NCBI GenBank assembly: GCA_017303795.1
Contig: JAFLBR010000009.1
Span: 140,200 to 204,199 of the forward strand
DNA: 64,000 bases
Source of the DNA: Cytophagales bacterium
GTDB lineage: Bacteria > Bacteroidota > Bacteroidia > Cytophagales > Cyclobacteriaceae
Reading direction: 5' to 3'
Under the pieces are notes generated by a model, which was not told the DNA's origin, searched no databases, and saw only the letters and a program-made list of their open reading frames with translations. Positions within the stretch are counted from its first letter, which is position 1; each line of letters starts with the position of its first letter. Of the stretch, positions 1 to 64,000 are shown one piece after another. A program made the translations under genes and the position numbers.

Positions 1-210
1 AGTACTGTATGACCGATGTGCAAAGTACCGATGATAGCCGCCCGTTACCCAAAACATACGGAACACGTAAAGGAAAATGCAAACCATCCAATCGAAGAAG
101 GTTGCGCCTGTCCACAATGCGCCTAATGGCATTAAGTGAATTAATGCAAAGGCAATCTCTTGTTTTAGTACTGGCTTTCGTCTAACCTCGGGAACAACTA
201 CTTGTGCCAT
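1..210 (-). CDS. Acyl-CoA (fatty acid) desaturase, N-terminal part, cut by window edge
   Basis: The minus strand reads an open frame from ATG at 208-210 to the window edge, giving the first 70 residues. After a short polar N-terminus there are two hydrophobic stretches (about residues 20-30 and 38-54), then GGYHRYFAHRSY, which contains the first histidine box (HxxxxH) of membrane delta-9 acyl-CoA desaturases. That family is a di-iron enzyme inserting a double bond into acyl chains, which tunes membrane fluidity. The other two histidine boxes would lie outside the window. A perfect TAnnTTTG element lies 26 nt upstream. Family assignment rests on this one motif plus the membrane topology, so subtype is uncertain. 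Confidence 0.82.
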   Translation of the reverse strand, partial: MAQVVVPEVRRKPVLKQEIAFALIHLMPLGALWTGATFFDWMVCIFLYVFRMFWVTGGYHRYFAHRSYST

Positions 211-236
211 TATTTCTTAAGTGTAAAAGTGAATTG

Positions 237-244
237 CAAAGATA
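237..244 (-). promoter_or_regulatory. Bacteroidota -7 promoter element for the desaturase
   Basis: On the minus strand the sequence is TATCTTTG, an exact match to the Bacteroidota primary sigma factor -7 consensus TAnnTTTG. It lies 26 nt before the desaturase ATG, leaving a leader of about 20 nt. No clear TTTG -33 element is visible. Confidence 0.5.
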
Positions 245-347
245 ACGCGAATTGCAGGGAATAATTCCATTCGGTTTACACAATCGGCAAAATGTTTACC
301 GAACGAACGTTAAAAACAATGATTTATAGCAGAAATGAAAAACAAAA

Positions 348-1337
348 TCAATCTACCGCATAGCAGATTCCCGCCTTGGCCCGAATTACATCTAACGTTT
401 GCATCAGCAGCAACGTAAACTCATGCGTAAGTATGGGGCTCGCTTTCAGATTGTTTTGCAAACATTCATTTACATGACGAATCTCATATTCGTAACCGTT
501 GCCCTTTGCTTGTTCGGTTGCAATCAGTTGGCGAGTTTCAACTGCCCCAGTATAATATTCAAGCTGCGTAGTTGGCCCATGCATGCGATGCGTAAACCGG
601 ATGCGACCTTCTGTTCCACCAATATCGCCACCCGATGCCAGATTAGAAGCAAGCGTACAAAACAAGTTGGCGATTGCACCATTCTTATATTGAAACCGAA
701 TAACACATTGTTCATCAATACCAGTATGTGCGGGTGTCATAGCCGCATCAATCACATCGGGCTTACCCAATAAATCAAGCGCCATAAAAACCGGATACAC
801 GCCAATGTCTAACAACGCACCGCCACCCAATGCGGGATCGTATAATCTGGGCGCTACGGGTTCAGCCGGTTTAAAACCAAATTCACCATAGAAGTATTTA
901 ATCGCACCTACTTTACCATCGGCAATAAGTTGTTTTGCTTTTTCATAGTGCGGTAGAAAGCGCGTCCAGAATGCTTCCATTAAAAATGTCTGTTGTGCTT
1001 TCGCGAGATGAATCATTTCGCTGGCTTGCTTGTAATTAATCGCAAAAGCTTTTTCGCAAAGCACAGCTTTTTTATGGTGCAGGCATAACAGCACGTGTTC
1101 GTGATGCATGGCGTGCGGTGTAGCCACATAAATAACATCTACCTCTGGATTGCTTACCAAAGCCTGATAACTGCCATGCACATGTTTAGCCGGAAATTCT
1201 TTTGCAAATGTTTGTGCTGTTGTTAACTCACGCGCACCTACAGCAATTAATTCTGCATCGTTAACCCATTTAAGATCGGAAGCAAACTTGCGGGCAATAC
1301 GACCACAACCTAAAATACCCCACCGGATTTTTTTCAT
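348..1337 (-). CDS. Gfo/Idh/MocA family oxidoreductase
   Basis: This is a 329-residue NAD(P)-dependent oxidoreductase of the Gfo/Idh/MocA family, which acts on sugars, inositols or related polyols. The N-terminal Rossmann fold shows GILGCGRIARKFASDL (GxGxxA, residues ~8-15). An EKAFA motif (about residue 96) matches the family's EKP site, and DIGVYPV (about residue 177) is the usual substrate-side motif. A GTG codon sits directly before the ATG; I take ATG at 1335-1337 as the start. It begins 11 bp after the membrane protein encoded upstream and is probably co-transcribed with it. The substrate cannot be told from sequence. Confidence 0.88.
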   Translation of the reverse strand: MKKIRWGILGCGRIARKFASDLKWVNDAELIAVGARELTTAQTFAKEFPAKHVHGSYQALVSNPEVDVIYVATPHAMHHEHVLLCLHHKKAVLCEKAFAINYKQASEMIHLAKAQQTFLMEAFWTRFLPHYEKAKQLIADGKVGAIKYFYGEFGFKPAEPVAPRLYDPALGGGALLDIGVYPVFMALDLLGKPDVIDAAMTPAHTGIDEQCVIRFQYKNGAIANLFCTLASNLASGGDIGGTEGRIRFTHRMHGPTTQLEYYTGAVETRQLIATEQAKGNGYEYEIRHVNECLQNNLKASPILTHEFTLLLMQTLDVIRAKAGICYAVD

Positions 1338-1348
1338 CACGAAAGTTC

Positions 1349-1813
1349 TTAGAATAATAAGTACAAATCAACAATAGCAACTGGAATAGCTCGTAACAGA
1401 ATAGGCACAATAAATTTCAGATGCTTGGTTCCTGAAATAAATGCTACTCCGATAATTAAAAGTCCTGAAATAATACCCAAAGCTCCTGACATTAGGCCCC
1501 GTTCGTGACCCGAATGCCCAAGTTGGAGCAGGTAAATAAAAAATCCAAACAAAGAAACAGCCGAACCAATCCATAAGACCTTTGGCGCGATAGTAAAAGC
1601 AAGTAGATCTAAAAAACCGAACTGCTCATCTTCTTTTCTGGGAATATCAATAATCTTAAATGCTGATAAAAAAAATATTATGGCAAGTGCCAAAACAGAC
1701 AATTGAAGGAGCTGCGTGTTCACTTCAAAATAAATTAAGATTGCTCCGGCAACAAGAAAAATCAGAAATACCCGCTCTGCCCACGGCAAATACTTTATTA
1801 TTTTATTAATCAT
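1349..1813 (-). CDS. Small multi-pass membrane protein of unknown function
   Basis: The 154-residue product has four or five hydrophobic segments (about residues 14-30, 33-52, 68-95, 107-125 and 130-150), separated by a charged loop around IDIPRKEDEQFG. I do not recognise a family. The start ATG at 1811-1813 follows an AT-rich stretch containing an approximate -7 element (TA, three bases, TTTG). It ends 11 bp before the Gfo/Idh gene, so the two are likely one transcript. It also separates that gene from a short second copy of its own 5' end at 1888-1920. Confidence 0.72.
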   Translation of the reverse strand: MINKIIKYLPWAERVFLIFLVAGAILIYFEVNTQLLQLSVLALAIIFFLSAFKIIDIPRKEDEQFGFLDLLAFTIAPKVLWIGSAVSLFGFFIYLLQLGHSGHERGLMSGALGIISGLLIIGVAFISGTKHLKFIVPILLRAIPVAIVDLYLLF

Positions 1814-1887
1814 AGTTAAAATATTTAGAAAGCAAAGACTATAAATAAATCCGAAACTTCATTTTATAACTTGTGTAATGTACGAAA

Positions 1888-1920
1888 CACAATCTAAAAT
1901 ACCCCACCGGATTTTTTCAT
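1888..1920 (-). repeat. Second copy of the 5' end of the Gfo/Idh gene
   Basis: These 33 bp repeat positions 1304-1337 (the first 11-12 codons of the oxidoreductase) with one substitution and one deleted T in the T-run. The deletion would shift the frame just after the ATG, so this copy cannot encode the protein. It looks like a scar of a duplication or rearrangement that placed the membrane protein gene between the copies. Confidence 0.8.
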
Positions 1921-1963
1921 CCATAAATATTCAAAATATAAGAGTCAAAATTCAAGTCTTAAA

Positions 1964-2806
1964 TCAATAAACAACTCGCTTATTGTCCTTTGAGATTTTC
2001 TCCACCCGCACCGCATTCGTATCCGAACATTCCAGAATCCATAATTCACCAGATGGCGATACCAGCCCTCCGGTGGGTGTCCACGGTACAGGGGTGCGAA
2101 AGACAATTTCTTCTTTACCGGTTTGATCAAATTTCTTAACTACGCGGTTACTGGCCACAGCGGTATAAATATTTCCGGCTGCATCATCCCACACACCAAA
2201 CACTGCGTTTTGATTTTCTACTGTTGATTTAGTCCATTGTTTATTCGCAATCTGTCGGGCAACTTTTTTCACGCCATCGCGATCAATCTTAACAATGTCC
2301 TGAAAATCGGCAAACAACAATTCGCCTTTAGAGCTCGCATACATCCAGCGAATATTTTCAAAACAATCATCGCTTACTTTCTTTTTATTCTTTAGCGCAT
2401 CCATTTGAATAACCTGCTGACAATCTTTATCGCGATTGGCCCAAAACATATTTCCCAAATGATCGCGCACATAACTGTAATCCTCCCTAAAGCCTTCCGT
2501 ATTCGGTTTTATTTTTTCAAACCGGCCATTGGCTGAATATCGCCATAGATAATGACCCCACTTATTATTTGCCCCTTCGTACCATAAATGTTCCCCAAAC
2601 AGATTGTCGTTGGCATCCAGAAATAATTCGTGTGTATGCACATTGGGTATTACAACAGACTTGCGACCACTCGCATCAATTTTAAGTACGCGCTCTGTAT
2701 CGGTATAAAACACATTGCTTTTGCTATCCATTACAATCCCCACACCTGGATGAGCCGATAAAATTGAAGCCAAGCTGGAGAAGAGTATTATTAACAGCGT
2801 CTTCAT
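1964..2806 (-). CDS. Secreted SMP-30/NHL-type beta-propeller protein
   Basis: The 280-residue protein has a signal peptide (MKTLLIILFSSLASILSAH, cleavage near residue 18) and repeated propeller-blade phrases: DSKSNVFYTDTERVLKID, DHLGNMFWANRD, SKGELLFADFQDIVKIDRDG, DAAGNIYTAVASNRVVKKFD and SPSGELWILECSD. These resemble SMP-30/gluconolactonase/NHL propellers, which act as lactonases or binding scaffolds. I could not confirm the metal site of a lactonase, so a catalytic role is unproven. It starts 4 bp after the YceI stop codon and is probably co-transcribed with it. Confidence 0.7.
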   Translation of the reverse strand: MKTLLIILFSSLASILSAHPGVGIVMDSKSNVFYTDTERVLKIDASGRKSVVIPNVHTHELFLDANDNLFGEHLWYEGANNKWGHYLWRYSANGRFEKIKPNTEGFREDYSYVRDHLGNMFWANRDKDCQQVIQMDALKNKKKVSDDCFENIRWMYASSKGELLFADFQDIVKIDRDGVKKVARQIANKQWTKSTVENQNAVFGVWDDAAGNIYTAVASNRVVKKFDQTGKEEIVFRTPVPWTPTGGLVSPSGELWILECSDTNAVRVEKISKDNKRVVY

Positions 2807-2810
2807 GCTA

Positions 2811-3383
2811 TCATTTTGCTTTTAATACAATGTTCAGTCGTACAATGTCGTGCACAAGTTCATCTTTTAACCCCTTATACGCTACACCAAACTGTTGCCT
2901 ATCGAATCGCAAATCAGCTTGTGCGATAAAAAGTTTGTCCGTTTGTGTGGTAGGCTCTACTTCAATCTTCCAGCGTTTGGTAATTCCCTTAATGGTAAGA
3001 TTTCCGAGCACCAATATTTTTGCCGGATTATCAGGATGCGTGCGCACTTCATCTATCTCAAACTTTGCTGTCGGGTGTTTTGCTACATCAAAAAAGTCTT
3101 CGCCTTTCAAATGGCTTTCTAATTTCTTCTTTGGGATTGGATCGCTATCCGGAATATCGGTACACGTAATGGTTGTCATGTCGATAATAAAATGTCCACC
3201 AACCAGTTTCTGATCTTTCATCTTTACTTTTCCGGACTTGATTTTTACAATGCCCTGATGCAAACCAATCACCTTGGTGCCCGTCCATTGTACTTTTGAG
3301 TCGCTTGTAACTACGGTTAGTTCAGTTTGAGAATAGCAATTGATAGTTGTGATAAGAAGTATAATTTGAATTAATTTTTTCAT
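2811..3383 (-). CDS. YceI family lipid-binding periplasmic protein
   Basis: The 190-residue protein has a signal peptide (residues 1-18, ending NCYSQ) and the YceI lipocalin-like beta barrel: VQWTGTKVIGLHQGIVKIKSG near the start, HFIIDMTTITCTDI in the middle, LGNLTIKGITKRWKIEVE and FDRQQFGVAY near the end. YceI proteins bind isoprenoid or other lipid ligands in the periplasm. Length and motif order are typical. It sits between the dioxygenase-like lipoprotein and the propeller gene on the same strand; a dispersed hairpin lies in the gap on its upstream side. Confidence 0.9.
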   Translation of the reverse strand: MKKLIQIILLITTINCYSQTELTVVTSDSKVQWTGTKVIGLHQGIVKIKSGKVKMKDQKLVGGHFIIDMTTITCTDIPDSDPIPKKKLESHLKGEDFFDVAKHPTAKFEIDEVRTHPDNPAKILVLGNLTIKGITKRWKIEVEPTTQTDKLFIAQADLRFDRQQFGVAYKGLKDELVHDIVRLNIVLKAK

Positions 3384-3398
3384 AATGATTTGGTTTTT

Positions 3399-3455
3399 GC
3401 CTCACCCGCCTCGTTCCTCGGCACCCTCTCCCGCGGGAGAGGGTTGGGGTGAGGG
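3399..3455. repeat. Dispersed CCTCTCC/GGAGAGG hairpin repeat, copy 1
   Basis: The core CCCTCTCCCGCGGGAGAGGG is a perfect 20-bp palindrome, flanked by GCCTCACC on the left and GGTGAGG on the right. Related copies lie at 40203-40245 and 40331-40368. It fills the gap between the dioxygenase-like gene and the YceI gene and could form a hairpin in the transcript. Confidence 0.8.
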
Positions 3456-3456
3456 A

Positions 3457-4074
3457 TTAATAATTACGCACGTTTAATCCCAGTATAATATCGCGCTTAC
3501 CTTGCCAGATACCGTTCTCTTTCGTGAGTTTGATTATTCCTGACCCACCACGATCAGAAACATGTTGTCTTGCAGCAGATGTTAGCAGGGGATCATCCTC
3601 GAACTGATATTCATCAATCCAGTAATACCCTTTATCCGGTTCGCAGATGATAGGGTGGATATGTTGTGGATTGTTGCTGTTAGGATACGATGCCGGGCGA
3701 ATGGTTCTAATTTCATACTCACCTTTAGTGTTTGATTTTACCCAACCACGGATGTGCCCATGCCGCACAGCAAGGGTTTGATTCTTGCCACGCGAATAAA
3801 GACCGGCATGGTCTGTTTGATACACATATAAAATCACATTGGGGGCGGGCGTTTTTCCGTCTTGCTGATAGATGGTGCCGCGAATAATTAAAGGCTCACC
3901 TGGCTCGTTCGCATTAACAAGATTTGTAGTTGATTCGATTGTAGTTGGTATTCCATCAAACATCATCTGGCAATCTTCGCATGGCCCACCAATTGGTTTT
4001 TTATTGTACGACTGGCTTTGGGCACATCCGCTTAACGCGATTGTTAATCCGATAAAAGCATAGATAAATTTCAT
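3457..4074 (-). CDS. Intradiol ring-cleavage dioxygenase-like lipoprotein
   Basis: The 205-residue protein begins with a lipoprotein signal (IALSGC, lipidated Cys17). The rest matches the catalytic domain of intradiol dioxygenases such as protocatechuate 3,4-dioxygenase: Tyr93 (GLYSRG), Tyr130 (PASYPN) and HIH at 138-140 correspond to the two Tyr and two His ligands of the ferric iron. All four are present, so it may be an active non-haem iron enzyme. Known family members are cytoplasmic and cleave catechols; an envelope-anchored form suggests an extracytoplasmic phenolic substrate. No aromatic-degradation genes are nearby. Confidence 0.8.
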   Translation of the reverse strand: MKFIYAFIGLTIALSGCAQSQSYNKKPIGGPCEDCQMMFDGIPTTIESTTNLVNANEPGEPLIIRGTIYQQDGKTPAPNVILYVYQTDHAGLYSRGKNQTLAVRHGHIRGWVKSNTKGEYEIRTIRPASYPNSNNPQHIHPIICEPDKGYYWIDEYQFEDDPLLTSAARQHVSDRGGSGIIKLTKENGIWQGKRDIILGLNVRNY

Positions 4075-4196
4075 AGCGATTTCGTTTTTTAATTGAATGT
4101 ACGCGTAACGCGCAAGCCTGTTTAATTAACCTGACGATCCGCACCGGATTCTTGACGAACAGTTGCTATCGGTATTAGTGGAATTAATAAAACCCG

Positions 4197-4204
4197 TACT
4201 TTTG
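4197..4204 (+). promoter_or_regulatory. -7 promoter element 3 nt before the kinase start codon
   Basis: TACTTTTG matches TAnnTTTG exactly and ends 3 nt before ATG 4208. Transcription from it would start at or next to the start codon, implying a leaderless mRNA. It also argues against the upstream in-frame TTG at 4163 as the start. Confidence 0.5.
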
Positions 4205-4207
4205 AAT

Positions 4208-5224
4208 ATGTCGCGTTTCTTTTCCTATCGATTAGATCACATCATTTTCTGGACGCTCACGGTGTTCTTTCATGGCTACACGCGATTGCCGTGGATCAAC
4301 AAAGCCGGGTTGAATCAATTTGTACTAGAATTGATTATTCGAAACGGGCTGCTTGCCTGCGCCATTTATCTAACCATTCTGGTTGCTGTTCCAAAACTCA
4401 CTTCGGGTAAACAACCTGCAGGTATTCTGGGCATACTGGCGGCACTAGTTATTTATGTGTTGGGTAAAAACGCGCACGATGTTTATTTCTATGGTTACGT
4501 AGTGGGCGACCCGGAGCGGCAACATTTCCTTTACAACACATTTTATAATCTTTCTATTGTTACTTTTTATCTCGCTTTTGCCATTACGTTACACCTGAGC
4601 AAACTGTGGTACTTGCAACGTGAAAAAATGCGGCAGGTTGAAATGGAGAGACTGAATACCGAATTAGAATACCTGCGTGCCCAGATCAATCCACACTTTC
4701 TGTTTAATTCCATTAATACCATTTACTTTCAAATCGACAAACAAAATACAGCTGCACGCGAAACGCTGGAGAAATTTTCTGAAATGTTGCGCTACCAGCT
4801 TTACGAATGTACAAGCGAAACCATCGTTATCGAAAAAGAAATTCAATACTTGCAAAATTATGTTGCGCTACAAAAATTGCGTTTAAGCAGCCGGCACCTC
4901 GTAGAATTTAAAGCTGATGAAACTCTAAAAGAATTATTCATTCCCCCGCTGGTGTTAATTCCATTTGTTGAAAATGCATTTAAACATGTTTCGCACTTTA
5001 CAGACAAACCAAATGAAATCAGCATACGGTTAATAAAATTGAATAACGCGCTTGAATTCTCTGCTATCAACACCACAGAAGTTACAGTGAAAAATGAACC
5101 CGGTGGTATTGGCTTAAAAAATGTTACCCGCAGACTTGATTTACTGTATGGTGATCGGTACAAACTGGAGATTAAACCTGTGGCTGAAGTTTTTCATGTT
5201 ACACTTCAAATTCCATTTCTATGA
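4208..5224 (+). CDS. LytS/YehU-type sensor histidine kinase
   Basis: The 338-residue protein has about four transmembrane helices in residues 10-135, a short coiled linker (REKMRQVEMERLNTELEYL), then the His_kinase domain: LRAQINPHFLFNSINT holds the phospho-acceptor histidine, LIPFVENAFKH is the N box and GGIGLKNVTRRLDLLY the G box. There is no extra sensor domain, so the membrane helices presumably sense the signal. It overlaps the response regulator gene by 4 bp (ATGA). An in-frame TTG at 4163 would add 15 residues, but ATG 4208 fits the promoter element and the domain start. Confidence 0.93.
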   Translation: MSRFFSYRLDHIIFWTLTVFFHGYTRLPWINKAGLNQFVLELIIRNGLLACAIYLTILVAVPKLTSGKQPAGILGILAALVIYVLGKNAHDVYFYGYVVGDPERQHFLYNTFYNLSIVTFYLAFAITLHLSKLWYLQREKMRQVEMERLNTELEYLRAQINPHFLFNSINTIYFQIDKQNTAARETLEKFSEMLRYQLYECTSETIVIEKEIQYLQNYVALQKLRLSSRHLVEFKADETLKELFIPPLVLIPFVENAFKHVSHFTDKPNEISIRLIKLNNALEFSAINTTEVTVKNEPGGIGLKNVTRRLDLLYGDRYKLEIKPVAEVFHVTLQIPFL

Positions 5225-5925
5225 ACCTGCGTTGCATGGTGATAGATGATGAGCCCATCGCCCGAAAGGGTCTGGAAGAGTACATTGCTGAAATTCCATA
5301 TTTAAAACATGTGGGTAGTTTTGAAAGTGCTACCACTGCTGCTCAATTTCTTTCAGTCAACTCTGTTGATTTAATGTTGCTCGACATTCGTATGCCACGA
5401 CTTTCGGGTATTGATTTTCTGAAAACGCTTAGCAAACCTCCGCTGGTAATTTTCACTACGGCCTTTCCGCAATATGCGTTAGAAAGTTACGAACTGAATG
5501 TGTTGGATTATCTGGTTAAACCTATTTCGGTAGAACGATTTAAAAAAGCTACGCAAAAAGCGTTCGATTATTTTTCATTAAAACGTCCACAAACGCTGCC
5601 GGATTACTTTTTTATTAAGTGCAATCAGCAATTGGAGAAAATTCTTTTTAACGAAGTGCTATTTGTAGAGGCGATGCAAAACTATTGCATTATTCACACG
5701 GCCTCGCGCAAGCTGATTTGTTATGTTACGCTTACCGCGATGGTAGAGAAACTTCCGAGCGACAGGTTTATGAAAGTTCATAAGTCTTTTATTGTGGCAC
5801 TGGATAAGGTAACAGGTATTGAAGGCAACTTACTTAAAATAGGAAGTTCAGTTGTTCCGGTGAGCCGAAGTTTACGCCAGCAAGTAACAGAAAAAATTAC
5901 CGGTGGAAGTTTATCAAAGCGGTGA
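5221..5925 (+). CDS. LytTR family response regulator
   Basis: The 234-residue protein has a receiver domain (acidic pair at D9-D10, phospho-acceptor Asp55 in LLDIRMP, Lys100 in LDYLVKP) followed by a LytTR DNA-binding domain (about residues 130-230, with LFVEAMQNYCIIHT and FMKVHKSFIVALDKV). It is the cognate partner of the overlapping kinase gene. LytTR proteins bind direct repeats upstream of target genes. No clear target is visible here. Its stop codon almost touches that of the convergent ATPase gene. Confidence 0.95.
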   Translation: MNLRCMVIDDEPIARKGLEEYIAEIPYLKHVGSFESATTAAQFLSVNSVDLMLLDIRMPRLSGIDFLKTLSKPPLVIFTTAFPQYALESYELNVLDYLVKPISVERFKKATQKAFDYFSLKRPQTLPDYFFIKCNQQLEKILFNEVLFVEAMQNYCIIHTASRKLICYVTLTAMVEKLPSDRFMKVHKSFIVALDKVTGIEGNLLKIGSSVVPVSRSLRQQVTEKITGGSLSKR

Positions 5926-5926
5926 T

Positions 5927-7057
5927 TCAAGTTGCTTCAATAAAATTCTGTTTAAACCACCATTTAAATGCCGGATCAACCAGCATCACCTCTTTACCCA
6001 TTGTATCAATTACATCTTTTTGCAGCAAAGCTTGTATAGAACGTTGAACGGTAGCAGTTGTGCCCAACGCATATTGTTTTATCGATTCTTTTGATGAGAC
6101 ATTCTTCACCTCTGCACAAATTGCTTTCAGGTAATTAAGTTGATAGGTAGTTAGTCCTTCTACAGTTTTCTGAAACTGTAACTCGTTTTGCTGCGCCAAC
6201 TGTTGAAGGGCAGCCTGCACATCTGAAATTTTTATCTTATTACCCGATATATACCACAAAATCTGAAAAGCTTGTTGCACGTAATACGAATGCAACTCCA
6301 TGGCCTCGCACAATATGGTAATTTGAGTAGGTGAAATTGTTTTGCCGCTCTTTTTAAATTTGTTTTCGACAAAAGGTATCCATTCCTGCAACTCAATTTT
6401 CTTCAGGTAATGAACAGCTCCAAATTTATAGAAAGGCAAATCACTCGACTCAAATAACTGCACCATTAAATGCCGTTTACTACCATACAAACAGTAATGC
6501 ACCCCACCATGCTTTTGCCAGTACCCTCTTAACTTTCGTTGAAATTCTATTGGGTATGGAAAATGTTGAATGTTTTGAAATTCATCCAGACAAACAATTA
6601 TTCTCAACCCTTTCTTTTCGGCTAACAGTTGCGGCAAGTTTAATATTTCAGATTCTTTTACAGTTTTAGTGAGATTAAACTTGATATTAAACTCACTTTG
6701 TTGATCGGGCTGAAACGATAAATTAGGCACCAGACTTTTCAACCATTGAGTAGCAAACTGAAAAGCTTCTTCAAGCTTTGAGTTGGTTGCCTTTAAACAG
6801 GCTTGCACATATGCTTCGTAAAATTCTTCGGGGGTTCGGCATTTGAATAAATCCAGAAAAATAAACCGAACATTTTTTTTAGCATATCTCTTGGCCGCTT
6901 CTTCTACTAACGAAGACTTACCCCAGCGCCTGGGTGATATCAGGATGGTGTTACTGTTGGTATCAAACTGGTTATGCAAAAAACTAATATCCGTTTTACG
7001 ATTGCAGAAATCACTTTCATTTACAGTTTTGCCAAAAACAAACGGGTTAGTAAGCAT
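5927..7057 (-). CDS. AAA-type ATPase with C-terminal winged helix
   Basis: The 376-residue protein starts NPFVFGKTVNESDFCNR, typical of the bacterial/archaeal ATPase_2-like family. Walker A is SPRRWGKSS (residues 41-49), with PRRW in place of the usual small residues, and Walker B is RIIVCLDEFQN (about 155-165). The last ~80 residues (GLTTYQLNYLKAICAE to DPAFKWWFKQN) look like a winged-helix domain. Members are of unknown function and often occur in many copies in Bacteroidota. Three 15-bp palindromic iterons sit 16 nt upstream of its start, so self-regulation is a reasonable guess. Confidence 0.85.
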   Translation of the reverse strand: MLTNPFVFGKTVNESDFCNRKTDISFLHNQFDTNSNTILISPRRWGKSSLVEEAAKRYAKKNVRFIFLDLFKCRTPEEFYEAYVQACLKATNSKLEEAFQFATQWLKSLVPNLSFQPDQQSEFNIKFNLTKTVKESEILNLPQLLAEKKGLRIIVCLDEFQNIQHFPYPIEFQRKLRGYWQKHGGVHYCLYGSKRHLMVQLFESSDLPFYKFGAVHYLKKIELQEWIPFVENKFKKSGKTISPTQITILCEAMELHSYYVQQAFQILWYISGNKIKISDVQAALQQLAQQNELQFQKTVEGLTTYQLNYLKAICAEVKNVSSKESIKQYALGTTATVQRSIQALLQKDVIDTMGKEVMLVDPAFKWWFKQNFIEAT

Positions 7058-7072
7058 GTCTCTTTTAAAAAG

Positions 7073-7117
7073 TTACATAAATGTAAGTTACAAAAATGTA
7101 ACTTACAAAGTTGTAAC
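7073..7117. promoter_or_regulatory. Three 15-bp palindromic iterons upstream of the ATPase gene
   Basis: Three consecutive 15-bp units, TTACATAAATGTAAG, TTACAAAAATGTAAC and TTACAAAGTTGTAAC, each carry the inverted half-sites TTACA and TGTAA separated by 4 bp. The half-sites alternate every 9 and 6 bp. The array ends 16 bp from the ATPase start codon, where a promoter or operator would be expected. Confidence 0.75.
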
Positions 7118-7152
7118 TTCAATATGCGTTTTCAGGCTAAAAATCAGGCTTT

Positions 7153-9756
7153 TCACTTCTTCAGCACGCCCAAAATCTCATTCAGCTTCAGCAACGCCTC
7201 CACCGGGCTGATGGTATTGATGTCGATTTTCTCTAACATCTCGTGAACAGCTTTTGATTTGGGATCCATTTCAAACAAACTCATTTGAGCAGTGGGCTTG
7301 GGCAATTCGTCAAACTTCTTCTTCGAATCGTTCTTGTGTTTGTCTTTCTCCAGAAAATGCAAAATCTCGTTGGCACGCAACACCACCTTGTTGGGCATAC
7401 CGGCCAACTGCGCTACGTGAATTCCAAAGCTGTGTTCGCTACCACCTTCTTTCAGCTTGCGCATGAAAATGATTTTATCGCCCACTTCTTTTACACTCAC
7501 ATTAAAGTTTTTTACGCGCGGCAAATCTTCGGTAAGTTGATTCAACTCGTGGTAATGTGTAGCAAATAATGTTTTTGCTTTAAAATCTTTGTGGTTGTGT
7601 AAGTATTCAACTATCGACCACGCAATGGAAACACCATCATAGGTAGATGTACCGCGACCAATTTCATCCATCAAAATCAAACTGCGGTCGCTCAGGTTAT
7701 TCAGAATACTGGCTGTCTCCGTCATCTCTACCATAAACGTAGATTCGCCCCGCGATAAATTATCGCTCGCGCCCACTCGCGTAAATACTTTGTCTATCAA
7801 ACCCACAGTGGCCGCTTCCGCAGGAATGTAACTTCCCATCTGAGCCATCAATACGATCAATGCCGTTTGCCGGAGCAAAGCCGATTTACCCGCCATGTTC
7901 GGACCGGTGATTACTAAGATTTGTTGTGTTTCGTTGTCGAGGTAAATGTCGTTGGGCACATAACTTTCGCCCACAGGCAATTGCTTTTCAATAACCGGAT
8001 GGCGACCCGCTTTAATCGCCAGCCGTTTGCTTTCACTTATCTCAGGTTTGTTGTATTGATTGGCGCGTGCTATTTCAGCAAAGGCAACCAAACAATCTAA
8101 TGCCGCAATTACGCGTGCGTTCTGCTGAATCTGCGCAATAAAATCGGCCGCATGGCGTACCAGTTCGGCAAATAATCGTTGTTCAATTACCTGTAACTTT
8201 TCTTCGGCATGAAGAATTTTTTCTTCATACACTTTTAGTTCTTCGGTAATGTAGCGCTCGGCATTTACCAGTGTTTGCTTGCGAATCCAATCGGTGGGTA
8301 CTTTATCTTTATTGGCATTGCTTACTTCTAAGTAATACCCAAACACTTTGTTGTACGAAATCTTGAGCGAATTAATACCCGTGCGTTCTACTTCGCGCTT
8401 TTGTATCTGCAACAGATAATCTTTTCCTGAAAAGGCAATGGCCCGCAGTTCGTCTAACTCGGCATCTACACCATCTTTAATAATACCGCCCTGGTGAATG
8501 AGCATGGGCGCATCGTCTTTCAGTTCGCGCTCAATCTTATCCAGTAGAAACTCACACTTGTTAAGTTGGTCGCCTGACTTTTTTAATTCTATGGAAGAAG
8601 ACTTTTCCAACTCATCTTTAATGGGCACAATCGCCTTGAGCGAACGTTTCAGTTGCAACAACTCGCGCGGATTAATCCGGCCCACCGCCACTTTCGAAAT
8701 CAATCTTTCCAGATCGGTAATCTGGCCAAGTTGTTCCAGAATTTTTTCTGCTAATTCGCGATCGTTATAAAACTGTTCTACAATGTGCAGTCGTTCATCA
8801 ATTACTTGTTTTTCCTTTAGCGGAAGAATGAGCCACTTGCGCAAGTTGCGCGAACCCATTGGTGTTACCGTTCTATCCAACACCTCAAGCAGCGATACAC
8901 CACCTTCGTTGGAAGAACTTACCAACTCTAAATTGCGAATGGTAAATTTATCCAGCCACACATATTTATCTTCATCAATGCGGGCAATGGCTGCAATGTG
9001 TTGCGTGTCCTTGTGTTCGGTTACTTCTAAATAATGAAGTATTGATCCGGCAGCAATAATGGCTTCGTTCATGCCATCAATTCCAAAACCTTTTAATGTG
9101 CTGGTTTTAAATTGCTGAATCAGTTTTTCGTTACCAAAATCAAAGGCATAAATCCAATCGTCTAAAGCAAAGGTGGCGTACTCTTCACCAAATTGCGTTT
9201 CAAATTTTTCGCGGTTTGATTTACTGTAAATGATTTCGGCTGGCGCAAAACTTTGTATAAGCTTTGAGATATAAGCATCGGGCCCTTGTGCGGCATAAAA
9301 CTCACCCGTACTAATATCCAGAAAGGCAACACCTAAAAATGTTTTACCCACCTGCACCGAAGCCAGAAAGTTATTTTGCTTTCGCTCCAACACATTATCG
9401 TTAAACGATACTCCGGGTGTAACCAATTCTGTTACTCCGCGCTTTACAATACCTTTTACAGAACGCGGGTCTTCCAACTGATCGCAAATGGCCACGCGGT
9501 TTCCGGCTCGTACCAGCTTGGGCAAATATGTATCCAGTGCATGATGCGGAAAGCCAGCCAATTCTATTTCGGATGCAGAGCCATTGCCACGTTTGGTGAG
9601 TGTAATGTCCAGCACTTTAGCCGCCTTAATCGCATCTTCGCCAAAGGTTTCATAAAAATCGCCCACGCGAAAAAGTAAAAGCGCACCCGGATACTTGGCT
9701 TTGATAGCACTGTACTGTTTCATTAATGGGGTGTCCATTGCGGCTGCTCCTGCCAT
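7153..9756 (-). CDS. mutS: DNA mismatch repair protein MutS
   Basis: The 867-residue protein is a full-length MutS, which recognises mismatches and small loops and starts methyl-independent mismatch repair with MutL. The mismatch-reading motif is VGDFYETFGE (Phe34 and Glu36). The connector, lever and clamp domains follow, then the ATPase with Walker A GPNMAGKSALLRQ, signature SRGESTFMVEM, Walker B LILMDEIGRGTSTYDG and FATHYHEL. The C-terminus after residue ~800 is short. The start at 9756 adds six residues (MAGAAA) before an alternative ATG at 9738; either is possible. Confidence 0.98.
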   Translation of the reverse strand: MAGAAAMDTPLMKQYSAIKAKYPGALLLFRVGDFYETFGEDAIKAAKVLDITLTKRGNGSASEIELAGFPHHALDTYLPKLVRAGNRVAICDQLEDPRSVKGIVKRGVTELVTPGVSFNDNVLERKQNNFLASVQVGKTFLGVAFLDISTGEFYAAQGPDAYISKLIQSFAPAEIIYSKSNREKFETQFGEEYATFALDDWIYAFDFGNEKLIQQFKTSTLKGFGIDGMNEAIIAAGSILHYLEVTEHKDTQHIAAIARIDEDKYVWLDKFTIRNLELVSSSNEGGVSLLEVLDRTVTPMGSRNLRKWLILPLKEKQVIDERLHIVEQFYNDRELAEKILEQLGQITDLERLISKVAVGRINPRELLQLKRSLKAIVPIKDELEKSSSIELKKSGDQLNKCEFLLDKIERELKDDAPMLIHQGGIIKDGVDAELDELRAIAFSGKDYLLQIQKREVERTGINSLKISYNKVFGYYLEVSNANKDKVPTDWIRKQTLVNAERYITEELKVYEEKILHAEEKLQVIEQRLFAELVRHAADFIAQIQQNARVIAALDCLVAFAEIARANQYNKPEISESKRLAIKAGRHPVIEKQLPVGESYVPNDIYLDNETQQILVITGPNMAGKSALLRQTALIVLMAQMGSYIPAEAATVGLIDKVFTRVGASDNLSRGESTFMVEMTETASILNNLSDRSLILMDEIGRGTSTYDGVSIAWSIVEYLHNHKDFKAKTLFATHYHELNQLTEDLPRVKNFNVSVKEVGDKIIFMRKLKEGGSEHSFGIHVAQLAGMPNKVVLRANEILHFLEKDKHKNDSKKKFDELPKPTAQMSLFEMDPKSKAVHEMLEKIDINTISPVEALLKLNEILGVLKK

Positions 9757-9936
9757 TCTACTTCGCGTATTTAATTGTTGAACTACTTACCTGCGTTTGG
9801 TACGTCTTGTAGCACTAAGTAATCGGCAAAATAAAGAAAAGTCTGCATTAGGATTAACAACTTATTGGCAATCGTTTAGGAAACGGTTAACAACACGCTT
9901 ACGGTAAGCATAATAGTTTTGATAAAAATTAAACTG

Positions 9937-10800
9937 ATGAAAAAAATCCTCACCCTTGCATTTGTCTTTACGCTTTCGCACCTGTGGGCGCAGCAACCCG
10001 CCAAGCCATTGGTTGGTATTTGTTCTCTGGCCGATCTTGCACAGCAACCCTTTGCCGAATGGTATAGCCCAGGGTATGAACAGTATCAGCCCAACGCTGC
10101 AGTTGTTGATCAACTCAAAAAATTAAAACCCGAAAAGACAACTATCAAGATTGTATTTGGCACGTGGTGTGGCGATAGCAAGCGCGAGTTGCCCCGTATG
10201 TTAAAGACACTGCATGCAGCTGGGTTTTCAGACAAAAACATTCAACTGATTGGCGTGTATAGCGATTCTGAAAAGTATAAGCAGGCACCCAACCGCGAAG
10301 AGAAAGAGTTGAATGTATATCGGGTGCCAACTTTTATTGTGCATCAGAATAACAAAGAAGTGGGTCGCATTAATGAGTACCCGGTTGAATCGCTTGAGCG
10401 TGATCTTCAAAAAATTCTGAGTGGCCAACCGTATAGCCCAAGCTATAAAAGTTTTGCACAAATTAAGGAGTGGCTTGCTACAGGTTTGCTTGCCGATGAA
10501 AATGCCAGTCCGCGCGGTTTGGCTGATCAGGTGCGTAAAGCTGTAAGTTCAGAATCGGAATTGAACTCGTGCGGCTATGTATTGATGGCCCGCGGTAATT
10601 TAAAAGAAGCTATTGCTGTGCTGCGCACCAATGTTTACTTATATCCCGAATCATCCAATTGTTTTGATAGCCTGGGCGAAGCTTACGCGAAAGCGGGACT
10701 AAACGATAATGCATTATTTTATTACGAGCGTGCAGTAGAACTTGATCCGAAAAACGAAAACGCCATTGCTCAAGTTGCTAAGCTGAAGGAGGGGAAGTGA
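9937..10800 (+). CDS. Periplasmic thioredoxin-like protein with C-terminal TPR repeats
   Basis: The 287-residue protein has a signal peptide (MKKILTLAFVFTLSHLWAQ). The middle region (about residues 65-160) is thioredoxin-like: IKIVFGTWCGDSKRELPRML, then GRINEYP. The active site is WCGDS, so the second cysteine of CxxC is missing. The C-terminal ~85 residues form about two TPR units (ARGNLKEAIAVLRTNVYLYP, AGLNDNALFYYERAVELDP). It may bind or reduce thiols by a monothiol route, or be purely structural. An in-frame TTG at 9919 lies upstream; ATG 9937 is preferred because it begins the signal peptide. Confidence 0.75.
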   Translation: MKKILTLAFVFTLSHLWAQQPAKPLVGICSLADLAQQPFAEWYSPGYEQYQPNAAVVDQLKKLKPEKTTIKIVFGTWCGDSKRELPRMLKTLHAAGFSDKNIQLIGVYSDSEKYKQAPNREEKELNVYRVPTFIVHQNNKEVGRINEYPVESLERDLQKILSGQPYSPSYKSFAQIKEWLATGLLADENASPRGLADQVRKAVSSESELNSCGYVLMARGNLKEAIAVLRTNVYLYPESSNCFDSLGEAYAKAGLNDNALFYYERAVELDPKNENAIAQVAKLKEGK

Positions 10801-10945
10801 AAATACCTTTAATACTCAACCATTAGTAAATCCGGCCAGAGCTATGTCACTGAATCGGACCAAAGCCCCTGTTGCGTAATACCACGAACTACTACTTTTC
10901 TTTTATAGGGAAGTATTCTGACCAAAGGAACCCGCCAAACATATT

Positions 10946-10979
10946 TTACCTGAATGTTACGTGCTTAACATTCAGGTAA
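10946..10979. promoter_or_regulatory. 14-bp perfect inverted repeat upstream of the porin gene
   Basis: TTACCTGAATGTTA (10946-10959) and TAACATTCAGGTAA (10966-10979) are exact reverse complements separated by 6 bp. There is no T-run after either arm, so a Rho-independent terminator is unlikely. It ends 38 bp before the porin ATG and could be an operator. A degenerate -7 element (TAATATTG, 10991-10998) lies between it and the gene. Confidence 0.6.
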
Positions 10980-11017
10980 CATTAAATTAATAATATTGCG
11001 CCATTCCTTTTAAAATC

Positions 11018-12211
11018 ATGAAATTTTCAGGTTTTCTGTTGGCTGGTTTACTTACCCTAAGTGTTCAACTGGCCCCCGCCCAAACCATTACCCCCTCGCC
11101 TTACTTTACTTTTGGAAAAGGATTGGGCATTATTTCACCCGATAGTTTATACCTGCTCAACATCCGGTTTCGGATGCAAAACCGGGCCGCCTTCCGCACG
11201 GTAAGTGCCGATGATTTTTCTATCGACCAGGTTGAAGCGCGGGTAAGAAGATTGCGTTTACGTTTTGATGGCTATATCTATAATCCAAAATTTTATTACC
11301 TCATTCAATTATCATTCTCAAGATCGGATATGGATTTTGATGATACCGGTTTCCCGAATGTGATTCGCGATGCCATGATTATCTATTCCGTGAATAAACA
11401 TTTTTCGATTGGACTTGGGCAAACCAAACTTCCGGGCAACCGCCAGCGTGTTAACTCTTCGGGCGATTTACAATTTGCCGATCGGTCTATTGTAAACTCA
11501 ACTTTTAATGTTGATCGCGACTTTGGTATGCAGCTTTACTACAACAATAATCTGGGTAAACTAGCGTATGTACTTCGCGGAGCTATCTCTTCGGGCGAAG
11601 GGCGTAACATTACTGCCTCCGACAGAGGATTAAGTTACACCGGAAGACTTGAACTTTTACCCTTCGGTACGTTTACCAATGGTGGCGATTATTTTGAAGG
11701 TGACATCTTACGCGAAGTAAAACCCAAAATTTCTATCGGCCTTTCAGCATCGCAGAATAATCATACTACCCGTACGGGTGGGCAGCTTGGTAAGTTCTTA
11801 TACGACACCCGCGACATGACCACCTTAATGGCTGATTTTCTTTTCAAGTATAAAGGCTGGGCAGTTGCCTGCGAATGGTTAGAGCGCGATTCGCCTAACC
11901 CCGTTACTGTAAATACCGATGGCGATGTGCGGTTTATCTATGCCGGCTTCGGACAAAATTATCAGGGCAGCTATTACTTTAAGAATGGATACGAAATGGT
12001 GAGTCGGTATTCGCGGGTAACGCCATTTAATTCCATTCAACTATTAGATGATCAAACCGAACAGTTTACAGTTGGTCTTAACAAATACATTCGTGGGCAC
12101 CGGGTAAAACTACAAGGCGACATTACCTACGAACAAAACAAGTGGTTGCAACAAACCAATCCTAGCACTAACAACTGGCAAGTGCGCTTTCAGATTGAAG
12201 CCGGGATTTAG
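11018..12211 (+). CDS. OprP/OprO-like outer membrane porin
   Basis: The 397-residue protein has a signal peptide (MKFSGFLLAGLLTLSVQLAPAQ) and a beta-barrel pattern of alternating hydrophobic strands, with phrases of the phosphate-selective porin O/P family: LYLLNIRFRMQNRAAFR, VRRLRLRFDGYIYNPKFYYLIQLSFS, SINYSVNKHFSIGLGQTKLPGNRQRV-like segments, and a final strand NWQVRFQIEAGI ending near an aromatic/hydrophobic residue. Such porins form trimeric channels for anions. No Pho-box was recognised, so phosphate control is not shown. A strong inverted repeat lies upstream. Confidence 0.82.
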   Translation: MKFSGFLLAGLLTLSVQLAPAQTITPSPYFTFGKGLGIISPDSLYLLNIRFRMQNRAAFRTVSADDFSIDQVEARVRRLRLRFDGYIYNPKFYYLIQLSFSRSDMDFDDTGFPNVIRDAMIIYSVNKHFSIGLGQTKLPGNRQRVNSSGDLQFADRSIVNSTFNVDRDFGMQLYYNNNLGKLAYVLRGAISSGEGRNITASDRGLSYTGRLELLPFGTFTNGGDYFEGDILREVKPKISIGLSASQNNHTTRTGGQLGKFLYDTRDMTTLMADFLFKYKGWAVACEWLERDSPNPVTVNTDGDVRFIYAGFGQNYQGSYYFKNGYEMVSRYSRVTPFNSIQLLDDQTEQFTVGLNKYIRGHRVKLQGDITYEQNKWLQQTNPSTNNWQVRFQIEAGI

Positions 12212-12366
12212 TTTATCCAACTTACAGCCAACCCTTGATTCCTTCCTGAATAGAAAAATACCTTATCGGGTTTAATTCAGCTTTAAACATATACTTTGCT
12301 TACGCAGGCGGTACAGCAGAAACTACTCCTTACCGTTACCTTAGACTTTCCATTAACAAACCGTAT

Positions 12367-15300
12367 ATGAAAGTCGCTCATTTGTTTTTAATTCTTTTGT
12401 TGGCTGGCACCAGTGTCTTTTCGCAAGGCACTATGCTGATGCGCCAACCCACTATCAGCAATGATAATATTGTATTTGTTTATGCCAATGATTTATGGAT
12501 TGTAAACAAAGAAGGTGGCGATGCCCGCAGGCTTACCAGCAACGAAGGTGCTGAAAGCAATCCGCATTTTTCTCCCGATGGAAAATGGATTGCCTTTACC
12601 GCACAGTACGATGGGAACACAGATGTGTATTTAATTCCAACCGAGGGCGGACAACCACAACGTTTAACGTGGCATCCCGGTGCCGATCAGGTTACGGGCT
12701 GGACACCCGATGGCGAATCCATTCTTTTTGCAACCAGTCGCGAAGGTGTTTTACCTACGCGCGAATCAAAGATTTATACCATCAATAAAAAAGGTGGTGC
12801 CGAAGAAGCGCTTCCTATACCGCGCGCGGTAGCGGGAGAAATATCGGAAGACGGAAAATATATTGCTTACCAACAAATCGGTTTCTGGGATCCGGAATGG
12901 CGTAACCACCGCGGTGGCCAGGCAAAACCGATCTGGATTGTTGATCTGAAAAACTTCTCATTGAAGATGACGCCACAACCCGACAACGAACGGCATACCG
13001 ATCCGGTGTGGTTAAATAATGTTGTGTACTTTTTATCGGAGCGCGATTATGCCAACAACGTGTGGTCGTTTAATCCCACTAATAATGAATTGAAGCAACT
13101 TACTTTTCATAGCGACTTTGATGCAAAGAGTATTGATGCCGGTGGCGGACAACTTGTATACGAACAAGGTGGGTATCTGCATACGCTCAATCCCGCCAAC
13201 GGACAAACCAAAAAACTTGTTATTAATGTGCGGGGCGATTTTCATTGGGCCCGCGCCCGTTGGGAAGATGTTAGGTCTACTTCACTACAAAATGCTTCGC
13301 TATCGCCAACCGGCCAACGCGCCTTGTTTGAATACCGTGGAGAAATTTTTACTGTACCAAAAGAAAAAGGCGATTGGCGCAATATCACTAATACTTCCGG
13401 AGCTGCCGATCGCTACCCGGTTTGGTCGCCCGATGGAAAACGAATTGCTTACTTTAGCGATGCCAGCGGTGAATATCAATTGTTAATAGCCGATCAGGAA
13501 GGACTTGAAAAACCAAAGGCGATTACCATTCCCAATCCAACTTTTTTCTTCCGGCCACAATGGTCGCCCGATGGTAAGTACATTGCCTTTACAGATACTG
13601 ATTATAATTTGCTCTACACTGACGTAACCACCGGAACAACAAAAAAAGTTGATGCCGAGCGGTATGCACACCCTAACCGTACACTTAACCCTGTTTGGTC
13701 GCCCGATAGCAAATGGATAGCGTATGCACGACTTAACGATAGTCAGTTTAAAGTTATCAAGGTGTATAATGTTGAAACCAATCAAACGCTGCAACTTACC
13801 GATGGCATGGCCGATGCCATTACACCTGCGTGGGATGCTTCCGGAAAGTATTTATATTTTCTCGCCAGCACCAACTATGCACTAAACATAGGTTGGCTGG
13901 ATATGACTTCGTACGATAGGCCTGTAACTCGCGCCTTGTACCTGATTGTATTGAATAAAGATGATGCATCGCCTCTGCTTCCGCGCAGCGATGATGAAAA
14001 GGAAAAACCAAAAGAGGAAAAGAAAGAAGGAACACCGGTTGTAAAAATCGATGCTGATGGTATTGCCCAACGCATACTTGCAGTAGATGTTCCGCTGCGA
14101 AACTATACCGAACTACAACCCGGCCCAGATGGATATGTCTTTTTTGCAGAAGCTATTCCAAACCAACAAGGAGCAACGTTGCATCGATATAATTTCAAAG
14201 ACAGAAAAGCTGAAGTGTACCTGACAGGTATAAACAACGCCTCGGTATCAAACGATCGCAAGTCGCTGCTCTATCGCAGCAATGCAACGTGGGGCATTCT
14301 CGGCACATCGGATAACAATAAAAAAGTGGGCGATGGTAAATTAGATGCTCTTACTTCATTAAAATTAAAAATTGAACCCCGCGAAGAGTGGAAACAAATC
14401 TTTAAAGAAGGTTGGCGCTATCAACGAGATTTCCTCTATGTAAACAATACCCACGGTGCCCCCTGGAACGATGTATTGAAATGGTACAGTCCGTGGATTG
14501 AGCATGTGCAACACCGGACTGATTTATTGAACGTGGTTGATATTATGGGTGGTGAAATTGCTGTTGGCCATAGCTACACCCGTGGTGGCGACTTTCCCGA
14601 TGTAAAAGAAGTGAACATCGGGTTGCTCGGTGCCGATTATGAAACCGACAGCAAATTGTATCGCATTAAAAAAATCTATACCGGTGAAAGCTGGAACCCT
14701 GGGTTAAATGCTCCGTTACGCGGTCCTGGTATCGGTGTTAAAGAAGGTGATTACATTCTGGAAGTAAATGGCGTTACGGTATCCGCTTCAGAAAATCTGT
14801 ATAAATATTTTGAAGGCACTGCCAACCGGCAAACCAAACTACGCGTAAACAGCAAGCCTTCTTTGGAAGGATCAAAACTGATTACCGTTGTTCCGGTTGA
14901 AAATGAAAATCAGTTGCGCATGATACACTGGGTTGAAAGCAATCGCAAAAAAGTAGATGAGCTTTCGAAAGGGCAACTGGCTTATGTATATGTGCCCAAT
15001 ACCGGTCAGCCGGGATACACCAGTTTCAACAGATATTATTTTTCACAACAAGACCGCAAAGGAGCCATCATTGACGAACGTAACAATGGCGGTGGCTCGG
15101 CAGCCGATTACATGGTAGATGTTATGTCGCGGCAACTGCATGGCTACTTCAACAGTAAAGTGGGCGATCACAAACCATTCCTTACTCCGAATGCCGGTAT
15201 CTTTGGGCCAAAAGTAATGTTGATTAACGAACGTGCCGGTTCAGGTGGCGACTTACTTCCCTACATGTTTAACAAAATGAAGATCGGGCCATTGGTAGGT

Positions 15301-15600
15301 ACCAAAACATGGGGCGGCCTGGTAGGCACATGGGATACTCCTCCGTTTGTAGATGGCGGAACTATGATTGCACCGCGCGGTGGTTTTTATGATACCGATG
15401 GCAAGTGGGCTGTAGAAGGTGTGGGCATTTCACCTGACATTGCAATAGAACAAACTCCAGCCGATGTAATAAAAGGCCGCGATCCGCAATTGGAACGTGC
15501 AGTAGAAGAAGCGTTGAAGTTAGTGAAGACCCAAGCGCTTGAAATTAAACCAGAGCCTGCACCACCGATTAAGTATAAGCGGCCTGCAAAGAAAAATTAA
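12367..15600 (+). CDS. Tricorn-like protease with signal peptide
   Basis: The 1077-residue protein has a signal peptide (residues 1-19), a six-bladed WD40-like propeller (repeats such as SPDGKWIAFTAQYDGNTDVY and SPDGKYIAFTDTDYNLLYTD), a second propeller, a lysine/glutamate-rich insert near residue 545, a PDZ domain (GPGIGVKEGDYILEVNGV) and a C-terminal S41-type catalytic core. His735 in VGHSY and Ser959 in RAGSGGDLLPY align with the archaeal tricorn catalytic His746 and Ser965. Archaeal tricorn trims peptides in the cytoplasm; the signal peptide implies this one works outside the inner membrane. Confidence 0.93.
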   Translation: MKVAHLFLILLLAGTSVFSQGTMLMRQPTISNDNIVFVYANDLWIVNKEGGDARRLTSNEGAESNPHFSPDGKWIAFTAQYDGNTDVYLIPTEGGQPQRLTWHPGADQVTGWTPDGESILFATSREGVLPTRESKIYTINKKGGAEEALPIPRAVAGEISEDGKYIAYQQIGFWDPEWRNHRGGQAKPIWIVDLKNFSLKMTPQPDNERHTDPVWLNNVVYFLSERDYANNVWSFNPTNNELKQLTFHSDFDAKSIDAGGGQLVYEQGGYLHTLNPANGQTKKLVINVRGDFHWARARWEDVRSTSLQNASLSPTGQRALFEYRGEIFTVPKEKGDWRNITNTSGAADRYPVWSPDGKRIAYFSDASGEYQLLIADQEGLEKPKAITIPNPTFFFRPQWSPDGKYIAFTDTDYNLLYTDVTTGTTKKVDAERYAHPNRTLNPVWSPDSKWIAYARLNDSQFKVIKVYNVETNQTLQLTDGMADAITPAWDASGKYLYFLASTNYALNIGWLDMTSYDRPVTRALYLIVLNKDDASPLLPRSDDEKEKPKEEKKEGTPVVKIDADGIAQRILAVDVPLRNYTELQPGPDGYVFFAEAIPNQQGATLHRYNFKDRKAEVYLTGINNASVSNDRKSLLYRSNATWGILGTSDNNKKVGDGKLDALTSLKLKIEPREEWKQIFKEGWRYQRDFLYVNNTHGAPWNDVLKWYSPWIEHVQHRTDLLNVVDIMGGEIAVGHSYTRGGDFPDVKEVNIGLLGADYETDSKLYRIKKIYTGESWNPGLNAPLRGPGIGVKEGDYILEVNGVTVSASENLYKYFEGTANRQTKLRVNSKPSLEGSKLITVVPVENENQLRMIHWVESNRKKVDELSKGQLAYVYVPNTGQPGYTSFNRYYFSQQDRKGAIIDERNNGGGSAADYMVDVMSRQLHGYFNSKVGDHKPFLTPNAGIFGPKVMLINERAGSGGDLLPYMFNKMKIGPLVGTKTWGGLVGTWDTPPFVDGGTMIAPRGGFYDTDGKWAVEGVGISPDIAIEQTPADVIKGRDPQLERAVEEALKLVKTQALEIKPEPAPPIKYKRPAKKN

Positions 15601-15609
15601 ACCAATGAT

Positions 15610-15655
15610 CCACATAGGCACATAGAAAACTTTACGATGTGCCTATGTGGTTTTT
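15610..15655 (+). terminator. Rho-independent terminator after the tricorn gene
   Basis: CCACATAGGCACAT (15610-15623) pairs perfectly with ATGTGCCTATGTGG (15637-15650) and is followed by TTTTT. It lies between convergent genes, 9 bp after the tricorn stop, and may also stop the opposite transcript. Confidence 0.85.
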
Positions 15656-15660
15656 AATTT

Positions 15661-16329
15661 TTACAAAGCCACGCCCACCGCAATTCCAAACTTGGGCACT
15701 ATACCCTGAAAGCCCGGTGATGCTATACCGCTGTGGGATGAGTTATAATACTCTCTTGTTGTATTCGGATTTAATTTCCTTTCGATCTCAGATAGTTGAA
15801 CCCCACCCCCGAGGTAGGCATCAAAAAATAAAACCTTCCAAAATGTTCTGTGATAACCAACGGTAAATCCGGTGCCTACGTTTAGTATTTCGTCATCAAC
15901 ATAATAAGAAGTACTTGTAATCTGACCGGTGTTAAAATCCCTGTAGGTAGTCGTAAATTCTCTTTTATCAAAATAAGCCCCACCGGTTATATATCCGGCT
16001 ATATAAACACCATGGATAAATTCTTTATCGCGTCTGCTTTTCCTAACTGAAAAACCATTCAGATACTTGCGATACTGAAACTCCGCACCAAGGCCTCGAT
16101 AAAAATAAGCCAGAGCACCATTATTGCCATCTAATTTACCATTTAAATACAAGCTATAACTTTTTGTCCACGACTCATTAAAAACTTCCACCCCAACCTT
16201 AAGGGTGTTAACCAGAAAACTCTGCGGTGTTGTTTTGAAAAGTGCCCTTGGCGCAGTTAAAACTTCCTCATCCTGGCAGAAGGCAGCAATCGATACTATG
16301 AAAAGCAATAAGAAAAGTGGGGTTTTCAT
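15661..16329 (-). CDS. Secreted outer-membrane-like protein, paralog A of a tandem pair
   Basis: The 222-residue protein has a signal peptide (residues 1-18, ending AAFCQ) and alternating hydrophobic strands: SFLVNTLKVGVEVFNE, SYSLYLNGKLD, LGAEFQYRKYLNGF, GVYIAGYITGGAYF, GTGFTVGYHRTFWKVLFFDAYLGGGVQ, ending PKFGIAVGVAL. This resembles small DUF3575-type outer membrane proteins; function unknown. It is strongly similar along its whole length to the next gene at 16411-17091, from which it is separated by 81 bp. Confidence 0.75.
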   Translation of the reverse strand: MKTPLFLLLFIVSIAAFCQDEEVLTAPRALFKTTPQSFLVNTLKVGVEVFNESWTKSYSLYLNGKLDGNNGALAYFYRGLGAEFQYRKYLNGFSVRKSRRDKEFIHGVYIAGYITGGAYFDKREFTTTYRDFNTGQITSTSYYVDDEILNVGTGFTVGYHRTFWKVLFFDAYLGGGVQLSEIERKLNPNTTREYYNSSHSGIASPGFQGIVPKFGIAVGVAL

Positions 16330-16410
16330 AAAGGTTGATGTTTTAAGTAAATGCTTATAGATAAGTATTTGTTGTTCCCCAGAGCAAAGCGTGAACAGTT
16401 TACTTATTTT

Positions 16411-17091
16411 TTACAGGGCCACTCCCAAAGCGATTCCAATTTTAGGCATTATCCCCCGATAGTGCGGGGCGTTTATGCCATTGTAATATTGAGTGTAATA
16501 TTCATCTGGTACGGTGGTACCGAAGTTTCTATCCACAGTAGAAAGTTGAACTCCACCGCCTAAATAGGCATCAAAGAATAGCACCTTCCAGAAGGTTCTG
16601 TGATATCCTATCGTAAACCCCGTTCCTACATTAAGGATGTATTCTTCTCTGTATACCGAGCTTCGTATGACTTGACCCGTGTTATTATCATAATTAGAAA
16701 TCCAGAATTCGCCTTTGTTACTAAACGTACCCCCATTTAAATACCCACCAAAATAAACACCTTGTAAAAAATCATTTCCCCGTCTACTTTTCTTACTCGT
16801 AAAACCATTCAAATACTTGCGATACTGAAACTCTGCTCCAAAGCCTTGATAAAAATCGTCATAATAATAAGCCTGCGCTCCATTATCGCTATCTAACCGG
16901 CCGTTTAAATACAGGCTATAACTTTTTGTGCGCGATTTATTGAAAACCTCCACACCAATCTTAAGGGTATTAACCAGAAAATTCTGGGGTGTTGTTTTGA
17001 AAAGCACATTTGGCGCAGTTAAAACTTCCTCGTCTTGGCATAAGGCAGGAATCGAGATCATGCAAACCAAAATGAGAAGTGGGGTCTTCAT
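16411..17091 (-). CDS. Secreted outer-membrane-like protein, paralog B of a tandem pair
   Basis: The 226-residue protein has a signal peptide ending PALCQ and the same order of segments as the neighbour at 15661-16329, including the near-identical QDEEVLTAP start and FDAYLGGGVQLS. Differences concentrate in the exposed-loop-like stretches around residues 70-85 and 120-150. The pair is a recent tandem duplication followed by loop divergence. The hydrophobic strand pattern and C-terminal GIALGVAL suggest a small beta barrel. No function is inferred. Confidence 0.75.
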   Translation of the reverse strand: MKTPLLILVCMISIPALCQDEEVLTAPNVLFKTTPQNFLVNTLKIGVEVFNKSRTKSYSLYLNGRLDSDNGAQAYYYDDFYQGFGAEFQYRKYLNGFTSKKSRRGNDFLQGVYFGGYLNGGTFSNKGEFWISNYDNNTGQVIRSSVYREEYILNVGTGFTIGYHRTFWKVLFFDAYLGGGVQLSTVDRNFGTTVPDEYYTQYYNGINAPHYRGIMPKIGIALGVAL

Positions 17092-17177
17092 AGTGGATAG
17101 TGTTTAGTACATGCACAACGTGCCTGACTGAATCTTAGTATTTACGGCTGAAAATTTACTTTGTGAAATCCTGGAGG

Positions 17178-17234
17178 CTTTGTGCCTTCGTGGCTTAAAT
17201 CTTGTTAATTTTTTATCGCCACAAAGACACTAAG
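17178..17234. repeat. Dispersed CTTTGTGxCTTxGTGGC hairpin repeat
   Basis: CTTTGTGCCTTCGTGGC on the left pairs imperfectly with GCCACAAAGACACTAAG on the right (two mismatched positions) across an AT-rich loop. It is a member of a family also seen near 29711, 30525, 32246 and 44302. It lies between the divergent start of the paralog gene and the stop of the FlgO-like gene. Confidence 0.6.
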
Positions 17235-17278
17235 TCATTACGAAGTGCGTAAAATTATCAGTTACACGCTATTCACAA

Positions 17279-19312
17279 TCAATTTCCAATCGCCTGCAAC
17301 GCGGCCTCAGCCGCATACCGCACTTCACTATTACGCGTAATCGTTAAAATGCGTTGAATAGATTTTTCGGCTGGGGCTGCATCTTTACCAATTTTACCGA
17401 GCAACGTAATCAACTGATGCTGCAAGCCCCCCTCCTGATCGGTAGTTTTATCTAATCGTGTGGTTAATGCTTTCACTGCCGGCTTGCCGATTTTTACCAA
17501 TGCTTCTTTCGCTGCTTCCGTATCGTTACCATAATGTGGCAACACGGCAATCATATACTCAATCGCTTTGGGGCTTACGGTTTTTAAATTTCCCAACACA
17601 CTTATCGCCAATGTCTGGATGTTGTTCATAGTGGTTTTATCTTCCAGACTTTTTTTATTGAGCAGATTCACCAACGTGTTTTCCAACTTAGCCGGTGGTG
17701 TATCCATTAATGCCAGCAACTTTATTACGCGCAGTTGCTCAGTTAGATTGTTGCCTTTCAAAATGGCATCGGCTTCTTCCAGCGTGGGGATTACACCCGG
17801 TATCGGCACATTATACTTCACACAAAAATTTATGCGATCATCTTTCTGACTGGGATAAGGCGTAAGCAACGCATACGTAGCAAACTTATCGCGGCAACGC
17901 TGCGCCAGAATTTTTAAATCAGCCTCCGGAAAGTTTCTGCGGATTTCTGCATTGGTTGCTTCACTATAGGTCATCTTAAAATTCCACGCGAAGTCGTAAA
18001 GTTGCTCGTGTGCTTTGGGGTACTCGTTGTTGTTTACAAGCGTGGCCAGCCAGGTTATCAATTCTGTTTTACGCTGCACATTCGTTTCTTCTTTATACAT
18101 CGAACTCAGTTCGCTAAACAAAGTGCCTTTCAGTTTATCATCGGGCGCAAGTCGCTGCGAATACGTTTCATATACATATTGCCTCAACGGTTGATTTTTG
18201 GAAAGACCTTCCATCATTTCCACATAAGCAAACTCGAACGATATAGCCCGCGGCAAACCCATTTTGTTTTGTGCGGCCAGATCAAAGTATTGTTTAATTC
18301 TATCTTTCTGTTCCGCTTCGGGGGCATCGGTTTTGCCAATTAGTTGTGTTACGTAATTCGACAAATAATAATTTCCCACTTTACTCATCGCAGCAAAACC
18401 CACTTTCCATTCGCGGGCATCTACATGATTATCCGTAGTCAGGTAGCGCACCATTTCATAGGCGCGGTCATCGCCCGCAGGGTAAGCAATGGTATCCAAC
18501 GTGTTTAGCAAAAAGTTTTTATACAGCTCGGGGTCAAGTTTAAATCGGGTAAAGGCATACATCACATCGTAATGTAATTTGCCACACACCTTATCAAACG
18601 GAGTTTTAACAGCCTCATTCACTACCGAAGAAATTTTTTCGGGTGTTGATAAATCATTCAGGTGTGGCCGAAAGGCCTCGGCTTTCTCTTTGCAGATTTC
18701 GGCCTGGGTTTTAGTAGGCGCAGTAGTGCCCCCATTAAAAGTAATCTGCACGTTGTTACTGTTGTTTTTACTTTTGTCGGCAGGCTCCACAGCATCAGTT
18801 TGTGTAAACAGCGTGGCCATGTTCTTATTCATTTTTATGCGGCCCACATAACTCATGGTAATCTCGCCACTGGTTACATCAATAATACGCGCACTCACTT
18901 CTATGTACGATTTCAGTTTGGTATAAGTACCCGATAAGATGCCATCAATGGGTGCCAGTTGCCCGATCTTTAACGCTGCGGCCGGCTTCATTAAATCGGT
19001 AAGAATAAATTCATGTTCTTTTAAGATCGCATCCATGCGCGTGCGCTCAAACAATTTTAGTTTGTCGGGGTGGCCCGAGATGGACCCAATAATAGTTTCC
19101 GTTAAGTATTCGCCAAACGCTTTGCTTTGCTGCGAAGAAGGTGTGGCCGTAAACGGAACCACCGCCAGACTTTGCGGTAGCTTAGGTGCCGGGGCCGCAA
19201 TAATTTTTGCCGCCAGTTCTTGCGTTACCGCAGGGTAGCTTTTTGGTTTTTGCGCGTGTGCCTGAAGGGCGAGTGCAGTAATGGTAAGTGCTGCCAGTAA
19301 ACTTCGTGTCAT
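17279..19312 (-). CDS. Secreted FlgO/CsgG-like N-domain with C-terminal HEAT repeats
   Basis: The 677-residue protein has a signal peptide (MTRSLLAALTITALALQAHAQ). Residues ~45-175 match the FlgO/CsgG-type domain (SLAVVPFTATPSSQQSKAFG, KLKLFERTRMDAILKEHEF, IDGILSGTYTKLKSYIEVSARIIDVTSGEI), which in other proteins joins outer-membrane or secretion assemblies. A long alpha-helical middle follows, and the last ~160 residues are HEAT-like repeats (KAIEYMIAVLPHYGNDTEAAKEALVKIG, ALTTRLDK, PAEKSIQRILTITRNSEVRYAAEAAL). The fusion suggests an envelope scaffold. I know of no experimentally defined role. Confidence 0.72.
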   Translation of the reverse strand: MTRSLLAALTITALALQAHAQKPKSYPAVTQELAAKIIAAPAPKLPQSLAVVPFTATPSSQQSKAFGEYLTETIIGSISGHPDKLKLFERTRMDAILKEHEFILTDLMKPAAALKIGQLAPIDGILSGTYTKLKSYIEVSARIIDVTSGEITMSYVGRIKMNKNMATLFTQTDAVEPADKSKNNSNNVQITFNGGTTAPTKTQAEICKEKAEAFRPHLNDLSTPEKISSVVNEAVKTPFDKVCGKLHYDVMYAFTRFKLDPELYKNFLLNTLDTIAYPAGDDRAYEMVRYLTTDNHVDAREWKVGFAAMSKVGNYYLSNYVTQLIGKTDAPEAEQKDRIKQYFDLAAQNKMGLPRAISFEFAYVEMMEGLSKNQPLRQYVYETYSQRLAPDDKLKGTLFSELSSMYKEETNVQRKTELITWLATLVNNNEYPKAHEQLYDFAWNFKMTYSEATNAEIRRNFPEADLKILAQRCRDKFATYALLTPYPSQKDDRINFCVKYNVPIPGVIPTLEEADAILKGNNLTEQLRVIKLLALMDTPPAKLENTLVNLLNKKSLEDKTTMNNIQTLAISVLGNLKTVSPKAIEYMIAVLPHYGNDTEAAKEALVKIGKPAVKALTTRLDKTTDQEGGLQHQLITLLGKIGKDAAPAEKSIQRILTITRNSEVRYAAEAALQAIGN

Positions 19313-19430
19313 ACCTTAAAATTAGGGATAAAATCTGAAGCCATGCCATGCTGAATGGCTCTGCAACGCTTCATCTCAATTATGTTTCTTTCCTCAACCG
19401 GAGAGTTGAATCTCACATTTTCACTTTTGA

Positions 19431-19534
19431 AATTAATTGGGCGTGTCCCCGCTTGCGCTCAATCCTTCGCAGGGCCGGGCTTTACACTTCAATCCACGCG
19501 AGGCGCGTGGGATTTTCGTTGCAATCCCTCACGC
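19431..19534 (+). repeat. GC-rich ~100-bp repeat, left copy bounding the HNH islet
   Basis: The element begins AATTAATTGGGCG and ends CCCTCACGC, with GGGCCGGGC and a CCACGCG/CGCGTGG hairpin inside. An inverted relative sits at 21249-21338. Outer ends match at 12 of 13 positions and inner ends share CCGCG, AGGGAT and AACG. It is far richer in G and C than the genes it encloses. Confidence 0.65.
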
Positions 19535-19555
19535 GGAGAAGTGACTTAAAAGCAA

Positions 19556-19771
19556 ATGTGGCGTAATTCCATTTTGGCAAATTGCCTTGTGCCTATTGAT
19601 TTTGACAAATGGTTTTTACCTTCTGAACAGCCCTTCACGTGTCCTTACTGCGGAGCAAGAACCATTATTCAATTTGAAACCCATTTCCTTCCGTTCAATA
19701 TCCAAATACATTTATGTCCATCGTGTTCTAAACAATTTATAGTAGATTGTGATGCGGATGATGATTTTTAA
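19556..19771 (+). CDS. Small zinc-ribbon protein
   Basis: The 71-residue product has two CxxC knuckles, CPYC (residues 29-32) and CPSC (about 54-57), spaced like a zinc ribbon, and an acidic tail (DCDADDDF). It ends 12 bp before the HNH nuclease gene on the same strand and is probably co-transcribed with it. The only in-frame ATG is at 19556, just inside the left repeat boundary. Function is unknown; a nucleic-acid-binding or regulatory partner of the nuclease is possible but unproven. Confidence 0.6.
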   Translation: MWRNSILANCLVPIDFDKWFLPSEQPFTCPYCGARTIIQFETHFLPFNIQIHLCPSCSKQFIVDCDADDDF

Positions 19772-19783
19772 AGAACAGATAAA

Positions 19784-20554
19784 ATGAAAGAAGGACAAAA
19801 ACTTTGGACACGAGACGAGTTGATACTTGCTATTAATCTCTATTGCAAAACTCCTTTTGGAAAAATTCATCGCAACAATCCAAAAGTAATTGAGCTTGCC
19901 ACCCTAATTGGAAGAACTCCAAATTCCGTTTCCTTTAAGCTTGTGAACTTTGCCAGCTTTGATCCAAGCTTAAAGGCAAGAGGCATTAAAGGCGCATCAA
20001 ATGCAAGCAAGCTTGACCTTGAGATTTGGAATGAGTTTTATAATGATTGGGATCGCTTACCATTTGAAAGTGAAAAGTTGCTGGCCAAATATGCAAATAG
20101 CAGTGTTGAACAAGTGAGTGAGATTGAAATTGATGATCTCCCCAAGGAAGGAAAAGTAAGAACTCAATTGGTTAAGATTAGAGTCAATCAAAATTTCTTT
20201 CGGGCGATGGTAATAGCATCATACAATAACAAATGTTGTATAACTGGTATCTCAAACAAAGAATTACTTGTGGCTGGACACATTAGACCTTGGGGTGTTG
20301 ATGAGAAAAATCGAATGAACCCACAAAACGGTCTTGCTATAAATGCGCTTCACGATAAGGCTTTTGAAACAGGGTTGATAACCATCCTGCCTAATTATAA
20401 AATTAAGGTCGCTTCCTTTTTAAAGAAATCGAAAGATGAAACTATAAAGGAGTACTTTATTAAGTATGACAATCAATCTATCATTCTACCAAAAAGATTT
20501 TATCCCGCAAAGGAATTTCTAGAGTATCATAACGATGAAAGATTTAGGAAGTAA
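19784..20554 (+). CDS. HNH endonuclease (HNH_2 type)
   Basis: The 256-residue protein ends with an HNH nuclease domain: YNNKCCITGISNKELLVAGH then RPWGV, NPQNGLAINALHDKAFETGL. The conserved His in AGHIRPW, Asn in NPQNG and His in ALHDKAFE form the ββα-metal site. The N-terminal ~90 residues (WTRDELILAINLYCKTPFG, LIGRTPNSVSFKLVNFASFDP) form a domain commonly found before HNH_2 nucleases and may read DNA. Relatives are found in restriction and defence settings. No methyltransferase is adjacent, so a methylation-dependent or standalone role is possible. It is AT-rich compared with its surroundings. Confidence 0.85.
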   Translation: MKEGQKLWTRDELILAINLYCKTPFGKIHRNNPKVIELATLIGRTPNSVSFKLVNFASFDPSLKARGIKGASNASKLDLEIWNEFYNDWDRLPFESEKLLAKYANSSVEQVSEIEIDDLPKEGKVRTQLVKIRVNQNFFRAMVIASYNNKCCITGISNKELLVAGHIRPWGVDEKNRMNPQNGLAINALHDKAFETGLITILPNYKIKVASFLKKSKDETIKEYFIKYDNQSIILPKRFYPAKEFLEYHNDERFRK

Positions 20555-20556
20555 TG

Positions 20557-21210
20557 CTAAATTCGATTGTTATCATCCTTTATCGTCTTTCCAATCATTA
20601 TCCATTCGGAGTAATCCATAGTTTGGATTATCTCATTAAGCTCTCTATCAGCTTCAACATCATTAATCTGTTGGGCGTAAAGAGTGTCGGTGGAAACATA
20701 TGTGTTGTACACAATTATATTTGTATTCTTGTCAAGGAAGCCTAGAGCCAGACCACCAATAGCCAAAGGTAATTGTACCTTATAAACTCCCTCAGTAACT
20801 TTTTCGGTCAATCGCGTAATGGTAGGTTTGAATTCTTTGTAGAACTCTCTTGCGGCCTCTAAAACATTAACGGACTTTTTCAAGTATCTTTCTGCATAAC
20901 GGTCAAAAAAATGATCAGTATAAAATACAACATCGTCAAGTTGACCACTTGTTACCCAACACAAGCCTTTTTCTGAACGAAACCAAAGTCCAGCAGCATA
21001 GTCAATACCTTTATCATCTATTCCATAAATGTAAATTGTGAATAATGTATTAAAACCGACATTCTGTTGGTATGTGTGAAACTTCATTTTTGCTTTTCGC
21101 ATCTTCTTTGCTACCAAAGTAACTTTGGTTTTTATCCGCCTTTCATTACTACGAACTTCAGAAAGCAAGTGCAAAGCAATCTCCCTTCTGGTCATTGATG
21201 GTACAATCAT
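20557..21210 (-). CDS. Uncharacterised protein in the HNH islet
   Basis: The 217-residue product is convergent with the HNH gene, 2 bp apart at the stops. The N-terminus is basic (RREIALHLLSEVRSNERRIKTKVTLVAKKMRKAKM). The middle contains GLWFRSEKGLCWVTSGQLDDVVFYTDHFFDRYAERYLK, and the C-terminus is acidic. I recognise no domain. The pattern FDRYAERY with a preceding H could suit a small nuclease or toxin fold, but this is a guess. The start could be ATG 21210 or the internal ATG at 21195. Confidence 0.6.
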   Translation of the reverse strand: MIVPSMTRREIALHLLSEVRSNERRIKTKVTLVAKKMRKAKMKFHTYQQNVGFNTLFTIYIYGIDDKGIDYAAGLWFRSEKGLCWVTSGQLDDVVFYTDHFFDRYAERYLKKSVNVLEAAREFYKEFKPTITRLTEKVTEGVYKVQLPLAIGGLALGFLDKNTNIIVYNTYVSTDTLYAQQINDVEADRELNEIIQTMDYSEWIMIGKTIKDDNNRI

Positions 21211-21248
21211 TTATTAAAATTATAATATAATGTAGAGTTTTCTCTACT

Positions 21249-21338
21249 CCGCGGCAGGGATGGAACGGCATGTCTGAGCCCGAAATGGCAGGCGCGTTGG
21301 GTGGCGAGTAGTGACAGCCCGTTAAGCCGCCCAATCAA
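21249..21338 (-). repeat. GC-rich ~90-bp repeat, right copy bounding the HNH islet
   Basis: This copy runs from GCGGCAGGGATGG to CGCCCAATCAATT, the inverted counterpart of the copy at 19431-19534. Together they enclose 1.7 kb of AT-rich genes. A small GTAGAG/CTCTAC hairpin (21231-21246) just before it could end transcription. Confidence 0.6.
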
Positions 21339-21402
21339 TTCTCTGTCTTTGCCCCATGCTCTCCAATTCTTGGGTCATTATTAAAAGAAAAGAACATACG
21401 CA

Positions 21403-22629
21403 TTACATATTATCAACCCCTGCATCATTCAAATACTGATACAACAAAACCAACTGCTCCAATTCTTTAATAATGGTTGGCGCGATGAGCTCCGTGCTGA
21501 GTTGTGCATCGCCCGGTGAATAATTTTTCCCGATACGGAACGTGTAATGCATCCAGTTATCAGCTTTGGTAAACTCCCACAGTGTGTCTTCAGTTTGAAA
21601 TGCCTCCACGGATTTTTTATCGCCCGCAATTTCTATCCAATAGCCCGCACCTAAACCCGTAAGCAGGGTAAAGAATTGCTTTCGGTAGGCTTCGTTCATC
21701 TCGCGCTGAAAATATTCGCGGGCAACCTTGCCGGTGTTGGGCTTGCCGGTTAACCAAATACCCATTTCCTTTTGCTGCAGTACAATTTGCACGGTGAAAA
21801 ACTCGGCTTCGTTACGGCCATAGGTAAACCACAGCTGTTGCAGCTTTTTATCGGGATGATTGTTGGGATCGAGGCTGCTCACTATTTTGCTTACATCAGC
21901 GTCTGCCGGTAGTTTCAGGCGGGCCACATCTTTTTTAATCAACTCATGCAGTTGAATCAGTTTGGTTTGCGCATTCACTCGCTCCGCGTGAACTTCGGGC
22001 GTAGTCAGTCGTGCCTTGCTGCTGCTTAACGCAAGAAAATCTTCTTTCTTAAAAAACTGATTCTTAAACTTAATCTGATCCCAATTAAAACCGGTTGCGG
22101 TTAGCTCAATGAATTGTTTCTTTTCCTGGCGCGAGGCTATGTCGCGTTGCTTAAGCGTAGGATACAGGTATTCGTATTCCTGAATTAATTCTTCTGAAAG
22201 CGGTTGCGAAAATTCGTAATAGCCAACGAACCACGATTTCAGATTTTCAATTTCTTTTACATCGGTAATTTTGTAGAAGAGTTCTTCGCTGTCTTTCATT
22301 CCTTCCAGCGTTAGCGCCCCCGAACCTACAAACGCTACTGACTTGCGAAAGGGCAAATCAAAAATATATACGTTGGCATGAAAGAGGTTTTTTGTGTAGA
22401 TATTAAGTGTAATCCGGCCCTGGTAGTTTCGCCAGATTCTTCTCAGCACCTCAGGTGCGGTTGGCACATCCAGACCGGTAACTATTTCCATTTTACTTTT
22501 GGTAGGAATGCGGCTTCGGATAAAATCAAAACCAGCTTCGGAGATGGCCGCGGTGGCGATGTAACAATGTTCTACTTGTTGCAGCAGTTTATCGTTGATA
22601 AAAGGAACGGCTAGTTTTTTGATGATCAT
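21403..22629 (-). CDS. PLD-like protein with degenerate HKD motif
   Basis: The 408-residue protein has an N-terminal region like the phospholipase D/nuclease fold: CYIATAAISEAGFDFIRSRI, MEIVTGLDVPTAPEVLRRIW, then FHANVYIFDLPFRKSVAFVGSGALTLE with pieces listed separately here. In active HKD enzymes the motif is HxK; here it reads HAN, so the catalytic lysine is replaced. A long alpha-helical middle and a C-terminal globular domain (GIWLTGKPNTGKVAREYF, WEFTKADNWMHYTFRIGKNY) follow. It may be a catalytically dead DNA-binding relative. Upstream 22630-22908 is non-coding and carries the dinB promoter. Confidence 0.6.
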   Translation of the reverse strand: MIIKKLAVPFINDKLLQQVEHCYIATAAISEAGFDFIRSRIPTKSKMEIVTGLDVPTAPEVLRRIWRNYQGRITLNIYTKNLFHANVYIFDLPFRKSVAFVGSGALTLEGMKDSEELFYKITDVKEIENLKSWFVGYYEFSQPLSEELIQEYEYLYPTLKQRDIASRQEKKQFIELTATGFNWDQIKFKNQFFKKEDFLALSSSKARLTTPEVHAERVNAQTKLIQLHELIKKDVARLKLPADADVSKIVSSLDPNNHPDKKLQQLWFTYGRNEAEFFTVQIVLQQKEMGIWLTGKPNTGKVAREYFQREMNEAYRKQFFTLLTGLGAGYWIEIAGDKKSVEAFQTEDTLWEFTKADNWMHYTFRIGKNYSPGDAQLSTELIAPTIIKELEQLVLLYQYLNDAGVDNM

Positions 22630-22872
22630 GGTGAGTATTGTAAGGCAAGCGATTGGATTGCAAAATACACAACGTTTTATGCGCGACCAATTGTAACGTT
22701 TCGCTTAGGCTTATACGCTTCAGCTAAATATTCGTCATCAATTTGTAATAGTGAATGCCCCTTCTTTTTGGGGATCCTTCGCCCGGTAAGTTTGCATTTT
22801 CATAGCGTATCACTTATCAACACTTATCTCACTTAGTCAATTTGTTTTACGAGGGCTCAGGATTACTGGCCC

Positions 22873-22904
22873 TTTGAAAAAGGATTTACTCCGGCCTACC
22901 TTTG
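22873..22904 (+). promoter_or_regulatory. Complete -33/-7 promoter directly before dinB
   Basis: TTTG (22873-22876), 20 bp, then TACCTTTG (22897-22904) is an exact Bacteroidota -33/-7 promoter. The GTG start codon begins 4 nt later, so the transcript probably starts at or next to the start codon. Confidence 0.75.
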
Positions 22905-22908
22905 CAGC

Positions 22909-24009
22909 GTGTCTCCTCCCAGTAACATTCGTAAAATTATCCATATCGATATGGATGCGTTTTATGCTTCGGTAGAGCAACGCGATAATCCTGCGTATCG
23001 CGGCAAGCCTATTGTGGTGGGTGGTTCGCCCGAAGGCCGCGGTGGCGTGGTGGCTGCAGCCAGTTATGAGGCTCGTAAATTTGGAATCCGCTCAGCCATG
23101 TCGTCTAAAAAAGCACAACAACTTTGCAAGCAGGTAATCTTTGTGTTTCCGCGATTTGAAGTGTATAAAGAAGTATCGCAACACATCCGAAGTATTTTTC
23201 ATCGCTATACCGATTTGATTGAACCGCTTTCGCTGGATGAAGCCTTTCTGGATGTTACCGAAGACAAACAACACATTGGCTCGGCTCTGGAAATAGCCAA
23301 GCTCATCCGCAAAGAAATTAAAACCGAACTAAACTTAACCGCCTCGGCCGGAGTGTCGGTAAATAAGTTTGCGGCCAAGGTAGCTTCTGATCTAAACAAA
23401 CCAGATGGATTGACTTTTATCGGGCCTTCCAAACTGGAAGCGTTTATGGAAAAGTTACCGGTAGAAAAATTTTTTGGTGTGGGTAAAGTAACAGCCGAAA
23501 AAATGAAGAAGATGAATTTGCACACGGGTGCCGATTTAAAAAAGCTCTCGCAAAATCAACTCGTAAAACACTTTGGCAAATCGGGTAAGTTCTTTTATAA
23601 AATTGTTCGGGGTATAGATGATAGGCCGGTGCAGCCCGATCGCGAAGCAAAATCGGTTGGCGCAGAAGACACGTTCTCGTTCGACCTGACCACGCCAGAT
23701 GAAATGAATCTGGAACTGGAAAAAATTGCCAGTGTAGTACAAGCCCGCCTCGCGCGCTATCAGCTAAAGGGGCGAACCATTACCCTTAAAATAAAGTATC
23801 ATGATTTTAAACAAATTACCCGAAGTCAGTCTTTTGAAGAAGCCACCGATGAACTTGACCTGATAGAAAACACCGCGAAGCAGTTGTTGCGTGGAACAGA
23901 TTTGCTGGATAAGAAAGTGCGTCTGTTGGGAATTTCGCTTTCCAATTTCAACTACCCTACAATAAAAACGCGAACGGAAGAAGATACCGATCAGCTAAAG
24001 TTATTTTAG
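22909..24009 (+). CDS. dinB: DNA polymerase IV (Y-family translesion polymerase)
   Basis: The 366-residue protein is a standard-length Pol IV. The metal-binding motif IIHIDMDAFYASVEQRDNP begins at residue 11, followed by SYEARKFGIRSAMSS, the SLDEAFLDVTE catalytic motif, GVSVNKFAAKVASDLNKPDG and the little-finger domain. Pol IV copies past damaged bases at the cost of errors. The start must lie before IHIDMD, and GTG 22909 is the only plausible codon. With mutS also in the window, the region holds two mutation-rate genes, though they are not linked in an operon. No LexA box is obvious. Confidence 0.97.
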   Translation: MSPPSNIRKIIHIDMDAFYASVEQRDNPAYRGKPIVVGGSPEGRGGVVAAASYEARKFGIRSAMSSKKAQQLCKQVIFVFPRFEVYKEVSQHIRSIFHRYTDLIEPLSLDEAFLDVTEDKQHIGSALEIAKLIRKEIKTELNLTASAGVSVNKFAAKVASDLNKPDGLTFIGPSKLEAFMEKLPVEKFFGVGKVTAEKMKKMNLHTGADLKKLSQNQLVKHFGKSGKFFYKIVRGIDDRPVQPDREAKSVGAEDTFSFDLTTPDEMNLELEKIASVVQARLARYQLKGRTITLKIKYHDFKQITRSQSFEEATDELDLIENTAKQLLRGTDLLDKKVRLLGISLSNFNYPTIKTRTEEDTDQLKLF

Positions 24010-24011
24010 GA

Positions 24012-24145
24012 TAGAAGCCATTTCAAAAATACTTTGTCATCGCGGACAACGATCCGCGATCTCGAAATCTGTGCAGAAAATATGGGATGCCGGAATGAAT
24101 CCGGCATGACAGTCACCCCTTGGAGTATTTTTGCAATGGCTTCTA
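24012..24145. mobile_element. MITE-like palindromic element with ~20-bp terminal inverted repeats
   Basis: The element begins TA then GAAGCCATTTCAAAAATACT and ends with its reverse complement (one mismatch) then TA. Inside are two hairpins, ATCGCGGA/TCCGCGAT (24039-24060) and ATGCCGGA/TCCGGCAT (about 24089-24109). It has no coding capacity. TA at both ends suggests duplication of a TA target, as for mariner-type MITEs. It sits 2 bp after the dinB stop codon. A partial copy of the terminal sequence recurs at about 26777-26791. Confidence 0.7.
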
Positions 24146-24170
24146 ACAATGTTTGCTGTATCTTGCAGCC

Positions 24171-24395
24171 ATGAGTACAACTAAGATAACAATCAACAAC
24201 AACGGTTCAGTAAAAATTGATGGCGACTTTGAAATAGTGGATATGCAGGGAACTGCCTATGGCCTACAAGGCCGCACGGTTGTTTCGTTATGTCGCTGTG
24301 GTAAATCAGCCAACAAACCTTTTTGTGATGGCTCGCACAAAGGCCATTTTGAACATGAAGCTATTGCATTCGATTTGCCGCCTAAGAAAGTATAA
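24171..24395 (+). CDS. CDGSH iron-sulfur domain protein
   Basis: The 74-residue protein contains one CDGSH domain: SLCRCGKSANKPFCDGSHKG, with the three cysteines and one histidine that hold a redox-active 2Fe-2S cluster. Bacterial single-domain members are soluble electron or cluster carriers. ATG 24171 is preferred; an in-frame upstream codon would run into the MITE-like element. A weak -7 match (TATCTTGC) lies 4 nt before the start. Confidence 0.9.
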   Translation: MSTTKITINNNGSVKIDGDFEIVDMQGTAYGLQGRTVVSLCRCGKSANKPFCDGSHKGHFEHEAIAFDLPPKKV

Positions 24396-24411
24396 CTGAT
24401 TCGGCATCGGT

Positions 24412-24419
24412 TATCTTTG
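24412..24419 (+). promoter_or_regulatory. -7 element 5 nt before the nucleoid-associated protein gene
   Basis: TATCTTTG matches TAnnTTTG exactly and ends 5 nt before ATG 24425. No clear -33 TTTG is seen at the expected distance. A leaderless transcript is implied. Confidence 0.5.
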
Positions 24420-24424
24420 CGGCT

Positions 24425-25474
24425 ATGGTAAATATACTTCAGGCGCAGCTTAGCCACCTTTCGGCACACACACTCGGTAATAAAACCAATGGCGAAGATT
24501 TAATTGCATCGCGGGCAGAAATTGAATTGCCCGATGAAGAGCTGCGGGCACGATTAACCACTTCGTTTCTGGGGGCGGTTGGTTCGGCTGAGTATTATCA
24601 TTTCACTTCCACCGATGGAGATTTTAGACACAACCCCATGTTTCAATGGGTGCAAGAAATTTTTGAAGGTCAGGATCAGTTTCATGTAAAGTCAGTAAGT
24701 ATAGCCAAGCACTTGTATGAAGTATCGGTACATCCTTTAATTAAAGCGGGCGATTTATTGGTGGTATTTTTTAACAATATTCAAATAACGGGAACACAAA
24801 CGGAGGCACTAGGAATTTTTAAAGCAGAGAGCAAAAGCTCTATTCTAAAACTAACTACCAAAAAAGATGGTCGCGTGGAAGTAAATTATCAGGATGGTAT
24901 TAATCCCGATAAACTCGACAAAGGTTGTTTGATCTATAATGTGGATGAAGACAAAGGGTATAGGCTTTCTATTTTGGATCGGTCGGGTAAATCGTCTGAT
25001 GCGCAATACTGGAAAGAATTGTTTTTACGGGTGGAGCCTGTGAAAGATGAATTTCAGGCCACGCGCCATGTGTTGGATATAGCCCGCCATTTTGTAATGG
25101 ATCAGATCAGCGATGAATTTGAATTATCGAAAGCCGACCAGATTGATTATTTAAATAAGTCGATCGGTTATTTTAAGAAGAAAGAGGAGTTTAACCAGAA
25201 GGAATTTGAGAAAGAAGTATTTGAAGATCCGGAAGTAATTAAATCCTTTCGAAAGTTTGATAACAGCTTTCGCGAACAATTCAGCATCGACCGCGAGGAT
25301 GGTTTTTCCATTTCAGCGGAAGCGGTTAAGAAACAATCGCGGGTTTTTAAAAGTGTGTTAAAGCTGGATAAGAATTTTCACATCTACATTCATGGTGACC
25401 GGGAATTAATTGAGCGCGGAGTGGATGGGGATGGAAGAAAGTATTACAAGATTTATTATAATCAGGAGTTGTAA
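24425..25474 (+). CDS. Nucleoid-associated protein of the NdpA/YejK family
   Basis: The 349-residue protein matches the 37-kDa nucleoid-associated protein family (NdpA): an N-terminal domain with ASRAEIELPDEELRARL, a middle region with DLLVVFFNNIQITGTQTEALGIFKAE and SILKLTTKKDG, and C-terminal KSVLKLDKNFHIYIHG. In gammaproteobacteria the family binds DNA and the nucleoid; in other phyla it also appears near phage and defence genes. Length is usual. It lies 29 bp after the CDGSH gene but has its own promoter element. Confidence 0.88.
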   Translation: MVNILQAQLSHLSAHTLGNKTNGEDLIASRAEIELPDEELRARLTTSFLGAVGSAEYYHFTSTDGDFRHNPMFQWVQEIFEGQDQFHVKSVSIAKHLYEVSVHPLIKAGDLLVVFFNNIQITGTQTEALGIFKAESKSSILKLTTKKDGRVEVNYQDGINPDKLDKGCLIYNVDEDKGYRLSILDRSGKSSDAQYWKELFLRVEPVKDEFQATRHVLDIARHFVMDQISDEFELSKADQIDYLNKSIGYFKKKEEFNQKEFEKEVFEDPEVIKSFRKFDNSFREQFSIDREDGFSISAEAVKKQSRVFKSVLKLDKNFHIYIHGDRELIERGVDGDGRKYYKIYYNQEL

Positions 25475-25519
25475 TTATACGGGGCAGAAATTTTTAAAGA
25501 AGTATCATCGTAAAAAGTA

Positions 25520-25527
25520 TATTTTTG
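25520..25527 (+). promoter_or_regulatory. -7 element 7 nt before the J-domain/KTSC gene
   Basis: TATTTTTG matches TAnnTTTG and ends 7 nt before ATG 25535. Spacing implies a leader of at most a few nucleotides. Confidence 0.45.
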
Positions 25528-25534
25528 CGGCCGC

Positions 25535-25978
25535 ATGAAAAAAATAATAGAATCCAGAAAGCTTTTGGGAGTTGAGAAAGCTGTAGAACTGAAAGAATTG
25601 AAGTCCATTTACAGGAATTTAATGAAGGATTGGCATCCGGATAAATTTCAGGATGCGCAGGCGAAACTTGAAGCCGAGGAAAAAAGTAAGGCCGTTATAG
25701 AAGCGTATCATTTGCTGGTAAGCGTGGCCCCCGAAACGCATGCACAACAATTGGATCAATACACAGCCGTAATTGCGGCCTCAAAAATTGTTGACTTTAA
25801 TTATAAGTCGCAGACGTTGCAAGTCAGTTTTGTGGATGGGAGCAGCTACGAGTACTTTGGAATTCCACACGCCACGTACAATAAATTTCTTAATAGCGAT
25901 ACACCAGATCGTTTTGCCCGCAGGCATATCTATCACTCGTTTATATATAGAAAAGTGAGTAAAGCTGTAGAGGCTTAG
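25535..25978 (+). CDS. J-domain protein fused to a KTSC domain
   Basis: The 147-residue protein joins an N-terminal J-domain-like helical hairpin (KELKSIYRNLMKDWHPDKFQ, with the HPD motif at about residues 33-35) to a C-terminal KTSC domain (SKIVDFNYKSQTLQVSFVDG, YEYFGIPHATYNKFLN). HPD loops stimulate the ATPase of DnaK chaperones. KTSC domains are small beta folds of unknown role, sometimes found with nucleic-acid enzymes. The architecture suggests a DnaK adaptor with a specialised cargo module, but the cargo is unknown. Confidence 0.85.
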   Translation: MKKIIESRKLLGVEKAVELKELKSIYRNLMKDWHPDKFQDAQAKLEAEEKSKAVIEAYHLLVSVAPETHAQQLDQYTAVIAASKIVDFNYKSQTLQVSFVDGSSYEYFGIPHATYNKFLNSDTPDRFARRHIYHSFIYRKVSKAVEA

Positions 25979-26021
25979 GGATTTCATAAGCTATTCGGGA
26001 TTTGCACGAATCCAGATTTAG

Positions 26022-26069
26022 AAGGATTTAAATCCTTTATATCTACCCTTCGCCATTACAAATGGCGAA
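26022..26069. repeat. Palindromes between the J-domain gene and the next small gene
   Basis: AAGGATTTAAATCCTT (26022-26037) is a perfect 16-bp palindrome. TTCGCCATT and AATGGCGAA (26049-26069) form a 9-bp stem with a 3-nt loop. No T-run follows, so termination is uncertain. Confidence 0.6.
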
Positions 26070-26145
26070 CAGCAACCACAGCAACTGTTCTAAATCAAAA
26101 ATCACAAGTCAATAATCTGTAATCCCAAATCAACTTTAGTTCTTC

Positions 26146-26153
26146 TATCTTTG
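26146..26153 (+). promoter_or_regulatory. -7 element 4 nt before the small orphan gene
   Basis: TATCTTTG ends 4 nt before ATG 26158, again implying a leaderless transcript. It supports the plus-strand reading of this locus over the overlapping minus-strand open frame. Confidence 0.5.
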
Positions 26154-26157
26154 CCTT

Positions 26158-26436
26158 ATGCTTACCAAACCCTGGTTCATTATTAAAGACGAGAACACCC
26201 GCACGTTTGAAGTGGTAACACAATCGCTTAGCGAAAATGCCTTCAGCAATAAAGTAGTAGCCATGCAGCGCGAGGGGATTAATGTTACTCCGGTGCTGCT
26301 GCCGGTAAGCAACCGCCACGCCAGCAAAGAACACATTACATTTACCGGTTACACCCGCGAGGATGGTCTCTATAACCGCCTGCTGCAACAACACGCTAAA
26401 TTAATTCAGCAAAAGTTTGGGGATTGGGAGGAGTGA
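26158..26436 (+). CDS. Small conserved-looking protein of unknown function
   Basis: The 92-residue product (MLTKPWFIIKDENTRTFEVV to QQKFGDWEE) has no signal peptide or membrane helix. It is basic in the middle and acidic at the end. I do not recognise a family. Codon use resembles the neighbours, and a perfect -7 element sits 4 nt upstream, which supports it as a real gene. Confidence 0.65.
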   Translation: MLTKPWFIIKDENTRTFEVVTQSLSENAFSNKVVAMQREGINVTPVLLPVSNRHASKEHITFTGYTREDGLYNRLLQQHAKLIQQKFGDWEE

Positions 26437-26819
26437 AATAGTTGTTAGCAGTTAGTCCTTGGTATTGAGTACTAAGTTCTGAACTAACCTCCGGAATGAC
26501 ATTTCAATAGAAGGTTGCGCGAACGCACTACAAGGCTGTCATTGCGGTTGGGCAACTTGCTTTACATAGATGAGTTGAATTCTTCAAGCCCATACCGCAA
26601 TCCTATTGAGAACAGGTGAACCGGGTATGAAATGCTTTTCATAGTAAGCCTGTGCTAACCTAAACGGGATTCCGGAATTCGCCAGAGCGAAAAACAAGAC
26701 CCACTAAACTTATCCACTACAAGCTTCAATCAACAACTCGCCTGCTCCTCCGGAATGACATTTTATAGTTGGGGCAAGCCATTTCAAAATTCCCTACCTT
26801 GTTACTTCACTCTTAGCCC
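26437..26819. other. 383-bp non-coding stretch with repeat fragments
   Basis: I see no gene here. CTCCGGAATGACATTT occurs near 26489 and again near 26752. A stretch like the end of the MITE-like element (AAGCCATTTCAAAA) lies at about 26777-26790. A degenerate promoter (TTGG, 22 bp, TACCTTGT at 26795-26802) could serve the gene at 26820. Confidence 0.55.
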
Positions 26820-29303
26820 ATGAAAAAAGCTTTACTCCTCTTCTTACTGCTTCCAGCAATTGCCTACTCTCAACATCAATCCAAACTTACCCGCATCGAT
26901 TCGGTGCTCACCTACCTGCATCAATACCATATGTTTAATGGTACGGTGCTGATTGGCGAAAAAGGGAAAGTGCTCTATAAAAAAGCTTTCGGCATAGCCC
27001 ATCCACAAACTCAACAGCCACTTACTACCGCATCGGCTTTTAACCTGGCTTCGGTAAGCAAACAGTTTTATACCATGATGGCCATGATTTTGAAAGAGCA
27101 AGGCAAACTGGCTTACGATGATACCGTGCAAAAATACTTACCGGCCTTTCCATACAACAACATCACCATTCGTCAGCTCATGAATCAGACTTCAGGGTTG
27201 CCTGAATACTTCGACATAGCTCAAGGCGATATGAATCCGTTGGACACACTCACCAACGCTTCCATGCTCGAATTACTGGCGCTTAAAAACCCAGCACTGG
27301 TTTTTGAGCCCGGTACACAATGGCAATACTGCAACACCAACTATACTACGCTTGCCTCCATCATTGAAAAAGTTTCGGGGCTTACCTCTCAGCAATTTTT
27401 TGCAAAGCATATTGCGGCCCCGCTTAAACTCAAGAACAGTTTTGTCTATCATCTTAAATTAAAATCGTATCCGCCTGCGCGTGTATTTGGGTTGGAGTAT
27501 GATGGTGTCAACTATAAGCTCAACGATCTGGTTCGTTTTGATGGTATTGTTGGCGATGGTAATGTGTACGCTTCCGCAGAAGATTTATACCTATGGGATC
27601 AGGCCTTGTATACCAAAAAGCTGGTAAAGAAAACTACGTTTAATGAAGCGCTTACAGCAGGCAAACTGAACAATGGGAAACATACGGAGTATGGCTTTGG
27701 TTGGTTTATCCGCGAGCCAGGAAAAATTGTTTCGCACACCGGAGGTTGGGTTGGGTTCGGAACGGAGATCACCCGCTACATCGATAAAAATCAAACCATC
27801 ATTGTGCTGGACAACTCGTCTAACTTTCGCGCCCACGCGCTTGTAAAAAATATTTGGGAAGGCAAGCCTATTGCATTGCCAAAAACGCATTTGATTACAA
27901 ACGTAAAAGTTATAGATGGTACAGGCTTGCCCGCAGTGGCTGGTGGTGTACGAATACTCAACAATCGCATCTGGCATGTGGGCAAGCTCACTCCGTTTGC
28001 CGGTGAAGCTGTTACCGATGGTAATGGAAATGTGCTGGCTCCGGGCTTTATCGATAATCATAGTCACCACGATGGCGGCCTTGAAAAAAATCCATCGGCT
28101 GTAGCCGTTACGAGTCAGGGTATAACTACGATCGTGGTAGGGCAAGATGGTGGTTCGGATACGATGGATTCGATTGAACATGCCTTAAAGAAAATTCCGG
28201 TGAGTGTAAACGTTGCGTCTTATACAGGGCAGGCTTCCTTGCGGGAAAAGGTGATGGGAAAAAATCTATTGCGCAAAGCCACACCGGTTGAGATTGATTC
28301 GATGAAAGTGCTGTTGGCCCGCGAGATGGAGAAAGGCTCGTTGGGATTAAGCACCGGCCTGGAGTATGAAGCTGCCTTTTACAGTTCGCGCGATGAAGTG
28401 GTAGCTCTGGCAAAAGTAGCTGCTGAAAAAAATGGTCGCTACATCAGTCACATCCGCAGCGAAGATCTGAACATTGAAGAAGCGATTGATGAGATTATTC
28501 AAATCGGCCATGAAGCCAAAATACCCGTACAGGTTACGCACATAAAAATTGCCATGCGCAGCAAGTGGGGCAACTCCGAAAAAATTCTACGACAATTGGA
28601 AATGGCGCGGCAACAAGGTGTAAACATCACAGCCGATATTTATCCGTACACCATGTGGAACTCTACACCTCGCGTGCTCTTCCCGAAAAAAGATTTTGAA
28701 AATTTGGCCAGTGCTGAGTTTGCAACCCGCGAGTTGTTTGACCCGGCAGCATCGGTAATGGTGCGGTACACCCCACAACCGGCCTGGCAAGGAAAAACAG
28801 TAAGCGAGATAGCTGCGATCAATAAAGAAACTTCTGCGCAAGCACTTCTTCGTATCATCCGCGAAAGCGCAGCTCCGGAGCAAGGTGCTACTATTGTAGC
28901 CAAGAGCATGAGCGAAACTGACATTAGTAATTTTATGAAGTGGCCGTACACCAGCATTTGTTCGGATGGTACCATGCGTGGGCATCCGCGTGGGCACGGA
29001 TCGTTTACGCGCGTGTTGGGGAAATATGTGCGCGAAGAAAAATTGATGTCGTTGGAAACTGCTATTCAAAAGATGACGAGCCTGGCAGCAGAAAACGTAG
29101 GGATTAAAAACCGCGGCCTGATTGTACCGGGTTATTTTGCCGATCTTGTCTTATTCAATCCGGAAACGGTAATTGATAATGCCACCATCGAAAACCCGAC
29201 AGCATTATCTACCGGCATAGAATACGTGTGGGTAAATGGCAAGCTGGTTTATCAAAATCAGAAAGCCGTAGAGAATTATCCTGGCGTATTGTTGAAGAGA
29301 TAG
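26820..29303 (+). CDS. Fusion: serine beta-lactamase-type hydrolase + D-aminoacylase-type amidohydrolase
   Basis: The 827-residue protein has a signal peptide (residues 1-17). Residues ~20-345 are a class C beta-lactamase/DD-peptidase fold with Ser78-Val-Ser-Lys81, Tyr170-Cys-Asn172 and His306-Thr-Gly308. Residues ~355-825 are an amidohydrolase like N-acyl-D-amino-acid deacylase: VKVIDGTGLPAVAGGVRI, GFIDNHSHHDGG (His414, His416), HIRSEDLNIEEAIDE, VTHIKIAM, SDGTMRGHPRGHGSF and PGYFADLVLFNPETV. Both halves keep their key residues. A shared D-amino-acid amide or peptidoglycan-derived substrate processed in the periplasm is my inference. Confidence 0.92.
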   Translation: MKKALLLFLLLPAIAYSQHQSKLTRIDSVLTYLHQYHMFNGTVLIGEKGKVLYKKAFGIAHPQTQQPLTTASAFNLASVSKQFYTMMAMILKEQGKLAYDDTVQKYLPAFPYNNITIRQLMNQTSGLPEYFDIAQGDMNPLDTLTNASMLELLALKNPALVFEPGTQWQYCNTNYTTLASIIEKVSGLTSQQFFAKHIAAPLKLKNSFVYHLKLKSYPPARVFGLEYDGVNYKLNDLVRFDGIVGDGNVYASAEDLYLWDQALYTKKLVKKTTFNEALTAGKLNNGKHTEYGFGWFIREPGKIVSHTGGWVGFGTEITRYIDKNQTIIVLDNSSNFRAHALVKNIWEGKPIALPKTHLITNVKVIDGTGLPAVAGGVRILNNRIWHVGKLTPFAGEAVTDGNGNVLAPGFIDNHSHHDGGLEKNPSAVAVTSQGITTIVVGQDGGSDTMDSIEHALKKIPVSVNVASYTGQASLREKVMGKNLLRKATPVEIDSMKVLLAREMEKGSLGLSTGLEYEAAFYSSRDEVVALAKVAAEKNGRYISHIRSEDLNIEEAIDEIIQIGHEAKIPVQVTHIKIAMRSKWGNSEKILRQLEMARQQGVNITADIYPYTMWNSTPRVLFPKKDFENLASAEFATRELFDPAASVMVRYTPQPAWQGKTVSEIAAINKETSAQALLRIIRESAAPEQGATIVAKSMSETDISNFMKWPYTSICSDGTMRGHPRGHGSFTRVLGKYVREEKLMSLETAIQKMTSLAAENVGIKNRGLIVPGYFADLVLFNPETVIDNATIENPTALSTGIEYVWVNGKLVYQNQKAVENYPGVLLKR

Positions 29304-29362
29304 TTGTTAGTCTTGAGTCGTTAGTTCATAGTCCTGAGTAGATAGTCTTTAGTACTTATTAA

Positions 29363-29426
29363 ACTAAGGACTATATACTAAGGACTATATACTAAGGACT
29401 AAGGACTATATACTAAGGCCTAAGGA
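29363..29426. repeat. Short tandem repeats of ACTAAGGACTATAT
   Basis: ACTAAGGACTATAT occurs twice in tandem (29363-29376, 29377-29390), followed by decayed versions to about 29426. It lies between convergent genes. It is too short and too irregular for a CRISPR array and has no spacers. Confidence 0.8.
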
Positions 29427-29440
29427 CTCTGCACTAATTA

Positions 29441-29650
29441 CTACTTAGCCGTAACCTGAAATGCTCGCTCGCCATTCTTTTCCAGCTCACGCAGCGCGCG
29501 CAGTTGTTTCATTTCTTCCAGCATAGGCAGCAGCGCGGCATCGTCTGTTATTTTAAGGTGCGCCTTTAATTCCGAAAGCGATTTGATTTCGTTGGGGGTT
29601 TTGCGGAAATCGGTAATGAAGTTGAGGATGTCGATCTTTTTAATGAACAT
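29441..29650 (-). CDS. Small helical protein of unknown function
   Basis: From ATG 29648-29650 the product is 69 residues (MFIKKIDILNFITDFRKTPN to FQVTAK), predicted helical with a leucine/charge pattern (LSELKAHLKITDDAALLPMLEEMKQLRALREL) resembling a small winged-helix or adaptor. An ATG 13 codons upstream exists but reads through sequence without coding character. I do not recognise it. Confidence 0.5.
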   Translation of the reverse strand: MFIKKIDILNFITDFRKTPNEIKSLSELKAHLKITDDAALLPMLEEMKQLRALRELEKNGERAFQVTAK

Positions 29651-29710
29651 GAGAAAAACAGTTTGGGGATTGTAACGGGAAATATTCAAAGCAGGATACA
29701 GATTTTATTT

Positions 29711-29774
29711 GAACCGCAAAGGCGCGGAGTCGCAAAGACAAATCAAACTTTGCGCCTTAGCCGTCTCTACGGTT
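29711..29774. repeat. AACCGCAAAGG...CGGTT hairpin repeat, copy 1
   Basis: GAACCGCAAAGGCGC on the left pairs imperfectly with GCGCCTTAG and CTACGGTT on the right. The right arm overlaps the stop codon of the DUF4386 gene, so it may end that transcript. Related copies are at 30525, 32246 and, as a half copy, 40132. Confidence 0.65.
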
Positions 29775-30435
29775 ATGGTTTTGCAGGTCTGATTCCAAAG
29801 ATCAACAAGTAGGCAATCATCCAGAACTCGCCCACGGTGGCTGGGATAACCATCAGGTCAAGCCATACACCTTTTATACCCAGATAGTTTAAGCATGCAC
29901 TTAACAGGTACCCTGCCCCGCCAAGTATAAGTACACGACCTAACCAAACCGGCATCCGCTGCGAGCTTACTACCACATAGCCCATGGGTATAAGCCAAAG
30001 TCCGAAGAAGAGACTGCCCACACCCCACGCGCTTTTAATGAACTGATCAAAGATCTGAATCATGATCAATTTATCATCAAGAGAAGAAGTTGAGTTAACA
30101 ACACCCAACGCACCACCCATGGCCATAGCACTGATCATTATGGCGGCCGCATTCATCATACCCCACGCGGCCAACGCCCACGCAGCAACATGATTAATGT
30201 CTTTAAATAATTTAAAGAACCAAACCGCTGCCAACGCCTGCGATACCACAATGGCAAACTCTAACAGTAAGCGGATGCGGGACAGTGTTTCCTGTTCCGT
30301 AAGGTTGCTGAGCGTTTGTGCCGGATCTGCTACATAGATTTTTGAATGCAGTGTGAGAAAGCCCACCATTCCGGAGATGGCTAATAAGAGATACCAGATT
30401 CCGGTTAATCGGGCGGTTGTTATTTCTTCTTTCAT
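29773..30435 (-). CDS. DUF4386 family membrane protein
   Basis: The 220-residue protein has about six transmembrane helices: RLTGIWYLLLAISGMVGFL at the start, EFAIVVSQALAAVWFFKLF, HVAAWALAAWGMMNAAAIM, SAWGVGSLFFGLWLIPMGYV, GRVLILGGAGYLLSACL and VIPATVGEFWMIAYLLIFG. The order and the GVGSLFFGLWLIPMGY motif fit DUF4386, an integral membrane family of unknown function. Its last bases lie within a hairpin repeat. Confidence 0.85.
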   Translation of the reverse strand: MKEEITTARLTGIWYLLLAISGMVGFLTLHSKIYVADPAQTLSNLTEQETLSRIRLLLEFAIVVSQALAAVWFFKLFKDINHVAAWALAAWGMMNAAAIMISAMAMGGALGVVNSTSSLDDKLIMIQIFDQFIKSAWGVGSLFFGLWLIPMGYVVVSSQRMPVWLGRVLILGGAGYLLSACLNYLGIKGVWLDLMVIPATVGEFWMIAYLLIFGIRPAKP

Positions 30436-30524
30436 GTGCTTAGCGGTTTGAGTTACAACTAAGATATACGAAAGCGATCAAGCAAGGTTAGGCTTGTGGG
30501 CACGGCCTTGGTTTAGATTCTTTT

Positions 30525-30602
30525 GAACCGCAAAGGGCGCGAGGGCGCTAAGTTGATAAATCAAAACAATAAAACTTTGCGGCTTAGCGTCTCTGCGGTT
30601 TT
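30525..30602. repeat. AACCGCAAAGGG...CTGCGGTT hairpin repeat, copy 2
   Basis: GAACCGCAAAGGGCGCGAGG and AGCGTCTCTGCGGTTTT form an imperfect stem. It lies in the gap after the amidase stop codon (30603) and is followed, on the minus strand, by the amidase gene's 3' end. Likely a 3' hairpin for that gene. Confidence 0.7.
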
Positions 30603-32174
30603 CTATTTTGAAACGATATACTTCGGTGCCTTCCGATGCTTGGTTGCTTGTTCGTAGCCGTAGGCAATCTCAATTAAAGTTGGTTCTTGCCAGGCCGTAC
30701 TAAAGAATGATACCCCAACCGGCAACACATCGGCAAAACCCATGGGCACGGTAATGGAAGGATACCCCGATATCGCGGCAAGTGAGGAACTGCCACCCAG
30801 AAAATGATCGCCATCAATCAAATCGGTTTTCCACGCAGGCGCTCCGGTGGGGGCCATTAAGGCATGCAGGTTATTTTCTTTTAAGAGTTTATCAATTCCG
30901 TTTTCGCGGGTAGCCTTTTGCATGTTGGCCAACGCATCTAAATATTCTTTGTCTTGTAGCGTGCCTTTCTCGTGCGCAAGTTTTAATAACTGCTGATCGA
31001 AGTACTTCAGTTCAATGGAATCTTTTTTATTAAACTCCATCAACTCGGCCAGATCGTGCACGCGGGCTTTATCGCCCAGACTTGCAAAGTATTTGGTAAG
31101 GCCATCTTTAAACTCGTACAACAACACCGTAAACGAAGAACCACCGGCACTGCGTTCCATGTTAAAATCAAGTTCGATTACTTCTGCGCCTTGTGCCCGT
31201 AAATCGGCCACCGCTTTTTTCATTAACGTATCTACCGCAGCGTGGTAGCCGCCTGCATTTTTCAACAACCCAATGCGTTTGCCGTTTAACCCATCGGCTT
31301 TCAGGTGCGAGGTGTAATCGGTTTTATAATTACCGGCCGAAGCCAATGACTTTTCATCTGTAGAATCAACACCCACCAATGCACCTAAGGTAATGGCTAC
31401 ATCGGTAACGGTGCGGCCCATGGGTCCGGCCGTATCTTGTGTAAACGAAATAGGAATAATACCACTGCGACTTAATAACCCAACGGTAGGTTTTAATCCA
31501 ACCAAACCATTCGCATTAGATGGACAAACAATAGATCCATTCGTTTCGGTACCAATAGCAATAGCGCATAGGTTGGCCGAAGCTGCCACTCCCGAACCAG
31601 AACTTGATCCGCAAGGATTACGATCGAGCACATACGGATTTTTGGTTTGCCCTAACATCCCGCTCCAGCCACTACTGCTCATATCGCCCCGGAAGTTAGC
31701 CCACTCGCTTAAGTTTGCTTTCGCGATGATGATGGCTCCGGCATCGCGTAACTTCTTTACTAAAAAGCTATCGTCAGGCGGATAGGAATCGCGCAGCACC
31801 GTTGCCCCGGCTGTGGTAGGCATATCGGCCGTGTTCATGTTATCTTTAATAATTACCGGAATACCATGCAACAAGCCACGACTCTTGCCTGCTTGCAGTT
31901 CGGCATCCATCGTTCGGGCAATCTCAAGGGCATTGGGATTTATGTAAATGATCGAGTTTAACGCTGGTCCATTTTTATCCAGATCTTCAATTCGCTGCAA
32001 ATAGTCTTTCACTACTTGCTCAATGGTGAAGGTGCTTTTCTGATAGCCCACTTGTAATTGTGGGATGGTCATCTCTTCCAGGTATTGATGTGTTGGTGCT
32101 GATTCCTTTTCCTTGGGTTGTTCGCAGGCTAACACAATTAAAACAGCCAGAAACAAAATGCGGGTTGATTTCAT
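30603..32174 (-). CDS. Amidase-signature lipoprotein
   Basis: The 523-residue protein has a lipoprotein signal (LIVLAC, lipidated Cys16) and the amidase signature: the catalytic lysine in PVIIKDNMNTADMPTTAG, then RNPCGSSSGSGVAASANL with the cis-serine, and GTETNGSIVCPSNANGLVG with the nucleophilic serine. The Ser-cisSer-Lys triad is intact. Family members hydrolyse amides; GatA is the cytoplasmic relative. The lipid anchor places this one in the envelope, so it is not GatA. Substrate unknown. A dispersed hairpin lies at each end of the gene. Confidence 0.92.
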   Translation of the reverse strand: MKSTRILFLAVLIVLACEQPKEKESAPTHQYLEEMTIPQLQVGYQKSTFTIEQVVKDYLQRIEDLDKNGPALNSIIYINPNALEIARTMDAELQAGKSRGLLHGIPVIIKDNMNTADMPTTAGATVLRDSYPPDDSFLVKKLRDAGAIIIAKANLSEWANFRGDMSSSGWSGMLGQTKNPYVLDRNPCGSSSGSGVAASANLCAIAIGTETNGSIVCPSNANGLVGLKPTVGLLSRSGIIPISFTQDTAGPMGRTVTDVAITLGALVGVDSTDEKSLASAGNYKTDYTSHLKADGLNGKRIGLLKNAGGYHAAVDTLMKKAVADLRAQGAEVIELDFNMERSAGGSSFTVLLYEFKDGLTKYFASLGDKARVHDLAELMEFNKKDSIELKYFDQQLLKLAHEKGTLQDKEYLDALANMQKATRENGIDKLLKENNLHALMAPTGAPAWKTDLIDGDHFLGGSSSLAAISGYPSITVPMGFADVLPVGVSFFSTAWQEPTLIEIAYGYEQATKHRKAPKYIVSK

Positions 32175-32245
32175 GGGATTGATTGATGATGAAAGTTACA
32201 ATAGGAGTTACATCGCACCTAACCGCTTAACAAAATGATTGTTTA

Positions 32246-32323
32246 TCGCAGAGTCGCAAGGGCGCAAAGTAAAAAGCATAAGTTTTAACTCAGGCTTCTC
32301 GGCTCAGCGACCTTGCGGTTAAC
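32246..32323. repeat. CGCAGAGTCGCAAGGG...CCTTGCGG hairpin repeat, copy 3
   Basis: CGCAGAGTCGCAAGGGCGCAA pairs imperfectly with GCGACCTTGCGGTT. It lies just after the stop codon of the 32327-33691 gene and is the third member of this family in 2.6 kb. Confidence 0.6.
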
Positions 32324-32326
32324 TGA

Positions 32327-33691
32327 CTAATAACACCCATCTAAAAACTTCACGGTCTTTGCCAGGTTATCCCACTTCTGCATATCGTTTTGCATGGGCT
32401 TGGCTAACTCCAGGTATTTATCGCAGCCCATCAGCAACACATCAATCTGATCTTTGTATTGGCTTTTATACACAATGGTTTTTTCGTTGGTGATTTTATT
32501 AAAGATCACCCACTCTATATTTAATATCCCACCAGGTGCAGCCGTTGCTTGCCTGCCTTGAATGGCTAACTCCAATGCGCCCAGGTTTGCTTTCAGGCTT
32601 TCGCTATCCGAATTTTCAATTGCATCCTGTGCTGTTTCGTAGCCACCCAACTGGGCTAACTGATCGCGTAACGCTATTAACTCTTCAGTGGAAGAAACCC
32701 GGATTACACTATCCATATTGGAAACATAGTTGTTCCGCTTCTGATCTTCTTTTACCACTGCAGTAGCCGCGGCAGAAGTACCTACTGCCACAGCCGATTT
32801 TACCAGCGCGGTGGCTCTTTCATTAATAGTGGTAGGGTTGGGATTACGATATAATTGAAAGGTGTTGCCGTTGAAGCCTTCCGGCACAAAAACATTTTCA
32901 ATTACGGTGTACTTTGTTTCCACACCTTTATTCACGTAAGTAAAACCGGTAATGGTAGCAGGGGTGTACTCTGCCAGTTTATCGCCACCCTTAAAAATAA
33001 TCCGATCGAGATTGCGCACACCCTGTTCGTAAAGCAAGGTTACTTCGCCATTGGTTTTACCTGCCGCTGTTATAATACTTCCCGGAAAGGAACGCTTGTT
33101 ATTTTGTTCACGCGCAAGTTTAGCTTGTACTACTTCGGCCTCGCTTACGGTATAGCCATAGCGGGCTATGTCTTTCGCATCAAACTTTTCTTTTCCTGAA
33201 GCGGTCTTTACTTCAATATCTTCCAAAACTCCATCCTTGCGTCTCAACTTTAGTTCACCTTCATACTTTGTTCCATTTCGGTGAACCACATACCCATTAC
33301 GAGGCGTGGTGCTTTCAATTACTTTACTCATCACCGTACCCATATTACGCCACTCATACATACTCTCCGGGCTTTCGTTTACCGGCCCACCACCAACTGT
33401 TGCGCTGGCATTCGGGTTTACATTCGTTAAGCCATACCCTTTAAGCGAGGCCACCGGAAAGGTGAGGTATTTCTGATCGCCCATAAACTCTACCTCCTTT
33501 ACCAACTCGGCAGAACCAATCAGGGAAATTTTTCCATCCATACGCTTACCCGATTTCAATACTACATACCCCGGTTGAAGTTCAGTTTTGCCACGCTTCC
33601 ATTGGTACGCGCCAGCAGGCGATTCATTTGTTTGCGCATAAGCGGATAGGGAAAGCGTAATAATTAAAACTATTACCGGCAATGATTTCAT
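32327..33691 (-). CDS. Secreted protein with three related beta-rich repeats
   Basis: The 454-residue protein has a signal peptide ending SAYAQ. Three repeated segments follow, each with a glycine/lysine-rich beta pattern: GYVVLKSGKRMDGKISLIG, GYVVHRNGTKYEGELKLRR and GSIITAAGKTNGEVTLLYE, each followed by a domain ending in a Y/F-rich turn. ESPAGAYQW and ESPESMYEW mark the first two. The C-terminal 150 residues are helical (RVSSTEELIALRDQLAQLGG). No family recognised. A role in the envelope is inferred only from the signal peptide. Confidence 0.7.
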   Translation of the reverse strand: MKSLPVIVLIITLSLSAYAQTNESPAGAYQWKRGKTELQPGYVVLKSGKRMDGKISLIGSAELVKEVEFMGDQKYLTFPVASLKGYGLTNVNPNASATVGGGPVNESPESMYEWRNMGTVMSKVIESTTPRNGYVVHRNGTKYEGELKLRRKDGVLEDIEVKTASGKEKFDAKDIARYGYTVSEAEVVQAKLAREQNNKRSFPGSIITAAGKTNGEVTLLYEQGVRNLDRIIFKGGDKLAEYTPATITGFTYVNKGVETKYTVIENVFVPEGFNGNTFQLYRNPNPTTINERATALVKSAVAVGTSAAATAVVKEDQKRNNYVSNMDSVIRVSSTEELIALRDQLAQLGGYETAQDAIENSDSESLKANLGALELAIQGRQATAAPGGILNIEWVIFNKITNEKTIVYKSQYKDQIDVLLMGCDKYLELAKPMQNDMQKWDNLAKTVKFLDGCY

Positions 33692-34036
33692 GGGGGATAG
33701 GGATAATGGTTAACCTAAAAGTAAGCATTTAAACCAAACCGAATCATATCAGTAACGCTAGCATTGGGCTAACTACCTTATAGCATCTATGAAGTATGCT
33801 TTCATGTACCTATGGAATTGATGGGTTACTTATAGCCTTACCCGGTAAGTGTGTTGATGCAGTTTATACTGTTAGAACAGTAAAGAAGTAAGTACTTATA
33901 CCTGCTTAGTGTTAGGCTAACCATAGCTTTTAAGAATAAATATTGACAAGTACTTTACTTTAATAATAATATTTATTGAAATTGCGTACGCTATGGCAAA
34001 TAGTAATTTACTGCACCCTCTGCGGTTATCGGGTTT
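33692..34036. other. 345-bp intergenic region with candidate promoter for the ATP-grasp pair
   Basis: I see no gene. TTGACA (33943-33948), 18 bp, TAATAT (33967-33972) is a sigma70-like match 65 bp before the first ATP-grasp gene, although most Bacteroidota promoters use TAnnTTTG instead. A 7-bp inverted repeat (TACTGTT/AACAGTA) lies near 33868-33883. Confidence 0.35.
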
Positions 34037-35128
34037 ATGACACTACTCAACGATACCACCGCCTATAAAATCTGGATATTTGCTCCTTATCTGGAGACGG
34101 AAGACCCGACTCTAAAATTTTACTACGACTATACTCAAAGCATTGAAGAATACACGCGGGTATTCGCTGAAATCAATTGCGAATGGGAATGGGTAAATGT
34201 AACGGTACATAACATTGCCGAAGCAATAGAGCGGGTAAAGAGCTACTCCACCAAGCAAAGCATAGTACTAAACCTGTGCGATGGCGATGAAATTAACAAC
34301 GTCCCCGGAGTATCGGTTATTCATGCATTAGACGAAAGCGGTATTACCTACACCGGTTCCGATTCTTACTTCTATAATGTAACCACTTCTAAAATCACCA
34401 TGAAGGAAGCTTTTGGTAAAGCCGGGGTGGCCATGCCGGGGTGGCAAAAGCTAAACGGACACATCGATCCGGATCTTTTCAAGAAGGTGGGCAAACCTAT
34501 TATTGTTAAGCCTGCCGTTTCGGCTGGCAGCATGGGCATCAGTGTAAAGAACGTTGTTAACGGCAAGCGCCAGTTAAAGAGTGTACTCAACGAACTACAC
34601 GAAGGCTTTAAAGGTTGGGATTTGAATACAGCCGGTTTGTTGGCCGAACAGTTTATAATCGGGCGCGAGTTTACCACACTGTTGGTAGGATCGCACCATA
34701 AACCCGAACAGATTAAATTCTATCAACCTATAGAACGTGTATTCCATAAAGGCTTACCCGAAAAAGAACAGTTCCTTTCTTTCGAACGCCTGTGGGAAGC
34801 ATACGATGAAGAAGCACCGCCACCGGACAATGGATTTCTGTATGAATACGCCCCGGTTATGGATTTCTGTCTGGCCCAGGAATTAAAAGAGCTAAGCATT
34901 GATGCCTTTAAAGCCGTGAAAGGCGTAGGTTATGCACGGCTCGATTTCAGGCTGGATAAGAAAACCGGAAAACTATTTGTATTAGAGATTAATGCCCAAT
35001 GTGGCTTAAGCGAAGACGAGAACTATACCTCCATAGGCGCTATTCTGCGCGTAAGTAATAAAACCTTCACCAACCTGATTGTAGAAGTGCTGGAAGATGC
35101 CCTGCTTCGCAATACAGCCAACAGCTAA
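34037..35128 (+). CDS. ATP-grasp ligase, D-Ala-D-Ala ligase-like
   Basis: The 363-residue protein has the ATP-grasp fold of D-Ala-D-Ala ligases: an N-terminal domain (IVLNLCDGDEINNVPGVSVI, ITYTGSDSYFYNVTTSK), the nucleotide-binding PIIVKPAVSAGSMGISV, and LFVLEINAQCGLSEDENY supplying the metal-binding Glu and Asn. The typical PG of ligases (EVNTxPG) is replaced by CG. Such enzymes form amide bonds between an ATP-activated carboxylate and an amine. The neighbour at 35161 is a diverged relative fused to a SET domain; the 32-bp gap indicates one operon. Substrate is unknown. Confidence 0.88.
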   Translation: MTLLNDTTAYKIWIFAPYLETEDPTLKFYYDYTQSIEEYTRVFAEINCEWEWVNVTVHNIAEAIERVKSYSTKQSIVLNLCDGDEINNVPGVSVIHALDESGITYTGSDSYFYNVTTSKITMKEAFGKAGVAMPGWQKLNGHIDPDLFKKVGKPIIVKPAVSAGSMGISVKNVVNGKRQLKSVLNELHEGFKGWDLNTAGLLAEQFIIGREFTTLLVGSHHKPEQIKFYQPIERVFHKGLPEKEQFLSFERLWEAYDEEAPPPDNGFLYEYAPVMDFCLAQELKELSIDAFKAVKGVGYARLDFRLDKKTGKLFVLEINAQCGLSEDENYTSIGAILRVSNKTFTNLIVEVLEDALLRNTANS

Positions 35129-35160
35129 CAAACAAAATCCCTGTAAAAAGAAATCCGGAT

Positions 35161-36606
35161 ATGAAGGTTTGTGTGTTGCAGCCCGATTACAGTACAACCG
35201 AAGTTGATTATAAAAACTACGATCCGCCCCGTAACCTGGCCCCACTGTTACCAAACGATCAGGTAGATCATGTATTCCTGAATAAGCTTACCACGTACAA
35301 ACAACTTAAAGAACTGCGCAAGCAGAAGTACGACATCTTTATAAATCTGTGCGAAGGGTATCTGGATTGGTCTGTCCCTTCCATTGATGTGATCAACGCG
35401 ATGGATTCGCTCAATCTGCCATACACTGGCCCGAATGCTATTCTGTACGATCCGGCCAAGCCGTTAATGAAGTATGTAGCTTATTGTGCGGGTGTTAAAA
35501 CGCCACTCTTTGCCGAAGTTACCAGCACCAAAGACCTTGAAGCGAAAGTAAGCAAGCTAACGTTTCCGTTGTTTGTAAAACCAGCCAAAGCAGGCGATAG
35601 TCTGGGCGTGGATGATGAATCGCTGGCCAAAGACTTTGCACACTTAAAACATAAAGTGGAGAGCCTGATGGAAGAAGGCTACGATGAAATCTTAATTGAA
35701 GAATACATAGCCGGGCAGGAGTTTACCGTGTTGGTAGCGGCCAACGTTCGGCCAACGTTCGGCTCCAAAGCATTTAAACCTGTTGAATACAAATTCCCGA
35801 AAGGGTATGCCTTTAAAACCTATGCATTAAAAACATCTGAGCTGCATACCGATGTAAACAAACCCTGCGAAGATGCTGCCCTGGAAACCCGGTTAAAATC
35901 TGCTGCCGAAAAAATCTTTACCGGATTTTCGGGTGTGGGTTATGCGCGGTTGGATTTTAGAGTAAACGAAAAGCAGGAAATCTATTTTCTGGAAATCAAC
36001 TTTACGTGTTCTGTATTTTATCAGGATGGCTACGAAGGTTCTGCCGACTACATTCTTCAGTTTGATCCCATCGGCAAAGCCGGATTTCTAAAACACATTA
36101 TTGCCGAAGGTATTGCCCGCCATCAGGCCAAACAAAAAAAGTATCGCATTAAAGGTAATTCCATTAATGGCTATGGAATTGTTTCGCAGAAGGCGATTCA
36201 AAAAGGTGAAGTGATTTTTAAAATTGAAGAATCGGCCCAGCGCATTGTTACCAAACGGTATGTAGAACAAAACTGGACGCCCGAACAATTGGAAGAGTTT
36301 CGCCATTATGCTTACCCGGTTTCGGATGAAGTATATATTCTGTGGGATCAAAAACCTGAAAACTGGGCTCCGCAAAATCATAGCTGCGCACCCAATACCG
36401 TTTACGATGGTCTTAACCTGATAGCGCTGCAAAACATAGAAGCGGGCGAAGAGCTTACCTTGGATTATGCCGATTTGTTGGATGATAACATTCAATCATT
36501 TGTGTGTACGTGCGGTCATCCTAACTGCAGGAAAGTTGTTTCCGGCCGGGCCGATAATTCGGTAACACACCGCGAGAAGATTAATGTAAATCCTCCGCAG
36601 CGGTAA
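35161..36606 (+). CDS. ATP-grasp ligase fused to a SET methyltransferase domain
   Basis: The 481-residue protein has an N-terminal ATP-grasp half (IFINLCEGYLDWSVPSIDVI, LPYTGPNAILYDPAKPLMK, PLFVKPAKAGDSLGV, IYFLEINFTC) related to the gene before it. Residues ~325-465 form a SET domain: GNSINGYGIVSQKAIQKGE, NHSCAPN (406-412), GEELTLDY (429-436) and a post-SET CxCx4C (Cys449, Cys451, Cys456), which with Cys409 could bind zinc. SET domains transfer methyl groups from S-adenosylmethionine to lysines. Every signature motif is intact. The combination suggests a peptide or amide is made and methylated by one protein. The product and target are unknown. Confidence 0.92.
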   Translation: MKVCVLQPDYSTTEVDYKNYDPPRNLAPLLPNDQVDHVFLNKLTTYKQLKELRKQKYDIFINLCEGYLDWSVPSIDVINAMDSLNLPYTGPNAILYDPAKPLMKYVAYCAGVKTPLFAEVTSTKDLEAKVSKLTFPLFVKPAKAGDSLGVDDESLAKDFAHLKHKVESLMEEGYDEILIEEYIAGQEFTVLVAANVRPTFGSKAFKPVEYKFPKGYAFKTYALKTSELHTDVNKPCEDAALETRLKSAAEKIFTGFSGVGYARLDFRVNEKQEIYFLEINFTCSVFYQDGYEGSADYILQFDPIGKAGFLKHIIAEGIARHQAKQKKYRIKGNSINGYGIVSQKAIQKGEVIFKIEESAQRIVTKRYVEQNWTPEQLEEFRHYAYPVSDEVYILWDQKPENWAPQNHSCAPNTVYDGLNLIALQNIEAGEELTLDYADLLDDNIQSFVCTCGHPNCRKVVSGRADNSVTHREKINVNPPQR

Positions 36607-36629
36607 TTTGTTTCCAGGCAGATGTGAAA

Positions 36630-37229
36630 CTAAATCACCTTAAAAGACTTAATCAATTTCTTTATCCCCTTTCTATACCCGCGATTAAGAGCATAATCTG
36701 AACTGGTTGGGTTAATGCTGTAATCCGCGCGACTGCCTCCATAAATAAATGGCGATATTGTTGTCTTAACATCACATTTCCAGATTAGACGCGGCATCTT
36801 CAGGTCGTATAAGGTAAAATACAATCTGGCTTCTTTAAAATCGTAATTTGAGCTGGTCTGTTCGAAATTATCCTTCAGATATCCGATTCTGGTGAGAAGA
36901 ATAAAGTCAAGATTCAATTTCTCAGAAATAATTTTTGCCGTCATTGAATCCACTTCATTCATGCTGGATAAATCAATACCAAATTGTTTAAGCTTAAACT
37001 CGGAATCAGAAAATAGCACCGGTTCAATTCCCGATTTTGATTTTAAGGTTTCATTTGCCAAGGCCGTCAGGTCTTGATAATTGTTGCCCTTATTTCCGGT
37101 AAGGTCACAAACCAGCAGTCGGTCGCCAGTACCTACCCCAATAAATTTAGGAGTAGAATTTATTTTGCTTGATCCACACGATAAAAAAATTACCGGGATT
37201 AGTAATGTTAAAAGTATGCGCATCCTCAT
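36630..37229 (-). CDS. Putative lipoprotein of unknown function
   Basis: From ATG 37227-37229 the 199-residue protein has a lipoprotein signal (MRMRILLTLLIPVIFLSC, lipid on the cysteine). It then has TGDRLLVCDLTGNKGNNYQDL, LTALANETLKSKSGIEPVLF, VDSMTAKIISEKLNLDFILLTRIGYL and LYFTLYDLKMPRLIWKCDVKT, a pattern like the peptidoglycan- or outer-membrane-linked DUF799/LpoB-like or CsgG-related fold. An upstream open frame of 49 codons lacks a signal and is spurious. It is convergent with the SET gene and divergent from the cytochrome gene. Confidence 0.65.
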   Translation of the reverse strand: MRMRILLTLLIPVIFLSCGSSKINSTPKFIGVGTGDRLLVCDLTGNKGNNYQDLTALANETLKSKSGIEPVLFSDSEFKLKQFGIDLSSMNEVDSMTAKIISEKLNLDFILLTRIGYLKDNFEQTSSNYDFKEARLYFTLYDLKMPRLIWKCDVKTTISPFIYGGSRADYSINPTSSDYALNRGYRKGIKKLIKSFKVI

Positions 37230-37441
37230 ATGCTTTGAATGTGAAAATATTAAATAAAACCAGATGGCTTTGCACCAAACACAAACCTTGAAAAAGGATT
37301 TGAATCGAGTTAACGAACTTAAATAATTTTTACACCGTACTGGTTTTCCACCTCCGGTATCCGGATTTATAATCAAATCCTGTAACTTTCCTTAACCGGA
37401 TTGCTTTGGCAGCGATGCAACCGCTCACTTCACTTACCACC

Positions 37442-40126
37442 ATGAAGAAAATACTTTACCTGATTACAATAACGGCCATTTCGGTGGTCGCAGTCTGGTA
37501 TTTCCTCCCCAATTCTAAGATTGATTACAACACACAGGTAAAACCCATCCTCAATAAAAAATGTATTGCCTGCCATGGTGGCGTTAAGCGCGAGGCTGAA
37601 TTCAGTTTGTTGTTCCGGCAGGAAGCACTCGCCAAAGCAGAGTCGGGAAAGTATGCCATCGTACCCGGTGATGCCGCACACAGCGAACTGGTAAAACGTA
37701 TTACGGCAACCGATCCGCAAGAGCGCATGCCCTACAAAAAAGACCCGCTTACAAAAGAAGAGATTGACATTCTTACAAAATGGATTGAAGAAGGTGCCGC
37801 GTGGGGCGATCATTGGGCTTACGTGGCCGTGAAAGAACAAACTGTTCCTGAAAAAAATAATTGGACAAAAAACGATGTTGATGCTTTCATTCTTGAAAAG
37901 CTGAACGACCATAATCTGGAACCTTCGGCTGTAGCCGATAAAGCCACGCTGCTCAGAAGAGTTAGTCTCGATCTGATTGGCATTCCCGCTCCCGAACCAA
38001 TTGCCCAACGCTTTTTATCGACCACCGATCCAAACGCCTATGAAATGTTGGTGGATGAACTGCTTGCCTCCAAACAATATGGCGAACGCTGGACCAGCAT
38101 GTGGTTAGACCTGGCGCGCTATGCCGATACCAAAGGGTACGAACGGGATGACAGTCGCGCCATCTGGCGTTACCGCGATTGGGTGATCAACGCCTTTAAT
38201 GCCGATATGCCCTATAACCAGTTTATCACCGAGCAATTGGCGGGCGATTTACTGGATAGTCCTACCGATGATCAATACATCGCTACAGCCTTTCATCGCA
38301 ACACGATGACGAATGATGAGGGCGGCACCGACAATGAAGAGTTTCGTACGGCTGCGGTGTTGGATCGTGTAAACACCACGTGGGAAGCGTTGATGGGAAC
38401 TACGTTTGCATGTGTGCAATGTCATAGTCACCCGTACGATCCGTTTACACACGATGAATATTACAAGTTCATGGCTTTCTTTAACAACACCCGCGATGAA
38501 GATACCGAAGCCGAATATCCTTTGCTGCGTCATTTCGAAAAAGAAGATGCTGAAAAACTAAACACACTTACTGCGTGGATTGATCAAAACATCTCAGCCG
38601 AAAAGGCTAAAGAAGTTTATCGCTTTGCGAAAACATTACAACCCAGTATCAACTCTATCCAAGCCGATCAGTTTATCAACAGCGAATTAACCGATACCAA
38701 GTGGCTCATATTTCGTAATAACGCTCAATGCCGGTTGCCGAATGTAACCCTTACCGGAAGCAATAGACTCATCTATCGCTACAGTAGTTGGGTTAACGGT
38801 GGCGTTTGGAAAATTCATTTGGATAAACCCGATGGACCGATTATTAAAACCATTGCGGTTAAGCCCACAAATAACCAATGGCAGATTGTAGATTTTACAT
38901 TCGAACCAATTGATGGCGCACACGATTTGTATTTTACCTATACCAGTCCCAACCTCAAAACTGCCGATGACAGCGGAATGATTTTCGATTGGTTTTACTT
39001 TACAGATGATTGGGACAACAAAAACACTGAGATGAGCAAAACGTTTTGGGAGTTGGTGCGCAAAGAGCCACCCACTACGCCCATCATGTTCGATAATCCT
39101 GAAAAGATGAAGCGGCCCACGCAAATTTTTGAACGGGGCAATTGGTTAGTAAAAGGCGATGTGGTGGAAGCTGCCGTTCCGCATACGCTGAATGCATTTC
39201 CAAAAGATGCTCAGTCAAATCGTTTGGGACTTGCACATTGGATGACAGACCCAACCAATCCCTTAACCGCACGGACTATTGTGAATAGAATCTGGGAACA
39301 GATTTTTGGAACTGGTCTTGCCGAAACCGTGGAAGACCTCGGTACACAAGGCATCGCGCCCACGCATTCGGAATTGCTCGATCACTTAGCGTGGAAGTTA
39401 GTGCATGATTACAACTGGAGTTTAAAAAAGCTGATGCGCGAAATTGTATTATCGGCTACGTACCGGCAAACATCTGATGTAAATGAAGAACTTCTGGAAA
39501 AAGATCCGCTCAATAAATTATATGCGCGAGCACCGCGTGTGCGGCTCTCTGCCGAGCAATTGCGCGACCAGGCATTGGCTGTAAGCGGATTGTTAAGTAC
39601 AAAAATGTATGGCCCGAGTGTAATGCCGTATCAACCGGCTGGTATTTGGAAGTCGCCCTGGAACGGACAAGATTGGAAAATGAGTACGGGAGAAGACCGG
39701 CATCGCAGATCACTTTATACTTATCTGAAACGCACTGCACCTTACCCTTCCATGCTTACTTTCGATGGTGCTTCACGAGAAGTATGTACCGCCAGGCGTA
39801 TTCGTACCAACACACCTTTGCAGGCATTGGTAACGTTAAATGATTCTGTGTATGTGGAAGCTGCACATCATCTCGCGTTGAAGATGCAAACACAAACTTC
39901 CGTGAAGGAACAAATTGGTATGGCCTATGAAATGGCCACCGGCCAAAAAATTTCCGAACGAAAATTAGCTGCGCTTGAAAAATTATATACAGAAGGCATG
40001 AAAGAATATCAGGGCGGAACGATGGTAAAAGTTCGCAACAAAAACACAGGTGAACCCCAATTGAAAGCATTGAGTCTGGTAGCGGCCGCGATTTTGAATC
40101 TGGATGAAGTGGTAACGAAGAATTGA
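37442..40126 (+). CDS. Planctomycete-type cytochrome/DUF1549/DUF1553 secreted protein
   Basis: From ATG 37442 the 894-residue protein has a membrane anchor (residues 3-22), then a haem-binding CIACH at 41-45 (PSCyt1-type domain, GGVKREAEFSLLFRQEALA, SELVKRI), a DUF1549 domain (LRRVSLDLIGIPAPEP, SKQYGERWTSMWLDLARYADTKG, NDEGGTDNEEFRTAAVLDRVNTTW, ACVQCHSHPYDPFTHDEYY), a beta-rich middle, and DUF1553 (NPLTARTIVNRIWEQIFGTG, SRRSLYTYLKRTAPYP). These proteins pair with DUF1501 proteins, here next door. Function is unknown; a second CVQCH may bind another haem. ATG codons at 37415 and upstream are less likely because they precede the anchor. Confidence 0.92.
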   Translation: MKKILYLITITAISVVAVWYFLPNSKIDYNTQVKPILNKKCIACHGGVKREAEFSLLFRQEALAKAESGKYAIVPGDAAHSELVKRITATDPQERMPYKKDPLTKEEIDILTKWIEEGAAWGDHWAYVAVKEQTVPEKNNWTKNDVDAFILEKLNDHNLEPSAVADKATLLRRVSLDLIGIPAPEPIAQRFLSTTDPNAYEMLVDELLASKQYGERWTSMWLDLARYADTKGYERDDSRAIWRYRDWVINAFNADMPYNQFITEQLAGDLLDSPTDDQYIATAFHRNTMTNDEGGTDNEEFRTAAVLDRVNTTWEALMGTTFACVQCHSHPYDPFTHDEYYKFMAFFNNTRDEDTEAEYPLLRHFEKEDAEKLNTLTAWIDQNISAEKAKEVYRFAKTLQPSINSIQADQFINSELTDTKWLIFRNNAQCRLPNVTLTGSNRLIYRYSSWVNGGVWKIHLDKPDGPIIKTIAVKPTNNQWQIVDFTFEPIDGAHDLYFTYTSPNLKTADDSGMIFDWFYFTDDWDNKNTEMSKTFWELVRKEPPTTPIMFDNPEKMKRPTQIFERGNWLVKGDVVEAAVPHTLNAFPKDAQSNRLGLAHWMTDPTNPLTARTIVNRIWEQIFGTGLAETVEDLGTQGIAPTHSELLDHLAWKLVHDYNWSLKKLMREIVLSATYRQTSDVNEELLEKDPLNKLYARAPRVRLSAEQLRDQALAVSGLLSTKMYGPSVMPYQPAGIWKSPWNGQDWKMSTGEDRHRRSLYTYLKRTAPYPSMLTFDGASREVCTARRIRTNTPLQALVTLNDSVYVEAAHHLALKMQTQTSVKEQIGMAYEMATGQKISERKLAALEKLYTEGMKEYQGGTMVKVRNKNTGEPQLKALSLVAAAILNLDEVVTKN

Positions 40127-40131
40127 TAGAT

Positions 40132-40368
40132 TAAACCGCGGAGGCGCAAAGAGCGCTAAGTAGTTTTAAGAGAAATTGATTTGACTGTAATTGAATAATT
40201 TGCTCCTAACTCGTTCCTCTCTGCGGAGAGGGATTAAGGGTGAGGCCAACAAAGATGGTTTGTGGGGACACAAACCATGGAATAGTGTGAGGAAGACAGA
40301 AACTTAAACGAAATAAATTAACACGAGTCCAAGCCCCTCTCCTTTGGAGAGGGGTTGGGGTGAGGCCA
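40132..40368. repeat. Repeat-filled leader of the DUF1501 gene
   Basis: The 248-bp gap before the DUF1501 gene contains a half copy of the AACCGC repeat (40132-40162), two CCTCTCC-type elements (40203-40245 and 40331-40368) and a 10-bp perfect hairpin ATGGTTTGTG/CACAAACCAT (40255-40278). Both CCTCTCC elements end GGGTGAGGCCAACAA. The second hairpin, CCCCTCTCCTTTGGAGAGGG (40334-40353), sits about 20 nt before ATG 40375. Confidence 0.7.
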
Positions 40369-40374
40369 ACAACC

Positions 40375-41865
40375 ATGAACGAAAAATTTATCCACGAACT
40401 TCAGCGTAAGCAACTCGAGGAAACTACGAGGCGACATTTCCTGCGCGAGTGTATCGCAGGCATGGGTGGACTTGCACTGGCATCGGTATTTGGAAGTTGT
40501 AATCCGTTCGAGAAGCAAGACAAATACGCTGCGTTGTTTTCATCTAACCCGCTTGCACCCAAAGCACCGCAGTTTATTCCCAAAGCAAAATCAGTAATCT
40601 ATCTGCACATGGCCGGTGCGCCTTCGCAGTTAGAGTTGTTCGATTACAAACCTGCACTGCATAAACTCGATGGCCAGGATTGCCCGCAGTCGTTGCTGGA
40701 AGGAAAAAAATTTGCTTTCATTCGGGGTGTACCCAAAATGTTGGGGCCGCAAGCCAGCTTTAAACAGCACGGACAAAGTGGAGCGTGGGTATCGGAAAAC
40801 CTGCCACACTTTTCTTCAATTGTAGATGAAGTTACATTTCTCAAAGCCATGCAAACCGATCAGTTCAATCATGGCCCGGCACAATTATTAATGCATACCG
40901 GTAGTGCGCGCCTTGGGCGACCGAGTATGGGCTCGTGGGTAACCTATGGTTTGGGAAGTGAAAATCAGAACTTGCCCGGCTTTGTAGTGCTTACTTCAGG
41001 TGGCACCAATCCGGATGCAGGCAAGAGTGTGTGGGGCAGTGGATTTCTTCCGTCTGTGTATCAAGGCGTGCAATGTCGTAGCGAAGGCGATCCGGTGTTG
41101 TTCATCAAAGATCCGGAACATATAACACGCGATCTGCGCAAAGCTTCTATTGATGCGATTAACGAAGTGAATAAAATTCATTACGAAGAAAAAGGCGATC
41201 CGGAAATTCTATCGCGCATAGCGCAATATGAAATGGCGTATCGCATGCAGATTTCCGTACCGGAAGTAATGAACATTAATGACGAGCCACAATACATTCA
41301 CGAAATGTACGGCACCAAACCTGGCGAAGTAAGTCTGGCCAACAACATTCTGCTTGCGCGAAAGCTGGTAGAGAAAGGTGTGCGCTTTGTTCAGATTTTT
41401 GATTGGGGTTGGGATAGCCACGGCACAGATTCTAATCTTGCCATTGATGTTGGCTTTGTGAATAAATGCCGCACGGTAGATAAAGCCATGACGGCTTTGA
41501 TACTTGATTTAAAACAACGCGGATTGTTAGATGAAACATTAGTAGTTTGGGGTGGTGAGTTTGGTCGCACGCCTATGGCCGAAAATCGCGAAGGCAAAAA
41601 GAATCCGTTTAAAGGTCGTGATCATCACACCGAAGCATTTACGGTATGGATGGCTGGTGGCGGAGTGAAGAAAGGATTTACCTATGGCGAAACGGATGAG
41701 ATTGGCTACTCCGCTATCAGCGGCAAAACAACTCCGTTCGATTTGCAGGCTACCATTCTTAATCAACTTGGATTCGATCATGAAAAACTCACATACGAAT
41801 TCCAAGGGCGACCATTCCGCTTAACGGATGTACATGGAAAAGTAATTCACGAAATACTGGCTTAG
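40375..41865 (+). CDS. DUF1501 secreted protein
   Basis: The 496-residue protein starts with a Tat-like signal (TRRHFLRECIAGMGGLALASVFGSC); only one leucine-rich stretch follows the RR pair. The body matches DUF1501: KAKSVIYLHMAGAPSQLELFDYKP, NHGPAQLLMHTGSARLGRPSMG, VQIFDWGWDSHGTD, RGLLDETLVVWGGEFGRTP, GRDHHTEAFTVWMAGGGVK. The family has an alkaline phosphatase-like fold. It is the usual partner of DUF1549/DUF1553 proteins, as the preceding gene. In planctomycetes this pair is linked to polysaccharide use. The upstream GTG extension (40360) is spurious. Confidence 0.9.
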   Translation: MNEKFIHELQRKQLEETTRRHFLRECIAGMGGLALASVFGSCNPFEKQDKYAALFSSNPLAPKAPQFIPKAKSVIYLHMAGAPSQLELFDYKPALHKLDGQDCPQSLLEGKKFAFIRGVPKMLGPQASFKQHGQSGAWVSENLPHFSSIVDEVTFLKAMQTDQFNHGPAQLLMHTGSARLGRPSMGSWVTYGLGSENQNLPGFVVLTSGGTNPDAGKSVWGSGFLPSVYQGVQCRSEGDPVLFIKDPEHITRDLRKASIDAINEVNKIHYEEKGDPEILSRIAQYEMAYRMQISVPEVMNINDEPQYIHEMYGTKPGEVSLANNILLARKLVEKGVRFVQIFDWGWDSHGTDSNLAIDVGFVNKCRTVDKAMTALILDLKQRGLLDETLVVWGGEFGRTPMAENREGKKNPFKGRDHHTEAFTVWMAGGGVKKGFTYGETDEIGYSAISGKTTPFDLQATILNQLGFDHEKLTYEFQGRPFRLTDVHGKVIHEILA

Positions 41866-41919
41866 CTAAATCATTATCGACTGAAAGTCGATAGGTTTGA
41901 CAAATGAAATCAAATAAAA

Positions 41920-41990
41920 TAAGCCACTGATTGCACTGATTTTCACAGATAAAAATATCTGTGCTCATTTGTGAAATCTGTGGCAACAGA
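41920..41990. repeat. CACAGATT-type dispersed hairpin repeat
   Basis: CACAGATA and TATCTGTG (41947-41966) form an 8-bp stem with a 4-nt loop, inside a larger imperfect palindrome from AAGCCACTGATT to TCTGTGGCAAC. It fills most of the gap before the TIM-barrel gene. Confidence 0.6.
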
Positions 41991-42005
41991 AAACTTAGAC
42001 AACCC

Positions 42006-42923
42006 ATGAAAATCAACCGCAGAAGTTTTATCACCACATCCGCAATGGCCGGATCAGGTCTAATGCTTGGCTCGTTAGAAAGTTTTGCCAAGCCACTTGC
42101 TCAACAAACAAAAGCCGGATATTCGTTATTGATCTTCGCTACCAACTGGGGCTTTAATGGATCGTATGATGAATTCTGCGCTAAAGCCAAAGCAGCAGGT
42201 TACGATGGTTGCGAAATCTGGTGGCCGGGCGATGCAACTGATCGAAAGAAATTGTTTGATGCTTTAACCAAACACAATCTGAAAATCGGATTTCTATACG
42301 GCAGTGGCGAAAAAGATTTCGCAAAACACGAAAATCAATTCAACCAATTTCTTACGGAGGCAGCAGCAACCAAACCGGTTTTTATAAACTGCCACAGTGG
42401 TAAAGATTATTTTACGGCCGATCAGAAAGAAAAATTAATCAAACATTCCATAACCGTTTCTGCCCAAAGCGGAATTCCCATCTATCATGAAACGCATCGT
42501 GGCCGGGCTTTATACTCCGCACCGGTTACAGAAGAATTGATCAAACGCGTTCCGGGTTTACGGTTAACGCTCGACATCTCGCATTGGTGTAACGTACACG
42601 AATCGTATCTGGACGATCAGGCTGAAACTATTAACCTTGCGTTAAGTCGCACCGATCACATTCATGCGCGTATTGGTCACCCCGAAGGACCGCAGGTAAA
42701 TGATCCGCGCGCACCGGAATGGGATTATGCTGTTAAAACTCATTTTGCCTGGTGGGATAAAATTGTTGAATCAAAAAAACAAGCGGGTAAGCAGATGACA
42801 TTCTTAACAGAGTTTGGTCCGGTAGATTACATGCCGGCTTTGCCCTACACGCGCCAGCCGGTTGCCGATCAATGGGCTATTAATGTGTACATGCTGGAGA
42901 TTCTGCGCAAGCGTTATTCATAA
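42006..42923 (+). CDS. Tat-exported sugar phosphate isomerase/epimerase-like protein
   Basis: The 305-residue protein has a Tat signal (NRRSFITTSAMAGSGLMLG) and a xylose isomerase-like TIM barrel: FCAKAKAAGYDGCEIWWPGD, KHNLKIGFLYGSGEKDF, KPVFINCHSGKDYF, SGIPIYHETHRGRALYSA, GLRLTLDISHWCNVHESYLDD, DHIHARIGHPEGPQV, FLTEFGPVDYMP. The metal-binding Glu, Asp, His and Glu residues of the fold appear in HETHRG, DISHW, HARIGHPEG and TEFGP. Such proteins isomerise or dehydrate sugar-like substrates. Export by Tat suggests a folded periplasmic enzyme acting on material released by the neighbours. Confidence 0.85.
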   Translation: MKINRRSFITTSAMAGSGLMLGSLESFAKPLAQQTKAGYSLLIFATNWGFNGSYDEFCAKAKAAGYDGCEIWWPGDATDRKKLFDALTKHNLKIGFLYGSGEKDFAKHENQFNQFLTEAAATKPVFINCHSGKDYFTADQKEKLIKHSITVSAQSGIPIYHETHRGRALYSAPVTEELIKRVPGLRLTLDISHWCNVHESYLDDQAETINLALSRTDHIHARIGHPEGPQVNDPRAPEWDYAVKTHFAWWDKIVESKKQAGKQMTFLTEFGPVDYMPALPYTRQPVADQWAINVYMLEILRKRYS

Positions 42924-42929
42924 TTTAGA

Positions 42930-44270
42930 ATGGAATTTATCGGTCGCCTACATCCATTACTGGTTCACTTGCCCATCGGCATATTATTACTCGCTGTGCT
43001 ATTCGAGTGGTTGCCATTTCGCAAACCGTACAAATCACTCAGGCGATCTATCCGAATTATTTTGTGGTTAGGATTTTTTGCTGCACTGTCATCTGTAGTG
43101 AGTGGTTTGTTATTAAAAGAAAGTGGTTATGATTTGCAGTCGGTTAAGTTGCATCAGTTTGCTGGTATTGCGCTTACGCTGATTACCGGAGTGTATGCAT
43201 GGGCGCGTGGCCAAAAACAATTCAAGCGCATGTATAAATTTTTATCGGTGCTTGTGTTGTTGTTGTTATTGACTACCGGGCATCTGGGCGGAACACTTAC
43301 ACACGGTGAAAATTTTTTGTTTGCTTCCGCGAGTACTGAAACCGAATTGACGCAGGTTAATTTACAACAAGCACATTTTTATAACGATCTGGTTAAACCG
43401 ATCCTCGATTCCAAATGTTATGCCTGCCACGCATCAGGCAAACAAAAAGGCAAACTCAGATTAGATGCACCCGAATACATTTTAAAAGGCGGCAAAGGCG
43501 GAGTAATCCTTGTGGCTGGTAAAACAGATGAAAGTGAATTAATCCACAGAATTGTATTACCGCTTGATGATGACGATCACATGCCGCCCAAAGAGAAAAA
43601 TCAACTCACGCAAAGTGAGGTGGAAATTTTGAAATTGTGGATTGCCTCGGGCGCTGATTTTGAAAAATCTGTAGTTGAAAGTAATCAGCTTGGAGCGCTG
43701 CAAAAAATTCTCACCACTAAAAAACCAGAACCGGCTGCAGAAATTCCAGAAGGCAATCCTGATGCAGCCAATCCAACAGTTATTAATGAGTTAATGCAAT
43801 TAGGCGCAGTGGTGCTACCAGTGGCCAATGGCAGCCATTACCTTTCGGTGAATCTGGTAAATGTGGTGGCCGTTGATTCGGCTCTTGATTTATTGGTAAA
43901 AGTAAAACAACAAACAGTTTGGCTGAAGGCGGGTGACTTATCGATTAATGATTCGCATCTTGCCAAACTCGCACAACTCAATCAGCTTATTAAACTGAAC
44001 GTAGAACGCACAGTTGTTACCGATACCGGGTTATCACAACTCAATGCGTTAACACAACTGCAATACCTCAACCTGAACCAAACCACCATCTCGGCAACCG
44101 GAATAAAACAACTTACCAGTTTAAAAAATCTGCGTTCATTATTCGTCTTCGACACAAAGGTTACTGCCGATGATGTACCTGAATTACAAAACATTTTCCC
44201 CAACGCAAAAATTGAAATCGGAAATTATATAGTACCAACCCTTGAAACAGATACTATTATCTTAAAGTAA
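42930..44270 (+). CDS. DUF2231 membrane domain + cytochrome c + leucine-rich repeats
   Basis: The 446-residue protein starts 6 bp after the isomerase-like gene. Residues 1-125 form about four membrane helices with RLHPLLVHLPIGILLLAVLF (DUF2231). Residues ~150-235 are a PSCyt1-type haem domain with CYACH (163-167), DESELIHRIVLPLDDDDHMP and LKLWIASGADF. The C-terminal ~130 residues are leucine-rich repeats (LIKLNVERTVVTDTGLSQLN, LQYLNLNQTTISATGIKQL). It is a membrane electron carrier with a binding module, plausibly taking electrons from the secreted oxidation step. Confidence 0.85.
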   Translation: MEFIGRLHPLLVHLPIGILLLAVLFEWLPFRKPYKSLRRSIRIILWLGFFAALSSVVSGLLLKESGYDLQSVKLHQFAGIALTLITGVYAWARGQKQFKRMYKFLSVLVLLLLLTTGHLGGTLTHGENFLFASASTETELTQVNLQQAHFYNDLVKPILDSKCYACHASGKQKGKLRLDAPEYILKGGKGGVILVAGKTDESELIHRIVLPLDDDDHMPPKEKNQLTQSEVEILKLWIASGADFEKSVVESNQLGALQKILTTKKPEPAAEIPEGNPDAANPTVINELMQLGAVVLPVANGSHYLSVNLVNVVAVDSALDLLVKVKQQTVWLKAGDLSINDSHLAKLAQLNQLIKLNVERTVVTDTGLSQLNALTQLQYLNLNQTTISATGIKQLTSLKNLRSLFVFDTKVTADDVPELQNIFPNAKIEIGNYIVPTLETDTIILK

Positions 44271-44301
44271 CCTTGAATTTTATATCTTTCGATTGTAAAC
44301 C

Positions 44302-44404
44302 TTAACAATCTTCGTGCTTCTTAGTGGCTTGGTGACTTTGTGGTTCCAGTATTCAATCTTAAACCACTAAGGCGCGAAGTCTCTAAGTTTCACAAAGACA
44401 AAGA
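44302..44404. repeat. CTTAGTGGCTTGGTG...AACCACTAAGG hairpin repeat
   Basis: CTTCGTGCTTCTTAGTGGCT and TAAACCACTAAGGCGCGAAG form an imperfect stem around a 35-bp loop. It is related to the 17178 copy and lies between the cytochrome-LRR gene and the SDR gene, dividing the long cluster. Confidence 0.55.
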
Positions 44405-44446
44405 TGATCTTTCACAAAATGTTGAATTGACTAGTAGGCATGTAAC

Positions 44447-45232
44447 ATGAAAATGCTTCAAAATAAATCAATCGTTATCATTGGCGGAACAACCGGCCTC
44501 GGACTTTCTGCTGCAAAAGCTTTTGTGCGCGAAGGTGCGCGCGTAGTAGTGGTTGGTCGCAATGATGACAGTGTACACGAAGCCGCAAAAACATTAGGCA
44601 CATCAGCCGTTGCACTGGCTGGCGATGCTACTGTCCCCGGAACTGCGCAGCACGCCATCACAACTTGCCTCGAAAAATTCAAAGGCTTTGATGGTTTGTA
44701 TCATGTAGCCGGAGGCAGCGGTCGCAAGTTTGGCGATGGTCCCTTACACGAGTTATCTTTAGAAGGCTGGAATAAAACATTTGAATTGAATCTTACTTCG
44801 CTTATGCTTTCCAATCAGGCGGCCGTTCAAACTTTCTTAAAACAAAAAACAAGCGGAACTATTTTAAATGTCGGTTCGGTGTTGGGTCACTCGCCTTCGC
44901 CCAAACATTTTGTTACCCATGCTTATGCCGCTGCGAAAGCCGCTGTGATTGGTTTCAGCAAATCCGCTGCTGCCTATTATGCAAAAGATAACATTCGCAT
45001 TAATGTGCTGGCCCCGGCTTTGGTAGAAACACCCATGGCACAACGCGCAGCAAACGATGAAACCATTTTATCATTCATCAAAACAAAACAACCGCTTGAT
45101 GGCGGGCGCATCGGCAAACCGGAAGACTTAGATGGTGCCGCTGTTTATTTTATGTCCGATCAATCTAAGTTTACCACGGGACAAGTATTAGCAATTGATG
45201 GTGGTTGGGATTTAAGCGAAGGCCAATATTGA
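44447..45232 (+). CDS. Short-chain dehydrogenase/reductase
   Basis: The 261-residue enzyme is a classical SDR: NAD(P)-binding GGTTGLG (residues 13-19), NVGSV with the catalytic serine, Tyr160 and Lys164 (YAAAK), and APALVETPMAQ. It oxidises or reduces a hydroxyl/keto pair. An in-frame ATG at 44453 is an alternative. It starts the tight block SDR-ROK-SIS-MetE-like (gaps of 1, 3 and 3 bp), so its substrate is likely a sugar-like intermediate. Confidence 0.95.
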   Translation: MKMLQNKSIVIIGGTTGLGLSAAKAFVREGARVVVVGRNDDSVHEAAKTLGTSAVALAGDATVPGTAQHAITTCLEKFKGFDGLYHVAGGSGRKFGDGPLHELSLEGWNKTFELNLTSLMLSNQAAVQTFLKQKTSGTILNVGSVLGHSPSPKHFVTHAYAAAKAAVIGFSKSAAAYYAKDNIRINVLAPALVETPMAQRAANDETILSFIKTKQPLDGGRIGKPEDLDGAAVYFMSDQSKFTTGQVLAIDGGWDLSEGQY

Positions 45233-45233
45233 T

Positions 45234-46121
45234 ATGGAACACGCAATAGGAATCGATCTGGGATGCACACACATCAAAGCCATTCTGGTAAAGGCCGATG
45301 GTACAATCGTAAAAGAGATCCGACAGGATACGGACGAGCAAAACGATACACACTGGAAACAATCTGTAAAACAGATCATCACCCAACTCAAAAAAGAAAC
45401 TTCACACATCAATGCCATTGGTCTATCGGCACCTGGACTTGCCAATGCAACCAACACCTGTATTGAGTTTATGCCTGGCCGGTTACCCGGATTGGAAAAT
45501 TTTAACTGGAGTGATTTTACCGGTGAGCGCATTTATGTATTGAATGATGCACACGCAGCCTTAATGGCCGAAGCCCAATTTGGCGTAGCTAAAAATAAAA
45601 AATATGCAGTAATGCTCACACTCGGCACGGGTGTGGGCGGTGGAATTTTAATTGATGGAAAATTATATCAGGGCATTGGCCAGATGGCGGGACACTTGGG
45701 CCACACTACGGTGGATGCAATGGATAACAACAAAGATGTTACCAATATGCCCGGTAGTCTGGAAGATGCCATCGGTAATCTTTCTATTGAAACCAGAACA
45801 AACGGAAAATTTAAAACTACGTGGGACTTAGTGCAGGCTTACCAAAATGGTGATGCCTTTGCAACAGAAGTGTGGCTTACATCGGTGCGTAAGCTTGCAG
45901 CCGCAGTAGCATCGTTCATCAACATTCTTTCGCCTGAGGTGGTGATTATTGGTGGCGGTATTTCGAAAGCAGAAGAAACCTTAATGAAACCCTTGCATCA
46001 GTTTGTAAATGAATTTGAATGGCAGCCAGGAGGTAAAAAAACAAATATTCAACTGGCACACTTTTCCGATCTTGCCGGAGCATTGGGCGCAGCCGGGTTT
46101 GCACTTTCAAGAATTAAATAA
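45234..46121 (+). CDS. ROK family sugar kinase-like protein
   Basis: The 295-residue protein begins IGIDLGCTHIKAILVKADG, the ATP-binding phosphate-1 loop (DxGxT). GTGVGGGILIDGKLYQG and GHLGHTTVD are ROK signatures, and VVIIGGGISKAEE closes the fold. The usual zinc motif CxCGxxGC after the GH pair is absent; the stretch reads AMDNNKDVTNMPGSLEDAIG. Zn-less ROK kinases exist but are less common. It probably phosphorylates a sugar or sugar-acid; it starts 1 bp after the SDR stop. Confidence 0.88.
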   Translation: MEHAIGIDLGCTHIKAILVKADGTIVKEIRQDTDEQNDTHWKQSVKQIITQLKKETSHINAIGLSAPGLANATNTCIEFMPGRLPGLENFNWSDFTGERIYVLNDAHAALMAEAQFGVAKNKKYAVMLTLGTGVGGGILIDGKLYQGIGQMAGHLGHTTVDAMDNNKDVTNMPGSLEDAIGNLSIETRTNGKFKTTWDLVQAYQNGDAFATEVWLTSVRKLAAAVASFINILSPEVVIIGGGISKAEETLMKPLHQFVNEFEWQPGGKKTNIQLAHFSDLAGALGAAGFALSRIK

Positions 46122-46124
46122 GTT

Positions 46125-46910
46125 ATGAGCGTAATTCAGGAATATATTTCTCTCAGTAAAAAAATTGCCGATACAGTTTCTGCGCAGGAAACCAACATTA
46201 AACAAGCCGCCCAATGGTTTGCACAAACTATTCTGCAAGGTCGCATGGTGCATGTGTTTGGCTCCGGTCACAGTCGCATTATGGTTGAAGAGATGTGGCC
46301 ACGCTATGGTTCCTTTCCGGGATTCAATCCGATTGTGGAATTATCGCTTACGTTTCACAACCTGGTAGTTGGTGCAAACGGTCAGCGACAAGCTATGTTT
46401 TTAGAAAATGTCTCCGGACTTGCCGATCGTATTCTCCGTAACTTCGATATTTCATCTATTGATTCTGCGTTAATCATTTCATCCAGCGGCACCAACATTG
46501 TTCCTGTTGAAATGGCTGAACTGTTTCAGCAGAAAAAAGTAAAAGTAGTTTCTATCATCACACAACAACATTCGGCTAAAAGCCAAAGCAAACGCAGCGA
46601 TGGAAAAAAGCTCAGCGATTTTTCTGATCTGACATTAGATACCGGTGCGCCTGTGGGCGATTCGATGATTTACATTAAAGGTCTTGAAACACCGGTGGCA
46701 CCGGGTTCCACCGTGGGAGGCGCTATGTTAATCAATTGCATCAAAGCCGAAGTAGCACGCTTGCTTACAGAGGCAGGTCAGCCACCCAAAGTATTAACCG
46801 CCACCAATGTGGTGAGCAAAGAACGCGCAACACAACTTTTTGAAAGCGCGTACGATGAACACGCACACCGGTTGGCAAAATTGTATGAACACGTAGGCAC
46901 TAAAAAATAA
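46125..46910 (+). CDS. SIS-domain phosphosugar-binding protein
   Basis: The 261-residue protein has a SIS fold: HVFGSGHSRIMVEEMWPRY, ALIISSSGTNIVPVEMAELF and KKVKVVSIITQQHSAKS, as in the N-acetylmannosamine/DUF2529-like sugar isomerase group. The serine-rich loops bind the phosphate of a sugar phosphate. Following a ROK kinase, it fits isomerisation or cleavage of the phosphorylated product. No catalytic residue can be assigned with certainty. Confidence 0.88.
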   Translation: MSVIQEYISLSKKIADTVSAQETNIKQAAQWFAQTILQGRMVHVFGSGHSRIMVEEMWPRYGSFPGFNPIVELSLTFHNLVVGANGQRQAMFLENVSGLADRILRNFDISSIDSALIISSSGTNIVPVEMAELFQQKKVKVVSIITQQHSAKSQSKRSDGKKLSDFSDLTLDTGAPVGDSMIYIKGLETPVAPGSTVGGAMLINCIKAEVARLLTEAGQPPKVLTATNVVSKERATQLFESAYDEHAHRLAKLYEHVGTKK

Positions 46911-46913
46911 ATT

Positions 46914-47945
46914 ATGCAACCTCTACCTATTCGCACCACGGTTGTGGGCAGCTATCCGTTTCCGGGATGGCTTGAGTTTTCTGTTAAACATCTCAACGAG
47001 TTTGGCAATGCCGACAAAGAAGAACTGATTGAAGACGCGGTGATTGCCGCCATTCACGATCAGGTAACGGCCGGATTAGATGTAATTACCGATGGCGAAC
47101 AAACACGATTGGATTTTAATCTTTCATTTTACGGATTTGTAAAAGGCATAAAAGAAAACACCGATGAGTTGCGCAAGTTCGGGCCACCAGCACACGACCA
47201 ACGCGGAAAAAATTCTATTGTGGATACGTTAACCGCTCCCAATGGACTGGGCGCAGTAAAAGAGTTTAAGCGTTTACAAAAACTTGCCCCCAAAGGCCCC
47301 GTGCTAAAAACAAGTGTGCCCGGTCCTTATACCTTAAGTGGTCGCTTATTGCCTAATGAAAAATATAAAGACCGTTTTGCCATTACCGAAGCGTTGTTGC
47401 CCTTCATTAAAAAAGAACTGGAAGATTTAGTCGAGGCTGGTTGCACGGAGATTACCGTAGATGAACCGTCCATGAGTTGTTATGCCTACAAAGAAGACAC
47501 ACAACGTTTTGTGGATATTTTCAATCGCACAGTTGCCGGTGTGGTGGGCAAATGCCGACTCTCCACACATTTATGTTTTGGAAATTTTAAAGGTCGCCCG
47601 GTGGGGTATAGAAGTCTGAAGCCCATGCTACCCGATTTCTTAAACCTTACGGTGAATGAAGTACACATTGAAATGGCTAACCGCGAGTTTGCCGAAATAG
47701 AATTACTGGCCACATTTGCCGAGAAGATGGATGTAGCTGTCGGCATTATTGATGTAAAAAACTATTACATCGAAACAGAAGAAGACGTAGTGGAGCGCAT
47801 TAAAAAATGTTTGCAATATGTACCAGCCGAAAAACTTGCTGTAGCGCCCGATTGCGGATTAAGTCAAACCGCACGTTGGGCTTCCAGGCAGAAGTTGGTG
47901 AACATGGTGAAGGGGGCGAAGAAGGTTAGGGAGAGTTTAAAATAG
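46914..47945 (+). CDS. MetE-like zinc methyltransferase (C-terminal half only)
   Basis: The 343-residue protein matches the catalytic half of cobalamin-independent methionine synthase: TTVVGSYPFPGW at the start, DVITDGEQTRLDF, TSVPGPYTLSGRL, EITVDEPSMSCYAY. His219 and Cys221 (THLCFG) and Cys314 (APDCGLSQTARW) supply the zinc site; EMANREF likely adds the Glu. The N-terminal MetE domain is absent, so it is not a standard methionine synthase. The sugar-gene context suggests a different thiol alkylation or C-S/C-C step. It starts 3 bp after the SIS gene. Confidence 0.88.
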   Translation: MQPLPIRTTVVGSYPFPGWLEFSVKHLNEFGNADKEELIEDAVIAAIHDQVTAGLDVITDGEQTRLDFNLSFYGFVKGIKENTDELRKFGPPAHDQRGKNSIVDTLTAPNGLGAVKEFKRLQKLAPKGPVLKTSVPGPYTLSGRLLPNEKYKDRFAITEALLPFIKKELEDLVEAGCTEITVDEPSMSCYAYKEDTQRFVDIFNRTVAGVVGKCRLSTHLCFGNFKGRPVGYRSLKPMLPDFLNLTVNEVHIEMANREFAEIELLATFAEKMDVAVGIIDVKNYYIETEEDVVERIKKCLQYVPAEKLAVAPDCGLSQTARWASRQKLVNMVKGAKKVRESLK

Positions 47946-47994
47946 TTACCGGTTTCCTCTGGTTGCTGGTTGCTCGTTACTAGTCGCTGGTTTG

Positions 47995-48137
47995 GAAGGA
48001 GTAATTTAGTAGTTTGGAGTTACAAACAAGAAGCCAGAGACCAGAAGCCAGCAACAGTATTCGCTTCAGGTTTGAGAGGAGTAACTTAAAGGTTAGGAGT
48101 AACAGACCAGAAGCCAGAGACCAGAAACCAGCAACCA
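47995..48137. repeat. Imperfect direct repeat rich in CCAGAAGCCAGAGACCAG
   Basis: Two ~65-bp units (about 47995-48057 and 48076-48137) share GGAGTAA, a TTAG/GGAGT run and AGAAGCCAGAGACCAGAA. An open frame runs through it into the next gene, but the composition is repetitive, so the true start is taken at 48140. Confidence 0.6.
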
Positions 48138-48139
48138 GC

Positions 48140-48982
48140 ATGATCAACCCCCACAACTCCGGCCCTACTCTCGCTACAGAAATCCGCAACGCTAAACGTG
48201 CGGGTAGTGTTGATTCATTCGACATTTGGTGGTTGGGGCAAAGTGGGTTTTTAATTCAGTGGAATAAGAAGTGTTTGTTGTTCGATCCGTACTTGTCGGA
48301 TTCGTTAACAAAAAAATATGCAAACACGAACAAACCCCACGAGCGCATCAGCGAGTTGGTGATTGACCCGCAACTGCTGGATTGTATTGATGTGGTTACG
48401 TCCAGTCATAACCACACCGATCATTTAGATGCGGAAACGTTAATACCGTTGTTTCAGATTAATCCCAACATTCAGTTTGTAATACCCGAAGCTAACCGAA
48501 GCTTTGTGGTTGATCGTGTAAAGTGCGCTCCTGATTTTCCTATTGGCCTGAATGATGGTGAAATGAAAGTAGTAAACGATTTTACTTTTCATGGCGTGCC
48601 GGCAGCACACAACGAAATAGAACACGATGCCGAGGGCCGCTGTAAGTTTATGGGTTATGTGGTAAAGTTTGGAAAGTTTTCCATTTACCATAGTGGCGAT
48701 ACGTTGTGGTATGCGGATATGGTGAAGATTCTGAAACCGTTTCAGGTAGATGTTGCTTTTCTTCCCATCAATGGAAACGACCCAGCCCGTGGCGTTGCCG
48801 GAAATTTAAATTGCCAGGAAGCGGCTTTGCTCGGCAAAGAAATCAATGCGCGATTGGTAATTCCGCATCACTACGATTTGTTTAAATTTAATACGGCTGA
48901 TGTGAAGGAGTTTGAGCGGGGGGCGAGTGAGGTTGATCTGTCTTTTCGTACTATAAAATTGGGTGAGCAGATTTCGCGCTGA
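48140..48982 (+). CDS. UlaG-like metallo-beta-lactamase fold hydrolase
   Basis: From ATG 48140 the 280-residue protein has the MBL motif SHNHTDHLD (His90, His92, Asp94, His95), GVPAAHNEIEHDAEG, IYHSGDTLWYADM and VIPHHYDLF. UlaG hydrolyses L-ascorbate-6-phosphate lactone; the closest general role is a sugar lactonase. It ends the 37-49 kb cluster. The in-frame upstream part (from 48014) is a repeat and is excluded. Confidence 0.88.
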   Translation: MINPHNSGPTLATEIRNAKRAGSVDSFDIWWLGQSGFLIQWNKKCLLFDPYLSDSLTKKYANTNKPHERISELVIDPQLLDCIDVVTSSHNHTDHLDAETLIPLFQINPNIQFVIPEANRSFVVDRVKCAPDFPIGLNDGEMKVVNDFTFHGVPAAHNEIEHDAEGRCKFMGYVVKFGKFSIYHSGDTLWYADMVKILKPFQVDVAFLPINGNDPARGVAGNLNCQEAALLGKEINARLVIPHHYDLFKFNTADVKEFERGASEVDLSFRTIKLGEQISR

Positions 48983-49004
48983 GATAGATGTCAAAACGTA
49001 AGCA

Positions 49005-49448
49005 GTGAGATTGAAATTAGAAATAATACAAATACTAAAAGAGGACTACATGATTAGTTGGAAAACTGAAGACGAAAAGTTTTACACAGTCACATCTGAA
49101 GCAAGTGATTTAGTTCTCTTAGAAAGAGAACTAATAGAAACCATTACTAAATTTATAAAACTCAATTTATTTAAAAGTGAGTCTATAGAGTTTTATTCTG
49201 ACGCAACAAATGGAAGTTTCTTTATTAATGAATTGAATGAAAATCAAGAAAGGGTTGAAGAATCAAAAACAGTTCATTTTTGTGCATTAAAACTTTGGGA
49301 AGATTATGACGACTCAAATGAATTTGATTTTGATATGAAATCCACACTTCAAAATTCTATAGAAAATCTTAAATCCGAGAAGAAAATTTCAATACCATTC
49401 AAAATAGTCCTAAGAGACGAACTTGGCGATGAAGAGGTTATTTATTAG
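49005..49448 (+). CDS. AT-rich orphan protein, possibly an immunity protein
   Basis: The 147-residue product (from GTG 49005; ATG 49050 with GAGG upstream is an alternative start) is rich in Lys, Glu and Asn (FDFDMKSTLQNSIENLKSEKK). Base composition is clearly more AT-rich than the 37-49 kb cluster. The size, acidity and position next to an Imm11-like gene suggest an immunity protein, but no family is recognised. It ends at 49448; fragments of open frame follow to 49623 without a full gene. Confidence 0.5.
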   Translation: MRLKLEIIQILKEDYMISWKTEDEKFYTVTSEASDLVLLERELIETITKFIKLNLFKSESIEFYSDATNGSFFINELNENQERVEESKTVHFCALKLWEDYDDSNEFDFDMKSTLQNSIENLKSEKKISIPFKIVLRDELGDEEVIY

Positions 49449-49628
49449 AAGATAGCACAGAAAGCGTTGCCTACATTCTAAAATTTCTTACCGAAGACTC
49501 AGCTTAGAAATAAAATTGAAGGTTGTAAAGAACTCGATTGAAGCTTCCTACCCATATGAAAGAGTCATTAAAGACTTTGAAAAGGAGTTAGAGCACAATA
49601 AATTAATAACTAAGACAAAATAGAACAG
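49449..49628 (+). other. AT-rich remnant between the two orphan genes
   Basis: A 35-codon open frame (TTG 49516 to TAG 49621-49623, LKVVKNSIEASYPYERVIKD near its start) looks protein-like but lacks a proper 5' part. A second frame of about 24 codons (49433-49507) precedes it. I read this as decayed coding sequence. Confidence 0.3.
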
Positions 49629-50192
49629 ATGCAATATTTTAAGTTAATAGATGATTTAGATAATCCTCCGGGAAGATGGTTTTTAGGTGAATTAAACTTT
49701 GATGACGAGTGGGACTTTTGGAAATACATCAGTGTTGGTAGAGTTGATGTGCCGAAAAAAGACTTATTTGTTAGTCTAAGAAAAGACGGATTTCCAATAG
49801 ATTTTACTTTTGCGGATTTTGAATTAATGATTTTAAATGAAAAGGCAGCCAATCTCATGAGTAAAGATGATGTACAGTTTATCCCCGTGGCTGTTAATGG
49901 ATGTACTTCTGGAAATCCATACTATCTCACCACAATTATCAATGAGATAGATTGTGTAGATGAAGAAAAGTCCGTTTTTGATCGGTGGGAATTAGATAAC
50001 GACATCCGTCCGGATAAAGCGGGTCAATACAAAACTTTCTATAAGCTTTTCGTAAATCAAGATAAGTGCGAGGGTAGTCAAATATTTAGGCTGAAGAATT
50101 ACAACAGCGTAATAATCGTAAATGAAAGTTTAAAGAGAGAATTTGAAAGAAATAATTTGTCGGGCGTAAAATTTCAGAAAGTGTCGAGTTGA
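49629..50192 (+). CDS. Imm11/DUF1629-like immunity protein
   Basis: The 187-residue protein ends NESLKREFERNNLSGVKFQK, a tail typical of Imm11/DUF1629 proteins, and contains FTFADFELMILNEKAANLM and EEKSVFDRWELDND. Imm11 proteins protect against polymorphic toxins of contact-dependent or type VI/IX delivered systems. No toxin gene is next to it, so it may be an orphan immunity gene gained by transfer. AT-rich composition supports that. The fold assignment rests on motif memory and should be treated as likely, not certain. Confidence 0.65.
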   Translation: MQYFKLIDDLDNPPGRWFLGELNFDDEWDFWKYISVGRVDVPKKDLFVSLRKDGFPIDFTFADFELMILNEKAANLMSKDDVQFIPVAVNGCTSGNPYYLTTIINEIDCVDEEKSVFDRWELDNDIRPDKAGQYKTFYKLFVNQDKCEGSQIFRLKNYNSVIIVNESLKREFERNNLSGVKFQKVSS

Positions 50193-50318
50193 CTCTCTTT
50201 CCGCGCGGAGTCTCGCTTCGCAATCCGCAATTCAATACACGAAAACCTTTGAAGCACTCATACCTTTTTAAACTTTCTCATGCGAAGACTCCGCTAAGAA
50301 ATAGGGCAAGTGAAGTCC

Positions 50319-51569
50319 TCACTCCTTCCCATACAAATCCTCATAGCGCAGCATTTCGCTGTCTTCTTGTTTTAGTCTGAGGGGTGTTCGGTACATCAGC
50401 GAGAATGCGGCCAGGCTTAATGCACATGCATAACCAATATGAATAAAGGCGCGGTTAAGATCAAGCACCATGATAAACGCATACACATTATAAGAAGCAA
50501 CTGCAATTAACACACCCATGCTCAATGCCGTTACCCACGCACCCGAGCGATTAGTAATCACTGCACGCAGAATACTGATTGAACAATAGACCGCAAGCGA
50601 AAGTCCTAGTACCTGCAATAAAAGTAATATGGGAGTTAATCCGCCAGAAGGAATCAACACAATACATAAAACAGCAATTGCACTGGTAGCCTGAAAAAAG
50701 ATACGAGCCGTTCGTTTAAATTCTTTGGGATAAATTGCGGACATAAAAGTTGCTGCCGCTGCCACAATTAAGGGTACCGTGGCATACTCTATTTTTGCAG
50801 CCAGCAGCCAGGGCAAATCAATTTCAAAGTCGGTGGCGAGGTACAGATCAGAAAATAAAAATCGCAGCAAGTAAGCAAACCCCAGAAATGCCAGGTATAA
50901 ATAACCTTTAGCTTCTGTCAAATAATAAATGGAGATTCCGGCACTTCCCAGCAACGCACAGAAAATAATCAGCAACTTACCGGTGGTATGATAGATATCG
51001 CTAAGCCAGGTTAAATAACCGGCCTCGCCTATTCGCATTACTTCGGCACATCCTCCGCGTGTGTTTTGAAAATTTGCGATTTGAAATATTACCGTAATAG
51101 TTGGTGAGTTTACTTTTACCAACACGGTTTGTGGTTTCCATTTCGGAATTGTTTCAGATTCGGTAGTGCCCACCTGGCCGCTGCTACAAATCAACTCGTT
51201 GTCAACCCAAAAAGCATAGCTGTTAAAAACAGCCGGTACGGCAAAGGCTACTTCTTTAATAGCAGGCGGAAGTTTTATGCGCAACGCATAGGTGGCATAC
51301 CCGGTTTTGGGTAGGACTTCACCATCAATCTCTTGTTCGTTCCACGGAACGGATAATTGAGCATAGGAATAGGCTTTGGAATCTAACTGATTTACTGTTA
51401 GTAGTTCTTGCCAATAAAACCGCCACTCGCCTGCCAGCGAAATGGTAGGCATTTGTTTTTGGTTCCAGGTTGTTAGATCTAATTCGCCTTTGGTAACAAG
51501 CGGGGCTTCTGCGCGCGAAGTAAAACAAGCCAGATTAAACAACAGCAGCAGAATGGTTCTCAGAGTCAT
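50319..51569 (-). CDS. 7TM-DISM receptor-like protein without output domain
   Basis: The 416-residue protein has a signal peptide ending SRAEA, a jelly-roll-like extracytoplasmic sensor domain (7TMR-DISMED2: ISLAGEWRFYWQEL, TYALRIKLPPAI, ELICSSGQVGTTE), then seven membrane helices (about residues 190-395, including IIFCALLGSAGISIYYLTEA and YLYLAFLGFAYLLRFLF) and a short tail. Usually a kinase, GGDEF or HTH domain follows; none is present, so it either works with another protein or has lost its output part. TATTTTG lies 5 nt before ATG 51569, a near -7 element. Confidence 0.82.
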   Translation of the reverse strand: MTLRTILLLLFNLACFTSRAEAPLVTKGELDLTTWNQKQMPTISLAGEWRFYWQELLTVNQLDSKAYSYAQLSVPWNEQEIDGEVLPKTGYATYALRIKLPPAIKEVAFAVPAVFNSYAFWVDNELICSSGQVGTTESETIPKWKPQTVLVKVNSPTITVIFQIANFQNTRGGCAEVMRIGEAGYLTWLSDIYHTTGKLLIIFCALLGSAGISIYYLTEAKGYLYLAFLGFAYLLRFLFSDLYLATDFEIDLPWLLAAKIEYATVPLIVAAAATFMSAIYPKEFKRTARIFFQATSAIAVLCIVLIPSGGLTPILLLLQVLGLSLAVYCSISILRAVITNRSGAWVTALSMGVLIAVASYNVYAFIMVLDLNRAFIHIGYACALSLAAFSLMYRTPLRLKQEDSEMLRYEDLYGKE

Positions 51570-51685
51570 TGCGCCAAAATACCTGAAGTTGAGATTTTTA
51601 CCAAGCGAAAAACCGAGTGGCTGGTAAGTAAAAAATGTCAGTCGTAAAGGAGTTAAAACAATGCACGATGGAGCTGGTGTTAAAA

Positions 51686-52240
51686 TTACTCCGTTTCCAA
51701 CGCTATCGCCAACTTATATTGAGTTTCGCTTTCAATCGTATTGATTGCATCCAAAAATTGTTGTTTCAATTTCTTCATACCCCAACTTAAAAAGCCACCG
51801 TTGTCGTCCAGCCGCAGATCGGCATAGAGCTCGTTTGTTTGGCTGCCAATAAATACATTGTACGAAATTTGCCAACCGGTCGATTTGAGAATTACTAATT
51901 CGGAATCACGTTTTCGCTTTACACAATTCATTTTCTCAGCTATAAGATTAATCAACTCACGATCGGTTATCTGAGTCTGATCAAATGTTATCACGAAAAT
52001 ATCTCTAAACTTTCGTTTGATCTTGCGAAACCACCACCACCCATAGAGACCGCACAACACGGCTACAATCAATGCAAACCAAACTAAAAATGAAGTAACT
52101 GGATCTTTGAAATACTCTACTATTACAAAAACCAAAAACGACAGGGCAATTGCCAGCGGAGCAAGAAAAAAGATGTAACCAAAAAATCTTTCACCACGCT
52201 CGTGCCGATGAACCAAGGTTTTAAATTCTTGCCGAGTCAT
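51686..52240 (-). CDS. Membrane protein with two N-terminal helices, function unknown
   Basis: From ATG 52238-52240 the 184-residue protein has a short cytoplasmic N-terminus, two helices (FGYIFFLAPLAIALSFLVFVI and FLVWFALIVAVLCGLYGWWW), then a soluble C-terminal part (REINLIAEKMNCVKRKRDSE-like, DNGGFLSWGMKKLKQQFLDA). The upstream in-frame start to 52312 lies in the terminator/leader and is unlikely. I do not recognise a family. Confidence 0.65.
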   Translation of the reverse strand: MTRQEFKTLVHRHERGERFFGYIFFLAPLAIALSFLVFVIVEYFKDPVTSFLVWFALIVAVLCGLYGWWWFRKIKRKFRDIFVITFDQTQITDRELINLIAEKMNCVKRKRDSELVILKSTGWQISYNVFIGSQTNELYADLRLDDNGGFLSWGMKKLKQQFLDAINTIESETQYKLAIALETE

Positions 52241-52295
52241 TTTGTTGGGGATTAACTTGTGCCTTATTAAAGTTAAGCTTTTTGATGTGCCGCAC

Positions 52296-52326
52296 AAAAA
52301 AAGCCCCGGCAAACGCCAGGGCTTTT
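52296..52326 (-). terminator. Rho-independent terminator after the sortilin/BNR gene
   Basis: AAAAGCCCTGGC pairs with GCCGGGGCTTTT on the minus strand (one mismatch) and is followed by TTTTTTTG. It lies just after the 52349-55531 gene in the direction of transcription. Confidence 0.85.
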
Positions 52327-52348
52327 GAAAACCATAAGCGTAAAAACC

Positions 52349-55300
52349 TTAATTATTCAGCTCTGTATTTTTGGTATTGGTGTTTACTGCTGGCAAATTC
52401 TTTTCTTTAAATGCCTTATTAAAATTTGAAACTTCTTTTTGAATCAAATCATTCATCTGTTGTTTGTATTTCGCCCAATCGGCTTGCACATCGCGGGCAC
52501 GATCTTGCGCACCTTTGGTCAGGCGCGGGTCGTGGGTATCACTCACAGCGCGTAATTGCAAAAACTCTGAGTTCAGTTTATTGGGAAAGTTAATCACATC
52601 CTGAAAGTTTTTAGAACGAGGCTCGACCAAGTTAGATTCCCACGCATCAATTTTCTTAATCACTTCTTTTCCCATTTGTAACACTTCTTTTGCATCGGGG
52701 TTATTCTTCAGCGACTCGTTAATGGTTTCAATTTGTTTTTTAACCTGGCGCATGTTGTTTACCGATTGATGTACTTCTTCAAACTGTTCGCCCGCATGTT
52801 TCAAAAATTCCTGTTGTGCATTCCATTCAGCAGCGGTAGCCTTCACGCGTGGATCAGGAATTATTTCAAAATCCGTTTCAGAAGTTTGGCCTTTGTAAGC
52901 AATGCGGGCTTTGTATTTACCAGGCGCAACCCGGTGGCCACTATGATCGCCATACACAAACACACCGGGCACACCGGTTAAACCTTCGGTACGGAAATCC
53001 CATGCAAAGCGATTAACTCCAGCTTCGGCAGGAATGGTTTCTTTAGATGATGGTCCGCCTGGCCAGGGTTTAAAACTTTCATCGCTTTTGTTGGAATAAG
53101 TGCGGAGTACTTTTCCAGACGCATCCAGAATTTCTAAACTTATGTTTATCGTATCAGCTTTTTCTTTCAGGTAATAATCCAGAATTACGCCTACCATCGG
53201 GTTTCGGCCAAGGCCAGGTATATCACCAAAGTAAGATGGAATTGAAACAGAAGATAAACGATAGGTTGGCTTTGGTGTAAAAATTTTTACCGTAGAATTA
53301 AACTGTGCCTTGGATTGTTGAATGGCACCCAGGTCATCTAAAATCCAGAACGAACGACCCGCAGTTGCTGCCACCAAATCATTATCGCGAATAATTAAAT
53401 CCGTTACCGGAACAATAGGAAGGTTTAATTGAAACTTCGAAAATGAAGTTCCACCATTGGTAGATAAATAAAAACCGCGTTCCGAGCCTGCATACAACAA
53501 GTCTTTCACTTTTTTATCCTCACGAATCACTTTGATGAAATCATCGGCATCTACACCTGCACCTATTTTTGTCCAGCTCTTGCCATAATCCACCGACTTA
53601 TATGTGTAATTGCCATAATCATTCAACTTATAGCGCGACATGGAAATATACACCGTGCCTTTATCGTGTGGCGATACTTCAATGGAATGCACCATGCCTT
53701 CGGGCATACCAGCCGGGGTAACATCGTTCCAGGTTTTGCCACCATCGCGTGTAAGTTTTACAAGGCCACAATCACTACCGGTATAAATTGTGCCGCGCTC
53801 GTGTGTTGATTCTACCACATAATAAATGGTGTTGTAGTTTTCACCACCCGCGCCTTCATTGGTGATGGGGCCACCTCCGGTATTTTGTTTAGTCATATCG
53901 TTGCGTGTTAAATCCGGACTAATTACTTCCCAGTTCAAACCACCATCGGTAGTTTTAAACAATACATTTCCGGCATGGTAAATAACTTTCGGATCGTGAG
54001 GTGAATTAATCAAAGGCGCATTCCAGTTAAAGCGGTATTTCATCTGGCGCGGTTTAAAGCCGAGGTTAGTGGCCGGGTACTCCTGTATATCTTTTACTTC
54101 GCCTGTGCGAATATCTTTTACATCAATTATTCCCTGATAACAGCCACCATAAAGTAATTCAGGATTATTAGGATCGTTGAATGCAACCCAGGCACTTTCG
54201 CAGCCCGGACCATCAAACCAATCTTTATCGGTAATACCATAACTACTATTACGACTCGGTATGGCTACCGACATGTTATCCTGTTGACCACCATACACCC
54301 AATATGGAAAACGATTATCAACATTAACGCGATAGAATTGCGCTGTTGCCTGGTTATTGAGTGCCGACCATGAGCGACCGGTATTAAAACTTATTTCACC
54401 ACCACCATCATCGGCCAAAGCCATGTTAGCAGGATTCTTCGGGTTTATCCATAAATCATGTGTATCGCCATGTCCTACCCGCAGCGATGTAAAGGTTTTA
54501 CCGCCATCAATCGAGCGCGTCATCGGTGCATTCAATACATATACTACATCTTCGTTTATGGGGTCGGCATATACTTCCATGTAATACCATGAGCGCGCAG
54601 TAATGGTGTGATCGTTCGTCATTTGGTTCCACTTCTTACCACCATCATCAGATCGATACAATCCAGCTTTAGATTTTTCTGCTTCAACAATAGCATACAC
54701 CCGGTTTGGATTAGCACGCGAAACACTCAATCCAATCTTACCCATTTCTTTCGGAAGGCCTTCGATAATTTTATTCCACGTTTCGCCACCATCAATTGAT
54801 TTCCAGATGGCACAACCTGCTCCACCACTTTCTACTTTCCACGGGTAACGCCTGTGTTGCCAGGTAGCAGCATAAAGAATACGCGGGTTAGTCATATCCA
54901 TGCTGAGCGATGAAACTCCGGTGTTCTCATCTACATATAAAGTCTTTTTCCAGGTGGTGCCACCATCTACAGATTTATATACACCGCGATCGGTGTTCGG
55001 CCCATGAACAGTACCTTGTGCTCCAACCAAAACTATATCAGGGTTGGAAGGATGCACCACTACATCAGCAATGTGTCGGGTTTTTTCAAGCCCGATATTT
55101 TTCCAACTCTTGCCGCCATCGGTTGATTTATAAACACCATCGCCATACGAAGTCATTACACCACGGACGGCATGTTCGCCAGTTCCTACATAAATTACAT
55201 TGGGGTCGCTTTCGCAGATGGCGATGTCGCCCACGGAGCCAACTTTGAAAAATCCATCTGAAATATTTTTCCACGTAATTCCGGCATCGTCTGTTTTGGC

Positions 55301-55531
55301 AACACCGCCACCGGTATAGCCTACGTAATAGACATTATCGTTTTGCGGAATGCCTGAAATAGCATTTGCACGCCCACCCCGAAAGGGGCCAATGTTGCGC
55401 CACTTCAAGCCTTTAAAGTTTTCGGCATTGATAACAGGCGCTGGTTGCGATTCAGTTTTTGGTTTTTGTTTTTGAGCAAGGGCTGGTGCAAGGCAAAACA
55501 GCCCGACCAACAATAGGAATAAACGAGTCAT
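52349..55531 (-). CDS. Secreted sortilin/Vps10-like BNR propeller protein
   Basis: The 1060-residue protein has a signal peptide (residues 1-19) and many BNR/Asp-box repeats ([53 protein letters not shown]), so it forms a large ten-bladed sortilin-type propeller. The C-terminal 250 residues hold a beta-sandwich ([22 protein letters not shown]) and an alpha-helical tail ([20 protein letters not shown]). Propellers of this kind bind peptides or glycans; enzyme activity is not shown. It is the last gene of a minus-strand run and ends at a strong terminator. Confidence 0.85.
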
Positions 55532-55598
55532 AGGATTTAGGTTATGTTATCGAGTTAAACAAAACTTCCTTAACAAACCACAAAAATTATTCAGAAGG

Positions 55599-57014
55599 TC
55601 ACCTGTTCTTAATTCCTCGCATCGCTTTCGCGAAAGCGGTTTTAATGGCATGGCCATTTTGATGATGCTGGTCTTTTACAACCCACTTACCGTTGATGAT
55701 GGTACCGGCAATGCGGCTGGTATCGGCTGTGTAGAGTAAGGTAGCCAATCTGTTTTTTGAAGACGTGTTGGCTACCAAATGCGAACCCGATTGATACACT
55801 ACCGCATCAAACGGCTGCCCGATTTCAAAATGATTGTTAGAAGCTACACCCATTGCCCTGCGACCAGATTCAATTTCGGCATTCACCAGATATGCAGCCG
55901 CATCACCCTCAAATGTATTGCGATGGTTGGTAACCAATCGCTGGCGGTAATCAATCATCCTAAATTCTTCCAACGGGTTTAAGCCGATGTGGCTATCGGT
56001 ACCGATGCACCACTTGCCACCGAGCTTTACAAATTCTTTCATTCGAAAAATTCCATCACCCAGATTACCTTCGGTAGAAGGACATAACACTACGCTGGCT
56101 CCTGATTTAGCCAATCGAGTTAACTCATCATCATCTAAATGCGTGGAGTGAACAAGATTAAATCTTTCATTCACATCCAGATTATCTAACAACCATTGCA
56201 TGGGGCGTTTGTTGCAATGCGCCAGGCAATCGACTATTTCTTTTTTCTGTTCGGCAACATGAATATGAAACGGCAAATTTTTTGGTCCTTGTTGATAGGT
56301 TGTCTTAACATCATTTAAATCTACCGCCCTCAAGGAATGTACACTAAAACCAAGTTGCGCGTTGGCGTAATCTTTAATCGCTTCCGCAGATGAATCCAGC
56401 AAGTTGAAATATTCATCAACAGTATTAGAAATAAATCTTCGTTGTCGCGATTGTGGTTCTAAACCAAAACCACCTTTTTGATAGAACACCGGAATCAACG
56501 TAATTTTTATTCCGGCTTGCTTTGCTGCTTCGGCCATACGCAAACCCATCTCGGCTAATTGCGAATAGGGTTTGCCTTCTTTATCGTGATGCAGGTAATG
56601 AAACTCGGCCAAGTGTGTATAACCAACGCGTACCATTTCGGCATACAACATGGCGGCTACGGCTTGTGCCTGATCGGGATCAAGTGACAATGCACATTGA
56701 TACATGGCTTCGCGCCAGGTCCAGAAATCATCATCCACACCTGCGGGATGATTTTCAGCAAGACCGGCCATAGCATATTGAAACGCATGCGAGTGTGCAT
56801 TCTGAAATCCGGGCAACGCAAATCCAGCCACTGATTCAACGGCAATACCATGCTGCGGAGTTTCTGTACTGAGATATTGAATCAATCCGTTTGCATCAAC
56901 ACCAACATAAGCTGATTCAAGCCAACCTTCTTTTTGAAGTAGTGAAGTGAAGTGGAAGTATTTGAGTCCTTCACTTGAAGCTTCTTTCGAAATTTTTCTC
57001 AGTACTCCCTTCAT
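55599..57014 (-). CDS. hutF: N-formimidoyl-L-glutamate deiminase
   Basis: The 471-residue enzyme is an amidohydrolase: GFQNAHSHAFQYAMAGLAEN, FHYLHHDKEGKP, HVAEQKKEIVDCLAH, NLVHSTHLDDDELTRLAKSG and GTDSHIGLNPLEEFRMIDYR with the metal ligands. It converts formimidoylglutamate to formylglutamate, the fourth step of the five-step histidine pathway. HutG, the next step, is the gene before it. The in-frame upstream 23 codons run through a duplicated palindrome (57065-57090), so I start at ATG 57012-57014. Histidase, urocanase and imidazolonepropionase are not in the window. Confidence 0.92.
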   Translation of the reverse strand: MKGVLRKISKEASSEGLKYFHFTSLLQKEGWLESAYVGVDANGLIQYLSTETPQHGIAVESVAGFALPGFQNAHSHAFQYAMAGLAENHPAGVDDDFWTWREAMYQCALSLDPDQAQAVAAMLYAEMVRVGYTHLAEFHYLHHDKEGKPYSQLAEMGLRMAEAAKQAGIKITLIPVFYQKGGFGLEPQSRQRRFISNTVDEYFNLLDSSAEAIKDYANAQLGFSVHSLRAVDLNDVKTTYQQGPKNLPFHIHVAEQKKEIVDCLAHCNKRPMQWLLDNLDVNERFNLVHSTHLDDDELTRLAKSGASVVLCPSTEGNLGDGIFRMKEFVKLGGKWCIGTDSHIGLNPLEEFRMIDYRQRLVTNHRNTFEGDAAAYLVNAEIESGRRAMGVASNNHFEIGQPFDAVVYQSGSHLVANTSSKNRLATLLYTADTSRIAGTIINGKWVVKDQHHQNGHAIKTAFAKAMRGIKNR

Positions 57015-57064
57015 ATTTGTTTTAACTTCTTCATTGCTAAATCGAATTACTCCTACACCAAACT

Positions 57065-57140
57065 CCAAGGCCTGTGTCTCCACAGGCCTTCAAATAATTT
57101 AATCTTAAAACCAACCAAGGCCTGCGCCCCCACAGGCCTT
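57065..57140. repeat. Duplicated CCAAGGCCTG...CACAGGCCTT palindrome
   Basis: Two 26-bp copies (57065-57090 and 57115-57140) share CCAAGGCCTG, three variable positions and CCACAGGCCTT. Each folds into AGGCCTG/CAGGCCT. They fill the gap between hutF and hutG and could act as transcript hairpins. Confidence 0.7.
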
Positions 57141-57144
57141 AAAA

Positions 57145-57942
57145 CTACTTCACCACCTCAATCAACTTTTCAAACACTTGTTTTAAAAGTGTTCTCATTT
57201 TTTCTGCGCGAACTTTATCGTATTTCTTCTCGGCATCGTCCATGTAGTTGATCTTCGTCATCTCCAATTGCAACGCATGTCTGTTCTTCAAAGGCTTTCC
57301 GTAGTGTCTTGTTATGTAACCACCTTTAAATGGATGATTGTGCGCCACCGAATAACCAGTGGTATTAAGTACACTTAATGCGGCCTCTGTAAAAGCTGGA
57401 GCAACTGACACCCCATCGGCATCACCCAAAATCAAATCCGGAAATTTTTCTTTGTGAATGGTTGGCACCAGATGCCGGATAGAATGGCAATCCCACAACA
57501 ACACTTTGCCGAACTTGCGCCTGCGTTGCGAAAGCAATTCTTTTACTTTGGCATGATACGGTTGATAATACAACTCCTTTCTGCGTTTCATTTCAGGAAG
57601 TTCTACTTCCTGCCGCTCGTCTTTATAAATGTTCTCGCCCAAAAAAGTAGTAGCCGGACAAAGTGGTGTAATCAACCGGCCATCTTTGTATAATGGTTTG
57701 CTGTACGGATCGCGGTTAAGGTCAATTACCCAACGACTATAATTAGCAGTAATCATGGTAATACCCATAGCCGGAGCAAAGTCGTAGAGAATTTGTACAA
57801 ACCAATCCGTATCGTCCGGAGCTTTGATCATGGTCGGTTTGTATTGGCTTTTCAATTCATCCGGAAAAGCGGTGCCACAATGCGGTACACTAACAATGAT
57901 GGGTACTTCTGGTGCTGTGGCCGGGTGAATAGTATAAACCAT
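57145..57942 (-). CDS. hutG: N-formylglutamate amidohydrolase
   Basis: The 265-residue enzyme has IIVSVPHCGTAFPDEL, SRWVIDLNRDPYSKPLY, VLLWDCHSIRHLVP and LGDADGVSVAPAFTEAAL, the metal-binding and substrate motifs of N-formylglutamate amidohydrolase. It hydrolyses formylglutamate to glutamate and formate, the last step of the HutF branch. Its start codon overlaps the stop of the 57942-58223 gene (TAATG). With HutF it would complete formimidoylglutamate breakdown. Confidence 0.9.
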   Translation of the reverse strand: MVYTIHPATAPEVPIIVSVPHCGTAFPDELKSQYKPTMIKAPDDTDWFVQILYDFAPAMGITMITANYSRWVIDLNRDPYSKPLYKDGRLITPLCPATTFLGENIYKDERQEVELPEMKRRKELYYQPYHAKVKELLSQRRRKFGKVLLWDCHSIRHLVPTIHKEKFPDLILGDADGVSVAPAFTEAALSVLNTTGYSVAHNHPFKGGYITRHYGKPLKNRHALQLEMTKINYMDDAEKKYDKVRAEKMRTLLKQVFEKLIEVVK

Positions 57943-58223
57943 TACTTTTTACTTTTAGATTTTGCTGCTTGTTCTTCTAACAAGCGAATTTTTTGTGTTG
58001 CTAATTCCACAGCTTGTTGTAATTCTTGAGTCTGCTTAACCAACTGCTGATTCATTTCTTGTACTCTTTGCTCACAAGTAATAGCCCTCCTTTCATTTGC
58101 GATAGCTAGTTCAGCTTGTCGTTTAGCTTCTGCTTGCTGTACAAAAGCATACACAAAAGAAATAAGCAGGATGAACGCAAATCCACCAATCAATAGCGCA
58201 AACAAAGCAGGTTTAATTTTCAT
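57942..58223 (-). CDS. Small membrane-anchored coiled-coil protein A
   Basis: The 93-residue protein has one N-terminal membrane helix (ALFALLIGGFAFILLISFVY) and a long heptad-like coiled coil (QQAEAKRQAELAIANERRA, LVKQTQELQQAVELATQKI) ending in lysines. A companion with the same layout (58225-58467) lies 1 bp upstream on the same strand. A paired oligomer is likely. Function unknown. Confidence 0.7.
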   Translation of the reverse strand: MKIKPALFALLIGGFAFILLISFVYAFVQQAEAKRQAELAIANERRAITCEQRVQEMNQQLVKQTQELQQAVELATQKIRLLEEQAAKSKSKK

Positions 58224-58224
58224 A

Positions 58225-58467
58225 TTACTTCGATTTACAATCCTTCAGTTGTTCTTCGCAAATGGTGCGTTGTATCAATGCTTCTTGTTGCGCTTGTTCA
58301 GCCATTTTCTGAGAAGCTTCGGCCCGCAAGCGTTGTTCATCCGCAATTTTTTCTAACTCTACGCTCTTTGCAGTAGCTTCAGTTGCAATTTTGCGCTGCT
58401 GAAAGCCATAGCCTAAACTAATCACAACCAATAGTGCCAATCCTATCACTAACACATTTTTGTTCAT
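58225..58467 (-). CDS. Small membrane-anchored coiled-coil protein B
   Basis: The 80-residue protein has a membrane helix (VLVIGLALLVVISLGYGF) and a coiled coil (KSVELEKIADEQRLRAEASQ, AEQAQQEALIQRTICEEQLK). It overlaps the glycosidase gene by 4 bp. It resembles protein A in topology more than in exact sequence. The pair sits between hutG and an envelope glycosidase, so a role in the cell envelope is likely. Confidence 0.7.
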   Translation of the reverse strand: MNKNVLVIGLALLVVISLGYGFQQRKIATEATAKSVELEKIADEQRLRAEASQKMAEQAQQEALIQRTICEEQLKDCKSK

Positions 58468-59690
58468 GATGTTTTACGTTTAGATTTTTTCTTCGATTTC
58501 TTTTCGGGTTCAGGTTGAGTTTGCTGCACAGGAGTTTCCACTACCGCTTCAGCCTGAAGCTTGATTGCATTTTGTAGTTTGGCTATCTCAGCTTTATACG
58601 CAGCTACATCGCGGTTGCCCATGCGCGACTTCAATTGTAAAATGCGTTGAAACGATTCATCTATCCGCGCAGGCGTAACCTGGCCACTCTGAACTAATTT
58701 TTTGATAATCGCATGTACTTTGTCCACCGTGCGTTCATCGCTGCCGGCAATATTATTAGAGAAGCACATTACATCTACACCGGCATTAATAGCCAATCGA
58801 ATAGATTCTTCCAAACCAAAATTTTTAGAGATGGCGTGCATCTGCATATCATCAGAAAACACTACACCATTAAATCCTAAACGCTTCCGTAAAATACCAT
58901 CCAGAATATCTTGCGAAAGTGTGCCCGGATATCCTTTTGCATCTAAGTTTTTATTTACAATGTGCGAGGTCATAACTGCATCCACATAGCCCGAATCCAA
59001 TAAGGTTTTATAAGGTTTGAGTTCGCGTTCGTTCCAGGTTGTGGTAACATCGGCAACACCAAAGTGTGTATCTTCTTTAGAGCTACCGTGGCCGGGAAAA
59101 TGTTTAAGCGAAGTAAGCACGCCATACTTGCGATGCATCTTCACCACTTCTTTGGCCATCATGGCAACGGTATCTTCATTTGCTGAGTACGCACGTTCCG
59201 GTTTATAGATTACAGTGTTCTGGGTGATGGCCAGATCCACACATGGCGCAAAGTTTACATTAAACCCGAGGCCAGCCAACGTGGCTGCCATTGCATCGGC
59301 ATAAAAACGAACTGAGTCGAGTGATTTTGATTTACCCAAAGCCGCTGCTGTTACTGATTTAGTAAAACCATATTTCTCTTTCAGGCGATTTACTTTTCCG
59401 CCTTCCTGATCGATACAAATAAACAGCGGTATTGAGGCTGCTTTTTGGTACGTCCACGTCATACTCTTTACCGAAGCAAATGCATTCGGTTTGTTGGGAA
59501 TATTCTTTTCAAAGAAAATCAACGCCCCAACTTTCCCTTTTTTTACTTCATCCAACACCAACGGATCAACCTCGGCTTTTGGCATTCCAATCAAAATCAT
59601 TTGCCCGATTTTTATATCCAGCAAATCGGGAGCCTGCGCCATAGCCGATAAACATCCCAAAGACAAAATCCAAAACAACAGTCGCTTCAT
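58464..59690 (-). CDS. Secreted GH3 beta-N-acetylhexosaminidase-like enzyme
   Basis: The 408-residue protein has a signal peptide ending SAMAQ and the GH3 catalytic domain: IDQEGGKVNRLKEKYGFTKS, KHFPGHGSSKEDTHFG (the NagZ-type His/Asp loop), GVVFSDDMQMHAIS with the nucleophile Asp. It hydrolyses N-acetylglucosamine-type links, probably of peptidoglycan. The C-terminus is a lysine-rich tail (KKSKKKSKRKTS). It is next to a PBP4-type peptidase gene, which supports a wall role. Confidence 0.9.
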   Translation of the reverse strand: MKRLLFWILSLGCLSAMAQAPDLLDIKIGQMILIGMPKAEVDPLVLDEVKKGKVGALIFFEKNIPNKPNAFASVKSMTWTYQKAASIPLFICIDQEGGKVNRLKEKYGFTKSVTAAALGKSKSLDSVRFYADAMAATLAGLGFNVNFAPCVDLAITQNTVIYKPERAYSANEDTVAMMAKEVVKMHRKYGVLTSLKHFPGHGSSKEDTHFGVADVTTTWNERELKPYKTLLDSGYVDAVMTSHIVNKNLDAKGYPGTLSQDILDGILRKRLGFNGVVFSDDMQMHAISKNFGLEESIRLAINAGVDVMCFSNNIAGSDERTVDKVHAIIKKLVQSGQVTPARIDESFQRILQLKSRMGNRDVAAYKAEIAKLQNAIKLQAEAVVETPVQQTQPEPEKKSKKKSKRKTS

Positions 59691-59702
59691 TCTAAAATCA
59701 GA

Positions 59703-60980
59703 TTAATACTTATTATAAATCGTAAACAAAATTTGTTCCATGCGTTTGCGTACATCATTAGCATTAACAAGGAAATTGTTATTCATAAAACTAAAGATGA
59801 GCACCCGGCCCTTGTGCGTGCGTATATAACCACTTAAAATATGGTTATTACTTAACGTTCCGGTTTTGCCAAAAATATAAGGCGTATCGTGCTTGTACCA
59901 GTTTTTTATGGTACCACTTTGTCCACCCACCGCCAGCAAACTAAACAAACGCTGTTCGGGCACAAGGGTATAAAGTTTATCCCATAGTACTGCAATTGAC
60001 CGTGGTGTAAATAAATTATAGCGCGATAAGCCTGAGCCATCTACCCATTTAGGTTTATCAGGTAAATCGGCCAAACCATTTTTTAGTAAATACTTAATCG
60101 CTATTTCTTGCTGTAAGGAATCGCTCAGCACACCCGCGCATTGAAGTAACAATTGTTCCGCAATAAAATTATCGCTGTCCTGCATCATTACTTTTAATAA
60201 ACTATCAAGAGGCACACCTTTTAAAGTAAGCGCATCGGTTGTGGGCAATATAGCGGCTTCAAGCACCTCGCGTTTTAAGGTGTCGCTTAATAATTCAACA
60301 ACCACATCGTTGGCTGCACGAAATGGAATAGTCCAGTTTCCACTTGTTTTTTTTCCTGTAAAATATACCAACTGATTGTCATCTACTCCGCGGGTTACTT
60401 CTTCGCGATCACGTTGTTGGTTTGCGATAGTGAAATGTTTCATGAAGTAGTTGGGAAGTGTTGCAAACTGATCTTCCCTTCTTTTTATTTCGATCAGGTT
60501 TCCATACACCGGCATGGCCGAACGCTCTGGCGAATAGTAAGAATCATAATCGTTCCAGGCCCAACCGGGGCCAAGCGGGTTGTTATAAAAGTTTGTGCCC
60601 GAGTAAAAAAGTTTTCCCGGAAAGGACTGCAAAAAATTATATGCCTTGTTGGATTGATGGGTGTTCTTGTATAGAAAAGCAGGATCGCCCATTCCCCAAA
60701 AAATCATCGAGTCGCCCATAGGCAAATACCGCAATGCAACAGACGAATCGCCCAGAATGGTTAGTGCGGCATAGAGTGTAAATATTTTTGTGTTGGAAGC
60801 TGGCGTAAAATACCGATCGGATTGATGTTCGATCAGAAATTTTTTTGTTTGAGGATCGTACAAACTAAACCCGATATGATTTTGAAGGTCGGTTTCAGAT
60901 TGTTTTACATCTTTTAAAATTACATGCCGAGGCGAGCAAGCCCAGGCAGCCAGCAATACAAAAAAACAGATTAGTCTCAT
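59703..60980 (-). CDS. D-alanyl-D-alanine carboxypeptidase, PBP4/S13 type, lipoprotein
   Basis: The 425-residue protein has a lipoprotein signal (LLAAWAC, Cys15) and the penicillin-binding motifs Ser62-Asn-Thr-Lys65 (SNTK), SGLSRYN and GKTGTL. It trims peptidoglycan peptides. It overlaps the following DinB-fold gene by 4 bp and lies 12 bp before the glycosidase gene, so the envelope genes form one operon. Confidence 0.92.
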   Translation of the reverse strand: MRLICFFVLLAAWACSPRHVILKDVKQSETDLQNHIGFSLYDPQTKKFLIEHQSDRYFTPASNTKIFTLYAALTILGDSSVALRYLPMGDSMIFWGMGDPAFLYKNTHQSNKAYNFLQSFPGKLFYSGTNFYNNPLGPGWAWNDYDSYYSPERSAMPVYGNLIEIKRREDQFATLPNYFMKHFTIANQQRDREEVTRGVDDNQLVYFTGKKTSGNWTIPFRAANDVVVELLSDTLKREVLEAAILPTTDALTLKGVPLDSLLKVMMQDSDNFIAEQLLLQCAGVLSDSLQQEIAIKYLLKNGLADLPDKPKWVDGSGLSRYNLFTPRSIAVLWDKLYTLVPEQRLFSLLAVGGQSGTIKNWYKHDTPYIFGKTGTLSNNHILSGYIRTHKGRVLIFSFMNNNFLVNANDVRKRMEQILFTIYNKY

Positions 60981-61489
60981 GCACTTAAATATCGATCTTG
61001 AAGAATACTACAATGGTGTGTTTCATGGCCGGCAATAATAAAGCCCAGCGCAACCACACTTAGTTCGTTGTTGTTGGCAATGCCTTTGCGAACTAACATT
61101 TCGGGTGTAAAGCCTTCAAACATATCAATGGTAGCAGAACGTAAGTGCGCCATTTCAGCAGCAATCTTTTGCAAGGATCTTCCGACTGCATTGGCTTGTG
61201 GTGCGTAGTCGTTCTCTTCCCAACCTGCCAAAGCGGTTTTATCGTTTCGCGCAAAGCGCAACGCGCGGTATGCAAAAATACGTTCGGCATCTATCATGTG
61301 GCACAACACCTCGCGTATGGTCCACTTGCCGGCAGCGTATTGAAAATCTTTTTTGGGATCTTGTATGGTATGCACAAGTTCCAGCGCGCGATGGCCCGAA
61401 ATCCGTAAAGCCTGAAGCAAATCTGTTTCTTCAACATGTTTTACATAGTTTTTATAAAAATGCGGAATGGTTTCTAAGTTCAGTAGCAT
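60977..61489 (-). CDS. DinB/YfiT-fold putative metal-dependent protein
   Basis: The 170-residue protein has the four-helix DinB_2 fold with metal-binding histidines: KWTIREVLCHMIDAERIFAY and HETHHCSILQDRYL near the end. The fold is shared by thiol transferases and other small enzymes; the exact activity is unknown. Despite the name it has nothing to do with polymerase dinB at 22909. Overlap with the peptidase gene indicates co-transcription. Confidence 0.85.
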   Translation of the reverse strand: MLLNLETIPHFYKNYVKHVEETDLLQALRISGHRALELVHTIQDPKKDFQYAAGKWTIREVLCHMIDAERIFAYRALRFARNDKTALAGWEENDYAPQANAVGRSLQKIAAEMAHLRSATIDMFEGFTPEMLVRKGIANNNELSVVALGFIIAGHETHHCSILQDRYLSA

Positions 61490-61494
61490 ACTTC

Positions 61495-62232
61495 TTAATA
61501 TTCAGTGAATAATTTTTCGGCCAACTCGGTTTCTACTTTTACATTTTTCGGGCCACCGCCATTGCTGCGGTTGGTTGATAACAATACATCACTTTGTTTT
61601 TGATAATTATCGAATGGTAATACAAATGAAGCTGCATTGCTGGCAGCCGGATAAAACGACCAGTAGCGAACTAATTTTGCACTCTTATCCACAAACAACT
61701 TATACCTACCCGTGGTTGAGTCTTTGGGTACTACCACAAGCGAATTGTAACGCTGTTTTGCCAACGTATCTTCACCCATGTATTGCAATGAAAAATCTTT
61801 GCTTTTGGTAAGGAATGGTAAAGCCAACTCAAATAATGCCCTTGAAAAGGCAGCATTAACAATTGCGGCTTTGGCAGGATCATCAGTATTATTAACCTGA
61901 GCTTTAGCTTCGCCTGTGGCTAAATTTAAAAGTGTAACCGAGGCATCGCTTTGATCTTCTACCCGCGCACGCTTTCCATGTTTATCCCAATAATATGTTA
62001 CCAGATCGTCTGCTGATTTCCAGGTGATATAATGTACTTTATCCCAATTGCTGCGACCACCCAACGCGTGCATTACACTATCGGCAAGCTGAATGGCTGC
62101 GGGGTCTGATGCTGCACTATTAAAACCTGCTTCTTCGGGGTTAAGATTTGCTATGGCAGTTTCTTCTTTTGGCTTTTCTGACGAACAACTAAAGGCCAGA
62201 CCAACTATCGTTAAGAATAAAAGCACTCTCAT
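61495..62232 (-). CDS. Putative lipoprotein of unknown function
   Basis: The 245-residue protein has a lipoprotein signal (LAFSC, lipidated Cys16) followed by a Glu/Lys-rich linker (SSEKPKEETAIANLNPEEAG) and a beta-rich domain with DKVHYITWKSADDLVTYYWD, YKLFVDKSAKLVRYWSFYP. It starts the minus-strand operon running to 57145. No family recognised; it may be an outer-membrane lipoprotein with a lipocalin/LolA-like fold. Confidence 0.68.
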   Translation of the reverse strand: MRVLLFLTIVGLAFSCSSEKPKEETAIANLNPEEAGFNSAASDPAAIQLADSVMHALGGRSNWDKVHYITWKSADDLVTYYWDKHGKRARVEDQSDASVTLLNLATGEAKAQVNNTDDPAKAAIVNAAFSRALFELALPFLTKSKDFSLQYMGEDTLAKQRYNSLVVVPKDSTTGRYKLFVDKSAKLVRYWSFYPAASNAASFVLPFDNYQKQSDVLLSTNRSNGGGPKNVKVETELAEKLFTEY

Positions 62233-62265
62233 AGGTTTGGGATTTTTGGTAATGGGTGAAGGTAG

Positions 62266-62400
62266 TCAAAAAGAGATTGTCTCAAAAGTGGAGATAATAC
62301 GGGAATTTAAACCGGTGATTCCGAAATAGTGGCTGAAGGGCCGTTGATCTTTATTTTGTCAGCTCTCAAATGGTGTAAATTTGGGGGAGCTACAATTATT
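62266..62400. other. Possible remnant of an IS end
   Basis: GAGATTGTCTCAAAAG and GTCAGCTCTCAAATGG look like terminal-repeat-type sequence, and no gene is seen between 62233 and 62525. I cannot name the element. Confidence 0.25.
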
Positions 62401-62412
62401 TTTGAAATTATT

Positions 62413-62493
62413 CTGCCAACGTTTGAGTTTATGCAGTTTAAATTTTCCTTTAAAAATAATTAATCAAATTTAAATTGCACACATTGTTGGCAG
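62413..62493 (-). repeat. attC-like imperfect palindrome after the 62526 gene
   Basis: CTGCCAAC at the left and GTTGGCAG at the right are exact complements, and inner arms GCAGTTTAAATTT and AAATTTAAATTGC match at 12 of 13 positions; the two sides differ by 5 unpaired bases. It ends 32 bp after the stop codon of the 62526-62933 gene in its reading direction. The core is not the integron consensus GTTRRRY. Confidence 0.55.
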
Positions 62494-62525
62494 TAGTGCA
62501 CTATGCAGAATCTATTTTTAGCCTC

Positions 62526-62933
62526 CTATATTTTCTCCTTTTTCGTCAATAGTCTTTTGTCGTTATACCTGAACTTGAATCCTTCTAGTCGTTTTCCTTC
62601 CATGTTAAAGAGTTCATAAATGATAATTTTCCCATTTCTATCGTAAAGGTTTCTCGTCAAATAAGCTCGTCTGGTGTCGCTTTGGAAAAAATTGTATTTT
62701 AATTCTTGTACTAATGTGTCCAACTTGTCAAATGAATTGTAAATATGTTGTCCAGTCCTGTTGTCATAAGTCGAATCGGTCCGCACTATCTCATTCATTC
62801 TAATTTTCACACTGTCGTTCTCGTAAAACTCAAATAGTCCTAGTCCCTTTGAAACAATTCGTTTGCTAACGGTCTGTCCAAAAGAACAACTGAAAAGCCA
62901 CAGTAAAATAAAAAAAGTCAAATAGTATCGCAT
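62526..62933 (-). CDS. AT-rich secreted protein, MORN/YwqK-like
   Basis: The 135-residue protein has a signal peptide (MRYYLTFFILLWLFSCSFGQ) and short repeats of DRNGKIIIYELFNMEGKRLEG with GLFEFYENDSVKIRMNE, resembling MORN/YwqK-type beta repeats. It is markedly more AT-rich than the operon to its left. It is bounded on both sides by palindromes, so it may be a mobile cassette gene. Function unknown. Confidence 0.6.
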   Translation of the reverse strand: MRYYLTFFILLWLFSCSFGQTVSKRIVSKGLGLFEFYENDSVKIRMNEIVRTDSTYDNRTGQHIYNSFDKLDTLVQELKYNFFQSDTRRAYLTRNLYDRNGKIIIYELFNMEGKRLEGFKFRYNDKRLLTKKEKI

Positions 62934-62950
62934 GCTGAAATTGTCCTAGT

Positions 62951-63082
62951 GCATAACGTTTATGTATGAAACGTGGCTGGGCTTTCGAAGCGCATCACTG
63001 TCCCACGACACCAAACGTAATTTGAAAAACTAAACTACAAATTTACACTGAACCCCAGCCATGTTTTATACATTTTGTTAGC
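62951..63082 (-). repeat. attC-like imperfect palindrome after the 63091 gene
   Basis: GCATAACGTTTATGTATGAA with AACGTGGCTGGG at the left pairs with CCCCAGCCATGTTTTATACA and TTTTGTTAGC at the right, about 30 bp per arm with few mismatches, around a ~70-bp centre. It ends 8 bp after the stop of the gene that begins at 63534, in the same relative position as the element at 62413. Confidence 0.65.
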
Positions 63083-63090
63083 GGCTGGTT

Positions 63091-63534
63091 TCATTTTCTC
63101 TTTTGTTGTTCTATAAACTGCAGTTTTACTTCTTGTTCTTTTAATTTTAAGTCCTGTTGTTGATTCTTGTCGTTAATTTTTTCGATGTCCGATTTTACAT
63201 CTTCAACATCTTCCTTTGTTCCTTCTTGTTTTGTTTTTACCTCTGTCAAGTCATGATTGAAGTCAAAAACAAAATAGGTAGCCAAAACTAAAATTATTGA
63301 ACCAACGACTGTCCATCCGTATTTGTCCCTGATGTCTACAAGCCTATCACCAAAAGAGATTGGTCGCTTGGGCGGAACATCTTCAACTTTGTACTTATCT
63401 GTTGGATCGTCTGAGGATGAAAAACTCAGTGAATCATCAACTGTTGGGTCGTATGTAAGGTCCTTTATGGCCTTGGAATAACTTCTCCGCTGCGCTGGAT
63501 TCTTGGTAGTATGTTGATTAACCTTTCTTTTCAT
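63091..63534 (-). CDS. Single-span membrane protein with coiled-coil C-terminus
   Basis: The 147-residue protein has a basic N-terminus (MKRKVNQHTTKNPAQRRSYS), one membrane helix (WTVVGSIILVLATYFVFDF) and a charged coiled coil (GTKEDVEDVKSDIEKINDKN, LKLKEQEVKLQFIEQQ). Its start overlaps the stop of the 63531-63926 gene by 4 bp. AT-rich. No family recognised. Confidence 0.6.
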   Translation of the reverse strand: MKRKVNQHTTKNPAQRRSYSKAIKDLTYDPTVDDSLSFSSSDDPTDKYKVEDVPPKRPISFGDRLVDIRDKYGWTVVGSIILVLATYFVFDFNHDLTEVKTKQEGTKEDVEDVKSDIEKINDKNQQQDLKLKEQEVKLQFIEQQKRK

Positions 63535-63926
63535 GAATTAAAGTTTAGGTTAACCCAGTCTAATAGATTCTTGCCATTGTAGTTCTCAGCGGTTGTTCTA
63601 AACTTGTCAAATTCAATCTGAGAATATCTGTCTACAGGGGGAATGAAATATTTTTGATAATCTAAAATCACAGTTAAGACATCTTCATCACTTTTTTTGA
63701 TGACTGTATAAATTGCATTGTGATAGTCGTTAATGTCCTCCTTTATAATTGCATTTTGGTCTGGTATTTTCTTTGAAAATCTGAGATTAATATCATTTAC
63801 CCCGTCTAAAGTTCCACCAATTGTTTTATTGATGAAATTTGATGACAATTCTTTACTTTCAAAGTCATAACGCTTTGTAAGCTCCCCTAAAGTTGGGCCA
63901 TTTGAAAGTTGAATAATAAAATTCAA
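63531..63926 (-). CDS. AT-rich protein of unknown function, 5' end uncertain
   Basis: The 131-residue frame starts at a TTG codon (63924-63926) and contains no internal methionine; the open frame continues upstream toward the transposase start. It may be a truncated gene whose 5' end was lost when the IS3-type element arrived, or a gene with a TTG start. Acidic, no signal, no recognised domain. Confidence 0.45.
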   Translation of the reverse strand: MNFIIQLSNGPTLGELTKRYDFESKELSSNFINKTIGGTLDGVNDINLRFSKKIPDQNAIIKEDINDYHNAIYTVIKKSDEDVLTVILDYQKYFIPPVDRYSQIEFDKFRTTAENYNGKNLLDWVNLNFNS

Positions 63927-63942
63927 TTTTAAATGGTTAACT

Positions 63943-64000
63943 ATGAAAAAGTCAAGATTTACAGAAACACAGATCGTAAAAGCGATCCAGGATCATGAAG
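63943..64000 (+). CDS. IS3-family transposase OrfA, cut by window edge
   Basis: From ATG 63943 the frame reads KKSRFTETQIVKAIQDHE, matching the N-terminus of the helix-turn-helix OrfA of IS3-family elements (MKKSRFTETQIVxxL). OrfA/OrfB fusion by frameshift would follow outside the window. Only 19 codons are visible. No inverted repeat end was recognised between 63880 and 63943. Confidence 0.7.
   Translation, partial: MKKSRFTETQIVKAIQDHE

Follow-up and report, generated by a model that had tools for sequence, protein, structure and literature searches.

Two adjacent genes in the 64,000-nucleotide stretch of Cytophagales DNA analysed here (the window) encode ATP-grasp ligases, designated A and B, the second of which carries a C-terminal SET methyltransferase domain (SET2), and this fusion is real and conserved across genomes. 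The fusion probably functions in an undescribed pathway leading to a small methylated peptide, rather than in the marking of proteins. Membership in a pathway is probable because B travels with a separate SET methyltransferase (SET1) and usually with a second ligase; the domains, their conservation, the co-occurrence and order of the genes, and the kinship of the SET domains were observed directly. With a probability of roughly 0.6, A and B would supply the ligase steps of a small-molecule pathway with dedicated SET methylation, whose chemistry, substrate and product we infer. The features of the locus are as follows.

33943..33970, + strand: promoter-like site upstream of gene A, 11/12 matches in a pattern scan, weak evidence
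34037..35128, + strand: gene A, stand-alone ATP-grasp ligase of the Dala_Dala_lig_C family, 363 aa (open reading frame, Pfam, NCBIfam, alignment)
34985..35005, + strand: gene A motif E-x-N-x-x-C-G, residues 317-323; C322 and G323 invariant in 26/26 rows
35161..36606, + strand: gene B, ATP-grasp ligase with C-terminal SET domain, 481 aa (open reading frame, Pfam, 54 homologous loci)
35161..36138, + strand: ATP-grasp part of B, about residues 1-326 (Pfam 124-280, fold matches)
35992..36012, + strand: gene B motif E-x-N-x-x-C-S, residues 278-284 (row conservation)
36142..36552, + strand: SET2 domain of B, about residues 328-464 (Pfam 337-436, SET-I span)
36376..36396, + strand: NHSCAPN, residues 406-412; N406, H407, C409 and N412 invariant in 30/30 rows
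36445..36468, + strand: GEELTLDY, residues 429-436, with Tyr436 invariant in 30/30 rows
36505..36528, + strand: post-SET C-x-C-x4-C, residues 449-456; C449, C451 and C456 invariant in 30/30 rows

Upstream promoter and terminator patterns occurred at chance level (7 sites versus a shuffle mean of 6.7), and Rfam gave no match.

The preliminary description, made from the sequence alone, had read the locus as two adjacent ATP-grasp genes of the D-Ala-D-Ala-ligase fold, the second fused to a SET domain. Both open reading frames were found in place, 32 bp apart, with Pfam matches above the gathering scores: Dala_Dala_lig_C in A (E 1e-13) and at residues 124-280 of B (E 3e-19), and PF00856 at residues 337-436 of B (E 2e-12, 48.0 bits versus a gathering score of 22.4). 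The reported loss of PG from the ligase motif was borne out by the letters, E317-I-N-A-Q-C-G323 in A and E278-I-N-F-T-C-S284 in B, which place CG and CS where Ddl has the PG of ExNxxPG; the replacements are invariant in the homologue rows, with N280, C283 and S284 of B kept in 30/30 and E278 in at least 90%. In the two type II fusions read at this position (L153 and L151), the letters are CG. K140, E187, R263, D265 and N280 of B, to which we assign ATP/Mg roles on the assumption that they correspond to those of Ddl, are likewise invariant in 30/30 rows. In all, 89 columns were at least 95% conserved in the alignment of A (48 rows, being 47 loci and the window; L036 was too short to be included), and 140 columns, spread over both domains, in that of B (53 of the 54 loci and the window; L052 was too short). 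The SET motifs all lie at the residues originally given. A ligase and a methyltransferase are joined in one conserved protein, and active-site residues of both are conserved.

An AlphaFold2 model of B (mean pLDDT 80.6, pTM 0.77) was searched with Foldseek, and all 50 PDB folds listed for its ligase part were D-Ala-D-Ala- or D-lactate-type ligases (best E 2e-19), in agreement with the fold first proposed. As modelled, this fold together with the conserved ATP/Mg residues, both shared with Ddl, fits an ATP-grasp carboxylate-amine ligase. B differs from Ddl in its CS for PG (CG in A), in the SET fusion and in its clade: in a ligase tree of 37 rows, a chosen subset that carries a long-branch warning, A and B fell into one group (100/100), and four proteins of the same genus that we take, from their sequences, to be Ddl-like lay outside it. 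Scores against the D-Ala-D-Ala ligase family TIGR01205 were 71.4 bits for A and 77.1 bits for B and did not reach the cut-off of 245.65, and both proteins fell below the cut-off of every NCBIfam family among the 25 listed for each. An ordinary duplication of Ddl was rejected on these scores and on the ligase tree, and the sequence comparisons support the view that A and B are not ordinary D-Ala-D-Ala ligases.

A search across genomes for such fusions and their neighbours, as the preliminary description had proposed, yielded B homologues at 54 GTDB loci, with SET1, A and a transporter as partners. B was present in 14/36 genomes of the genus, the host included, and in 15/296 genomes of the phylum; an origin of the fusion in a sequencing or assembly join, which had been named as a possible refutation, was rejected on these counts. 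A viral origin was rejected as well, our scan of viral contigs having yielded no relative. The plasmid collection contained no place covering 80% of B, so that a plasmid-borne fusion was also rejected; a further search of it returned two ligase matches.

The host genome encodes SET1 outside the window. Within the genus, SET1 was found in 14/14 genomes with B (one copy, that of G024, being broken) versus 1/22 without B (Fisher 4e-9). Among 296 genomes of the phylum, B occurred in 15, SET1 in 15 and both in 14 (Fisher 7e-22), counts that are not phylogenetically independent, as each gene occurs in 8 genera, 7 of them common to both. The exceptions were G266, which has B without SET1, and G314, which has a weaker SET1 without B. 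SET1 was absent from the surrounding stretch at 26/54 B loci, whole-genome searches having covered the G-numbered genomes. SET1 outside the window, transporters in other lineages and the existence of two system types form a wider system than the preliminary description saw.

Gene order varies while the set of genes stays together. Gene A was present in 48/54 loci and stood directly before B in 46/54 as well as in the window, and SET1 stood directly before A in 23 of the 28 loci having it; the arrangements included SET1-A-B in adjacency, SET1 apart from A-B (as in the host) and SET1-A apart from B (G267). Exact 4-bp overlaps were observed at 8/47 A-B junctions and 3/23 SET1-A junctions. Green sulfur bacteria have the order SET1-B-ABC exporter-SET3, and a separate gene A is missing there and in G266. 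An ABC_membrane_3-type protein follows B in 18/54 loci (17 on the same strand), and an ABC exporter was found in the green sulfur type and in Propionivibrio. A search for the ABC_membrane_3 family found none above the cut-off in 58/58 relatives, the host included; this kind of transporter is therefore not general, and for the host and its relatives the view that it is a required part was rejected.

The groups of neighbours that come next after A, SET1 and the transporter, counted over the 54 B loci with L055 onward set aside, reflect synteny among near relatives or a single family. The amidase is syntenic in 10 loci of near relatives and the window; the PSCyt protein recurs in 6/54 loci, and the DUF1501 and xylose-isomerase-like proteins in 5 and 6, respectively. 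An SDR group spans 7 loci, comprising three near relatives and L015, L042, L043 and L050, where it occupies other positions, and 10 loci have Chitinophagaceae-type neighbours (a single-strand binding protein and an unnamed 124-aa protein). With conservation this limited, the host neighbours were rejected as partners.

The statement in the preliminary description that known SET enzymes methylate protein lysines proved incomplete: it holds for most, but BurB, a SET-domain methionine S-methyltransferase of 172 aa (PDB 9l4t, 9l4v), methylates free methionine as a single enzyme of DMSP/malleicyprol synthesis (PMC12542666). In a midpoint-rooted tree of 64 chosen rows with long branches, in which an Eleftheria homologue stood in for BurB itself, SET1, SET2 and BurB-like SETs formed one group of 36 rows (support 97/98), and the 26 other bacterial SETs and two MLL domains fell outside it; within the group, SET1 joined the BurB-like rows with weak support (81/77). 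Judged by sequence, SET1 and SET2 thus appear to group with BurB-like rather than histone-type SETs. A structure model of SET1 (the L020 homologue) had BurB as its three best PDB matches (E 4e-9 to 1e-8; next 1e-6), and BurB was the best PDB match of SET1, and the best SET match of SET2, by sequence. Replacement of the Tyr of the DY/FY motif by Ala nearly abolishes BurB activity (PMC12542666), and this Tyr is kept in both. BurB binds Met mainly via main chains (PMC12542666), and side chains therefore do not predict Met methylation. Unlike BurB, which has LHSC and no link to ATP-grasp ligases, these SETs have NHSC.

In lysine methyltransferases, SET-I forms the lining of the groove that takes up the peptide. 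Counted from the GE motif to NHSC, its length was 39 residues in 42/42 SET1 sequences (the broken pieces L089 and L092 set aside) and 36 in the one SET3 counted; it was 37, 37, 38 and 48 in four BurB-like rows (48 in Streptomyces), 47-52 in the 26 other bacterial SETs and 54 in the two MLL domains. SET1, with a short SET-I like that of three of the four BurB-like rows, and SET3 lack the insert by which histone enzymes hold their protein substrates. SET2 retains it, with 57 residues in 54/54 rows, window included, and this long SET-I, as in lysine enzymes and unlike BurB, counts against a small-molecule function.

Our best reading of the product is a small non-ribosomal peptide or amino-acid conjugate. 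SET1 would methylate a free amino acid, either by S-methylation of Met as in BurB or by N-methylation of Lys or a related residue; A and B would activate a carboxylate as an acyl-phosphate and couple it to an amine, yielding a product that resembles a di- or tripeptide; SET2, being tethered to B, would methylate the substrate or product of the ligase; and in some lineages the ABC transporter would move the product. We presume close kinship between B and MysD, the mycosporine-like amino acid ligase, from the motif NPNCG...GSADFIL; MysD is not known to carry a SET domain. MysD is described as a D-Ala-D-Ala ligase homologue acting on small metabolites (PMC11983340). Paired ATP-grasp ligases, PnaB and PnaC, likewise serve one pathway in the synthesis of phosphonoalamide tripeptides in Streptomyces; the excerpted account mentions no methyltransferase fusion for them (PMC11867202).

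More tentatively, at somewhat under even odds, we propose a widespread, undescribed biosynthetic system in which up to three SETs per cluster would be dedicated to methylating free amino acids and the small peptide that one or two ATP-grasp ligases assemble, ligation and methylation being physically coupled in one chain. SETs being mostly known as protein-lysine methyltransferases, with BurB-type enzymes a recent exception, such a conserved system of three or four genes, combining SETs with peptide ligases and in places an exporter, would make small-molecule chemistry a main role of bacterial SETs, help to explain SETs in free-living bacteria and bear on the origin of SET chemistry. Its products in Bacteroidota, green sulfur bacteria and some Rhodocyclaceae would form a new class of peptides with sulfonium or methylammonium groups, which could be sought by mass spectrometry.

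The preliminary description had left a small peptide and protein tagging side by side; the former is the better idea, as the long SET-I of SET2 is the sole finding that points to tagging. In that unlikely alternative, a protein would receive an amino acid or a short tag from B and, on one of its lysines, methylation from SET2, in a bacterial parallel to TTL-like enzymes. Human TTLL12 also combines a SET-like with an ATP-grasp-like (TTL) domain in one chain, but has the SET-like domain first and the ligase, of a different ATP-grasp family, last; it is reported without histone methyltransferase activity in vitro and appears to be without a critical SET asparagine (PMC3520985). We take TTLL12 and B to be unrelated fusions. 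Amino acids are the substrates of the ligase family that stands nearest to A and B in sequence and fold, and the remaining neighbours (the amidase, the single-strand binding protein) show the near-relative synteny or single-family distribution described above. Still more improbable, and by a wide step, is a graspetide-like ribosomal peptide, with A, B and the SETs acting on its precursor: ATP-grasp enzymes with a transporter are a familiar RiPP layout, but A and B score as Dala_Dala_lig_C, and among small ORFs of 20-110 aa flanking the core genes at a distance of up to 900 bp, none was conserved across lineages. Of the ten largest shared groups, which were viewed, the largest, 6 loci of close host relatives, seems to be a shadow ORF of the amidase gene alongside.

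Within the small-molecule reading, a doubtful special case is an intracellular protectant, a compatible solute or betaine-like peptide for instance a conjugate of methylated lysine or S-methylmethionine with a second amino acid, for which transport would be secondary. This agrees with the host and its relatives, which have no ABC_membrane_3 gene above the cut-off, but other lineages have the exporter in the operon. Related ligase pairs without a SET (L184, L185) lie beside a GNAT and a radical SAM enzyme resembling lysine 2,3-aminomutase, enzymes of the types that make N-acetyl-beta-lysine; in the ligase tree these pairs are not direct relatives of A and B, and descent of A-B from them was set aside as lacking support there, with the same long-branch warning.

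Four BurB-like SETs are plasmid-borne. Those of Streptomyces and Deinococcus showed no clear pathway context, and the other two lie inside amino-acid or polyketide clusters.

We identified two adjacent ATP-grasp genes on the + strand of the window, separated by 32 bp:

34037-35128, + strand: gene A, ATP-grasp protein of 363 aa (open reading frame; Pfam Dala_Dala_lig_C)
35161-36606, + strand: gene B, ATP-grasp ligase with a SET domain (SET2), 481 aa (open reading frame; Pfam Dala_Dala_lig_C and SET)

The Dala_Dala_lig_C matches in A and B and the SET match at residues 337-436 of B each exceeded the curated Pfam cut-off, bearing out the preliminary description of neighboring ATP-grasp genes, the second carrying SET; the motif positions it assigned to B were correct. 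An AlphaFold2 model of B (30-row alignment) displayed a mean pLDDT of 80.6 and a pTM of 0.77, with the SET half folded with less certainty than the ligase half. The best 50 of 1671 PDB matches to B were D-Ala-D-Ala or D-Ala-D-lactate-type ligases, and no match to the SET half was seen among these 50. In the literature searched, we found no paper on a bacterial ATP-grasp-SET fusion; an earlier mention is possible in the amidoligase survey that Iyer and colleagues published in 2009. Two papers contain both terms, one of them on TTLL12, a different fusion. A review of bacterial SET proteins frames them as chromatin-related, and its main text does not contain the words "ligase", "fusion" or "ATP-grasp" (PMC3980110).

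The cross-genome search proposed earlier recovered relatives of B at 54 loci in the GTDB collection, with conserved neighbors and 51-88% identity in the best segment. Most loci are labeled Cytophagales, Cyclobacteriaceae, Chitinophagaceae or Bacteroidetes, and B also occurs in the named strain Propionivibrio dicarboxylicus DSM 5885, in one Rhodocyclaceae and one Fibrobacteres MAG, and in a MAG labeled Williamsia. Judged from the closest relatives, the host is probably a Cytophagales/Cyclobacteriaceae-like bacterium. In an alignment of 54 rows (53 plus the window), 140 columns covering both domains were at least 95% identical. Ligase residues K140, E187, R263, D265 and N280 and SET residues N406, H407, C409, N412, Y436, C449, C451 and C456 were invariant in the 30-row alignment, and the distances of the two halves increased in step (Spearman 0.69). 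The 54 loci and the conservation across both domains rule out a chance or assembly join.

Clustering of the genes around these 54 loci showed that 48 carry gene A, that 28 have a stand-alone SET gene of approximately 167 aa (SET1) and that 18 encode a membrane protein, one checked member of which is ABC_membrane_3 (PF13748, E 2e-42) by Pfam. Among the six loci without A (L011, L014, L052, L044, L045 and L048), B starts at most 4 bases from the contig end in the first three. SET1 lies immediately 5' of A in 23 of its 28 loci, is separated from A by other genes in L021, L038, L047 and L054, and lies immediately 5' of B in L048. The membrane protein is located 3' of B in all 18 loci, on the same strand in 17, and accompanies SET1 in 12; in genome G090 it precedes SET1. 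Two results weigh against the pathway proposed below. No ABC_membrane_3 match exceeded the cut-off in 58 genomes (host and relatives), and SET1 was absent from the fetched stretch in 26 of the 54 loci, including L031 and L033; whole-genome searches covered only the genomes with G handles.

In the host, SET1 (159 aa) resides on a different contig (G000:C1:632146-632592). Within the genus, SET1 was present in 14/14 genomes with B and 1/22 without, the latter being G006, which is 87% complete. In a phylum sample of 296 genomes, B was found in 15, SET1 in 15 and both in 14, the exceptions being G266 (B only) and G314 (a weaker SET1 only). Because the genomes are related, the Fisher values for this co-occurrence (4e-9 in the genus and 7e-22 in the phylum sample) overstate the association, but each gene spans 8 genera, 7 of them in common. 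In the single-contig assembly of G024, SET1 is fragmented across several frames with stops while B is intact (G024:C1:739363-739807; L089, L092). In total, five SET-domain matches occur in the host genome, two of them near each other on opposite strands (G000:C5:78493-79287; L194, L195).

The phylum sample contained two types of the system. Type I comprises the host and five further genomes, all six with gene A (E < 1e-149); in G267, SET1 and A are side by side and B is on a separate contig. Type II comprises eight genomes that encode FMO, a protein characteristic of green sulfur bacteria (8/8 vs 0/7 others searched), in which a separate A was not found at a limit of 1e-30. The type II locus L153 encodes, in order, SET1 (168 aa), B (492 aa), a complete ABC exporter (604 aa), in which Pfam detects both the membrane and the ATPase domain, and lastly another SET:

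L153:11756-12112: third SET (SET3), 118 aa, last gene of the green sulfur operon

Clustering and profiles showed the same order in L154, L155, L156, L157 and L159, and also in L152, where another frame overlaps B; the L158 contig stops past B. The SET3 profile match spans stops in four of the six genomes listed, perhaps overrunning the gene end. In G266, B is type II-like and none of the partner genes lies within the 19 kb examined; the Propionivibrio order is SET1-ABC exporter-A-B. In the ligase tree, which carries a long-branch warning, A joins B (100/100) and type II B, including that of G266, groups with type I B (100/98); the A/B split therefore looks older than the divergence of the types.

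BurB, which methylates free methionine (PMC12542666), is the nearest solved relative of both SET1 and SET2. A SET1 model built on the L020 homologue (pLDDT 90) matched BurB at PDB ranks 1-3 (E 4e-9 to 1e-8), followed by MLL1 (1e-6). In a midpoint-rooted tree of 64 rows, SET1, SET2, the plasmid-borne SETs of Eleftheria, Tabrizicola, Deinococcus and Streptomyces and three host-order SETs formed one group (97/98), with 26 further bacterial SETs and two MLL domains falling outside it; the join of SET1 to the plasmid SETs was weak (81/77). The Eleftheria SET belongs to a polyketide cluster that also encodes an aminotransferase and an aldehyde dehydrogenase, enzymes of the kinds that act in DMSP synthesis. 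On the 21-kb Tabrizicola piscis plasmid NZ_CP034331.1 (L097:1124-6128), the BurB-like SET neighbors a GHMP kinase, a PLP (PALP) enzyme, a DMT transporter and an alanine racemase, possibly a small amino-acid pathway. The Streptomyces and Deinococcus plasmid SETs have neighborhoods without an amino-acid or polyketide setting.

Collectively, the system most likely works by SET1 methylation, ligation by A and B, action of SET2 and transport: SET1 would methylate a free amino acid, A and B would form one amide bond apiece, SET2 would act on the substrate or product of B, and transport would be the last step in some lineages. In phosphonoalamide synthesis, two ATP-grasp ligases of one pathway build a tripeptide (PMC11867202). 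Among candidate amino acids, methionine is favored by kinship to BurB, and lysine by usual SET chemistry and by L184 and L185, where tandem ligases more distant from A/B are followed by a GNAT acetyltransferase and by a radical SAM enzyme resembling lysine-2,3-aminomutase. These clusters (L184, genes up to 7478, G228; L185, up to 7349, G314) look like another peptide or solute pathway, and the layout of L188 resembles them.

Between the GE motif and NHSC lies the SET-I insert, the part of histone enzymes that lines their substrate groove. This span is 39 residues in SET1 (42/42), 36 in SET3 (one counted) and 37, 37, 38 and 48 in four BurB-like rows, as against 57 in SET2 (54/54), 47-52 in other bacterial SETs (26 rows) and 54 in MLL (two). 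By their short spans, SET1 and SET3 therefore look suited to small molecules, whereas SET2 may keep space for a larger substrate, possibly the peptide made by B. The long SET-I of SET2 is also compatible with a peptide or a protein substrate, which counts against the proposed pathway.

Elsewhere in the window, 26820-29303 (+) encodes an 827-aa protein with a beta-lactamase/serine hydrolase domain and an amidohydrolase domain, and 37406-44270 (+) encodes, in order, planctomycete-type PSCyt1/DUF1549/DUF1553, DUF1501, xylose-isomerase-like TIM barrel and PSCyt1-DUF2231-LRR proteins.
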